Shown piece by piece: positions 1 through 38,246 of a stretch of 38,246 nucleotides of DNA. The position numbers were made by a program, and so were the translations under genes. The stretch's first letter is position 1, and every line of letters starts with the position of its first letter. Source of the stretch: Nitrospira sp. (GTDB taxonomy: Bacteria; Nitrospirota; Nitrospiria; Nitrospirales; Nitrospiraceae); contig JACOEL010000028.1 of assembly GCA_024998625.1 (NCBI GenBank), positions 1-38,246 on the forward strand, given 5' to 3'. The notes below the pieces were generated by a model. It was not told where the DNA came from. It ran no database searches and saw nothing but the letters and a program-made list of their open reading frames with translations.

Positions 1-269
1 TGCGCTCGAATCAGGAGCTGCTGGCGGCTGTGCACATCGAGTTTACCAAAAATGCGGGTGAGGTGATGACGCACGGTCGTGCTGCTGATGTATAGGCGGT
101 CGGCACTGTCCTTGTTGGACAGTGCTTGCCCGACTAACAGAATGATCTCCTGTTCACGTTCGATCAAGGAACGGTCAGGGTATGTTGAGTGTTGATGACC
201 GCCTGCAGCCCGAGGCGCATGAGGCGATTGCTGCTGAAGAACGCCATTGTAATCGAAGCATGGCTTCAT
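1..269 (-). CDS. LuxR/NarL-type HTH regulator, C-terminal part, cut by window edge
   Basis: The minus-strand frame from an ATG at 269 runs open to the window edge and encodes about 89 residues. It contains a clear GerE/LuxR helix-turn-helix: an IEREQEIILLV segment, then ALSNKDSADRLYIS, then STTVRHHLTRIFGKLDV and SRQQLL. This is the DNA-binding domain of NarL-family regulators. No receiver domain is visible: the ~45 residues before the HTH are low in structure, and the frame further upstream is open but does not look like protein. It could be a receiver-less small regulator or the remnant of a longer one. The start is uncertain because the SD is weak. The domain call is firm; the gene boundaries are not. 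Confidence 0.6.
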   Translation of the reverse strand, partial: MKPCFDYNGVLQQQSPHAPRAAGGHQHSTYPDRSLIEREQEIILLVGQALSNKDSADRLYISSTTVRHHLTRIFGKLDVHSRQQLLIRA

Positions 270-301
270 TCGAGTTCGCCCATAGGTCAGGGCTATGAGG
301 C

Positions 302-721
302 CTAGAATGATGAGACGCTCGGGCGTTTCAACGCCTGCTGTCGGCAATACACATAACAACTTGAAAGGACGAGGTCGCCCGAAGGTCGAACCGTGCCGCA
401 AACCTGTCCCATGAGGAGTGCCCATTCGGCAACGTAGGTCGCTAGTTGGACTGGTTCCACGCCTTGTGTCCTGAACAGATTCAGCGCGACCGCGGGCAGC
501 GCAATTTTGAGATAGGAAAGGGACGGGCCATAGCTGAAGATATATTCATGCTGCCCGGCAAACAGCAGTTGCACCCCGTCTCGCGCCTTCATCCCACGAT
601 GTCCACAACGTCTACAGTGAAGGCATGCAAGACCAGTGCGTACGTCACACCCGACACGGTAATCAACGTTCATCAGTCGTCCGCAATGGGTGATGGGACA
701 TTGCATCGTGTGGTTCAGCAC
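302..721 (-). CDS. hypothetical Cys-rich small protein
   Basis: A 139-residue frame with a GTG start at 721; an internal ATG six codons later is an alternative. I do not recognise it. The N-terminal third is rich in Cys and His (MQCPITHCG, then CLHCRRCGH), which could be a zinc-binding knuckle. The middle has a short hydrophobic stretch (YLKIALPAVALNLF). It ends 33 bases before the LuxR-type frame on the same strand. No good SD precedes either start, so it may be decayed or non-coding. Confidence 0.3.
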   Translation of the reverse strand: MLNHTMQCPITHCGRLMNVDYRVGCDVRTGLACLHCRRCGHRGMKARDGVQLLFAGQHEYIFSYGPSLSYLKIALPAVALNLFRTQGVEPVQLATYVAEWALLMGQVCGTVRPSGDLVLSSCYVYCRQQALKRPSVSSF

Positions 722-757
722 AGGCCAAAAAGATTTTCACCGTTACCAGCAGCCCTA

Positions 758-931
758 GCCCGGGCTATTCATCAATATCGGCTTCGTCGTCCGATTCTCT
801 CACCCGGCGTGGCTATTCTCGTTCGGCCTCCTCGACAGACTGCAAGTATGCCTACGTCGGCCTCACTTGCGAGAAGCCCCGGCGGGCTTCGGTCTCGACC
901 GCCTCGCGACGGCATTCAGGAATAATCCGGG
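758..931. repeat. MITE-like dispersed repeat, copy A
   Basis: About 174 bp bounded by imperfect inverted ends: the left end reads GCCCGGGCTATTCATCAAT, and the right end read on the minus strand is CCCGGATTATTCCTGAAT. A second copy in the same orientation lies at 23984-24164. The best-conserved block is the right half, GCCTCGCGACGGCATTCAGG followed by AATAATCCGG, which is identical in both copies. It has no coding capacity of its own beyond short accidental frames. Its right end carries the last codons and stop of the neighbouring response regulator. Confidence 0.7.
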
Positions 932-1379
932 TTGGCAGGCATTCAACACCGAGCGTTTGATCGAATTCAGGAGGCCTTAGAGGCCGAAGGTCGGGGGGAT
1001 ATTCCGCATACACCCGTGATACCGACTCGTGCAGCGCCTGCAACAGCCGCTGCGGGTCGAATGGTTTCGGAACCAAGGTGCCAGTGCCCTGTTTCTGAAG
1101 CGTGAGCGGTAACTCGGTCAAGTCACCGGAAAGGAGCAGAACGGGAACTTCGGGCCACAGCAGACGAGTAAGAAGCAGAAACTGCTCCCCATCCAGGCGA
1201 GGCATATGATAGTCCGAGATGACCGCATCGAAGCGCCGCTTCTTCATTTCAGCCAACGCGCTGATCCCATCCACCGCCGCATGAACGGTATACCCCTCTT
1301 GCTCGAGCACCGTCGTGACCAACCCACGTACGCTCTCCTCGTCATCTGCGATCAACACCCGCTTCCCATACCCTTCCAT
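852..1379 (-). CDS. receiver-only response regulator with repeat-derived C-terminus
   Basis: A CheY-like single-domain response regulator of 175 residues. The ATG at 1379 is chosen because GGAAGGAGG lies just upstream; the frame is open further up but looks non-coding. Acidic pair D12-D13, phospho-acceptor D56 in VISDYHMP, S84 in the LLLSGD strand and K105 in VPKPFD complete the receiver signature. There is no output domain, so it should act by protein-protein contact. The last ~24 residues (from IIPECRREA to the stop) are encoded by MITE-like copy A, so the original C-terminus was probably replaced. It is the last gene of the minus-strand series that begins at 3315. Confidence 0.85.
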   Translation of the reverse strand: MEGYGKRVLIADDEESVRGLVTTVLEQEGYTVHAAVDGISALAEMKKRRFDAVISDYHMPRLDGEQFLLLTRLLWPEVPVLLLSGDLTELPLTLQKQGTGTLVPKPFDPQRLLQALHESVSRVYAEYPPDLRPLRPPEFDQTLGVECLPTRIIPECRREAVETEARRGFSQVRPT

Positions 1380-1464
1380 GGCGCCTCCTTCCCTTACATG
1401 CTGTCCCGGCACAACCAAACCGTCCGACGGATGTCCAGGCCTGCCGCCAACAGACTGAGTCCCC

Positions 1465-1698
1465 TTATCCCGGTCCTTGTCCGCGCAGCTCTGCGCTCCA
1501 CACACCTCGTCTTTGTGAGCCAGGCCGAGCACTTCGACGGAGCTGGTCCGGGATACCTCGTGCCAGACGGATCAGGGGATCTTCCACATTGCCGCAATTC
1601 AGACAGCGCGTGACCGGCATCCACATATGAGTGACTCCTTCGCTGGGATTAAACAACATTTCAGCCACCATCAAGCCCTGACATCGGCTGCATGACAT
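1465..1698 (-). CDS. small double-CxxC zinc-ribbon protein
   Basis: A 77-residue protein starting at an ATG behind a strong SD (GAAGGAGAGAGAAGG). Residues 1-40 form a compact two-knuckle zinc ribbon: CSRCQGLMV near the start and RCLNCGNVEDPLI near residue 35. From memory, Nitrospira genomes carry many such ~50-residue proteins beside signalling genes; their role is unknown. The tail after PLI is Arg/Gly-rich and unlike the head, which suggests a frameshift or loss of the usual stop. It lies 85 bp upstream of the receiver gene and is probably co-transcribed with it. Confidence 0.7.
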   Translation of the reverse strand: MSCSRCQGLMVAEMLFNPSEGVTHMWMPVTRCLNCGNVEDPLIRLARGIPDQLRRSARPGSQRRGVWSAELRGQGPG

Positions 1699-1733
1699 CC
1701 TTCTCTCTCCTTCGAACAGTCGCGGATTGTGAG

Positions 1734-2639
1734 CTAACGCCCTCGATCCATTAGTTCCTGCTCCGCTCGCATAAGACTCTCGGAAGTCGCCTTGACTCCG
1801 CGATCCTGATCCGGATTGATCAGAATCGGTACACGCAAGTTGTCCGGCAACAACACCATTTTCGAGTTCGGGCTGTCGTACAGCTTGTAGCGCAGATAGT
1901 CCGGTGTCAGTGTCTTCGTAATCGTCTCCTGTGCCTTGGACTGCCCGAGCGCCCGGATCTTTACCCCTTCGGCCTCGCCCTCCGATCGAATCCGTACTGC
2001 GTCTCCTTCTCCTCGCGCCCTCCGTCTCGCAATTTCGGCGTCTTTTTCCGCAATGACCAACTCGAATTCCTTTTGTTCCTTTTCCTGCTCCTTGGCCTGC
2101 TTGCGCTCGACCGCTTCCAACACGATCTTGGCCAACTCGATATCAGCCAACGCCACACTGTGGACCTCCAGATGGCGCCCCTTCAATTTTTCCACGACGA
2201 CGGCCTGTACCTTGCTGGCAATCTCAGCGCTCTTCTCAGGGACCGACACCATCGGATAGTTCGACACCACGCTCCGTACGGCAGCCAGCAATTCCGGTTT
2301 CACGACCCTGGGATAAAAATCCGGCCCGATTTCCTGCGCAAGGAAGTACACCTCTTCCGCAACCGGCCGCATGATGATGGCCGCCTTTAATTTGACCAGC
2401 AAATCATCGGCACTGAGCGCATCGACCAGTTCGGTATAACTCTGTAGCCGCACGTCATAGACAAATACGTCGTTCCATGGGGCTCTCCAATAGAACCCGC
2501 TCTTCAACGTCTCGGTCGTCAGTCCTTCTGTCAGCGGATACCAGCGGAGCCCCCGTTGTCCCGGATGAACCGTATTGCCACAGGCCTGCACCCCCCCGAC
2601 GAAGATGATGACCGCGAGGATCGTCGTATATCGCCGCAT
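1734..2639 (-). CDS. SPFH/prohibitin-family protein, predicted lipoprotein
   Basis: A 301-residue protein. The ATG at 2639 has SD GAGGAGAAGG. Residues 1-19 are a short signal sequence ending in GGVQAC, a plausible lipobox with an unusual Gln at -2. The body has the prohibitin-type SPFH fold: GLRWYPLTEGL, then SGFYWRAPWNDVFVYDVR, and the VVEKLKGRHLEVHSVALADIEL motif. A long charged coiled coil follows (about residues 175-235, rich in K, E, Q, R and A), then a hydrophobic-polar tail. SPFH proteins form ring-like membrane scaffolds and often modulate proteases. A lipid anchor instead of an N-terminal transmembrane helix would place this one on the periplasmic side. It follows a second lipoprotein gene by 32 bp. 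Confidence 0.85.
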   Translation of the reverse strand: MRRYTTILAVIIFVGGVQACGNTVHPGQRGLRWYPLTEGLTTETLKSGFYWRAPWNDVFVYDVRLQSYTELVDALSADDLLVKLKAAIIMRPVAEEVYFLAQEIGPDFYPRVVKPELLAAVRSVVSNYPMVSVPEKSAEIASKVQAVVVEKLKGRHLEVHSVALADIELAKIVLEAVERKQAKEQEKEQKEFELVIAEKDAEIARRRARGEGDAVRIRSEGEAEGVKIRALGQSKAQETITKTLTPDYLRYKLYDSPNSKMVLLPDNLRVPILINPDQDRGVKATSESLMRAEQELMDRGR

Positions 2640-2671
2640 GACCTTCTCCTCTCTTGTCAGAACGGTCCTGG

Positions 2672-3064
2672 TCAATGGGGTTTCAGCCCACTGGACCTGG
2701 ACGTCGAGGCCAGTTCCTCATGAACCACTGTCAGGTGCCGCTCGGCTGTTCGCTCATGGTCTTGCGCTGCATCCTCATATGACCGGGCCAACAAGCGCGT
2801 TCCCTCGACCCAATCGGAATCCGGCCCGAAGAGCCGTTCGTACACGAGAGCCCGATGATCCAAGTCGCGCGCCATCAGTCGAAGTCTCGTCGCTTCCCGG
2901 CTGTAGAATTCGGCAATCTTGTGCTGGTTCTGACTACGGTCGTAGGTCAGCAAATCGAGTTCGGTCGCTGCCGTCGTACAGCCACACAGAAGGCAGGTTT
3001 CCGCGAGCACAAGGCATCTGATCACATCCGGCCATGATGATCGCATCATTACACCAGGAGACAT
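2672..3064 (-). CDS. small helical lipoprotein
   Basis: A 130-residue protein. The start at 3064 has GAGGGG close upstream and overlaps the previous gene by 16 bp; ATGs at 3049 and 3046 are alternatives. The signal sequence ends in LLCGC, a lipobox. The mature part is almost all charged helix (for example YSREATRLRLMARDLDH and LARSYEDAAQDHERTAERH), resembling small coiled-coil envelope lipoproteins. No family was identified. Its position directly before the SPFH lipoprotein suggests that the two act together in the envelope. Confidence 0.75.
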   Translation of the reverse strand: MSPGVMMRSSWPDVIRCLVLAETCLLCGCTTAATELDLLTYDRSQNQHKIAEFYSREATRLRLMARDLDHRALVYERLFGPDSDWVEGTRLLARSYEDAAQDHERTAERHLTVVHEELASTSRSSGLKPH

Positions 3065-3315
3065 GACCCCTCAGACAAGAGGGGCGGCAGCTCACCCCCC
3101 TGCCGCCAGACCACTTCGTAATCCGTGGCCAGCGGCAGCAGGTCAACAAGGTGTTGACCGCGGAGCCGGTTCAAGGCCGCAAACAATGCATGCCAGCTGT
3201 ATAATGGAAGTGAGTCGGCGAGGGTGAGAAAGGTGAGGCGCCGGTGGTGCTGCAGCAATACAAGAATCTGCTCATCGACGGCGACATCGCCGGGTGAAAC
3301 AACCTGAGGGTCCAT
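3049..3315 (-). CDS. small winged-helix-like hypothetical protein
   Basis: An 88-residue protein with a strong SD (GGAGGTG) before the ATG at 3315. The central part (QILVLLQHHRRLTFLTLADS, then WHALFAALNRLRGQHLVDLL) looks like a helix-helix-turn-helix followed by a wing strand (YEVVWR), as in small winged-helix proteins. I cannot assign a function. It is the first gene of the minus-strand series running to 852. A sigma54-type promoter lies 71-86 bp upstream. Confidence 0.7.
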   Translation of the reverse strand: MDPQVVSPGDVAVDEQILVLLQHHRRLTFLTLADSLPLYSWHALFAALNRLRGQHLVDLLPLATDYEVVWRQGGELPPLLSEGSCLLV

Positions 3316-3385
3316 CGCGCACCTCCATTGTGCAGGGAGCGGGATATTGTGCTCCTGTTGTGTTCCATCCCATGCTCAGAAACAG

Positions 3386-3401
3386 TGCAAGATGTGCTCC
3401 A
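3386..3401 (-). promoter_or_regulatory. sigma54 -24/-12 candidate for the 3315(-) operon
   Basis: Read on the minus strand, TGGAGCACATCTTGCA has the required GG-N10-GC spacing and an exact TTGCA -12 block, with two mismatches in the -24 block (TGGAGC for TGGCAC). The start would fall near 3375, about 60 bp before the gene. The palindrome centred on 3505 lies ~105 bp upstream. Confidence 0.5.
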
Positions 3402-3491
3402 TCCGTTTCGTAGAACAGATGCGAACACAATCCTGCCATTCAGCGAGGTCGCGGTCTGGTTTCTATGCGATCAAATGTCCTCGACCAAGAC

Positions 3492-3518
3492 ATTCCGCAC
3501 AGTGTCATCGTGCGGAAT
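3492..3518. promoter_or_regulatory. palindromic enhancer (UAS) shared by two divergent sigma54 promoters
   Basis: A perfect inverted repeat: ATTCCGCAC, 9-bp spacer, GTGCGGAAT. It lies about 94 bp from the plus-strand -24 element (3599) and ~105 bp from the minus-strand one (3400), a normal range for sigma54 activators. It lies between divergent genes and has no T-run, so it is not a terminator. A close relative occurs at 4780-4805. Confidence 0.6.
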
Positions 3519-3597
3519 CGCTCAGAGTCGCTCTTGTTCGGCATGATCCTCACTCGCAACGGCAGAGGAGTTCAGGGGCTCGCAACAACAGGCAACC

Positions 3598-3613
3598 TGG
3601 CACTTCGCTTGCT
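3598..3613 (+). promoter_or_regulatory. sigma54 promoter for the CBS-domain gene
   Basis: TGGCAC-TTCGC-TTGCT is an exact match to the core TGGCAC-N5-TTGCW. The predicted start is near 3624, giving a ~120-base leader before the ATG at 3745. Confidence 0.75.
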
Positions 3614-3744
3614 CAACCAACGAACAATGAGGCAGTGCAAGGATTGGTTGAACACAGAGAAGCACGGGCACAGAGGACGTCTCCTACTCGCCACCCCGGC
3701 GTGTGGCGACTTCGAGCACAATTGCCCCATCGAAAGGACACACC

Positions 3745-4170
3745 ATGAGTCGTATAGGCATTCCAGCTGAAGGGTTCAAAACCGTCGGCCAAATAGTGGG
3801 AACGAATACGGTACAATTCCATGTCGGACAGGACGGCATGTCGATCACGATCGAGATGCTTTCCGAGCATGTATCCGGTGGACCGGTGTTGGATCAACAG
3901 GGCCGCTATGTGGGATTCATCAGCGAATTTGATATCCTCAAGGCCCTTGAGGCGGGAAAGGACTTGAACAGTCTGACGGCGACAGAACTGATGGCCAGAC
4001 ATCCCATTGCCGTCCGTAAATCGACACCGATACCAGACGCGATCAAGCTCATGGCAGACAACCACTTGTTGAACCTCCCGGTCGAGGAGAACGGAGAGGT
4101 GACCTATTCGGTGACCAGGCACGACCTGCTCCGCGCATCAATCGGTCTTGCCATAGGCATCGAAGAGTAG
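3745..4170 (+). CDS. CBS-domain pair protein
   Basis: A 141-residue protein. The ATG at 3745 is preceded by GAAAGGA at good spacing; the frame is open upstream but without an SD. It contains two CBS motifs: the first around MLSEHVSGGPVLDQQGRYVGFISEFDIL and the second around MARHPIAVRKSTPIPDAIKLMADNHLLNLPVEENGEVTYSVTRHDLL (residues ~90-135). CBS pairs bind adenine nucleotides and usually sense energy state. As a free-standing Bateman module it may bind and regulate a partner. Preceded by a sigma54 promoter and palindromic UAS, it is likely co-transcribed with the DUF488 gene 27 bp downstream. Confidence 0.85.
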   Translation: MSRIGIPAEGFKTVGQIVGTNTVQFHVGQDGMSITIEMLSEHVSGGPVLDQQGRYVGFISEFDILKALEAGKDLNSLTATELMARHPIAVRKSTPIPDAIKLMADNHLLNLPVEENGEVTYSVTRHDLLRASIGLAIGIEE

Positions 4171-4197
4171 CCGTGCGCGGCTGGCTGCTGTGCAATC

Positions 4198-4560
4198 ATG
4201 ATTCGAATCAAACGGGTTTACGAAACACCAAGCGCGCGCGATGGGATTCGGATTCTGGTCGACCGGATATGGCCGAGGGGGTGCACGAAGGGGCAGGCGC
4301 GTCTCGATGCATGGCGGAAGGAATTGGCTCCAAGCACGGCGCTCCGCACCTGGTTCGGCCATGACCCGGCAAAGTGGATGGAATTTCGGACACGTTACCG
4401 CAAAGAACTGAGCCGACCGGAACAGAATCGCGCGATCGAAGATCTCGCCCGGCTCGCACAAGGACAGACCGTCACATTACTCTATGGGGCATCCGACAAA
4501 GAACATAATCAAGCCGTGGTCCTGAAGGAATGCATCGACAGTGCGAAGGATCGCGTTTAG
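4198..4560 (+). CDS. DUF488 (YeaO-like) family protein
   Basis: A 120-residue cytoplasmic protein with family hallmarks: IKRVYETPS at the N-terminus, then DGIRILVDRIWPRG, WRKELAPSTALRTWFGHDP and the C-terminal TVTLLYGASDKEHNQAVVL. Length and motifs match YeaO-type DUF488 proteins, whose biochemical role is unknown. It starts 27 bp after the CBS gene. Its stop codon overlaps by two bases the stop of the minus-strand 33-residue gene, so the two genes converge. Confidence 0.85.
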   Translation: MIRIKRVYETPSARDGIRILVDRIWPRGCTKGQARLDAWRKELAPSTALRTWFGHDPAKWMEFRTRYRKELSRPEQNRAIEDLARLAQGQTVTLLYGASDKEHNQAVVLKECIDSAKDRV

Positions 4561-4658
4561 CTCGCCAACCCCCAGGTGCTCCAGAGAGCGACCGCGGCAA
4601 TCGCCAACATCACCCAGGCCAACTCACGATCTCCGACTTTCTTGATCATCCGTACCAT
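4557..4658 (-). CDS. 33-residue single-span membrane peptide
   Basis: A 33-residue ORF starting at an ATG at 4658 behind AAGGAGTTAG. It has a basic head (MVRMIKKVGDRE) and one hydrophobic helix (LAWVMLAIAAVALWSTWGL), typical of a small inner-membrane protein. No function is known. It has its own near-consensus sigma54 promoter 49-64 bp upstream and a palindromic UAS beyond that, matching the one that serves the CBS operon. The coding, SD and promoter elements in correct order make a chance ORF unlikely. From memory, similar RELAW-containing peptides occur in other Nitrospira. Confidence 0.65.
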   Translation of the reverse strand: MVRMIKKVGDRELAWVMLAIAAVALWSTWGLAS

Positions 4659-4706
4659 AGACTAACTCCTTGTTCCGTATGCGCTCACTGTGATGAACGT
4701 CTTCAA

Positions 4707-4722
4707 AGCAAGGGGCATGCCA
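4707..4722 (-). promoter_or_regulatory. sigma54 promoter for the 33-residue peptide
   Basis: On the minus strand TGGCATGCCCCTTGCT differs from TGGCAC-N5-TTGCW at one base and keeps GG-N10-GC. The predicted start is near 4697, about 39 bases before the ATG at 4658. Confidence 0.65.
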
Positions 4723-4779
4723 TTACTCATGAACGGAATTCCAATGGTTTCCATATTTCCCCACCCTCAAATCGAGCGA

Positions 4780-4805
4780 ATTCGCACGCCACGCACTGTG
4801 CGAAT
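4780..4805. promoter_or_regulatory. palindromic UAS upstream of the peptide gene
   Basis: Perfect 8-bp arms, ATTCGCAC, 10-bp spacer, GTGCGAAT. It is the same palindrome as 3492-3518 with one base fewer per arm, so the same activator probably binds both. It is centred ~72 bp upstream of the -24 GG at 4720-4721. A further GGAATTCC palindrome lies between them at 4735-4742. Confidence 0.55.
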
Positions 4806-4889
4806 CGACACATGGAGGGCGACCTGGGGCGGTAGATCACGACAGGCAACTGAATCGATGGAATGGATAGCTCACCGGCCCGGATAGAC

Positions 4890-5546
4890 TCACAGAAGAG
4901 GTCGAGGGTTCGGCGCCAGCACGGTCCTATTTGGAAGAAGCACCGCTCTCGTCAGGAAGACACACACCATGCCCCCTAGACTTTCCACAAACAACAACTG
5001 CCAGCGTGCGCGTTGCAGCCAAGAGTCATAGGTCATGGGTTCACTCGGCAGTTCGCGCTCAATGCGCACCTCAAAATCCCCGATGGCTTTTTCGATGGTC
5101 AGGAACAGCGCCCGCCCACTCCCTCCCCGCACATACGAGCGGACGAGGTCCTGCTGCTCCGCCCCGATGACCGCGAGCAATCTCCGTTTGCTCTCAACGA
5201 ATTCATCGAGACGCGCCGAAAGCACGCTCACTCCGGCCTGCAAACCCGGAGTGCTGGCGGTCAAATCGGTCAATTGAGCCAGTCCTGTTTTCAGTCGATT
5301 TTCCGCCAGCCGAATCGGTTCGAGAAACGACTGCTGCTCCGTGAGCAAATAGCCGCGAAAGTTCGTTTCCACCTCCAAGACCAACCGTTGCAAATGCGCC
5401 ACGTTGCCCAGAATTTTGGAACGGTGGAGCTGCCGCTCCTGCTGAACCCGCCATTGCTCGAAGAGAAGCAGATGGCCGAAGAACACCGCGGCCAGCGCCG
5501 CTATGGCAACGGCAAGAACGCCTATGAATCGTCCTCTGAAATTCAT
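4890..5546 (-). CDS. orphan CHASE3-domain membrane protein
   Basis: About 218 residues; the ATG at 5546 directly follows a GTG that could also serve, with a weak GAGAG SD. One transmembrane helix (FIGVLAVAIAALAAVFFGHLLLF) leads into a CHASE3 sensor domain, recognised by VETNFRGYLLTEQQSFLEPI and the helical repeats after it. A second hydrophobic segment (WQLLFVESLGGMVCVFL) follows, and the protein then ends. CHASE3 normally sits in front of HAMP and kinase modules, as in the histidine kinase at 18803, but here none follow and only ~230 bp separate it from the peptide gene. It is either a stand-alone sensor or the remnant of a kinase. Confidence 0.7.
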   Translation of the reverse strand: MNFRGRFIGVLAVAIAALAAVFFGHLLLFEQWRVQQERQLHRSKILGNVAHLQRLVLEVETNFRGYLLTEQQSFLEPIRLAENRLKTGLAQLTDLTASTPGLQAGVSVLSARLDEFVESKRRLLAVIGAEQQDLVRSYVRGGSGRALFLTIEKAIGDFEVRIERELPSEPMTYDSWLQRARWQLLFVESLGGMVCVFLTRAVLLPNRTVLAPNPRPLL

Positions 5547-5784
5547 CACTCTCTGTCACGCATTCCTAGCCTCATACAATCAGCGAACCGAAACATGATG
5601 ACGCCCCCTCGGCCTTCGCCCACTCTGCCCGGCACTATCGGCAAGTAACCGGGGTGGGCAGTCCCCGTGAAGGATCATCGCTCCCTCACGAAGACTACCC
5701 ACCAGCCTTCCTCTCGCAGGATCGACGGCACAGGCCCAAGCGCAAGGCCATCGCTGCGTCCGCGCACTTGCGCGGCCCTCGACC

Positions 5785-7074
5785 TTACAGCCAGTTCACG
5801 CGCTCGGCCGGCCGAATATAGATCGGCTCTTCGACCTGAATACGCGCCACTTCCTTGCCCGACTTGTTGAAGCCCAACACGGTATCGTTGTACATCTCGA
5901 ACCGCTTCCCGTGGATCTGGGTTTCAAACACTTTCGGACCCGGAATGACATCGTACCGGAAGACGATCTGCTGGCTGGCTCTCCAGAGCTGGAGGACCGC
6001 CAACAGTTCGCGGCTGGGCACGAGGTACTTCTCGATGGCGTTATCCACGCCCGGGCCGAACATCTGCCGGTTGTACCCCCGAGGGGCATGCCGCGGCGGG
6101 ATGTAGTAGCCGTTGGGCTCGGTGCCCCACTGCGGATACAGCGGGAGCGCCACCTGCTCCACACGAATCGTGTAGTACAGGGGATGCCAGCGGTCTTCCG
6201 CCCACAGGCCGTCTTCCCCGATGCGCATCAACGACTGCATGCGGATTTTCCCCACGCAGGCCGCCATACAACGCGTTTCCATCGGCTCACCGCCCGTCAG
6301 CGGATCTTTGCCTTCGATGCGCGGATAACACGCGATACACTTTTCAGAGACGCGTGTGGTGCCCCGATACATCGGCTTCTTGAACGGGCACTGCTCCACG
6401 CACTTCTTGTACCCGCGGCACCGATTCTGGTCGATCAACACAATGCCGTCTTCCGGCCGCTTGTAGATCGCCTTGCGCGGGCAGGCTGCCAGGCAGCCCG
6501 GATAGGTGCAGTGGTTGCAAATCCGCTGCAGATAGAAGAAATACGTCTCATGCTCCGGCAAGCTGCTGCCGGAGAGCCGCCACGGTTCATCGCGCGTAAA
6601 GCCCGACTTGTCGATGTTCTCGACCAGGGCCCGCATCGAGGTCGCCGTGTCTTCATAGATGTTCACGAACCGCCATTCCTGGTCCGTGGGGATGTACCCG
6701 ATCGCCGCCTGGCCCACTTTGGCGCCCGCGTCGAAAATGGTCATTCCCTCGAACACCCCGTACGGCGCATGGTGCTTGCGGCCGACCCGCACGTTCCACA
6801 CCTGCCCGCCCGGGTTCACCTGCTCGATGAGCTGGGTGATCTTCACGTCGTAGAACTGCGGATACCCGCCGTACGGCTTGGTTTCCACGTTGTTCCACCA
6901 CATGTACTCCTGCCCCTTCGAGAAGAGCCAGGTCGACTTGTCGGCCATCGAACAGGTCTGACAAGCCAAACAGCGATTGATGTTGAACACAAAGGCAAAC
7001 TGCCACTTCGGATGCCGTTCCTCGTAGGGATACAGCATCTTCCGTCCCAGTTGCCAGTTATAGACTTCTGGCAT
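5785..7074 (-). CDS. nxrB: nitrite oxidoreductase beta subunit, copy 1
   Basis: A 429-residue electron-transfer subunit of the membrane-associated, periplasm-facing nitrite oxidoreductase of Nitrospira. SD AAAGGAG precedes the ATG at 7074. Cysteine groups for the iron-sulfur clusters are all present: CLACQTC (Cys35, 38, 41), CNHCTYPGCLAACP, CRGYKKCVEQCP, then CIAC and later CMAAC. It passes electrons from the NxrA active site towards the membrane partner. It has no signal peptide of its own, so it is expected to be exported together with Tat-tagged NxrA. It lies 92 bp downstream of nxrA1, with a dyad array in the gap. Its first 43 bases are identical to nxrB2 at 38204. Confidence 0.97.
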   Translation of the reverse strand: MPEVYNWQLGRKMLYPYEERHPKWQFAFVFNINRCLACQTCSMADKSTWLFSKGQEYMWWNNVETKPYGGYPQFYDVKITQLIEQVNPGGQVWNVRVGRKHHAPYGVFEGMTIFDAGAKVGQAAIGYIPTDQEWRFVNIYEDTATSMRALVENIDKSGFTRDEPWRLSGSSLPEHETYFFYLQRICNHCTYPGCLAACPRKAIYKRPEDGIVLIDQNRCRGYKKCVEQCPFKKPMYRGTTRVSEKCIACYPRIEGKDPLTGGEPMETRCMAACVGKIRMQSLMRIGEDGLWAEDRWHPLYYTIRVEQVALPLYPQWGTEPNGYYIPPRHAPRGYNRQMFGPGVDNAIEKYLVPSRELLAVLQLWRASQQIVFRYDVIPGPKVFETQIHGKRFEMYNDTVLGFNKSGKEVARIQVEEPIYIRPAERVNWL

Positions 7075-7099
7075 TGACTTGCTCCTTTCAGTCGCAATC

Positions 7100-7166
7100 C
7101 GTCGCTCGTCGTTCGTGACGCGCCCTTTGCGAGCGACGCGTCACGAGATACGATTCACGCGTCACG
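7100..7166. repeat. dyad/direct repeat array between nxrA1 and nxrB1
   Basis: The 9-mer CGCGTCACG occurs at 7137-7145 and 7158-7166 and inverted at 7114-7122. A second pair, CGTCGCTCG (7100-7108) and CGAGCGACG (7130-7138), is also perfectly inverted. The array can fold in RNA just after the nxrA1 stop and may tune the nxrA:nxrB ratio or protect mRNA ends. The matching gap in copy 2 has only a simple hairpin. Confidence 0.6.
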
Positions 7167-10100
7167 CTACACTTTGATCTTGATGTGCTCGCCTTTAAGC
7201 CACTTGATCATGAACTCGTTTTCCTGACCCGGCGTGAACCCGGTCCGGACCGGTTCCCACGGACCACGCGCGCCGATACCGCCGTCTTCCGCCTTGGTGA
7301 TGCGGATCAAGCATTCCTTCGGCACCGTGTTGACCGCGTGGTGGTCGATTTCGAATCCCCACTTGAACTTCAACGCATTCGCCTGCTTGCCCGGCAGTGA
7401 GTCGGTTTGATGCATCGGCATGAGCCAGCTCCTGGTGAATGATTGTTGTGCGCCATACCGGAAGTTGGACTGATAACCGGTATCCACCGCAATGGCGCGT
7501 CCGTCCGGCCGCGTCTCATGCCCCTTCACCGACTTGGCCGTCGACACATAGGGGGCGTGTTTGGCCATCGTCACATGATAGGGGTATGAGGGATTGTATT
7601 TCGCCCGGATCATCAAGCGGGCGACCTTGTAGAACGGATCCGACGGTTTCCAGCCGCGATAGGGCCGGTCCACCGGATTGCCGTCCACATAACAATAGTC
7701 GCCGTCGTTGATCCCGCGATCCTTCGCCGCCTGCGGGTTGATGTGAATCTGGTGCTCGCCGACCCCTGGTGTCCGTTTGTCCATCCGGTACGGATCGCCG
7801 AAGTTCGACTCATAAATCTGCACCCAGTCGTTCACCGACCATTGGCTGTGCACCCGGTGGCGGGTCTTGGGCGTCACGCAGTAGAACTGGTAGCCCTTCT
7901 CCCACAAGGGGTTCGGGTGCTGCTTGATTTCCGACCACGGCAGCTTGATATTCCGCACCGTCTTATCGTCATGGTGCTGCGCCGTAACGGGAATTCCATA
8001 ATCCTCCGGCCGGACATAGGGATTGGTCGTCATGATGGCATTCGGCATATACGGGGTACACTCCGGGCCTTCCCGGTGTGAAATGAAGTTTTCCCCGTAT
8101 TCGATCGCCTCCGGCTCGATACGGTAGGTCTCCAGGCGTCCCGATCGCGTCCAGTGCGGCTTGGACTCGTTGGTCTCTTCCCAGAGCGGATGCCGCGGGT
8201 AGGTGCGACACATGACCATCCAGCCCTTTTCCGACTTCAACATGACGTCGGCGCTGTAACCGAAAAACGTGGTCGATGCATCGAGAATGCGCTGCACGTA
8301 AATATCCACCCGGTTGTGATAGACAAACTTATACGTATCCGCCATCCGCTGTTCGCCCGTCATTTCCTTCAGCTTCGCGGCGACGCCGGCGAACGAATCG
8401 AGATCGTTCCGGGTGTCGTACAGAGGGCGGATGCCGCCCTTCCAGATCTGCACCCAGGGATTCGACACCGTAGCCGTCATTTCGGGATAGGTAAACTCCA
8501 TCCACGAATTCACGGCGAACGCCACGTCGGCATGGTTGACGTCCGAGGTCATCTCGATGTCTTGCGTGACCAGCATCTCGATGTTCGGATCAACGTTTTT
8601 CACCATGTCGTAGTGGTGCTTGGCGTTGTTCAGAATGTTCACGTTCACCACCCAGCGGACTTTGCTGGGGCTCGGCATATGGGTCTTGCCGGTGAACACC
8701 TTGCGACCGTACTTCGGCGTGTTGACGATCAGCGCATTGTCGCCATGGTTCCAATACCCCGGCTCCTCACCGTAATAATATTTGCGGTATTTGATTTCCT
8801 TGCCGTGCACATCGTCCTTGAGATTCAAATTCCAGGGATCTTCGCCCAAATAGACACTCGCGCCTGCGCCGGACCAGGGCGCCGCCTGCCAAATGCCGAC
8901 CTTGTAGTTACCGGACCAGGTATGACACCCGGTGCCGAACTTCCCGATATTGCCCGTCAGCATCATCACCAATGCCGCGGCCCGTCCCATCGACGTCATA
9001 TGGAAATAGTGACAGACACCCTCTCCATTGTGGATCGCCGCGGGTTTGACGGTGCCGCAGTCCCGCGCCCAGCGGACAATCAGGTCCTTCGGCGCGCGAT
9101 TCACCTGATGGACGGTATCCAGGTCATAATCCTGGAGGTGAATCGTATACAGTTGATAAATCGGCATGACGTCGACCTCGCGCCCGTTGAGCAGCTTGAT
9201 TCGATAGGTGCCCGTCAAGGCCGGGTCGATGCCGCTTTGAGCCAGATGAACACCGACCTGCTCACGATGGAGCGGCACGGCTTTCCCCTTCGCCAGGTCC
9301 CAGACCATCATGCCCCCGAGACGCTGCACCTGGTCTTGGCTTAATCCCTGCACGCGCCCCGAATACGACTTGGTGAAATCCGGCACCTGATAGTCTTTCA
9401 GCACTTCATGCGGATCCAAGTACTGGAGGGTATCCGTCCGCACGAGCAACGGCATGTCCGTAAAGCCCTTAATAAAATCGATGTCATGATAGTTTTCATC
9501 GAGAATGATTTTGGACGCGCCGAGAAACAACGCGCCGTCCGTCTCGGGACGCACCGGAATCCAATAGTCTGCACGGCTGGCCGTGGGATTGTATTCGGGG
9601 GTGATGATGACGAGGCGCGCCCCCCGTTCCATACTCTCCAATTTCCAATGCGCTTCCGGCATTTTATTTTCGACGAAATTTTTCCCCCAGCTCGTATTCA
9701 GCTTTGTGAACCGCATGTCCGACAGATCGACGTCGCAGTTCTGCGTGCCGTTCCACCACGGCTGCGACGGGTCTTGATCTCCGTGCCAAGTGTAGTTGTT
9801 CCAGTAACGGCCGCCCTGCGCCTGATCGGGATTGACCTTCCGTATCCAGCTATCCAACAACGGCAATACGCAGTTGTTGAACCGGGTATTGGCATGCTTC
9901 CCCATCATGCCGAGGATCGGCATGCCGGCGCGGTGCTTGAACGTCCGCACACCCGCGCCCTTCATCATCTCGATCATTTCCGGCGCATAACCTTGCTCGC
10001 GCAACCGCCGCGCACCGGCTTCACCGCTGTAGCGAGTGCCGATGACGATCAAGCCTTTGGCGACGTAGGTGAACGCCGTATCCCAGGACACGCGGACCAT

Positions 10101-10607
10101 GTCGTCGAGGAACCGGCTGTCGAACTTGTACTTACGCTTCACATCCGACGTCAGCTCGGGGGAGCCGTCGTCCATCCACTGCTTCCAGCCCTTCCGCATC
10201 AAGGGCCCCTTCAAGCGATAGGGGCCGTACACACGGCGGTGGAAGGTAAACCCCTTCAAACACATGCGCGGGTTGTGCGCGAATGTTCCACGGTTGCCGT
10301 AGAGATCTTCGTAGGTCTGGTGGTCGTAGTTCTGCTCCACACGCATCACGACACCGTTCCGGACGAACGCCCGAATGCGACAGGCATGGGTATCGTTCGG
10401 CGAACAGACCCAGGTGAAGGATGAGTCGTACCGATATTGATCGTGATAGACGCGCTCCCACGATCGATCCGGATACTCACCCAAGGGATTGTCGACCTCG
10501 ACGACCGGTTGCAGCGCGGTCAATGCCAGAGCCTTGTCGGCTACCGCTGCGACTGCGACCGTCCCCGCCGAGACCTTCAAGAACTGCCTGCGGGATAACT
10601 GCATCAT
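7167..10607 (-). CDS. nxrA: nitrite oxidoreductase alpha (catalytic) subunit, copy 1
   Basis: A 1146-residue molybdopterin enzyme (DMSO reductase superfamily, type II) that oxidises nitrite to nitrate. GAGGAGGT precedes two adjacent ATGs (10607, 10604); either can start. The N-terminus has a twin-arginine signal (SRRQFLKVS, then an Ala-rich helix), consistent with periplasmic location. Conserved Cys68, Cys76 (CSPNDTHAC) and Cys116 (MCLKG) fit the FS0 iron-sulfur site. YTWHGDQDP is the region expected to hold the Mo-ligating Asp. It differs from copy 2 at scattered sites, for example WVCSPNDTHAC against WCCSPNDTHGC, and FNNCVLP against FNGGCLP. It is first in the nxrA1-nxrB1 operon, behind a sigma54-type promoter and a long leader. 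Confidence 0.97.
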   Translation of the reverse strand: MMQLSRRQFLKVSAGTVAVAAVADKALALTALQPVVEVDNPLGEYPDRSWERVYHDQYRYDSSFTWVCSPNDTHACRIRAFVRNGVVMRVEQNYDHQTYEDLYGNRGTFAHNPRMCLKGFTFHRRVYGPYRLKGPLMRKGWKQWMDDGSPELTSDVKRKYKFDSRFLDDMVRVSWDTAFTYVAKGLIVIGTRYSGEAGARRLREQGYAPEMIEMMKGAGVRTFKHRAGMPILGMMGKHANTRFNNCVLPLLDSWIRKVNPDQAQGGRYWNNYTWHGDQDPSQPWWNGTQNCDVDLSDMRFTKLNTSWGKNFVENKMPEAHWKLESMERGARLVIITPEYNPTASRADYWIPVRPETDGALFLGASKIILDENYHDIDFIKGFTDMPLLVRTDTLQYLDPHEVLKDYQVPDFTKSYSGRVQGLSQDQVQRLGGMMVWDLAKGKAVPLHREQVGVHLAQSGIDPALTGTYRIKLLNGREVDVMPIYQLYTIHLQDYDLDTVHQVNRAPKDLIVRWARDCGTVKPAAIHNGEGVCHYFHMTSMGRAAALVMMLTGNIGKFGTGCHTWSGNYKVGIWQAAPWSGAGASVYLGEDPWNLNLKDDVHGKEIKYRKYYYGEEPGYWNHGDNALIVNTPKYGRKVFTGKTHMPSPSKVRWVVNVNILNNAKHHYDMVKNVDPNIEMLVTQDIEMTSDVNHADVAFAVNSWMEFTYPEMTATVSNPWVQIWKGGIRPLYDTRNDLDSFAGVAAKLKEMTGEQRMADTYKFVYHNRVDIYVQRILDASTTFFGYSADVMLKSEKGWMVMCRTYPRHPLWEETNESKPHWTRSGRLETYRIEPEAIEYGENFISHREGPECTPYMPNAIMTTNPYVRPEDYGIPVTAQHHDDKTVRNIKLPWSEIKQHPNPLWEKGYQFYCVTPKTRHRVHSQWSVNDWVQIYESNFGDPYRMDKRTPGVGEHQIHINPQAAKDRGINDGDYCYVDGNPVDRPYRGWKPSDPFYKVARLMIRAKYNPSYPYHVTMAKHAPYVSTAKSVKGHETRPDGRAIAVDTGYQSNFRYGAQQSFTRSWLMPMHQTDSLPGKQANALKFKWGFEIDHHAVNTVPKECLIRITKAEDGGIGARGPWEPVRTGFTPGQENEFMIKWLKGEHIKIKV

Positions 10608-10642
10608 GAATACCTCCTCATAAGAAGACAGGACACCCTACC

Positions 10643-10663
10643 GACGCCACGACTCATGGCGTC
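10643..10663 (-). promoter_or_regulatory. leader hairpin of nxrA1 mRNA
   Basis: GACGCCA and TGGCGTC form a perfect 7-bp stem with a 7-base loop, 36 bases before the nxrA1 start and between the promoter and the SD. It could affect mRNA stability or initiation. Confidence 0.4.
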
Positions 10664-10690
10664 CACACAACACTTCCCCCATGACCGAAA

Positions 10691-10727
10691 CAGGCCAATG
10701 CAAATGAACCCTCCTTCCAGGCCAATG
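10691..10727 (-). promoter_or_regulatory. orphan Shine-Dalgarno and direct repeat in the nxrA1 leader
   Basis: A strong SD-like run, GGAAGGAGGG (10709-10718), lies ~100 bases upstream of nxrA1 and is flanked by two copies of CATTGGCCTG (10691-10700, 10718-10727). A TTG six bases downstream opens a 21-codon frame (10703 to 10638) ending over the leader hairpin. The nxrA2 leader has a comparable orphan SD at 34551-34560. A leader peptide is possible but unproven. Confidence 0.3.
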
Positions 10728-10847
10728 ATGTTCCCGCCGCACGAGCGGCCGGTCGTACGGCGGCGCAGCACTTCGCGGCTCTCTGCGCGAGGAACCACGC
10801 GCATCACTGAGAAGATCGAGAATAGAGAAAATCACGACGCCCCCTTG

Positions 10848-10863
10848 TGCACCTCACATGCCA
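10848..10863 (-). promoter_or_regulatory. sigma54 -24/-12 candidate for nxrA1-nxrB1
   Basis: On the minus strand TGGCATGTGAGGTGCA keeps GG-N10-GC and TGGCA, with differences at the C of the -24 block and the first T of the -12 block. The predicted start is near 10837, giving a ~230-base leader. The CCACG palindrome array lies 93-143 bp upstream and a sigma54 activator gene is next door. Confidence 0.5.
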
Positions 10864-10954
10864 CGAGGACGATTCACGCCGGGATATCTATGTCATTGAA
10901 AAATCGAACGGCAGAAATGAAGAATTCATGAAGATCGCGGGCGACACGAAACAG

Positions 10955-11004
10955 CCACGAATACACGTGGTGGAATACCACGATTCCACCACGATCAATC
11001 GTGG
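10955..11004. promoter_or_regulatory. CCACG/CGTGG palindrome array upstream of nxrA1 (putative UAS)
   Basis: Within 50 bp there are overlapping perfect dyads: CCACG-N6-CGTGG (10955-10970), CGTGG-N7-CCACG (10966-10982), an 11-bp-arm repeat CGTGGTGGAAT...ATTCCACCACG (10966-10976 with 10983-10993), and CCACGAT-CA-ATCGTGG (10989-11004). Such clustering is typical of cooperative binding by an AAA+ activator. It starts 93 bp upstream of the -24 element. Confidence 0.6.
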
Positions 11005-11052
11005 GCTGGCATATTCATATCGTGAGCAGAGAGACAGGCACGGAGGAACGGA

Positions 11053-12573
11053 TTACCTGCGGGAGGGACGGCGAATGGCTAATTTCTGCATCCGGCTGCG
11101 GAGCGTGCTCGGCGCCAACCCTAACTGGTCTGCAGCGCCGCCGGGTCCTTCGATCCGCCAGTCGAGCAAGGTGAGGGTTTGAAGAATATGGTGTCGCTCT
11201 TCGTCATGCAATGTTCGTCGAGGGCCTGACTCGGGTGGGACGCGCACATTCACCATCGCCGGATCGATACGCAACAAGCGCTCGTGACACAGGATCAACG
11301 CACGTTCTACGATGTTCTCAAGCTCCCGCACATTTCCCGGCCAGGCATATTGCACCAACCGCTCCATCGACGGCCCATCGAAGTCTTCACACTGTCGCTT
11401 CAGCCGCTGCGAATGAACCCGCAGGAAATGTCGGGCGAGGATGGGAATGTCCTCCGGGCGTTCCCTGAGCGGAGGCATATGGATGGGAAACACGTTCAAG
11501 CGGTAGTACAAATCGCTGCGGAAACGCCCCTGCTGGATCGCCCGGTGTAAATCGGCGTTCGTGGCGGCAATCACCCGGACATCGACCGGAATGGCATTCG
11601 CGCCGCCGACTCGATCGACCAGACCGTCCTGGAGCACCCGCAAGAGCTTGGCCTGCGCCTCAAGCGGCATCTCGCCGACCTCATCCAGAAACAACGTGCC
11701 GCCATCGGCAAGCTCGAACCGGCCGACCCGCTGATGTTCGGCGCCCGTAAAGGCGCCCCGCTCGTGGCCGAACAACTCGCTTTCAATCAATCCTGAGGGG
11801 AGCGCCGCGCAATTCAATCGCACAAAAGCCCGATCACGCCGCAAACTCCGCTCATGGATGGCACGCGCCAAGACCTCCTTGCCGGTTCCGGTCTCCCCGG
11901 TCACCATCACCGTGGCGCCCGTGGGAGCCGCCTGCCGGGCAAGCGTCAGCACCTGTTCGAATGCTTGGCTTCGCCCCACGACGATGCCGAAATCCTGATT
12001 AGCCTTCAGCTCCTCCGCCAAGTACACGTTTTCCCGCGCCAACTGTTCTTTCAAACGGGTGATTTCTTCGTAGGCGTTGACGTGAGCGATGGCGAAACCG
12101 ATCTGCGTGGCCACCTGCTGGAGAAAATCCACATCGGCCGGATCCGGAGGCCCCGCCTCGATACTGCCGATGTTCAGCGTTCCGAGACACGCTTCCTGGA
12201 CGACCATAGGAAGGTTGATCATGCGACCAAGCCCTTCCTGGAGATAACTCTCATCTTCGATAAACAGTCGCTCTCGCTGAAGGTGAGGGCGCACATGCAC
12301 CTGATGATGATCGTAGACCCACCCCACTGCGCTGTGCGCGCGAGGGATCATCACGTCGCTTCTGAGCACCACCTTCGGCAGATTCGTTTCCACCGCATAA
12401 AAACGAAACGCGTCCGACTTCATATCGTACACCGTAATCCCAGCCCGCTCCCACCGGATGACTTTCGTCAACTGATCCGTAACGGCACGAAACAGACTCT
12501 GCCGGTTGCGCTGAGAATTCAGCACATTGGTCACGGACAACAGGGTGCGATAGTTGAGCGCCGCGTTATGCAC
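11053..12573 (-). CDS. sigma54-dependent activator, GAF-AAA+-Fis (FhlA/NorR-like)
   Basis: A 506-residue enhancer-binding protein. Residues ~20-175 form a GAF sensor domain (from TDQLTKVIRWERAGI to TLNIGS and QQVATQIGFAIAHV). The AAA+ core has Walker A GETGTGKE starting at residue 226, the sigma54-contact loop ERGAFTGA, Walker B GTLFLDEVGE and the RFRSDLYYRLNVFPI sensor region. The C-terminus carries a Fis-type HTH (GAADQLGLAPSTLRSRM). There is no receiver domain, so a small ligand or redox signal rather than phosphorylation should control it. It starts with GTG behind GGAAGAAG; no ATG is available in frame. Its stop lies 50 bp from the palindrome array upstream of nxrA1, making it the prime candidate activator of that operon. 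Confidence 0.93.
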   Translation of the reverse strand: MHNAALNYRTLLSVTNVLNSQRNRQSLFRAVTDQLTKVIRWERAGITVYDMKSDAFRFYAVETNLPKVVLRSDVMIPRAHSAVGWVYDHHQVHVRPHLQRERLFIEDESYLQEGLGRMINLPMVVQEACLGTLNIGSIEAGPPDPADVDFLQQVATQIGFAIAHVNAYEEITRLKEQLARENVYLAEELKANQDFGIVVGRSQAFEQVLTLARQAAPTGATVMVTGETGTGKEVLARAIHERSLRRDRAFVRLNCAALPSGLIESELFGHERGAFTGAEHQRVGRFELADGGTLFLDEVGEMPLEAQAKLLRVLQDGLVDRVGGANAIPVDVRVIAATNADLHRAIQQGRFRSDLYYRLNVFPIHMPPLRERPEDIPILARHFLRVHSQRLKRQCEDFDGPSMERLVQYAWPGNVRELENIVERALILCHERLLRIDPAMVNVRVPPESGPRRTLHDEERHHILQTLTLLDWRIEGPGGAADQLGLAPSTLRSRMQKLAIRRPSRR

Positions 12574-12856
12574 GACGTGTTTCTTCTTCCCGTAACATGA
12601 CCCTCTATGAACGGCTCACAGACCTCGTGCGCTGAAGCCATCCGTCCTCCGGAGAGGAGAAGGCGCACATAGAACTGACCTGCAAGCAGGCCTCGATGGT
12701 CGGTGTGGCTTGTACGCTGTCGGCATCATAGGCTGGGCCCATTCCTGATTCCAGTCGCTCATCGAATCTTCATCAAACTTTAATGTAGCACCGGTGGCTG
12801 CCTAGCGGATCACGTGGCTCGGTAAGGTTTAACCTCCCGATGCTCCGACAGGGAAA

Positions 12857-14392
12857 CTAATGACGTCCTGTGCTGCCCTCACCCATCTCAAAGCCTGACC
12901 TCAGTCGCAAGTTGCTCTGCCCTGCCTCGGGGCCCAACGATCCGGAGCCTGGACCGATTGAAGGCGCGAGAGGCGTCGTTGTAACGCCCAGATCAGGACT
13001 TCTTCGCGGAATGAACGAACTCGGCACCGGATCACGATACGCACGCATGCGGTCGTGGGCGCTCGGAGCCCGGCCTTCAGCGGACGAACGCATAGCGCCT
13101 TTCCGGGGCACTATCCGCTGAATCTCCTCCTCTTCGCCGAGAAGGAAATCGATCGACTCTCCACGATCGCCGAGCACCAAATTGGCCGCGATCACCTCCT
13201 TTGCCAGGGATTCCGCCATAGGCAATTCGTCGGCATACACATCGGTCTCGTATTCGGCCGTGGTGGGGGTCGCCAAGGAGGTCCACACGGATTGCCCGGA
13301 CTCGGTGATGTTGATACTGGTCACGGTCGACAGGCCCGGCCGAATCGGATGTTCCCGGAGTTCGTCCGAGGGTAAGGCGATACGCACCGGGACGCGCTCG
13401 ACGATGTGAATGAAGTTTCCGGTCGAATTGTCCGGAGGCAACAGCGCAAACGCGCTGCCGCTCCCCGGCACCAGCCCCTCGACCGTACCATGGAACGTTT
13501 GCTTCGATCCGTAGAGGCTCACGTTCACCAGGGCCGGTTGGCCTGGGCGGACATGTTGCAGTTCCGTTTCACGCAAATTTGCTTCGACCCACAGATGATC
13601 CAGCGGAACGATGGTCATGAGGAGCGCCCCGGGCTGAACACGATCTCCCACCTGGGCTTTGCGCTTAGCGACATATCCGGAGACGGGAGCCCGGATCTGT
13701 TGGCGCGCATACTCCAGGTGCGCTTCGATCAGCTGATGCTTGGCGAGATCCACAGCCGGATGGGCCATGACGGTCGTGCCCCCGATCTGCGCATCCAGAG
13801 AATCCAGCTCGGCCTGGGTCTCCCGCACCTCCGCGTCCAAACTCGCAATTTTGTCTGCGGTATTTTGCAGGATCTGTTTGGAGATCGCGCCGCTCGGAGC
13901 GGCCCGTTGATACCGGTCCATGTCGTGCTCGGCCAACTCCAGCCGGGCCCGGCGCGAGCGCAGTTTTTCTGCGAGCTGCTTCCGATTGATAAACAACGAC
14001 GCAATGCGACGAACCTCCTCACCTAACCGGCCACGGGCCCTCCCCAATGCGGCGTAGGCTTGATGCTCGTCCAGCCGGATCATCAAGTCCCCCCGATTGA
14101 CAAACTGGGTCTCCTCCGCCAACACCTGCGTCACGATGCCGGACGCCTGCGCCGCGACCGGCACCAGGTTCCCTGTGACGTAGGCATTATCGGTTCGTAC
14201 CCAAAACCGGTCATGCGTATACCAGTGCACCAGATAGGCGACGGTGGCGACCAGCACCAACCCCGCCACGACCAGCAGCCGTCGATTCCGGCGCGCACGA
14301 ATGGCCTTCGGATAGATGCGGTAGGGGCCGGCCGGCGGCGAGCCACCAGCGGATGGCGGATGCTGAGCCATATCTGCGTTTGTGGTTGTCAT
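12857..14392 (-). CDS. emrA: EmrA-type membrane fusion protein
   Basis: A 511-residue HlyD/EmrA-family periplasmic adaptor. The ATG at 14392 follows the upstream stop by two bases (translational coupling); a TTG at 14428 is an alternative. One transmembrane helix (LLVVAGLVLVATVAYLV) is followed by the biotinyl-lipoyl half motif (VRTDNAYVTGNLVPVAAQASGIV), a coiled-coil hairpin (~residues 115-210), and the second lipoyl half IRAPVSGYVAKRKAQVGDRV. The barrel region ends near ITESGQ. The final ~130 residues are an extra acidic, then Pro/Ser/Gly-rich tail absent from the ~390-residue E. coli EmrA. It links the EmrB pump with the NodT-type outer-membrane channel encoded just upstream. Confidence 0.9.
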   Translation of the reverse strand: MTTTNADMAQHPPSAGGSPPAGPYRIYPKAIRARRNRRLLVVAGLVLVATVAYLVHWYTHDRFWVRTDNAYVTGNLVPVAAQASGIVTQVLAEETQFVNRGDLMIRLDEHQAYAALGRARGRLGEEVRRIASLFINRKQLAEKLRSRRARLELAEHDMDRYQRAAPSGAISKQILQNTADKIASLDAEVRETQAELDSLDAQIGGTTVMAHPAVDLAKHQLIEAHLEYARQQIRAPVSGYVAKRKAQVGDRVQPGALLMTIVPLDHLWVEANLRETELQHVRPGQPALVNVSLYGSKQTFHGTVEGLVPGSGSAFALLPPDNSTGNFIHIVERVPVRIALPSDELREHPIRPGLSTVTSINITESGQSVWTSLATPTTAEYETDVYADELPMAESLAKEVIAANLVLGDRGESIDFLLGEEEEIQRIVPRKGAMRSSAEGRAPSAHDRMRAYRDPVPSSFIPRRSPDLGVTTTPLAPSIGPGSGSLGPEAGQSNLRLRSGFEMGEGSTGRH

Positions 14393-14396
14393 GGAT

Positions 14397-15905
14397 TTAG
14401 CTCGGATTCTGTTTCGGCCGTTTTTCAATGTCCGGATTGTGATACCCCCCGCCCAGGGATTCGATCAGATCGACTGCCGCCACCAGTTGATCGCTCTCCA
14501 GCGCCCTTAACGCATATTCCTGCTCCAGCACCGGATAACGGTGTCGCAACACTTCCCGATCATCATCGAGTCCATTCACGAGTCGCACCTTTGCCAACCG
14601 CCAGTCGTCGCCCAACGAGGCCACCAGCCGTTTATGCGAGGCCATGATCTCATTGGTCGTTTGCCAGGCACTCAAACTGTCGGCGACTTCCCGCATCGCT
14701 TCCAGCAGCGTGTCGTTGTAGAGTTCCACTGCCGCATCGTATTCCGCCCGTTGCGCCCCCAATTCACCGCGGAGCCGGCCGCCTTCAAACCAGGGCATGC
14801 GCAATCCGGGCGCCAGGCCGTAGGAAAAGCTCTGACCGCTGAAAAGGAAATTCGCCAGCTTGTCGGTCCCCTTGGCCAAGGTCAACGCATTGAATCCCAC
14901 GAAGCCCGTCAAATCGATGGTGGGATAAAACTGGGTCGTCGCCACCCTGACCAATCGCGATGCGGCGTGAGCCCGATAGAGGGCGGCAGCCAGATCAGGC
15001 CGATGGACGAGTAATCCCAGGGAGAGATGATCCGGTGCCGCAATCTGATTCGGGACGATGGCGTTCGGCTTGGCAAAAAGATGGGCCGCCTCATCCGGCC
15101 CCTTGCCGACTAATCGCGTCAGCAGATGACGCTGCACATCCAGCTGATCGCGGATCGCCGCCTGTCGCTTGAACGCGGCTTCATAGTCGGCCACCGCGAT
15201 TTTGACCGGTTGGTCGTTATCAAGTCCGAGCCGGAACCGAGTCTCCGCCAGCGTCTTGAGCTCACGGCGGATGCCGACCATGGTCTTGACGATATCGAGT
15301 TGCTGTTGAAGCGCCTGGCCGCGGAAATAGGCGCGGGCAATGCCGGTGGTCAGCCGTAGTCGAACTTCGGCCGTTTCCGCTTCTTCAGCCGCCGCATGGC
15401 CCAGGGCGGCTTCCAGCATGGCCCGGTTCTTTCCCCAAAAATCGAACTCATACCGGAAGCTCAACGGGTTGATAATCCCATACATAATCCTGATGCCCGC
15501 CACTTCCGGATTGAGGGCTGCGAACACGCCATGTTGTGAAATGCGCTCATAGGTCAGCGACGCCTCCGCTTCGAGAAACGGCAAGAGCCGCGCGCCTTCC
15601 ACCTTCACGAGTGAAGTGGCCTGCCGCAGCCGCGCCGCCGCATGTTTCAACCCGGGGTTATCTTTGAGCGCCTGCTCGATCAAACCGTTCAGCTCTGGAT
15701 TGCCGAACTGTTCCCACCAGCGATCCTCCGGCCAATTCTGAAGCCGGGACGTGACCTCCGCCAGTGTCTCCGTCATCTCCGGTGGATCGAGATACTGTGC
15801 CGGTTGATCCCCTTTCGGAATCCAGGCACAACCGCCGAAGAGAAGCGCGCAGCCGATCCACAGGGCGATCTGCAATCGGCGCCTGGTCGTGAGAGGAAAA
15901 ATCAT
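14397..15905 (-). CDS. NodT-family outer-membrane efflux lipoprotein
   Basis: A 502-residue RND/MFS-type outer-membrane factor. The signal peptide ends in the lipobox LFGGC. Two OEP repeats are visible: PEDRWWEQFGNPELNGLIEQAL with a long helical segment after it, and the second half starting near VHRPDLAAALYRAHAA, then GLRMPWFEGGRLRGEL. It forms the trimeric TolC-like exit duct. Its ATG overlaps the EmrB stop by four bases (ATGA), so expression is coupled within the operon. Confidence 0.92.
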   Translation of the reverse strand: MIFPLTTRRRLQIALWIGCALLFGGCAWIPKGDQPAQYLDPPEMTETLAEVTSRLQNWPEDRWWEQFGNPELNGLIEQALKDNPGLKHAAARLRQATSLVKVEGARLLPFLEAEASLTYERISQHGVFAALNPEVAGIRIMYGIINPLSFRYEFDFWGKNRAMLEAALGHAAAEEAETAEVRLRLTTGIARAYFRGQALQQQLDIVKTMVGIRRELKTLAETRFRLGLDNDQPVKIAVADYEAAFKRQAAIRDQLDVQRHLLTRLVGKGPDEAAHLFAKPNAIVPNQIAAPDHLSLGLLVHRPDLAAALYRAHAASRLVRVATTQFYPTIDLTGFVGFNALTLAKGTDKLANFLFSGQSFSYGLAPGLRMPWFEGGRLRGELGAQRAEYDAAVELYNDTLLEAMREVADSLSAWQTTNEIMASHKRLVASLGDDWRLAKVRLVNGLDDDREVLRHRYPVLEQEYALRALESDQLVAAVDLIESLGGGYHNPDIEKRPKQNPS

Positions 15906-17500
15906 GGCATCTCCTCGATCAACTCCTCGGCACGCATCTCCCGTAACTCGTCGGCCGAAGCCGGCGCCACCGGCAAGTGGGTCGGATGAGCAAACCAGAC
16001 GAGTATGCCCAACCCCACAAACAGGAAACTCGCAACGAGAAACGCGTCGTTCAAACCGAGAATCGCCGCTTCTTGCCGGATCAGCAGTCCAAGTTTGGCC
16101 TGGATCTGAGCCTGCGACAATCCCGCCGCGCTGAGTTTGGCCGTCAACTGTCCCATCGGATCGAAGGAGATCGACTGGCGCCCGCCGAAGTGATCAGCCA
16201 GGTGCAGTTGATGAAAGTGGATACGCCGGAACAAGACGATACCTTGAAACGCGATCCCGAACGCCCCCGCGGCCACGCGTAGGAGATTCGCGACCTCGGC
16301 CGCGCGCATGATGAGCGGACCGGACAGGCCGTGCAGGGTCAACACCGTCACGGGGGTGAAGAACGAGCCCAAGAAAATGCCTTCTACGAGCATCGGCCAG
16401 AAGAGTTCTTCATAACTATGCGGATCGTCGTACAGGCCGAGCCAGTAAAAAGTCCAGGCAAAACCCAGACTATTGAGGCAAATCAACCAACGGGCATCGA
16501 TGTACTTGCAGAGAATATGCATGACCGCAATGGCAGGCGCCCCGAGTATGACCAGCGGCAACAGGGCCAGCCCGGCCAGCTTGGACGAATAGCCGAGAAT
16601 GAGTTGGATCTGCACGATCAACAGCGACAACAGGCCTTGGATCGAAAAAAACCCGAGCGTCAGGCTGATGAGGCCGATCACAAAATTGCGATGCCTGAAG
16701 AGTCGAAGGTCCAGGGTCGGATGCCGCTCCCCGAGTTCCCAGATGACGAAACAGGGAAACACCACGAGCAACACCACCGCGATCGCCTGGAGAAACGGCG
16801 AATCGAGCCAATCGAAATCGTTGCCCATGTTCAGCAACGTCTGAAGCCCCAGGAGCAACACCGCCAGCAGGGCGAACCCGACCAGATCAAAGCGTGCGTA
16901 CCGGCGGCGAAAGCCTCGCCCGTACAACAAGGCGGCCAACGTGCCGACGATCACGAGTGTCAGCACAAAATCCAGGTAGAACAGAAAACGCCACCCGAGC
17001 ATGTAGACGATATACCCCCCCACCGGCATCCCGATGGTGAAAGGCGTAATGCTGAACAGACCCCAGACGGTCAAGGCCACCGCCTTCAATCGCTTGGGGT
17101 ATTCGTTGAGTAACATGGACTGGGCGATCGGCAGAGTGATGCCACCGGCAATCCCCTGCACAATGCGAGCGGGAACAAACTGCGCGAGCGTCTGGCTATC
17201 ACCACACAAATACGACGCCACGCTATACACGATGAAGGCGCTGATCAGCAGGCGGCAATCGCCGATACGACCCGAGAGGTAGCGCGCGAGGGGAAAGCCC
17301 AGGGCCAACCCGACCATAAAGTCGGTTTGCGCCCAGGTGAGAAAACTCGGTAACACGCCGCCCAGATCGCCCGACACATGCGGCAGCAGGGCAATGTAGG
17401 AACCAGCATTGAACAACACGACGATGTGCGACAGGCCGAGTACGGCATTGAACAGCACGAAGCGCCATCCATGCAATCGCCTGAGATAGACAACCGCCAT
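15902..17500 (-). CDS. emrB: EmrB-type MFS multidrug transporter (DHA2, 14 TMS)
   Basis: A 532-residue integral membrane drug:H+ antiporter of the DHA2 family. About 14 hydrophobic segments span the whole length. The motif-A-like loop GFPLARYLSGRIGDCRLLI and the motif-C region GIPVGGYIVYMLGWRFLFYLDF are recognisable. The start at 17500 has no strong SD and lies 16 bp after the transporter stop, so it probably relies on coupling. The gene order transporter, EmrB, outer-membrane factor, EmrA makes a complete tripartite exporter; its substrate cannot be read from sequence. Confidence 0.92.
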   Translation of the reverse strand: MAVVYLRRLHGWRFVLFNAVLGLSHIVVLFNAGSYIALLPHVSGDLGGVLPSFLTWAQTDFMVGLALGFPLARYLSGRIGDCRLLISAFIVYSVASYLCGDSQTLAQFVPARIVQGIAGGITLPIAQSMLLNEYPKRLKAVALTVWGLFSITPFTIGMPVGGYIVYMLGWRFLFYLDFVLTLVIVGTLAALLYGRGFRRRYARFDLVGFALLAVLLLGLQTLLNMGNDFDWLDSPFLQAIAVVLLVVFPCFVIWELGERHPTLDLRLFRHRNFVIGLISLTLGFFSIQGLLSLLIVQIQLILGYSSKLAGLALLPLVILGAPAIAVMHILCKYIDARWLICLNSLGFAWTFYWLGLYDDPHSYEELFWPMLVEGIFLGSFFTPVTVLTLHGLSGPLIMRAAEVANLLRVAAGAFGIAFQGIVLFRRIHFHQLHLADHFGGRQSISFDPMGQLTAKLSAAGLSQAQIQAKLGLLIRQEAAILGLNDAFLVASFLFVGLGILVWFAHPTHLPVAPASADELREMRAEELIEEMP

Positions 17501-17516
17501 CGCCGTACGCCATCAC

Positions 17517-18398
17517 TTAATACGAAGGAGAATAGCCGGGCTGATCGCCCCGGGCAGTCCCCGGTTGAGCCGGCACCGTTGCGGGAACGGATTGGGTCGC
17601 GGCCGGCGCACTCGTATGGTGCGCCCCATAGATCGCCAATCCCGTAAACAGCATGCCCCCGACCAGATTCCCTAAGGTCACCGGGATCTGGTTCCAGAGC
17701 CACCAGGTCGACACGCTGACATTGGCCCCCAGCAACATGCCGACGGGCACGAGAAACATGTTCACGACCGCATGCTCGAATCCTTGCGAAAAGAACAACA
17801 AGGTCGGCCCCCAGATCGCCAGAATTTTTCCAGAAAATGACGTCGACATGAACGCCGCCACCACCGCCAGGCTTACCATCCAGTTACAGAGCATCCCTTT
17901 GGTGAACGCCGCGAGGAGCCCGGCCGTGCCGTGTGACGCGTAATAGTTGGTTTTCGCTTCGGCGATCGCAATGAGTTTGGTCCCGACCGCAGTGATTTGC
18001 GCATCTCCTGCGGTGGTCAGAGCGATGGCAAACAGGCCTGCGTACAGGGTGCTGCCCAGCAGATTGCCCAGGAAGACCCAGCCCCAGTTCGCACAGACCT
18101 GCCGCAAACCCGCATTCTTTTGGCCGGCCACGGCAGCGCAGGGCAAGAGCGCGAAACTGCCCGTGATGATCTCGGCGCCAAGCAGAATCGCCAGCGCCAA
18201 TCCGAAGGGAAAGAGCAGACTGCCGAGAATCCAGTATCCGGTTTCAACGGCCACGGTGACCGCCATGCTGGTCCCAATCCCGAGATAGGCGCCAGCCAGC
18301 ATGCCGCGAAGCACCAACTGACGCGGCGGCAAACTCAGCTTCAGCGCGCCGCCGGCCAGCATACTGTCCACCACGCCGTATGGCTTCACATAGTCCAT
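17517..18398 (-). CDS. nirC: formate/nitrite transporter family channel (NirC-like)
   Basis: A 293-residue FNT-family channel. The ATG at 18398 has SD AAGGAGG; the longer frame upstream is not needed. It has six transmembrane helices with family signatures: the LLGAEIITGSFALLP segment, NWGWVFLGNLLGS, the FEHAVVNMF loop and WNQIPVTLGNLVGG. FNT channels move small monovalent anions such as formate or nitrite. In a nitrite oxidiser, nitrite exchange for assimilation or detoxification is the likely role. The C-terminal ~30 residues form a Pro/Ala/Thr-rich tail. It leads an operon with an efflux system and has a near-perfect sigma54 promoter 86-101 bp upstream. Confidence 0.93.
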   Translation of the reverse strand: MDYVKPYGVVDSMLAGGALKLSLPPRQLVLRGMLAGAYLGIGTSMAVTVAVETGYWILGSLLFPFGLALAILLGAEIITGSFALLPCAAVAGQKNAGLRQVCANWGWVFLGNLLGSTLYAGLFAIALTTAGDAQITAVGTKLIAIAEAKTNYYASHGTAGLLAAFTKGMLCNWMVSLAVVAAFMSTSFSGKILAIWGPTLLFFSQGFEHAVVNMFLVPVGMLLGANVSVSTWWLWNQIPVTLGNLVGGMLFTGLAIYGAHHTSAPAATQSVPATVPAQPGTARGDQPGYSPSY

Positions 18399-18483
18399 CG
18401 CAGCCTCCTTCGTCGGTTCGCCGGCCAGCACTCGTCGCGCGATGCGTGGCACGGTCACGGAGATCTTTCTGTGATACAACTTG

Positions 18484-18499
18484 AGCAAGGCGCGTGCCG
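18484..18499 (-). promoter_or_regulatory. sigma54 promoter for the nirC-emrB-OMF-emrA operon
   Basis: On the minus strand CGGCACGCGCCTTGCT differs from TGGCAC-N5-TTGCW only at the first base and keeps GG-N10-GC. The predicted start is near 18474, 76 bases before the transporter ATG. The divergent NtrB/NtrC-like pair is the obvious regulator. Confidence 0.7.
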
Positions 18500-18592
18500 T
18501 AGCGTTTTTCATCCATCCGTACCGCTCTGAGACAGACGGGAAGAACGTTTCCTGCTGACCGGACCGGATCATCCGCCCCCTGGAGGAATTGC

Positions 18593-18691
18593 ATGAATAT
18601 GGGCGAGATCGCACAGGCGCACGGTGCGAAACCGCTCATTTCACATGCCGCCGCAGGAACTTCATGCGGAACAGGGACCGGCAGCCGCTGA
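18593..18691 (+). CDS. possible 32-residue ORF in the divergent intergenic region
   Basis: An ATG at 18593 follows GGAGG by six bases and opens 32 codons (MNMGEIAQAHGAKPLISH...). The peptide is not clearly membrane or DNA-binding. The region also holds CGCAC-G-GTGCG (18618-18628), a palindrome ~150 bp upstream of the transporter promoter, so the DNA may be regulatory rather than coding. Confidence 0.2.
   Translation: MNMGEIAQAHGAKPLISHAAAGTSCGTGTGSR
18618..18628. promoter_or_regulatory. palindrome upstream of the nirC promoter (possible UAS)
   Basis: CGCAC-G-GTGCG is a perfect 11-bp palindrome centred ~125 bp upstream of the -24 element. Two direct GC[A/G]CACAGAC 10-mers spaced 12 bp apart (18752-18761, 18764-18773) lie further up. 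Either could bind the adjacent NtrC-like regulator. Confidence 0.3.
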
Positions 18692-18802
18692 AGACAAGGG
18701 GGGGCCCCGGACAGGCGCTTTCCCTGACAGCGCGGATCAGGCGGCAAAGTTGCACACAGACAAGCGCACAGACTACGATATCGGTGGAGACTACGACCGC
18801 CC

Positions 18803-20758
18803 TTGAGTGACCTGCTCAGCAATCTGCCCATTGCCCGCAAGTTGTTTCTTGCGTCGGTGATTCCTGCGCTCACGGTTCTGCTCCTCAGCGTCCTGACCTA
18901 CCGCAGCGTCACGACGTTCTCCGACGACGAGGGCCAGCTCAATGACATCTACTACTCCCAGCGATTGGCCTCGGAGTACCTTCGGCTTGTCGTGGACCTT
19001 GAAACAGGGTTCCGTGGTTTCGTCCTTACGAGCCAGGAGCATTATCTGTTCCCCTACCGAACCGCCCAGGATCATGTGCTGAACATCGGTAGGACGCTGG
19101 AAGCGCAGGTCTCCGCCTATGACGATCAACGCGCGCTGATCACCTCCGTTCAACAACTCGTCCGGCAGTTCATCGATGAAAAGGAAATCTTGATCGACGC
19201 CGTGAAGGCGGAGCATCCCGACGAAGCGCGGCTCTACATCGAGGAGGGTAAAGGGCGGACGCTGATGTTGAAGATTCGCCAGGACATGGGGCGCTTCGAA
19301 CATCTCGCCCAGACGGCACTCAATACCAAGCTCGCGAAACTCGCCCAGGATCGCGACACCATGCTCATGACCATCCTCGGCGGCGGCCTCTTCGCGTTGA
19401 TCTGCATGGTGGCAGCCTTGCACCTCATCGCCCACTCCATCACGACGCCGCTGGAGCGCCTGGCCACCGCAGTGATGGCGGCCGATACGCATCCGATCCC
19501 GCACGTCCCGGTGATGACAAGAACGGATGAAATCGGCAATCTGTCCCGTGTCATGCACGCCATGAGCTCGGCCATCCATTCCCACATTGCGGCGCTGCAA
19601 CTGTCGGAAGCCAACCTGCGCCAGCTCAACCAGGATCTGGCCGGTTCGGAAGCCAAGTATCGCAGTATCGTCGACCATGCGCCCTTCGGGATCTTCACCA
19701 CCAGAGGGATGACCCTCGTGTTCAGCAATCGATACAACAGCCTCCTCGCGGGACTCGACCCGAGCGAAGAGAAGGACCCCGATGCAGTCCGGCGCGCGAT
19801 CCACCCGGAAGACCGGGAGCGGGTCATCGAGGAATTCGCCCAGGCGGTAACGGAAGGACAGCCCTACGAAACGGTCTTCCGGTTTCTCCATGCGGACGGC
19901 ACGGTCAGAAAAGTCTTAAGCCGGCGCATCCCGATTCGCGATCATTCCGGAGAGGTCGTCATGTACCAGGGGTTCAACGTGGACATCACGGCCCTCGATC
20001 TCATGCAATCGCGACTGCGGCGGGCCGAACGACTGGCCACTCTCGGGCAGGTGGCCGCCGGCATCGCGCACGAAATCAGAAACCCGCTCGTCGGCATCGG
20101 CTCGACCACGTCCCTCTTGCTCGACGATACTGATCCAGCCGATGCGCGCCGCCCCGATCTGGCCGTCATTCTGCAGGAGACCAAACGCCTCGATCGGATC
20201 GTCAACCAAATCATCGACTATGCCCGACCCCGTGAGATCGTGGCGTTTGCCTTCGACATGGGACAGCTGGTGCAAGAAGTCATGAAGGTCTTGGATGAGC
20301 CGCTCACGCGCAAACAGGTGACGATCCGTCTCGCGGCGCCCGACGCCCCCTACACCATTCAGGCCGATCGCGATCAACTGAAACAAGTGCTGCTCAACGT
20401 CCTGCAGAACGCGATCGAAGCCAGCCCGTCCGACGGGACGATTACCGTCACCCTGGTTCAGCAGGCCCGCGGAATGGAGCCGGGACTGGAAATCACAGTC
20501 GCAGACCGGGGCACCGGGATCAGCCCCAGCCACCTCCCGCACGTGTTCGAACCGTTTTTCACGAGCGGCAAACCACGGGGAACAGGATTAGGACTTGCCA
20601 TCTGCCGTAACATTCTCGAAGCCCACGGCGGAGAAATTGCCTTGGACAGTGAAGTGGGACGCGGCACCACCGTGCGCGTCTGGGCCCCCGTACGACAACA
20701 GCCACCACGAATGCAGGAAGAGGAACAGCATGCAGGCCACGATCTACGTCACGGATGA
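18803..20758 (+). CDS. sensor histidine kinase, CHASE3-HAMP-PAS-HisKA-HATPase
   Basis: A 651-residue NtrB-type kinase. It starts with TTG at 18803; no in-frame ATG is usable before the first transmembrane helix (FLASVIPALTVLLLSVL). Domains in order: CHASE3 (~residues 40-185, VDLETGFRGFVLTSQEHYLFPY), second transmembrane helix and HAMP (TTPLERLATAVM), PAS (~285-400, with HPEDRERVIEE), HisKA with phospho-acceptor His423 in AAGIAHEIRNPL, and an HATPase domain (QVLLNVLQNAIEA, DRGTGISP, GTGLGLAI). It overlaps the response regulator by 29 bp, so the two are a cognate pair. It is divergent from the nitrite-transporter operon, its probable target. Confidence 0.93.
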   Translation: MSDLLSNLPIARKLFLASVIPALTVLLLSVLTYRSVTTFSDDEGQLNDIYYSQRLASEYLRLVVDLETGFRGFVLTSQEHYLFPYRTAQDHVLNIGRTLEAQVSAYDDQRALITSVQQLVRQFIDEKEILIDAVKAEHPDEARLYIEEGKGRTLMLKIRQDMGRFEHLAQTALNTKLAKLAQDRDTMLMTILGGGLFALICMVAALHLIAHSITTPLERLATAVMAADTHPIPHVPVMTRTDEIGNLSRVMHAMSSAIHSHIAALQLSEANLRQLNQDLAGSEAKYRSIVDHAPFGIFTTRGMTLVFSNRYNSLLAGLDPSEEKDPDAVRRAIHPEDRERVIEEFAQAVTEGQPYETVFRFLHADGTVRKVLSRRIPIRDHSGEVVMYQGFNVDITALDLMQSRLRRAERLATLGQVAAGIAHEIRNPLVGIGSTTSLLLDDTDPADARRPDLAVILQETKRLDRIVNQIIDYARPREIVAFAFDMGQLVQEVMKVLDEPLTRKQVTIRLAAPDAPYTIQADRDQLKQVLLNVLQNAIEASPSDGTITVTLVQQARGMEPGLEITVADRGTGISPSHLPHVFEPFFTSGKPRGTGLGLAICRNILEAHGGEIALDSEVGRGTTVRVWAPVRQQPPRMQEEEQHAGHDLRHG

Positions 20759-22121
20759 CGAACCAGCCATTCGATCCGCTATCGTCAAACGCCTTTCGCG
20801 GCGCCACCACACCGTGACCGGCTTCGAATCGGGCGAGGATCTGATCCGGGCCGTCACCCAACATCCGCCGGACCTCATCCTGCTGGACTTAAAGATGCCC
20901 GGCATGGGAGGCATCGACACACTCCGGCAGCTCCGACCGATCGCGCCCCAGACGCTGATCATCATGCTGACGGCCTATGGCACCGTGGAAGATGCGGTCG
21001 AAGCGATGCGGCTGGGCGCCTACGATTTCCTGATCAAGTCGGTCGACCTCTCAGGGGTCGACCCTGTCGTCGATCGTGCGATCGAATTCCTCGCCCTGCG
21101 CCATCGGGTCGAATTTTCGCTCGAAGACCAGAACAGCGCGTACGCGCTCTCCAATATCGACGCGCGTAGTCCGGCGATGCAGCTCCTGCTCGGCCAGGTT
21201 CGGGATGTAGCGGAGAACGCCAAGTCCACCGTGCTACTCCAAGGCGAAACAGGTACCGGCAAGGAGTTCCTCGCGCGGGTCATTCATTGCAATAGCCCGC
21301 GCGCGTCCGGCCCCTTCATCGCGGTGAACTGCACGGCCATTCCGAAGGAGCTCTTTGAAAGCGAGCTGTTCGGACACGAGCGGGGCGCCTTCACCGGCGC
21401 GCATCAGCGCAAACGCGGGCTGCTGGAGAAGGCCGAAGGCGGCACGTTGTTTCTGGACGAAATCGGCGACCTGGACCCGGCCATGCAAGCGAAGCTGCTC
21501 CGCGTGCTGCAGGAACGCACCTTCAGGCGCGTGGGCGGCACGGAAGATCTCTCCGTGGACTTCCGCTTGATGACCGCCACCAATCGCGACCTCAAGAAGG
21601 ACACGGCGCGCGGGAGCTTCCGGGAAGATCTCTTCTTTCGCCTGAACGTGGTGACCTTCGAACTCCCGCCCCTACGCGTGCGCACAGAGGATATTCTCCC
21701 ACTGTCCATGCAAGCCATGCTGCGATTCGGCAAAGAGTTCGGCAAGGAGGTCGTCGACATCGAACCCGAGGCGCAAGAACTCCTTCAGCGATACAGCTAT
21801 CCGGGCAATATTCGCGAACTCCAGAACATCATCGAACGCGCCATGATTCTCTGCCACGACAAAACCTTGACCGCCGGCTGCCTCCCGCGCGAATTGCGCG
21901 AGCAGGCCCCGCACATCGCCGTGGCCATGGCGCAAGGCGAGCACCCCTCCCTTCGCATTGAGATGGTGCTGGGACAACAGACGCTGGCCGATATCGAGTC
22001 GGCCCTGATCGAGGAAGTCGTGCGCCTCTCGGATCACAACAAAACCCTGGCCGCCAAACACCTTGGATTGACGCGGTTCGCCCTGGACCGGCGCCTCAAG
22101 AAACAAATGGAACAGGACTGA
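20730..22121 (+). CDS. NtrC-family response regulator (REC-AAA+-Fis)
   Basis: A 463-residue sigma54 activator. The ATG at 20730 (SD AGAGGAA) overlaps the kinase gene. The receiver domain carries the DDE triad at its start and phospho-acceptor D53 in LILLDLKMPG. The AAA+ domain has Walker A GETGTGKE, the sigma54 loop ERGAFTGA, Walker B GTLFLDEIGD and the FREDLFFRLNVV region. The C-terminal Fis HTH is KTLAAKHLGLTRFALDRRL. Phosphorylated by the overlapping kinase, it should drive GG-N10-GC promoters, most simply the divergent nirC-efflux operon. Confidence 0.94.
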   Translation: MQATIYVTDDEPAIRSAIVKRLSRRHHTVTGFESGEDLIRAVTQHPPDLILLDLKMPGMGGIDTLRQLRPIAPQTLIIMLTAYGTVEDAVEAMRLGAYDFLIKSVDLSGVDPVVDRAIEFLALRHRVEFSLEDQNSAYALSNIDARSPAMQLLLGQVRDVAENAKSTVLLQGETGTGKEFLARVIHCNSPRASGPFIAVNCTAIPKELFESELFGHERGAFTGAHQRKRGLLEKAEGGTLFLDEIGDLDPAMQAKLLRVLQERTFRRVGGTEDLSVDFRLMTATNRDLKKDTARGSFREDLFFRLNVVTFELPPLRVRTEDILPLSMQAMLRFGKEFGKEVVDIEPEAQELLQRYSYPGNIRELQNIIERAMILCHDKTLTAGCLPRELREQAPHIAVAMAQGEHPSLRIEMVLGQQTLADIESALIEEVVRLSDHNKTLAAKHLGLTRFALDRRLKKQMEQD

Positions 22122-22202
22122 GCATGCAGGCGGCAGGGAGTGCATCCGGGGTTGAACCGCGCCACGCGGGAACGGATAATGGGCATATGAATCAGGCAGG
22201 CG

Positions 22203-23345
22203 ATGGCCAGCAAGCATAATAGCTGGATTCTTCCAGGCATCGTCGGATTGACCTGCGGCCTTTTTGCGCTCGATCTGTTCATGCCGCTCGGGGTCGCCAT
22301 CGGTGCGCTCTACGCGGGGATCGTGCTGCTGGCCTCATTCTCCCCGAATCCGCGACTTCCGCTGCTCACCGCCGCAGGCGCCACCGGCCTGCTCATTGTG
22401 GGAGCCGTGGGAGGCCCTCGCCTGAACAGCATTCCCCTGTGGGTGGGAGTCACCAACGCTTCCCTCGGTCTCGTCGTCGTCTGGATCTCAGCCGTGCTGC
22501 TGCGACAACGGCATCATGCGGAGATTCGACTACGTCAAGCCAAGGACGAACTTGAAGCGCGTGTCGCCGCCCGCACCAGGGAATTGGCCGACGTGAACCA
22601 GACCCTGCTGCGTGAAATCTCTGAACACGTCGAGACGGAAGAATCCCTGCGCGCCAGCGAACACGATCTCGCCACCAGCCGGCAGGAGTTGCGGGATCTG
22701 GCGGCCCGTCTCCTCACGGCCCAGGAGGAGGAACGCCGGCGCATCTCCCGGGATCTCCATGACGACATCAATCAGCGGCTGGCCATGCTGATCGTCCAAG
22801 CCGAGTCATTGGAAAACACCCTCCCCCCTTCAGCAAGCGACTGCAGCAAAGAGCTGCGTTCGATCCAGGATCGACTCACCGAGCTGTCGGACGATGTGCG
22901 CCATCTGGCCTATCAGTTTCATCCCTCCATTCTGGACGACCTGGGATTGATTGTTGCCTTGCAACGCCTCGTGGACGATTGCACCGTACGCTCGAACGTC
23001 CGGGGCTCCCTGGATATCCGTGAAGCCCCTCAGTCTGTTCCACAGGCGGTATCTACCTGCCTGTATCGCATCGCGCAGGAATGTCTGGCCAACGTGATGA
23101 AGCATGCGCGCGCAACCCAGGTGAAGGTGTCGCTGACTGCGACTCCTGAGGCGATCACGCTCCAGGTTGAGGATGACGGGGTCGGGTTTGACACACAGAA
23201 GGTCGTCGACAACCCGCGAGGCCTCGGTCTGGTAAGCATGGCGGAGCGAGTGCGCCTGGTCCATGGCACAGTCACGATCGAATCGATCCCTCACCGGGGC
23301 ACACGCCTCTCTATCAAAGTTCCGCACGCGGAGGTTCCCGTATGA
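22203..23345 (+). CDS. NarX/DegS-type sensor histidine kinase with MASE-like membrane domain
   Basis: A 380-residue kinase. Three or four N-terminal hydrophobic segments (residues ~8-100) form a membrane sensor without a large periplasmic loop. A coiled-coil linker (EARVAARTRELADVNQTLL) leads to the HisKA_3 dimerisation helix with phospho-acceptor His186 in RRRISRDLHDDINQRLA. A compact HATPase follows (ECLANVMKHARA, VEDDGVGFD, GLGLVSMAERV). Its stop overlaps the next regulator start (ATGA), giving a coupled two-component pair. The signal is unknown. Confidence 0.92.
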   Translation: MASKHNSWILPGIVGLTCGLFALDLFMPLGVAIGALYAGIVLLASFSPNPRLPLLTAAGATGLLIVGAVGGPRLNSIPLWVGVTNASLGLVVVWISAVLLRQRHHAEIRLRQAKDELEARVAARTRELADVNQTLLREISEHVETEESLRASEHDLATSRQELRDLAARLLTAQEEERRRISRDLHDDINQRLAMLIVQAESLENTLPPSASDCSKELRSIQDRLTELSDDVRHLAYQFHPSILDDLGLIVALQRLVDDCTVRSNVRGSLDIREAPQSVPQAVSTCLYRIAQECLANVMKHARATQVKVSLTATPEAITLQVEDDGVGFDTQKVVDNPRGLGLVSMAERVRLVHGTVTIESIPHRGTRLSIKVPHAEVPV

Positions 23346-23986
23346 CCACGCCCCCTCGAGTATTGTTGGCCGACGACCATACGTTGGTGCTGGAAGGATT
23401 CCGGCGAATCGTGGAACAACGGTGCGAGGTCGTGGGGGCGGTCGAGGACGGCCGCGCGCTCCTCGACGCGGCCACGCGGCTGCGCCCCGACTTGATCCTG
23501 CTGGATATCTCTATGCCGTTATTAAACGGAGTCGATGCCGCGCGCCAATTAAAGAAGCTGCTGCCCGACGTGAAACTCATCTTCGTCACCATGCACGCGG
23601 ACCCGGCCTACGTGAGCGAGGCCTTCAAAGCCGGGGCATCCGCCTACCTGCTCAAACGGTCTGCGGCCAGAGAACTGGAGCAAGCCATCGACTCCGTCTT
23701 GAAGGGACAGTATTTCGTCACCTCCCTGCTGACGAAGGATCTGGTCACAACCCTCTCCGCGGGGCAGGCCGGCCTGTTCGCACAACGGCAGGAGCTGACG
23801 CCGCGCCAGCGTGAAGTGCTGCAGCTCATTGCCGAAGGACGCACCATCAAGGAGATCGCCTCGCTGCTGAATATCTCTCCCAAAACCGTGGAGTTTCACA
23901 AATCCCAGATCATCTTTCATCTCAACCTCCGCACCACCGCAGAACTAACGAAATACGCGATCGCGCATGGACTGACATCGGCCTAG
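23342..23986 (+). CDS. NarL/FixJ-type response regulator
   Basis: A 214-residue regulator with an N-terminal receiver (DDHTLVLEG start, phospho-acceptor D55 in LILLDISMP, K in YLLKRSA) and a C-terminal LuxR HTH (LTPRQREVLQLIAEGRTIKEI...SPKTVEFHKSQI). It is coupled to the preceding HisKA_3 kinase by a 4-base overlap. The gene ends exactly at the left edge of MITE-like copy B. Targets are not evident. Confidence 0.94.
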   Translation: MTTPPRVLLADDHTLVLEGFRRIVEQRCEVVGAVEDGRALLDAATRLRPDLILLDISMPLLNGVDAARQLKKLLPDVKLIFVTMHADPAYVSEAFKAGASAYLLKRSAARELEQAIDSVLKGQYFVTSLLTKDLVTTLSAGQAGLFAQRQELTPRQREVLQLIAEGRTIKEIASLLNISPKTVEFHKSQIIFHLNLRTTAELTKYAIAHGLTSA

Positions 23987-24164
23987 CCGGACTATTCATG
24001 AATAAATACCTGCTCCGCCGTACGATCCTCTCGCCCGGCAGGGCTGTTCTCGTTGGACTCCTCGGCGGACTGCACGTGCGCCTGCGTCGGCCTTACGTGC
24101 GAGAAGCCTCGGCAGACGCCGGTCTCAAACGCCTCGCGACGGCATTCAGGAATAATCCGGGCTA
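23984..24164. repeat. MITE-like dispersed repeat, copy B
   Basis: About 180 bp with imperfect terminal inverted repeats: the left end is TAGCCGGACTATTCATGAAT, and the right end read on the minus strand is TAGCCCGGATTATTCCTGAAT. It is the same element and orientation as 758-931, and the left end supplies the TAG of the NarL-type gene. There is no transposase; it would need one in trans or a REP-type mechanism. Between it and 24364 lie only a short CTAGG-N6-CCTAG dyad (24247-24262) and an AT-richer stretch. Confidence 0.7.
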
Positions 24165-24364
24165 GTCGCTCAACAGGAGTGATCCTCAATTCCTCCCGGA
24201 GACGCAGTCCTCGCCGACATCGGCCTCGGGACATTTCACCTCCGACCTAGGATATCGCCTAGTTGTCTCTCCTCTGCACGTTCGTTACCCTACGTACATA
24301 TGTTTCGCCGTTCCCCATGCCCATCCGTCATGCTGGCTCGGTACGGTCGAAGGAGGTCTGGACG

Positions 24365-24574
24365 ATGGACTCCGCAGCCACACAATGCCAGGTTTGCTGG
24401 CGAGTGCGGGACAACAGGACCGACGGAAGTTCCTGCGCGGTATGGTCAGACATGCAGACGTTCATGGAGAACCACGATATGACATCGCATGGCCCTAGCT
24501 TTTCCGAAGGGTACTGCCCCCAGTGCACCACCTTGTATCATCGACTCACGCAAGAACATCTCTACGACGCATAA
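24365..24574 (+). CDS. small CxxC...CPQC signalling-associated protein
   Basis: A 69-residue protein. The ATG at 24365 has SD GAAGGAGG. CQVCWRVRD near the start and SEGYCPQCTTLYHRL near the end are two CxxC pairs in a pattern known from the small zinc-binding tails of kinases and receivers (C-x2-C...RD...W...HG.CP.C). The middle holds WSDMQTFMENH. It is probably a stand-alone zinc-ribbon partner of the two-component genes upstream; its function is unknown. Confidence 0.7.
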   Translation: MDSAATQCQVCWRVRDNRTDGSSCAVWSDMQTFMENHDMTSHGPSFSEGYCPQCTTLYHRLTQEHLYDA

Positions 24575-24685
24575 CAGGTCCATCCCTGACACGACCGACG
24601 CTGCCCCAACGTGGATAAGCCGCAGCCACGTTGTCGTCCGGTCTTTACGAAAACTCCATCCATTGCATGCTTCAGGAGAACGACA

Positions 24686-25033
24686 ATGGATCGGTTACAG
24701 AGGAATGTTCGCTACCAGATGCATCGGACCAGACATTCGCCCTGTTCGCCAGGCCGGCTCCATCGAACCGTACAGTGCTGGACTCGCTTCATCGCAAGTC
24801 AATGGGAGCCCCCTCCTACACCACACAGTCTGTACTCTCGCTGGAATCCCCGGCTTGGCCTCCATTCCTGCCCTCTCCGCACTGTAGCTCGCGACGCACG
24901 CTCCGGCGCGCTTGATCGACTTCGCTCAGGGAAGGTGTTACGTTGTTTGAAGCAGGACAACGGACATCGCGCAGTCGTGACGCACCGTTCAGTGCCGGGC
25001 ACGGTTCTGCGGAGGGAGGAAGGGCGACGATGA
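24686..25033 (+). CDS. possible Arg/His/Cys-rich leader protein before czcC
   Basis: A 115-residue frame. AGGAG lies seven bases before the ATG at 24686, and the TGA overlaps the czcC start as ATGA, which favours translation and coupling. The protein is very basic and rich in Arg, His and Cys (SPCSPGRLHRTVQCWTRF and similar) and matches no family I know. Other frames here are also open, so it may be chance. The region also contains CGTTGT-N10-ACAACG (24941-24962), a possible operator. Confidence 0.3.
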   Translation: MDRLQRNVRYQMHRTRHSPCSPGRLHRTVQCWTRFIASQWEPPPTPHSLYSRWNPRLGLHSCPLRTVARDARSGALDRLRSGKVLRCLKQDNGHRAVVTHRSVPGTVLRREEGRR

Positions 25034-26475
25034 ACTACGCAGGTCGACGCGGACCGATTCAGGCGCCGCAGCAGCAATCAGAGACCGGAGAAGACCGGGT
25101 ATGTGGGTCACAGCTCGGCGCGACCTCCATATATCAACGATCCACGCCCTGGGATGAACGACCGGCGCCAGCGGTCAGACCCGACGCGCTGCTCGCCGCC
25201 TTCGCGCTCCTCGCGTGCCTATTTGTTGTGCTCTTGAGTCCGATCTCCAGCCTCGCCGGCGACCGGGCAACCGCCCCGCCCCCGGGGTCGTCCGATCCGG
25301 TCTATTCGCTGGAGGCGGTGCTGAATCTTGCGCTGACGCGCAATCCGACGGTTGCCAGCGCGGAGGGCACCATCGATCAGAACCGTGGACAACAGGTGGC
25401 CGCGTACACCTATCTCAACCCCTCGGTCAGCGCCAACAGCGGCGTCGGCAGGATGCGTGACCTGGGACTCTTCGATCCGGCGCTGCGCGAGCGGGTGACG
25501 GAATTCAATCTGAGCGTCGGACAGCCGATCGAGTGGCCATCAAAGCGCGCGGCCCGGCAGCGTGCCAGCGAAGCCGGCGTCGCGGCCGCCTCGGCCGGAC
25601 TGGCGGAGACCCAGCTGAATTTGGTCGCCGACGTCAAGGTCGCCTTTTACGATCTTCTCCTGGCTCAACGCGCGCTGATCCTCGCACAGCAGAATCTGGC
25701 CACCGTGGAGGATGTCGATAAGGCGGTACGGACCAGGGTACGCCTGGGGGAGAGTCCGCAGTTCGAAGCGATCCGCTCGGGAGTGGAAGTGTTGAAAGCC
25801 AATCAGTCGCTGACCAGAGCGGCCAATCGAGTGCGGGTCAATCGGGTGATGCTCGACACCCTGACGGCCGGTTCACTCGGCTCCACGTATGCCATCGATG
25901 GGCAACTCCACCGTGTGGGCCCGGGATTCGGCATCGACATTCTGACCGAACGCGCGCTCACCCAACATCCGACGATCGTGCGCCTGCGCAAGTCGGTCGA
26001 ACAGGCCGATCATAGCCTGGAATTCGAACGTCAAGCCCGCGTGCCCAATATCACGATCGGAGGCAGCTACTGGCGGGAAATCGGGCGGGAAGCCTTCACC
26101 GGCGGCGTCACATTCCCCACCCCCGTGTGGGATCGGCGGCAGGGCGAAATCATCTCGGCCTTCGGGAGTAAACGGAAAGGCGAAGCTGAATTTCTTCGTG
26201 CACGAAACGAACTGATCCGAAACGTCAGCCAGCATTTCCAGGATGCAAAAACGACGGCGGACTTGATCGAGGTCTATGAAAAGGGACTCTTGAAACAGGC
26301 CGATGAGGCGCTACGAATCGCGAAGTTCAGCTTCCAGCAAGGGGCATCCAGCCTCATCGAAGTACTCGACGCCCAACGGGTGCAGCGTCAGATTTTGTTA
26401 GACTATGCGCAGGCTCAGTTTGATCTTTCCATGTCACTCGCGCTCCTGGAACGTGCGGTGGGAGGCGCCCTATGA
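25030..26475 (+). CDS. czcC: CzcC-like outer-membrane factor of a heavy-metal RND system
   Basis: A 481-residue TolC-like protein. The ATG at 25030 follows GGAGGAAGG. The N-terminus is long (about 50 residues) before a hydrophobic segment (LLAAFALLACLFVVLLSPI), so a start nearer the signal is possible. Two OEP repeats follow: YSLEAVLNLALTRNPTVASAEG with LSVGQPIEWPSKRAARQRAS, and the second with ALTQHPTIVRLRKSVEQA and FPTPVWDRRQGEI. It gives the outer-membrane exit for metal efflux by the downstream adaptor and pump. Confidence 0.9.
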   Translation: MNYAGRRGPIQAPQQQSETGEDRVCGSQLGATSIYQRSTPWDERPAPAVRPDALLAAFALLACLFVVLLSPISSLAGDRATAPPPGSSDPVYSLEAVLNLALTRNPTVASAEGTIDQNRGQQVAAYTYLNPSVSANSGVGRMRDLGLFDPALRERVTEFNLSVGQPIEWPSKRAARQRASEAGVAAASAGLAETQLNLVADVKVAFYDLLLAQRALILAQQNLATVEDVDKAVRTRVRLGESPQFEAIRSGVEVLKANQSLTRAANRVRVNRVMLDTLTAGSLGSTYAIDGQLHRVGPGFGIDILTERALTQHPTIVRLRKSVEQADHSLEFERQARVPNITIGGSYWREIGREAFTGGVTFPTPVWDRRQGEIISAFGSKRKGEAEFLRARNELIRNVSQHFQDAKTTADLIEVYEKGLLKQADEALRIAKFSFQQGASSLIEVLDAQRVQRQILLDYAQAQFDLSMSLALLERAVGGAL

Positions 26476-27704
26476 GGAAACACACTTCAGAAGCTACGAG
26501 CCGATCGAGACCATTCCGGGAGACACGTGACTGGGCGTTTGCCCTAATGATGCTGGCCGGCTCGCTCGCGTTGTTCGCCTTGTCCGGATGCGATGGCCCT
26601 CCTCCCAACGCGACGGGAGCCGATCCGCCGCTCTCTGCCAACAAGAGCCTGATTCGGTTGACCGCCGAGGAAATTAAATCGGCTGGCATCATCGTGCACC
26701 CCGTCACACGCTCGGAGTTTCGCACGATCCGCGACTTTCCCGGCACCGTCGAACCGAACGAACATGCCTTGGCAGAAATCACCACGCTCGTCCGCGGGCG
26801 GGTCATCGACGTCTATGCCGACCTAGGCCGGGAGGTCAAAGGGGGCACCCTTCTGGCCCTGCTCTATAGCAGCGAACTGGGTATGGCGCAATCAGCTTAC
26901 CTGAAGGCTACGGCCAAGCTGAACGTCGCCGAGCGCGCATTCCGCCGGGCAGAATTGCTCTTGAAGGAAAAGGTCATCGGCGTGGCTGAGTTGCAACGAC
27001 GTGAAGGAGAAATGCTGAGCCTTCGGGCCGAGCTGCGAGAAGCCCGCGACCGCCTTTTGATCCTGGGTCTCACGGATGAAGACTTGCGCAATTTAGATCG
27101 CAATCATACGATTCGTTCACACGTCCCGGTGGTGGCTCCCTTCGACGGCCGCATCATCGCTCGCAACCTGACCAAGGGCGAGGTCGTGGAAACCACGGAA
27201 AAATTGTTCGTGGTCGCCGACCTCACGGATGTCTGGGTGACGGCGGTCATTCCCGAAAAAGATATCCCCTACATCCGGCCCGATCAGACCGGAACAGGCC
27301 AATCGGTGGAGGTCCATGTCGCCGCGTATCCCGGGCAGGCCTTCCAAGGACGCATCACCTATGTCGGAGACGTGCTCGACCCTGCGACCCGGACGATGCG
27401 TCTTCGCCTGGAATTGCCGAATCCGGAGCGTAAGCTGAAACCCGCCATGTATGCCACGGTTCGCGTCTATTCCGAACCGGAGGCGAACGCGCTTCTCATC
27501 CCCGTGTCCGCCGTGCAACGCGACCGTGACCGGCAATTCGTCTTTGTCGAACGCGAGCCCGCCTTATTTGAGGCACGCGATGTGAAATTAGGCAGTTCGA
27601 ACGGCCGTGAGATCAAGGTGGAGGACGGACTGCTGGAGGGAGAATCAATCGTGACGAACGGCGCGTTTGTGCTGAAATCCGAACTGCTCGGGGAACAGAT
27701 GTAA
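26472..27704 (+). CDS. czcB: CzcB/CusB-like periplasmic adaptor, lipoprotein
   Basis: A 410-residue membrane fusion protein whose start overlaps czcC by four bases (ATGA). It has a signal sequence with lipobox LSGC. Lipoyl halves are at LVRGRVIDVYADLGREVKGGTL and VVAPFDGRIIARNLTKGEVV; the helical hairpin between them is ~70 residues. The barrel includes VHVAAYPGQAFQGRITYVGDVLDPATRT, typical of heavy-metal adaptors. No His-rich N-terminal metal site is present. Confidence 0.92.
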   Translation: MRKHTSEATSRSRPFRETRDWAFALMMLAGSLALFALSGCDGPPPNATGADPPLSANKSLIRLTAEEIKSAGIIVHPVTRSEFRTIRDFPGTVEPNEHALAEITTLVRGRVIDVYADLGREVKGGTLLALLYSSELGMAQSAYLKATAKLNVAERAFRRAELLLKEKVIGVAELQRREGEMLSLRAELREARDRLLILGLTDEDLRNLDRNHTIRSHVPVVAPFDGRIIARNLTKGEVVETTEKLFVVADLTDVWVTAVIPEKDIPYIRPDQTGTGQSVEVHVAAYPGQAFQGRITYVGDVLDPATRTMRLRLELPNPERKLKPAMYATVRVYSEPEANALLIPVSAVQRDRDRQFVFVEREPALFEARDVKLGSSNGREIKVEDGLLEGESIVTNGAFVLKSELLGEQM

Positions 27705-27708
27705 CCCG

Positions 27709-30700
27709 ATGCTGTCCTCTCTTCTGGCCTTCGCTCTCCGTCAACGTGTCCTAGTCGTCGTCATGGCGTGTATTTTGACCGCCGGAGGGATCTACGCCTT
27801 CCGCACCATTGCCATCGACGCCTTCCCGGACGTCACCACCGTGCTGGTCCAGGTCGTCACGAAAGTACCCGGCATGTCCCCGGCGGAAGTGGAACGTTTC
27901 GTCACCTTCCCCATGGAACTCCAGCTCATGGGGGCGCCGGGGCTGACGGATATTCGTTCGTTTTCAAAGGTCGGCCTGTCGATGATCACGGTCGTCTTCA
28001 AGGACGATATCGATATTTATTTGGCCCGGCAGGTCGTGCTCGAACGAATACTCGAAATTCAGGAGCTGCTGCCGCCAGGCTCCTCATCGCAATTGGTTCC
28101 GAACACCACCGGATTGGGAGAAGTCTATCAATTCTATCTTGAGGGACCGCACGACAACGACAAAGACTTTGTGATGAGCGACTCGGACCTCATGGAGCGG
28201 CGGACGATCGAGGACTGGGTGATCCGACCGCTGCTCAAAGGGCTCTCCGATGTCGTGGATGTGAATTCGCTGGGAGGGTTCGTCAAACAGTACCAGGTGA
28301 TGGTCGAACCAGGCCTGCTTCGTAAATACGGCCTGGCGCTTCATGATGTATTCGATGCCGTGGCGAAGAACAACGCGAATGCCGGCGGGAACATTCTGGA
28401 AAAAGACGACGAAAAATATGTGATTCGCGGCGTCGGGCTGATCAAGGCGCTCGAAGATATCGATCACATCGTCGTCAAACAGGTAGGTGGTACCCCTGTC
28501 TACGTTCGGGATGTGGCTGAGGTCCGGATCGGGCACGCCGTCCGGCACGGCGCCGCCGTGCTGAATGGGAAACACGAAGTGATCACCGGCATCGTGCTTA
28601 TGTTGCGCGGCGGCAATGCCCGTGACGTGGTCCAATCCATCAAGGACAAAATTTCAGAGATTCACCGCAAACATCTGCTGCCGGACGGGTTGCGCATCAT
28701 TCCGTTCTACGACCGGATCGAACTGATTACGGCGGCGCTGGATACCGTCTATAAAGCGCTGCTTGAGGGCATTGTGCTCGTGGTCGTGATTCTCTTTCTG
28801 TTCCTTGGCAACGTGCGAAGTGCCCTCATCGTGACCGCCACCCTGATCGTGACGCCGCTGGTCACCTTCATCATTATGGACCAGGTCGGGCTGACGGCCA
28901 ATCTCATGTCACTCGGCGGTCTGGTTATCGCGATCGGCATGATGGTCGATGGCTCGGTCGTGGTGGTGGAAAATGTGTACCGGCATCTCGCCGAACAGCA
29001 AGACGACCGCCTCAGTAAAACCGAGGTAATTTTGCACGCCGTCACCGAAGTCGGGCAACCGGTGATCTTCGGCATCCTGATCATTATCCTCGTGTTCCTT
29101 CCGATTCTCACGCTGCAGGGCATGGAAGGAAAAATGTTTCAGCCGCTCGCCAATACGATCATCATCGCGTTGTTGGTGTCCTTGGCCTTGTCGCTGACAC
29201 TCTCCCCTGTTCTTTGCGCGATGGCGCTGAAGCGAGGAACGGAAGAGGACACGTTCCTACTCCGCTGGGCCAAATGGGCGTATCTCCCGACCCTGCGCTG
29301 GGCGATGGGACATCGCGTCACCGTGCTGAGCATTGCACTGGGGCTTCTGGGCGCCAGCCTATCCCTCTTTCCCTTTCTCGGAGGAGAATTTATTCCCATC
29401 TTGAACGAGGGATCGATTTCGCCCCAGACCATCCGCTATCCCAGCATCGCGCTGGATCGATCCATCGAGATTGAAAAAGAAATGCAGCGCGCCGTGCTGG
29501 AGTTTCCCGAAGTGCGCATGGTGGTGTCCAAGATCGGCCGCTCGGAGATGGGAAACGATCCCCAGGAACCCAATGCCAGCGATCCGGTCGTGAGCCTTCG
29601 TCCTATGGAGGAGTGGACCACCGCCAAAACCAAATCGGCACTGGACGATGCCATTCGCAAACGCATTGAGAAAGTGCCGGGAGCCAATTATCTGCTGAGC
29701 CAACCGATCCAACAACGCGTGGATGAACTGCTGTCGGGCGTCCGATCGGAAGCCACCATAAAAATACTCGGGGACGACCTGTCGGTGCTGAGGAGTACGG
29801 CGGAAAAGATTCAAGCTATCATGGCATCAGTCAGAGGCGTGGGCGATGTGCGGGTCGAGCAACTTTTCGGCCAGACCTACCTCACCATCGACATCGATCG
29901 CAGCAAGATCGCTCGCCACGGAATCAATGTCGCTCATATTCAGGAAATTATTACCACGGCGATCGGGCAAGAACCAGCAACCCGCGTCTATGAGGGAAAC
30001 AAACGATTCGATCTGACCTTGCGGTATCCTGAAAAATACCGTAACAGCGTCGACACGATTAAGAACATCCTGCTGACGACATCCTCCGGTGCCTTGATTC
30101 CACTCGGGGATCTCGCCACGGTCGAACTGCAGGAAGGCCCCTCACTGATCAGTCGCGAGGGCCTGCAGCGCCGGATCTATGTCGGGTTCAACACGCTGGG
30201 CCGGGACATCGAAAGTGTCGTCGCAGAGGCTCAAGCCAAAATCGCGAAGGAGATTCATCTTCCAGCCGGCTATCATTTTGTATGGGGCGGCTCTTTCGAG
30301 AACATGCAGCGAGCCATGGCACGATTGAAAATCATCCTGCCGATCACGATCGGCTTGATCTTCACACTCTTGTTTGCCTCGTTCAATTCCGTCCGCCATG
30401 CGGCGCTGATTATCATGAACCTGCCGTTCGCGATGATCGGCGGGATCGTGGCGCTCTGGCTGACCGGTGAATACCTCAGTGTGCCGGCTTCTGTCGGGTT
30501 CATCAACCTGTTCGGAGTGGCCGTCCTGAACGGCATCGTGCTGGTCTCCTACTTCAACAAGTTGCGTGAGGATGGGCTTCAGTCCGGCGAGGCGATCATC
30601 AAAGGTTGCACACTTCGACTCAGACCTGTCCTCATGACCGCCTTGGTCGCCCTCCTCGGGTTGATGCCGCTCGCGTTCGCCCACGGGATCGGATCGGAAG

Positions 30701-30840
30701 TGCAACGTCCCCTCGCCGTCGTCGTCATCGGGGGGCTTGTCAGTTCCACGCTGCTGACGCTGATTGTCTTGCCGGTGTTGTACCAATGGTTCGACCGGCC
30801 GGATAAACCGGCAACACTCAAAGAAGAACCTGCCCGCTGA
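27709..30840 (+). CDS. czcA: CzcA/CusA-type heavy-metal RND efflux pump
   Basis: A 1043-residue HME-RND pump in the inner membrane, with 12 transmembrane helices and two large periplasmic loops. It starts 4 bp after the adaptor stop. Signatures: DVTTVLVQVVTKVPGMSPAEVE near the N-terminus, the SFSKVGLSMITVVFKDDIDIYLAR loop and, in TM4, LVIAIGMMVDGSVVVVEN. The TM4 motif lacks the DFG of the Zn/Co/Cd CzcA subgroup and is closer to the IAIG-type motif of other HME branches, so the metal is not certain. The CzcCBA name is used for architecture only. Confidence 0.93.
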   Translation: MLSSLLAFALRQRVLVVVMACILTAGGIYAFRTIAIDAFPDVTTVLVQVVTKVPGMSPAEVERFVTFPMELQLMGAPGLTDIRSFSKVGLSMITVVFKDDIDIYLARQVVLERILEIQELLPPGSSSQLVPNTTGLGEVYQFYLEGPHDNDKDFVMSDSDLMERRTIEDWVIRPLLKGLSDVVDVNSLGGFVKQYQVMVEPGLLRKYGLALHDVFDAVAKNNANAGGNILEKDDEKYVIRGVGLIKALEDIDHIVVKQVGGTPVYVRDVAEVRIGHAVRHGAAVLNGKHEVITGIVLMLRGGNARDVVQSIKDKISEIHRKHLLPDGLRIIPFYDRIELITAALDTVYKALLEGIVLVVVILFLFLGNVRSALIVTATLIVTPLVTFIIMDQVGLTANLMSLGGLVIAIGMMVDGSVVVVENVYRHLAEQQDDRLSKTEVILHAVTEVGQPVIFGILIIILVFLPILTLQGMEGKMFQPLANTIIIALLVSLALSLTLSPVLCAMALKRGTEEDTFLLRWAKWAYLPTLRWAMGHRVTVLSIALGLLGASLSLFPFLGGEFIPILNEGSISPQTIRYPSIALDRSIEIEKEMQRAVLEFPEVRMVVSKIGRSEMGNDPQEPNASDPVVSLRPMEEWTTAKTKSALDDAIRKRIEKVPGANYLLSQPIQQRVDELLSGVRSEATIKILGDDLSVLRSTAEKIQAIMASVRGVGDVRVEQLFGQTYLTIDIDRSKIARHGINVAHIQEIITTAIGQEPATRVYEGNKRFDLTLRYPEKYRNSVDTIKNILLTTSSGALIPLGDLATVELQEGPSLISREGLQRRIYVGFNTLGRDIESVVAEAQAKIAKEIHLPAGYHFVWGGSFENMQRAMARLKIILPITIGLIFTLLFASFNSVRHAALIIMNLPFAMIGGIVALWLTGEYLSVPASVGFINLFGVAVLNGIVLVSYFNKLREDGLQSGEAIIKGCTLRLRPVLMTALVALLGLMPLAFAHGIGSEVQRPLAVVVIGGLVSSTLLTLIVLPVLYQWFDRPDKPATLKEEPAR

Positions 30841-31027
30841 CAACTTCGTATCGGCATAGAAACTTGCGCCACATGCTGTTCTGACGCCCCCGCTTGATGT
30901 CCCTAGTGATATGCCGAGGTTACCCGGAAGAGATGATCGTGTACGATAGATATTCTGGGAGTACCTCCCTTGGCGGTGATGTTCACTCTCTAAGTCACAC
31001 GTCACGAAGATCGACGCACACGAAACT

Positions 31028-31342
31028 ATGGCGTGGACTTTACTCTGTGTCGCCGGATTCTTTGAAATCTGTTGGGCCATCGGCTTGAAGTACACCGAAG
31101 GATTCACCCGGCCGTGGCCCACAGTGGGAACATTGGTCGCCTTGGCGGCGAGCTTCGGCTGCCTGGCTCAAGCCTTAAAAACGATCCCCGTAGGAACGGG
31201 GTATGCGGTATGGACAGGTATCGGCGCGGCAGGCACCGCTGTGCTCGGCATGGTTCTCTTCGCAGAAGCTGCCTCGACCATCAAAGTGCTCTCGTTGCTC
31301 TGCATCGTACTCGGCATCATCGGGCTCAGGAGCACCTCCTGA
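31028..31342 (+). CDS. sugE: SMR-family exporter, SugE/Gdx type
   Basis: A 104-residue, four-helix small multidrug resistance protein. Glu13 in GFFEICWAIGLKYTEGF is the essential proton/substrate carboxylate. KYTEGFTRPWPT, LAQALKTIPVGTGYAVWTGIGA and GMVLFAEAAS match the SugE/Gdx branch, which exports guanidinium or quaternary ammonium. The 187 bp upstream contain no sigma54 element and no recognisable guanidine riboswitch. Confidence 0.92.
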   Translation: MAWTLLCVAGFFEICWAIGLKYTEGFTRPWPTVGTLVALAASFGCLAQALKTIPVGTGYAVWTGIGAAGTAVLGMVLFAEAASTIKVLSLLCIVLGIIGLRSTS

Positions 31343-31391
31343 ACTGATCGGCAGTAACGTTCATTGACGGACTGACGGATTCCCCTCGACC

Positions 31392-32579
31392 ATGTTGCCC
31401 CTCACCACACCCCCTCAACATGAGTCTTCGGTCCTCCGCTTCCCGAACCACAACAGCACGAAGCCGACCGGCTGGACGCTAGGAGAATGGCTCCTGCTCC
31501 TGCCTATCGGAACTGCCGCCATGTTCTTTCACTCCGGCCATGAGTGGCTGAGCGACCTCTCTAACCCCGTTCGGTTGAGCGCCATCCTCGGCTGGCTCCT
31601 GCTCGTGATTATTCTCTCCGCCTTTGCGGTCCTTCGTCATGCGGAGCACCTTGCAGAGCGGCTCGGCGAACCGATGGGAACCGTCATTCTGACCCTGTCG
31701 GTCACCGGAATCGAAGTGATGATGATCACGGCCTTTATGTATACGGGCAACGGAAATGCATCGCTGGCGCGTGACGCCATGTTTGCGGTGATCATGATTG
31801 TGCTGAACGGCATGGTCGGCCTCTCGCTCCTGCTCGGGGGCCTGCGGTATCATGAACAGACCTACAATCTACAAGGGGCGAACGCGTTCCTCGCAGTCAT
31901 TGTCCCGCTGGCGGTGTTAGGGCTCGTGCTGCCGAGTTATACGATTTCCTCACCCGGTCCGACATTTTCCCCCCATCAATCCGCATTTCTCATCGTGATG
32001 TCCCTGGGGTTGTACGGTGTGTTTCTCGCGATTCAAAATCTGCGCCACCGCGATTATTTCGTGGCACCCCGTAGCCAGAGCAAACGAGAAACGGCACTCC
32101 TCCGTCAGCCTGAACCGGCCACGAAAACGCCTGCCTGGCGCCATACGCTTCTCCTGATAGCCTACCTGCTTCCACTCGTCATCCTCTCGGAACATGTGGC
32201 GACACCGATCGACTACACACTTAGCCTGTGGAATGCCCCCCACGCGTTAAGCGGTGTGCTGGTGGCCGGGCTGGTGTTGGCCCCCGAATCTTTAGGCGCG
32301 GTCCGGGCCGCTCTGGCCAATCAATTGCAGCGCTCCGTCAATATTCTCCTGGGGTCTGTGCTCGCGAGTATCAGTCTCACCATTCCAGCCGTCCTCGCCA
32401 TCGGCTTCTTTACTGAGTCCACGATCCTTCTCGGGATCGACACAGTCGATACCATCCTTCTTGTCCTGACCTTCGTGGTCAGCATGCTCACCTTTGCCGT
32501 CAGACGCACCAATCTCCTACTCGGAGCCGTCCATCTGCTCCTGTTCCTGGCCTACCTCATGCTGATTTTCGAGAAATAG
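31392..32579 (+). CDS. chaA: ChaA-type Ca2+(Na+)/H+ antiporter
   Basis: A 395-residue CaCA-superfamily exchanger with about 11 transmembrane helices. The alpha-1 repeat GTVILTLSVTGIEVMMITAFM and the alpha-2 region LVLAPESLGAVRAALANQLQRSVNILLGSVLASISLTIPAV carry the conserved acidic residues. A hydrophilic loop (~residues 220-250) separates the halves. It starts 49 bp after sugE without a strong SD and may be co-transcribed. It probably serves pH or cation homeostasis. Confidence 0.9.
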   Translation: MLPLTTPPQHESSVLRFPNHNSTKPTGWTLGEWLLLLPIGTAAMFFHSGHEWLSDLSNPVRLSAILGWLLLVIILSAFAVLRHAEHLAERLGEPMGTVILTLSVTGIEVMMITAFMYTGNGNASLARDAMFAVIMIVLNGMVGLSLLLGGLRYHEQTYNLQGANAFLAVIVPLAVLGLVLPSYTISSPGPTFSPHQSAFLIVMSLGLYGVFLAIQNLRHRDYFVAPRSQSKRETALLRQPEPATKTPAWRHTLLLIAYLLPLVILSEHVATPIDYTLSLWNAPHALSGVLVAGLVLAPESLGAVRAALANQLQRSVNILLGSVLASISLTIPAVLAIGFFTESTILLGIDTVDTILLVLTFVVSMLTFAVRRTNLLLGAVHLLLFLAYLMLIFEK

Positions 32580-32743
32580 CCGCCAGGACGAGCCCTGCTT
32601 GGAGTGGGCCACGGAGTTGATTTGCCTCGCCTTCGCCTCCTAAGATACGGGCGAGATGCCTGCACCAAGGGCCAGTCTGATCCACACCAAGTCCAAAATC
32701 CATTGCGGAGAGCGGACGTTAGGAGTTTCCGAGAAAGACACAC

Positions 32744-34165
32744 ATGTCAGGCACCAAGCACAAAGTCTTCACGATCCTGCTGGTCGAGGACGACGCGGGA
32801 GACGTGGACCTGTTCTTGCGCACCGTCGAGCATGAGCTGCCCCGCCATGAGGATGAGCAGGTCACGCTGGTCATCAACGCCACGGCCGAAGGCGCGCTGG
32901 AGCGGCTGCAGCAACAACCAGTCGATCTGATCATCGCCGACGTGCGCCTGCCGGGCATGAGCGGAATCGAACTCCTGCGACGGGTGCAGGATCTGAACCG
33001 ACGCATCCCCGTCATCATCGTGAGCTGGGTCCATGCGATCGAAACGGTCATTGACGCGATGCGCCATGGAGCGTTCGACTACATCGTGAAGCCCTACGAC
33101 ACAATGGATCTCTCGGCGCGCATTCATCGGGCCATGCGTATGTCGGAGATCCTCCTGCAGGCCTCCCCTGACGAACCAGCCGCTCCCCGCATCCCCTTCA
33201 AAAACCTCGTAGGCGTGAGCCCTCCGATCAGAAACGTGATGGCCATGATCGAAGCCATCGCCCGGGTCCCCTCCACCACACTGATCATCGGGGAAACCGG
33301 CACGGGCAAGGAATTGATCGCCAAGGCGATTCACGAACGCAGCCTGGATAGTGACGGCCCATTTCAAGTCGTCGACTGCACCACTTTTTCGGAAGGCACC
33401 GTCGAGAGTGAGTTGTTCGGCCATGTCCGCGGCGCATTCACCGGCGCGGTCGCCGACCGAACCGGCTTGATCGAGTCAGGCAGCCACGGCACCGTCTTTC
33501 TCGACGAAATCGGTGACCTGCCCGCCAATCTGCAAGCGAAACTCCTGCGTGTGCTGGAAGCCGGGGAAGTGCGGGCGGTCGGCAGCACCCAACAGCGGAA
33601 GGTTAACGTGCGCTTTATCGCCGCGACCAATCAGGACCTGGCCGAGAAAGTGAAACGGAACGAGTTCCGGAAAGACCTGTTCTTTCGCCTGAATGTCATG
33701 GTGATCCGCGTCCCGCCTCTCCGCGAACGGACGGAAGATATCCCCGTTCTCGCGCGACACTTCATTGCGCGCTATGCCAAGGAGTTCACGAAACGCGTGG
33801 AGGATCTTCATCCCTCCGCCGTCACGGAGCTCGTCGCCTACCCATGGCCGGGTAATGTCCGGGAGTTACGGAACGTGATGGAGCGGGCGGTGATGCTCGC
33901 CAAGAGCGATCGCATCGGTATCGCAGATGTGGCCGGCATGCTCGCCGTGCCCGACAAACGGCAACGGGAAGCCCCCGATGAGGACTATCTTCACCTGCCC
34001 TATGCCAAGGCCAAGGAGCAGGTCCTGGAAGCCTTCAACCGTCGGTACATCTCAACCAAACTGACCATCCATCAAGGGAACGTTACCCATGCCGCCCAGG
34101 ACGCCGGACTGCCGCGTTCCTACTTCCATGAGATCATGCGCCGCTATACAAAAGACGAAAAATAG
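32744..34165 (+). CDS. NtrC-family response regulator upstream of nxrA2
   Basis: A 473-residue sigma54 activator. The receiver has the acidic pair in LLVEDDAGDVD, D66 in LIIADVRLPG, Ser in IIVSWVHAIE and K in YIVKPYD. The AAA+ core has Walker A GETGTGKE starting at residue 183, the sigma54 loop VRGAFTGA (preceded by GH, not GHERG), Walker B GTVFLDEIGD, FRKDLFFRLNVM and the WPGNVREL sensor II helix. The C-terminal HTH is GNVTHAAQDAGLPRSYFHEIM. No kinase is adjacent, so its partner lies elsewhere or is one of the kinases at 18803 and 22203. It directly precedes nxrA2 on the same strand, paralleling the activator upstream of nxrA1. Confidence 0.93.
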   Translation: MSGTKHKVFTILLVEDDAGDVDLFLRTVEHELPRHEDEQVTLVINATAEGALERLQQQPVDLIIADVRLPGMSGIELLRRVQDLNRRIPVIIVSWVHAIETVIDAMRHGAFDYIVKPYDTMDLSARIHRAMRMSEILLQASPDEPAAPRIPFKNLVGVSPPIRNVMAMIEAIARVPSTTLIIGETGTGKELIAKAIHERSLDSDGPFQVVDCTTFSEGTVESELFGHVRGAFTGAVADRTGLIESGSHGTVFLDEIGDLPANLQAKLLRVLEAGEVRAVGSTQQRKVNVRFIAATNQDLAEKVKRNEFRKDLFFRLNVMVIRVPPLRERTEDIPVLARHFIARYAKEFTKRVEDLHPSAVTELVAYPWPGNVRELRNVMERAVMLAKSDRIGIADVAGMLAVPDKRQREAPDEDYLHLPYAKAKEQVLEAFNRRYISTKLTIHQGNVTHAAQDAGLPRSYFHEIMRRYTKDEK

Positions 34166-34166
34166 C

Positions 34167-34188
34167 GGTGTCAGCAAAGCATGACACC
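34167..34188. promoter_or_regulatory. GGTGTCA-N8-TGACACC dyad after the NtrC-like gene
   Basis: A perfect 7-bp-arm inverted repeat immediately after the stop codon. It could be a terminator stem, but there is no T-run. It could equally be an activator-binding dyad ~280 bp upstream of the nxrA2 promoter. A second perfect dyad, GTTTTATT-G-AATAAAAC, follows at 34218-34234. Confidence 0.4.
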
Positions 34189-34383
34189 CGCCCACACGAA
34201 AGCAATCTAAATAATTGGTTTTATTGAATAAAACAACAATGCTACTGCCCGTCCGCGTTTACAGACACAAATAAGTATTTATATTTCAATATCTTATACA
34301 GAGCATCCCCCTTCGTAGTCAGCAGTTACTGACCCTGGAGTTTTCGTCAACCATCGCCGTCTTCTTTCGCACCTCATCATGAA

Positions 34384-34396
34384 TATCAACATATTG
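34384..34396 (+). promoter_or_regulatory. IHF-type site upstream of nxrA2
   Basis: TATCAACATATTG is an exact match to WATCAA-N4-TTR, in an AT-rich stretch 62-74 bp upstream of the -24 GG. IHF bending between enhancer and promoter is standard for sigma54 systems. Confidence 0.5.
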
Positions 34397-34457
34397 ATTT
34401 AATTAACTTTAACTCCTCGTTACCAAGACGAACCGGAGCCACATTTTCTGCACGCAA

Positions 34458-34473
34458 CGGCACGTGAATTGTA
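34458..34473 (+). promoter_or_regulatory. sigma54 -24/-12 candidate for nxrA2
   Basis: CGGCACGTGAATTGTA matches GGCACG and TTG at exact sigma54 spacing but has GT instead of GC at -12, so it may be weak. The predicted start is near 34483, giving a ~170-base leader. Dyads just downstream (GAGCG-N6-CGCTC, and ACAATT-TCG-AATTGT) could be repressor or RNA elements. Confidence 0.45.
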
Positions 34474-34550
34474 ATACTCCTACAGCGCGAGCGAATGTCC
34501 GCTCGACAATTTCGAATTGTGAGGGGCGAATGTTTCCAATTCGACACACG

Positions 34551-34628
34551 GAAAGGAGGTACCCCAGACTAGATTGCATCTAGGCGAGTGTAGTGAGGTT
34601 GTACGAACAGGTGCATGAGGGACTCATG
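34551..34628 (+). promoter_or_regulatory. nxrA2 leader: orphan SD and two hairpins
   Basis: GAAAGGAGGT (34551-34560) is a strong SD ~92 bases before the nxrA2 start with no gene behind it; a TTG at 34574 would open only 14 codons. Hairpins CTAGAT-TGC-ATCTAG (34569-34583) and CATGAG-GGA-CTCATG (34614-34628) follow. The real SD, AAGGAGGT, is at 34638-34645. The nxrA1 leader has the same plan. Confidence 0.35.
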
Positions 34629-34651
34629 TGCCTCACAAGGAGGTAGCTATT

Positions 34652-37600
34652 ATGCAGGTTTCCGTTTCACGGAGACAGTTTCTCAAAATCTCGGCGGGAA
34701 CCGTTGCGGCCGTGGCCGTGGCGGATAAAGTCCTCGCGTTGACCGCGCTGCAGCCGGTCATCGAGGTTGGGAACCCGCTGGGTGAGTACCCGGATCGGTC
34801 CTGGGAGCGTGTGTATCACGACCAGTACCGATACGACTCATCCTTTACCTGGTGCTGCTCACCGAACGACACCCACGGCTGTCGCGTCCGCGCGTTCGTC
34901 CGAAACGGCGTCGTCATGCGCGTGGAGCAGAACTATGACCACCAAACCTATGAAGACCTCTACGGCAACCGCGGAACGTTCGCGCACAATCCGCGCATGT
35001 GCTTGAAAGGGTTCACCTTCCACCGTCGCGTGTACGGCCCCTATCGCTTGAAGGGTCCGTTGATGCGGAAAGGCTGGAAGCAGTGGATGGACGACGGCTC
35101 CCCCGAGCTGACGCCCGATGTGAAGCGCAAGTACAAGTTTGACAGCCGCTTCCTGGACGACCTCAACCGGGTGTCCTGGGATACGGCCTTCACCTATGTC
35201 GCCAAAGCCGCCGTGCTCATCGCGACGCGCTACAGCGGTGAAGCCGGTGCCCGTCGTCTCCGCGAGCAGGGCTATGCTCCGGAAATGATCGAAATGATGA
35301 AGGGTGCGGGCGTGCGGACGTTCAAGCATCGTGCCGGTATGCCGGTGCTCGGCATCGTCGGTAAGATGATGAACACCCGCTTCAACGGCGGATGTCTGCC
35401 GTTGCTGGACTCATGGATCCGCAAAGTCGATGCCGAAAAGGCGCAGGGCGGAAAGTACTATTCCAACTACACCTGGCACGGCGACCAAGATCCTTCCCAT
35501 CCGTTCTGGAATGGGACCCAGAACTGCGACGTCGACCTCTCCGACATGCGCTTCTCCAAGCTGAACACCAGCTGGGGTAAGAACTTCGTCGAGAACAAGA
35601 TGCCGGAAGCGCACTGGAAGCTCGAGTCCATCGAGCGCGGCGCACGGATCGTCGTCATTACGCCGGAATACAACCCAACGGCCTACCGCGCAGACTATTG
35701 GATTCCTCTGCGGCCGGAAACCGACGGTGCGAACTTCCTCGGCGCTGCAAAGATCATCTTCGATGAGAATTTGCAGGACATCGATTACATCAAGGAATTT
35801 ACCGACCTGCCGTTACTCATTCGGACGGATACCCTCCAGTATCTTGATCCGCGCGATGTGATTGCGGACTACAAGTTCCCGGATTTCTCCAAGAGCTATT
35901 CGGGACGCATCCAGTCCTTGAAGCCCGAGCAGGTCGAACGGCTCGGCGGCATGATGGTCTGGGACCAGGCGAAGAACCAAGCAGTTCCTCTGCACCGGGA
36001 ACAGGTCGGCTTCCACTTCAAGGAAAGCGGCATCGATGCAGCATTGACCGGTACCCACCGGGTGAAGCTACTCAACGGTCGTGAAATTGACGTGATGCCG
36101 CTTTATCAGATGTACCAGGTGCACCTCCAGGACTACGACCTGGATACAGTTCACCAGATCACCCGGGCGCCGAAGGACCTCATCGTCCGATGGGCGCGCG
36201 ATTCGGGCACGATCAAGCCGGCCGCGATGCATAACGGCGAAGGCGTCTGTCACTATTTCCACATGACGGAAATGGGTCGGGCGGCGGCGTTCATTATGAC
36301 CATCACCGGCAACATCGGAAAGTTCGGCACGGGCTGCCATACCTGGTCCGGTAACTACAAGGCCGGTATCTGGAACGCTGTGCCATGGTCCGGTGCGGGC
36401 CTCGCGGTACATACCGGTGAGGATCCGTTCAACCTGACCTTGGATCCAAACGCCCACGGCAAAGAGATCAAGACCCGTTCCTATTACTATGGTGAGGAAG
36501 TCGGTTACTGGAACCATGGTGATACGGCCTTGATCGTCAACACGCCGAAGTACGGTCGCAAGGTGTTCACCGGCAAGACCCACATGCCGAGCCCCAGCAA
36601 AGTCCGCTGGGTGACCAACGTGAACATTCTGAACAACGCCAAACACCACTATGACATGGTGAAAAACGTCGATCCGAACATCGAGATGATCGTCACGCAA
36701 GATATCGAGATGACCTCGGACGTCAACCATGCCGACGTGGCGTTTGCTTGCAACTCGTGGATGGAGTTCACCTATCCGGAAATGACTGGCACGGTCTCCA
36801 ATCCGTGGATTCAGATCTGGAAGGGCGGGATCCGTCCGTTGTACGACACCCGCAACGATGCGGACACCTTCGCCGGCGTCGCAGCCAAGTTGGCTGAAAT
36901 GACCGGAGATGCGCGCTTCCGCGGCGTGTTCCACTTCGTGTACATGAACCGCGTCGATGTTTATCCGCAGCGGATGCTGGATGCCAGCGCCACCTGCTAC
37001 GGGTACAGCGCTGACGTCATGTTGAAGTCGGAAAAGGGCTGGATGGTCATGGGACGCACCTATCCGCGCCACCCGCTCTGGGAAGAGACCAACGAGTCCA
37101 AGCCCCAGTGGACGCGGTCGGGTCGGATCGAGACCTACCGGATCGAGCCGGAAGCCATTGAATACGGCGAAAACTTCATCTCCCACCGGGAAGGCCCGGA
37201 GTGTACGCCGTATCTGCCGAATGCGATTTTCTCGAACAATCCGTTCATTCGGCCGGATGACTACGGAATTCCGATTACCGCGCAGCACCATGATGACAAG
37301 CATGTGCGGAACATCAGACTACCGTGGGCGGAAATCAAGCGGCATCCGAACCCGTTGTGGGAGAAGGGCTACCAGTTCTACTGCGTGACGCCCAAGACCC
37401 GCCACCGGGTGCACAGCCAATGGTCGGTGAACGACTGGGTGCAGATTTATGAGTCGAACTTCGGCGATCCGTACCGGATGGACAAACGGACACCGGGGGT
37501 CGGCGAGCACCAGTTGCACATCAACCCGCAGGCGGCGAAAGACCGTGGCATCAACGACGGCGACTACGTCTTTGTCGACGGTAACCCGGTGGACCGGCCC

Positions 37601-38095
37601 TATCGTGGCTGGAAACCGTCGGATCCGTTCTACAAGGTCGCCCGCTTGATGATCCGGGCGAAGTATAACCCTGCATATCCGTACCACGTGACGATGGCGA
37701 AGCACGCTCCGTACGTGGCGACGGCGAAATCGGTGAAGGGCCACGAGACGCGGCCAGACGGACGCGCCATCGCGGTGGACACCGGCTATCAGTCCAACTT
37801 CCGGTATGGGGCGCAACAGTCCTTTACCCGGAACTGGCTGATGCCGATGCACCAGACCGACTCGCTCCCTGGCAAACACACGATTGCCTGGAAGTTCAAG
37901 TGGGGCTATGCCATCGATCACCATGGCATCAACACCGTTCCGAAGGAATGCTTGATCCGCATCACCAAGGCGGAAGACGGCGGTATCGGAGCGCGTGGTC
38001 CGTGGGAACCAGTCCGGACCGGGTTCACGCCGGGTCAGGAAAACGAGTTCATGATCAAGTGGCTTAAAGGTGAACATATCAAGATCAAGGTCTAG
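34652..38095 (+). CDS. nxrA: nitrite oxidoreductase alpha (catalytic) subunit, copy 2
   Basis: A 1147-residue paralogue of the minus-strand NxrA. The ATG at 34652 follows AAGGAGGT at seven bases; the longer frame from 34628 lacks an SD. It has a Tat signal (SRRQFLKIS), Cys69, Cys77 (CSPNDTHGC, preceded by an extra Cys68) and Cys117 (MCLKG) for FS0, and YTWHGDQDP for the Mo region. By eye it is nearly colinear with copy 1; differences cluster in the first 300 residues and around residues 390-480, and the last ~250 residues are almost identical. Third-position differences are common even where the protein is identical, so the nxrA copies are not being homogenised like nxrB. It is followed by nxrB2 after 108 bp. 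Confidence 0.97.
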   Translation: MQVSVSRRQFLKISAGTVAAVAVADKVLALTALQPVIEVGNPLGEYPDRSWERVYHDQYRYDSSFTWCCSPNDTHGCRVRAFVRNGVVMRVEQNYDHQTYEDLYGNRGTFAHNPRMCLKGFTFHRRVYGPYRLKGPLMRKGWKQWMDDGSPELTPDVKRKYKFDSRFLDDLNRVSWDTAFTYVAKAAVLIATRYSGEAGARRLREQGYAPEMIEMMKGAGVRTFKHRAGMPVLGIVGKMMNTRFNGGCLPLLDSWIRKVDAEKAQGGKYYSNYTWHGDQDPSHPFWNGTQNCDVDLSDMRFSKLNTSWGKNFVENKMPEAHWKLESIERGARIVVITPEYNPTAYRADYWIPLRPETDGANFLGAAKIIFDENLQDIDYIKEFTDLPLLIRTDTLQYLDPRDVIADYKFPDFSKSYSGRIQSLKPEQVERLGGMMVWDQAKNQAVPLHREQVGFHFKESGIDAALTGTHRVKLLNGREIDVMPLYQMYQVHLQDYDLDTVHQITRAPKDLIVRWARDSGTIKPAAMHNGEGVCHYFHMTEMGRAAAFIMTITGNIGKFGTGCHTWSGNYKAGIWNAVPWSGAGLAVHTGEDPFNLTLDPNAHGKEIKTRSYYYGEEVGYWNHGDTALIVNTPKYGRKVFTGKTHMPSPSKVRWVTNVNILNNAKHHYDMVKNVDPNIEMIVTQDIEMTSDVNHADVAFACNSWMEFTYPEMTGTVSNPWIQIWKGGIRPLYDTRNDADTFAGVAAKLAEMTGDARFRGVFHFVYMNRVDVYPQRMLDASATCYGYSADVMLKSEKGWMVMGRTYPRHPLWEETNESKPQWTRSGRIETYRIEPEAIEYGENFISHREGPECTPYLPNAIFSNNPFIRPDDYGIPITAQHHDDKHVRNIRLPWAEIKRHPNPLWEKGYQFYCVTPKTRHRVHSQWSVNDWVQIYESNFGDPYRMDKRTPGVGEHQLHINPQAAKDRGINDGDYVFVDGNPVDRPYRGWKPSDPFYKVARLMIRAKYNPAYPYHVTMAKHAPYVATAKSVKGHETRPDGRAIAVDTGYQSNFRYGAQQSFTRNWLMPMHQTDSLPGKHTIAWKFKWGYAIDHHGINTVPKECLIRITKAEDGGIGARGPWEPVRTGFTPGQENEFMIKWLKGEHIKIKV

Positions 38096-38113
38096 GACAG
38101 AGGTACACAGTCT

Positions 38114-38129
38114 GAGAGGCACGCCTCTC
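38114..38129 (+). promoter_or_regulatory. intercistronic hairpin between nxrA2 and nxrB2
   Basis: GAGAGGC-AC-GCCTCTC forms a perfect stem shortly after the nxrA2 stop, with no T-run. It could be an mRNA-stabilising or attenuating hairpin rather than a full terminator, since nxrB2 follows with its own SD. Confidence 0.4.
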
Positions 38130-38203
38130 GGCACTTCGTCCTCGGTACTTGAAACGAATGCGAACCATTAACTACATGATCATGTTCAGAAGGAGGATTC
38201 ACA

Positions 38204-38246
38204 ATGCCAGAAGTCTATAACTGGCAACTGGGACGGAAGATGCTGT
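38204..38246 (+). CDS. nxrB: nitrite oxidoreductase beta subunit, copy 2 (5' end only)
   Basis: The ATG at 38204 follows AGAAGGAGGA. Fourteen codons are visible (MPEVYNWQLGRKML), identical in protein and in all 43 bases to the start of nxrB1. The sequence upstream of the ATG is unrelated to that of nxrB1. The gene continues beyond the window. Confidence 0.93.
   Translation, partial: MPEVYNWQLGRKML

Follow-up and report, generated by a model that had tools for sequence, protein, structure and literature searches.

In the genus Nitrospira, a major group of the nitrite oxidizers that convert nitrite into nitrate, a conserved gene for a 33-residue protein is almost certainly present, and it very probably carries a sigma54 promoter with an activator site of its own. 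The gene lies in the window, that is, the whole 38,246-nucleotide stretch of DNA analyzed here (contig C28 of a 37-contig assembly). As read from the DNA, a putative unit of site and promoter is common to the small ORF, a NirC-like gene and a CBS gene. The main reading, which is given a probability of roughly 0.4, is that the product may be an accessory of a membrane protein of this regulon, made under the same sigma54 and activator control.

The small gene and its conservation

A preliminary description of the window had pointed to a tiny ORF with a Shine-Dalgarno sequence, a basic head and one hydrophobic helix. All of these were located on the minus strand, where it had placed them.

4557-4559 (stop) and 4560-4658 (coding), minus strand: small ORF, 33 aa, MVRMIKKVGDRELAWVMLAIAAVALWSTWGLAS, basic N-terminus and one hydrophobic helix
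4671-4666, minus strand: Shine-Dalgarno sequence AAGGAG, 7 nt 5' of the small-ORF ATG

A peptide search at E values up to 10 gave matches in 30 of 61 genomes (own genome included), 26 of them at E ≤2e-10, and none contained an internal stop. A profile search of the order matched 54 of 235 genomes at E up to 0.1, weak matches included; in addition to the genus genomes, 14 genomes of other genera carried the ORF at E<1e-7. Some of the compared genomes are fragmented. Scanning of genome contigs with a degenerate peptide pattern yielded 16 stretches, of which 14 are labeled Nitrospira or Nitrospiraceae, one Nitrosospira and one Planctomycetes (L095). The peptide of L095 diverges past the pattern and this locus was rejected as a chance match; a match in G171 was also rejected as a homologue. 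The peptide of Ca. Nitrospira defluvii (FP929003.1, L101) is identical to the 33-mer of the window.

Nine residues, M1, G9, D10, R11, E12, W15, L18, A19 and W26, are invariant in 16 aligned peptides, and two weak homologues found later deviate at some of them. Within the genus, residue conservation reaches almost to the stop codon. Stand-alone homologues are 32-48 aa long, and the weaker ones about 29-33 aa, with uncertain starts. The peptide belongs to no Pfam family at E 0.01 and no NCBIfam family at E 1. Its profile search of PDB chains returned a single match, a designed protein at E 1.6, and its comparison to PHROGs two weak matches, the best at E 0.029.

For 25 distinct genus sequences, pN/pS was 0.14 in the frame of the small ORF, compared to 1.39 and 2.86 in the other forward frames and 1.46, 0.34 and 4.89 in the antisense frames. 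The antisense frame with the ratio of 0.34 is free of stops in all 25 sequences; it has the same codon periodicity and scores worse than the small ORF. Across several genera (35 sequences) the ratio was 0.25, whereas a first test that included L095, dropped from the second, had given 0.29. Variable columns at codon positions 1, 2 and 3 numbered 13, 7 and 28 in the genus, the third position varying most. By this substitution pattern the small ORF evolves as a protein and is under purifying selection. Refutation from sequence, through a homologous ORF that is absent or broken in relatives, failed: the ORF exists in 25 of the 29 genus genomes (own included, E<1e-7), its matches are free of stops, and selection is purifying. 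The idea of a real, co-regulated small membrane protein holds, at the level of sequence, for the gene, its conservation and its sigma54-type promoter.

Promoter and activator site

The following elements precede the small ORF and two further genes of the window.

4722-4707, minus strand: sigma54-type -24/-12 element TGGCATGCCCCTTGCT, exact TGGCAY-N5-TTGCW, ending 48 nt before the small-ORF ATG
4774-4805, minus strand: putative activator site ATTCGCACAGTGCGTGGCGTGCGAATTCGCTC, including the palindrome ATTCGCAC-N10-GTGCGAAT at 4805-4780
3492-3518, plus strand: second site copy, ATTCCGCAC-N9-GTGCGGAAT, preceding the CBS gene
3598-3613, plus strand: sigma54-type promoter TGGCACTTCGCTTGCT of the CBS gene
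3745-4170, plus strand: protein with two CBS stretches (PF00571, 2.6e-17)
18602-18635, no strand assigned: third site copy, between the NirC-like and histidine kinase genes
18484-18499, minus strand: sigma54-type promoter CGGCACGCGCCTTGCT of the NirC-like gene, 10/11
17517-18398, minus strand: NirC-like channel of the formate/nitrite transporter family (PF01226, 1e-61)

The sigma54 promoter that had been proposed before the ORF proved to be a perfect -24/-12 element. The palindrome had been called a near copy of the one at 3492, and indeed the CGCAC/GTGCG core is common to both, the spacer at 3492 being one base shorter. In a genome-wide search with the suggested palindrome under equal spacing rules, ATTCNGCACN8-12GTGCNGAAT matched only the 3492 site of the own genome and missed the 4780 site because the arms of the latter have eight bases.

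Chance can hardly be expected to supply these elements in such number. The strict pattern TGGCAYN5TTGCW occurs twice in the window, with 0.12 expected, and 1 of 100 shuffles reached 2. The extended site CGCACN9-10GTGCGN4CGC gave 4 strand matches at 3 places, with 0.03 expected, and 0 of 100 shuffles reached 4. The combined unit, defined as exact arms with a promoter of at least 10/11 located 60-160 bp downstream, was found 3 times in the window versus 0 in 200 first-order Markov simulations.

The same arrangement is seen in relatives, in which homologues were located by protein alone and the upstream DNA was scored afterwards. Upstream of the small-ORF homologue, 40 of 41 genomes have CGCAC and GTGCG arms without a mismatch, together with a promoter scoring 10/11 or 11/11. 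The distance between the starts of site and promoter in these 40 is 80 bp in 33 genomes, 82 in 3, 79 in 2 and 81 in 2; the scores in this table lean upward because the best site and promoter were chosen within a range of 61-90 bp. Both arms and the subsequent CGC are identical in 40 of 40 rows, and the consensus of the upstream site is CGCAC-A-GTGCG-N4-GTGCG-RA-NN-CGC-T-C. The exception, G065, was absent from the parse for the spacing table and was judged separately; no good site was found before its small ORF, and its promoter scores 9/11. The weaker homologues of G077 (promoter 10/11) and G082 (9/11) retain this layout. In G029, G074 and G078, the site lies about 140-145 bp from the promoter in reversed orientation, and the promoter reaches only 8/11.

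Other genes behind the site

The third unit (18484-18635), before the NirC-like gene, lay outside the preliminary observation on the small ORF. The channel scores below the NCBIfam cut-offs for FocA and NirC. Site and promoter also precede the CBS gene in several relatives. When 36 chosen genomes were searched for the extended site, 134 strand matches were obtained versus 20 for the reversed control, both counts being tallies of the result table in which some places are counted on both strands. In relatives the unit stands before CBS, NirC-like and ModA-like binding protein genes, some loci having one arm mismatch or a 9/11 promoter. Less regular targets, named by eye from the sequence, are an RND pump, a SulP transporter, glycosyltransferase-like and other envelope-type genes. 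Many other site matches have no nearby promoter of at least 9/11. Among these is the fourth site of the own genome (G000:C10:9878-9904, L170), about 260 bp from a contig end, below which no such promoter was found. At L182, L084 and L085, a site with a promoter 80-81 bp below precedes a protein of 375-389 aa with a GGSTAF motif, possibly, as a guess by eye, an SGNH-type envelope enzyme.

Separate elements were observed upstream of nxrA.

10848-10863, minus strand: sigma54-type promoter TGGCATGTGAGGTGCA, about 254 bp upstream of nxrA
about 10966-10993, minus strand: inverted repeat of the type CGTGGTGG-N12-CCACCACG, about 385 bp upstream of nxrA

This promoter is conserved in 6 of 6 genus loci checked and scores 9/11 in G069. 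The repeat, perhaps a site of the adjacent GAF activator, is present in 5 of the 6 (G007 being a variant by eye), and none was found in G069. A second nxrA copy (34628-38095, plus strand) is 86% identical; a search of the 500 bp before it revealed no 9/11 promoter, and the 200-450 bp searched for the repeat contained none.

The candidate activator

A candidate two-component system is encoded beside the third site.

18803-20758, plus strand: CHASE3-HAMP-PAS sensor histidine kinase (Pfam)
20727-22121, plus strand: NtrC-type response regulator, leading candidate for activating the three window promoters

The gene for the response regulator lies in linkage with that for its kinase and with NirC. 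Co-distribution and site position favor its product as the likeliest activator, and on these genome comparisons it is probably the binder of the palindromic site. An orthologue (at least 67%) was found in 36 of 36 tested genomes first counted with the ORF, as a fragment at a contig edge in G017. Four genomes reassigned as ORF carriers (G029, G082, G158, G179) also contain it, making 40 of 40. Among the 12 remaining genomes without a detected ORF, 6 possess the regulator: G024 (fragmented), G071, G080, G084, G086 and G135. The next-best matches are at most 53% over the full length, except for shorter copies of 55-63% beside the orthologue in G179, G135, G086, G080 and G084. The search covered 52 chosen genomes, with ORF carriers G002, G018, G028, G074, G077 and G078 outside it; because the genomes were chosen by the author and are related, no p-value is given for this co-distribution. 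Both G024 and G010 are counted among the 12 genomes without the ORF. The regulator of G024 is on a contig of 3.3 kb. In G010, neither ORF nor regulator was found, and NirC (with one in-frame stop), kinase and site are on a contig of 5.7 kb.

The activators of three genomes were also compared. The own genome has 34 activator domains, G033 has 21 and G012 has 20, and those with a GAFTGA-type motif entered the comparison (27 of 34, 15 of 21 and 14 of 20). G033 has the sites, and G012 is without the ORF and has one site match with a non-consensus flank. Only two of the 27 own activators, the response regulator and the L210 activator, have a reciprocal best match of at least 65% in G033 but not in G012. 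The L210 activator (G000:C34:75686-77083) was rejected as binder because G008, a genome without any site match, has it at 92%. The L212 activator, with a reciprocal match of 53% in G033 and none in G012, was set aside by the 65% threshold alone. The GAF-AAA-Fis activator next to nxrA (11053-12573) was rejected as the palindrome binder because several site-bearing genomes are without a close orthologue: there was no match at E 1e-120 in G033 and G147, and the best matches in G013, G015 and G017 were 46-59%.

As for the kinase, a site lies within 250 bp upstream of its gene in 14 of 22 loci, and 12 of these 14 share that gap with NirC. In G071 and G158 the kinase has its own site and promoter. 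The remaining 8 of the 22 loci have no detected site up to 700 bp from the kinase.

Topology and fusion proteins

AlphaFold2 predicts the 33-mer as one helix from residue 2 to 32 (mean pLDDT 81.2, pTM 0.39), and its best 19-residue Kyte-Doolittle mean is 1.81. Some longer proteins carry a further domain.

L129:19143-19739 (G066), L186 (G179) and L135:18572-19105 (G071): BamE-like domain protein, apparently exported

The proteins of G066 (199 aa) and G179 (189 aa) begin with the GDRE segment and helix, which an Ala-X-Ala-like stretch joins to this domain, and both fusion genes stand behind the same kind of site and sigma54-type promoter unit. The homologous domain protein of G071 has a signal-peptide-like start and a near-identical promoter unit with one mismatch in a site arm. 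Its match to BamE (PF04355, E 0.004) stays below threshold, at 17.3 bits where the cut-off is 23.2; for the G066 fusion protein, no Pfam match was found at E 1. From the fusion features and the basic N-terminus, we infer by eye that the domain would lie on the exported side. An exported domain in G066 and G179 fits an N-in/C-out orientation, and the small protein would accordingly be a single-pass inner-membrane protein of that orientation. A separate BamE-like domain was rejected as a trans partner, since just three of 26 genomes have it (G066, G179 and G071).

Gene neighbors and NirC

Neighbors were recognized by comparison with window genes, to which one ModA-like protein was added, and 33 of 35 loci were parsed (not G065 and G158). 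The nearest recognized upstream gene is CHASE3 in 11 loci, HlyD in 7, ModA-like in 4 and SPFH in 2, with none within 2 kb in 9. Thus the neighbors vary, and no constant operon partner was found among the 33 loci. The HlyD gene is the end of a NirC-MFS-outer membrane-HlyD operon; it is nearest upstream in G013, G015, G017, G033, G093, G102 and G147, and likewise in G065 and G158. G158 carries in a row the kinase, the regulator, NirC, the exporter genes, the site and the small-ORF homologue. In the window, a stretch of activator, nxrAB and CHASE3 genes separates the small ORF from the NirC-exporter operon. The next downstream gene of the window is a convergent DUF488 gene, whose stop codon overlaps that of the small ORF (TTAG, 4557-4560); this pair abuts in G015 and G023 as well.

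NirC orthologues (at least 68%, paralogues at most 42%) were found in 41 of the 46 genomes that carry the ORF, own genome included and G017 as a fragment, and in 1 of 12 without it (G010). The ORF is present and a NirC orthologue missing in G030, G066 and G082, which are 99-100% complete, and in G077 and G090, which are 81-87% complete; therefore NirC is not an obligate partner. Kinship confounds this co-distribution, as does joint loss of the linked cluster: G008 and G012 are without NirC and regulator together. The preliminary description had raised a possible regulator of a transporter or of the SPFH/lipoprotein complex; of these, co-distribution and the nearest upstream gene (HlyD in 7 of 33 loci, SPFH in 2) would favor an accessory role for the NirC transport module.

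Proposed model and alternatives

In the proposed model, the CHASE3-PAS histidine kinase would phosphorylate the adjoining NtrC-type response regulator, which would bind sites of the type TTCGCAC-N9/10-GTGCGAA and drive sigma54 RNA polymerase at a set of promoters. These would serve the small gene, the NirC-like channel with its MFS/outer-membrane/HlyD exporter operon, and the CBS protein; by lineage, the set may extend to the ModA-like binding protein and other envelope genes. The small protein would insert N-in/C-out and serve some membrane protein from this regulon as accessory or modulator. Since the same kind of promoter unit also precedes a nitrite-channel gene, the protein probably does assist in membrane transport or signaling. 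Taken by itself, a role as accessory of some regulon membrane protein has nearly an even chance, and the NirC-exporter unit, though the foremost candidate for the partner, is less likely than not.

Other roles have to be weighed against this accessory role. The protein might contact the CHASE3 histidine kinase in the membrane and damp or sustain signaling, as feedback on its own sensor. This is unlikely, although it would agree with the presence of the site before the small ORF in all but one of the 41 genomes and with the regulator being found in every one of the 36 ORF genomes first tested, a tighter association than that of NirC; the regulator nevertheless persists in G071, G080, G084, G086 and G135, where the ORF was undetected. 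A role in nitrite oxidoreductase, as small subunit or assembly factor, comes to mind because the nxrAB-CHASE3 stretch is directly upstream; in 6 of 33 loci, the window included, nxrB ranks within the three closest recognized genes on that side. Yet the other 27 loci, several of them cut by contig ends, are without a nearby nxrB, so that linkage to nxrAB is not constant; two members of the same genus, G015 and G013, have the HlyD end of the NirC operon where the nxrAB-CHASE3 stretch would be, and nxrA itself has another sigma54-type promoter and another inverted repeat. Such a role is quite improbable.

The least probable explanation, to which we attach very little weight, takes the ORF as a leader peptide, a regulatory RNA or the 5' remnant of a longer exported protein. 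The segment does form the N-terminus of the long proteins of G066 and G179, the promoter unit of G071 precedes a signal-peptide-like version of the fusion domain, and a co-directional recognized gene follows at 383-1002 bp in 5 of 33 loci (G075, G081, G118, G119, G130). However, the next recognized gene is convergent in the window and 15 other loci, none being recognized in the remaining 12, and in the genus residues are conserved nearly to the stop, with the third codon position most variable.

Relation to known systems and significance

KdpF is a small single-helix accessory made together with its membrane machine. AcrZ (PMC7267776) and CydX (PMC4325964) are described as proteins of fewer than about 50 residues with one transmembrane helix, also made together with a membrane machine. 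The 33-mer resembles these three in having about 50 aa or fewer and one predicted transmembrane helix. It differs from them in that no sequence relation was found by Pfam, NCBIfam or PDB profile, and in having its own sigma54-type unit instead of a place in the operon of a partner.

The window system is similar to NtrC-type sigma54 regulons, with a -24/-12 promoter, a palindrome about 80-160 bp upstream, and a linked kinase and candidate activator. The present gene set agrees with the envelope theme described for sigma54 regulons by Francke et al. 2011 (PMC3162934). For Nitrospira, sigma54 and NifA-like regulators linked to nxr are described in PMC6606698, whose passages on them give no binding sites; the words "promoter" and "NirC" are absent from its main text. 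The GAF-AAA-Fis activator at 11053-12573 has the same locus neighborhood as these nxrAB-linked regulators. The system described here is unlike that activator, which has no close orthologue in several site-bearing genomes, and nxrA has a different repeat. NirC is treated as a nitrite transporter and possible cyanate importer in PMC12342949. The small peptide, the palindromic site and its Nitrospiraceae gene set were absent, by title and beginning of abstract, from open-licence papers among the matches listed.

GDRE peptides occur as stand-alone proteins and also, in a BamE-like protein that looks exported, as its membrane segment; the small protein could thus be half of an envelope device. Speculatively, and against the odds, these peptides could represent an undescribed, dedicated membrane modulator of the nitrite-channel/exporter regulon of Nitrospira-type nitrifiers, the membrane half of a device for envelope sensing or assembly. 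What is gained is a sequence-defined sigma54-type site, a short list of targets including a formate/nitrite channel, and a candidate two-component system. The conserved 33-aa membrane protein is the most regularly spaced target seen, and through it an orphan family joins the handful of small membrane proteins whose regulatory context can be recognized.
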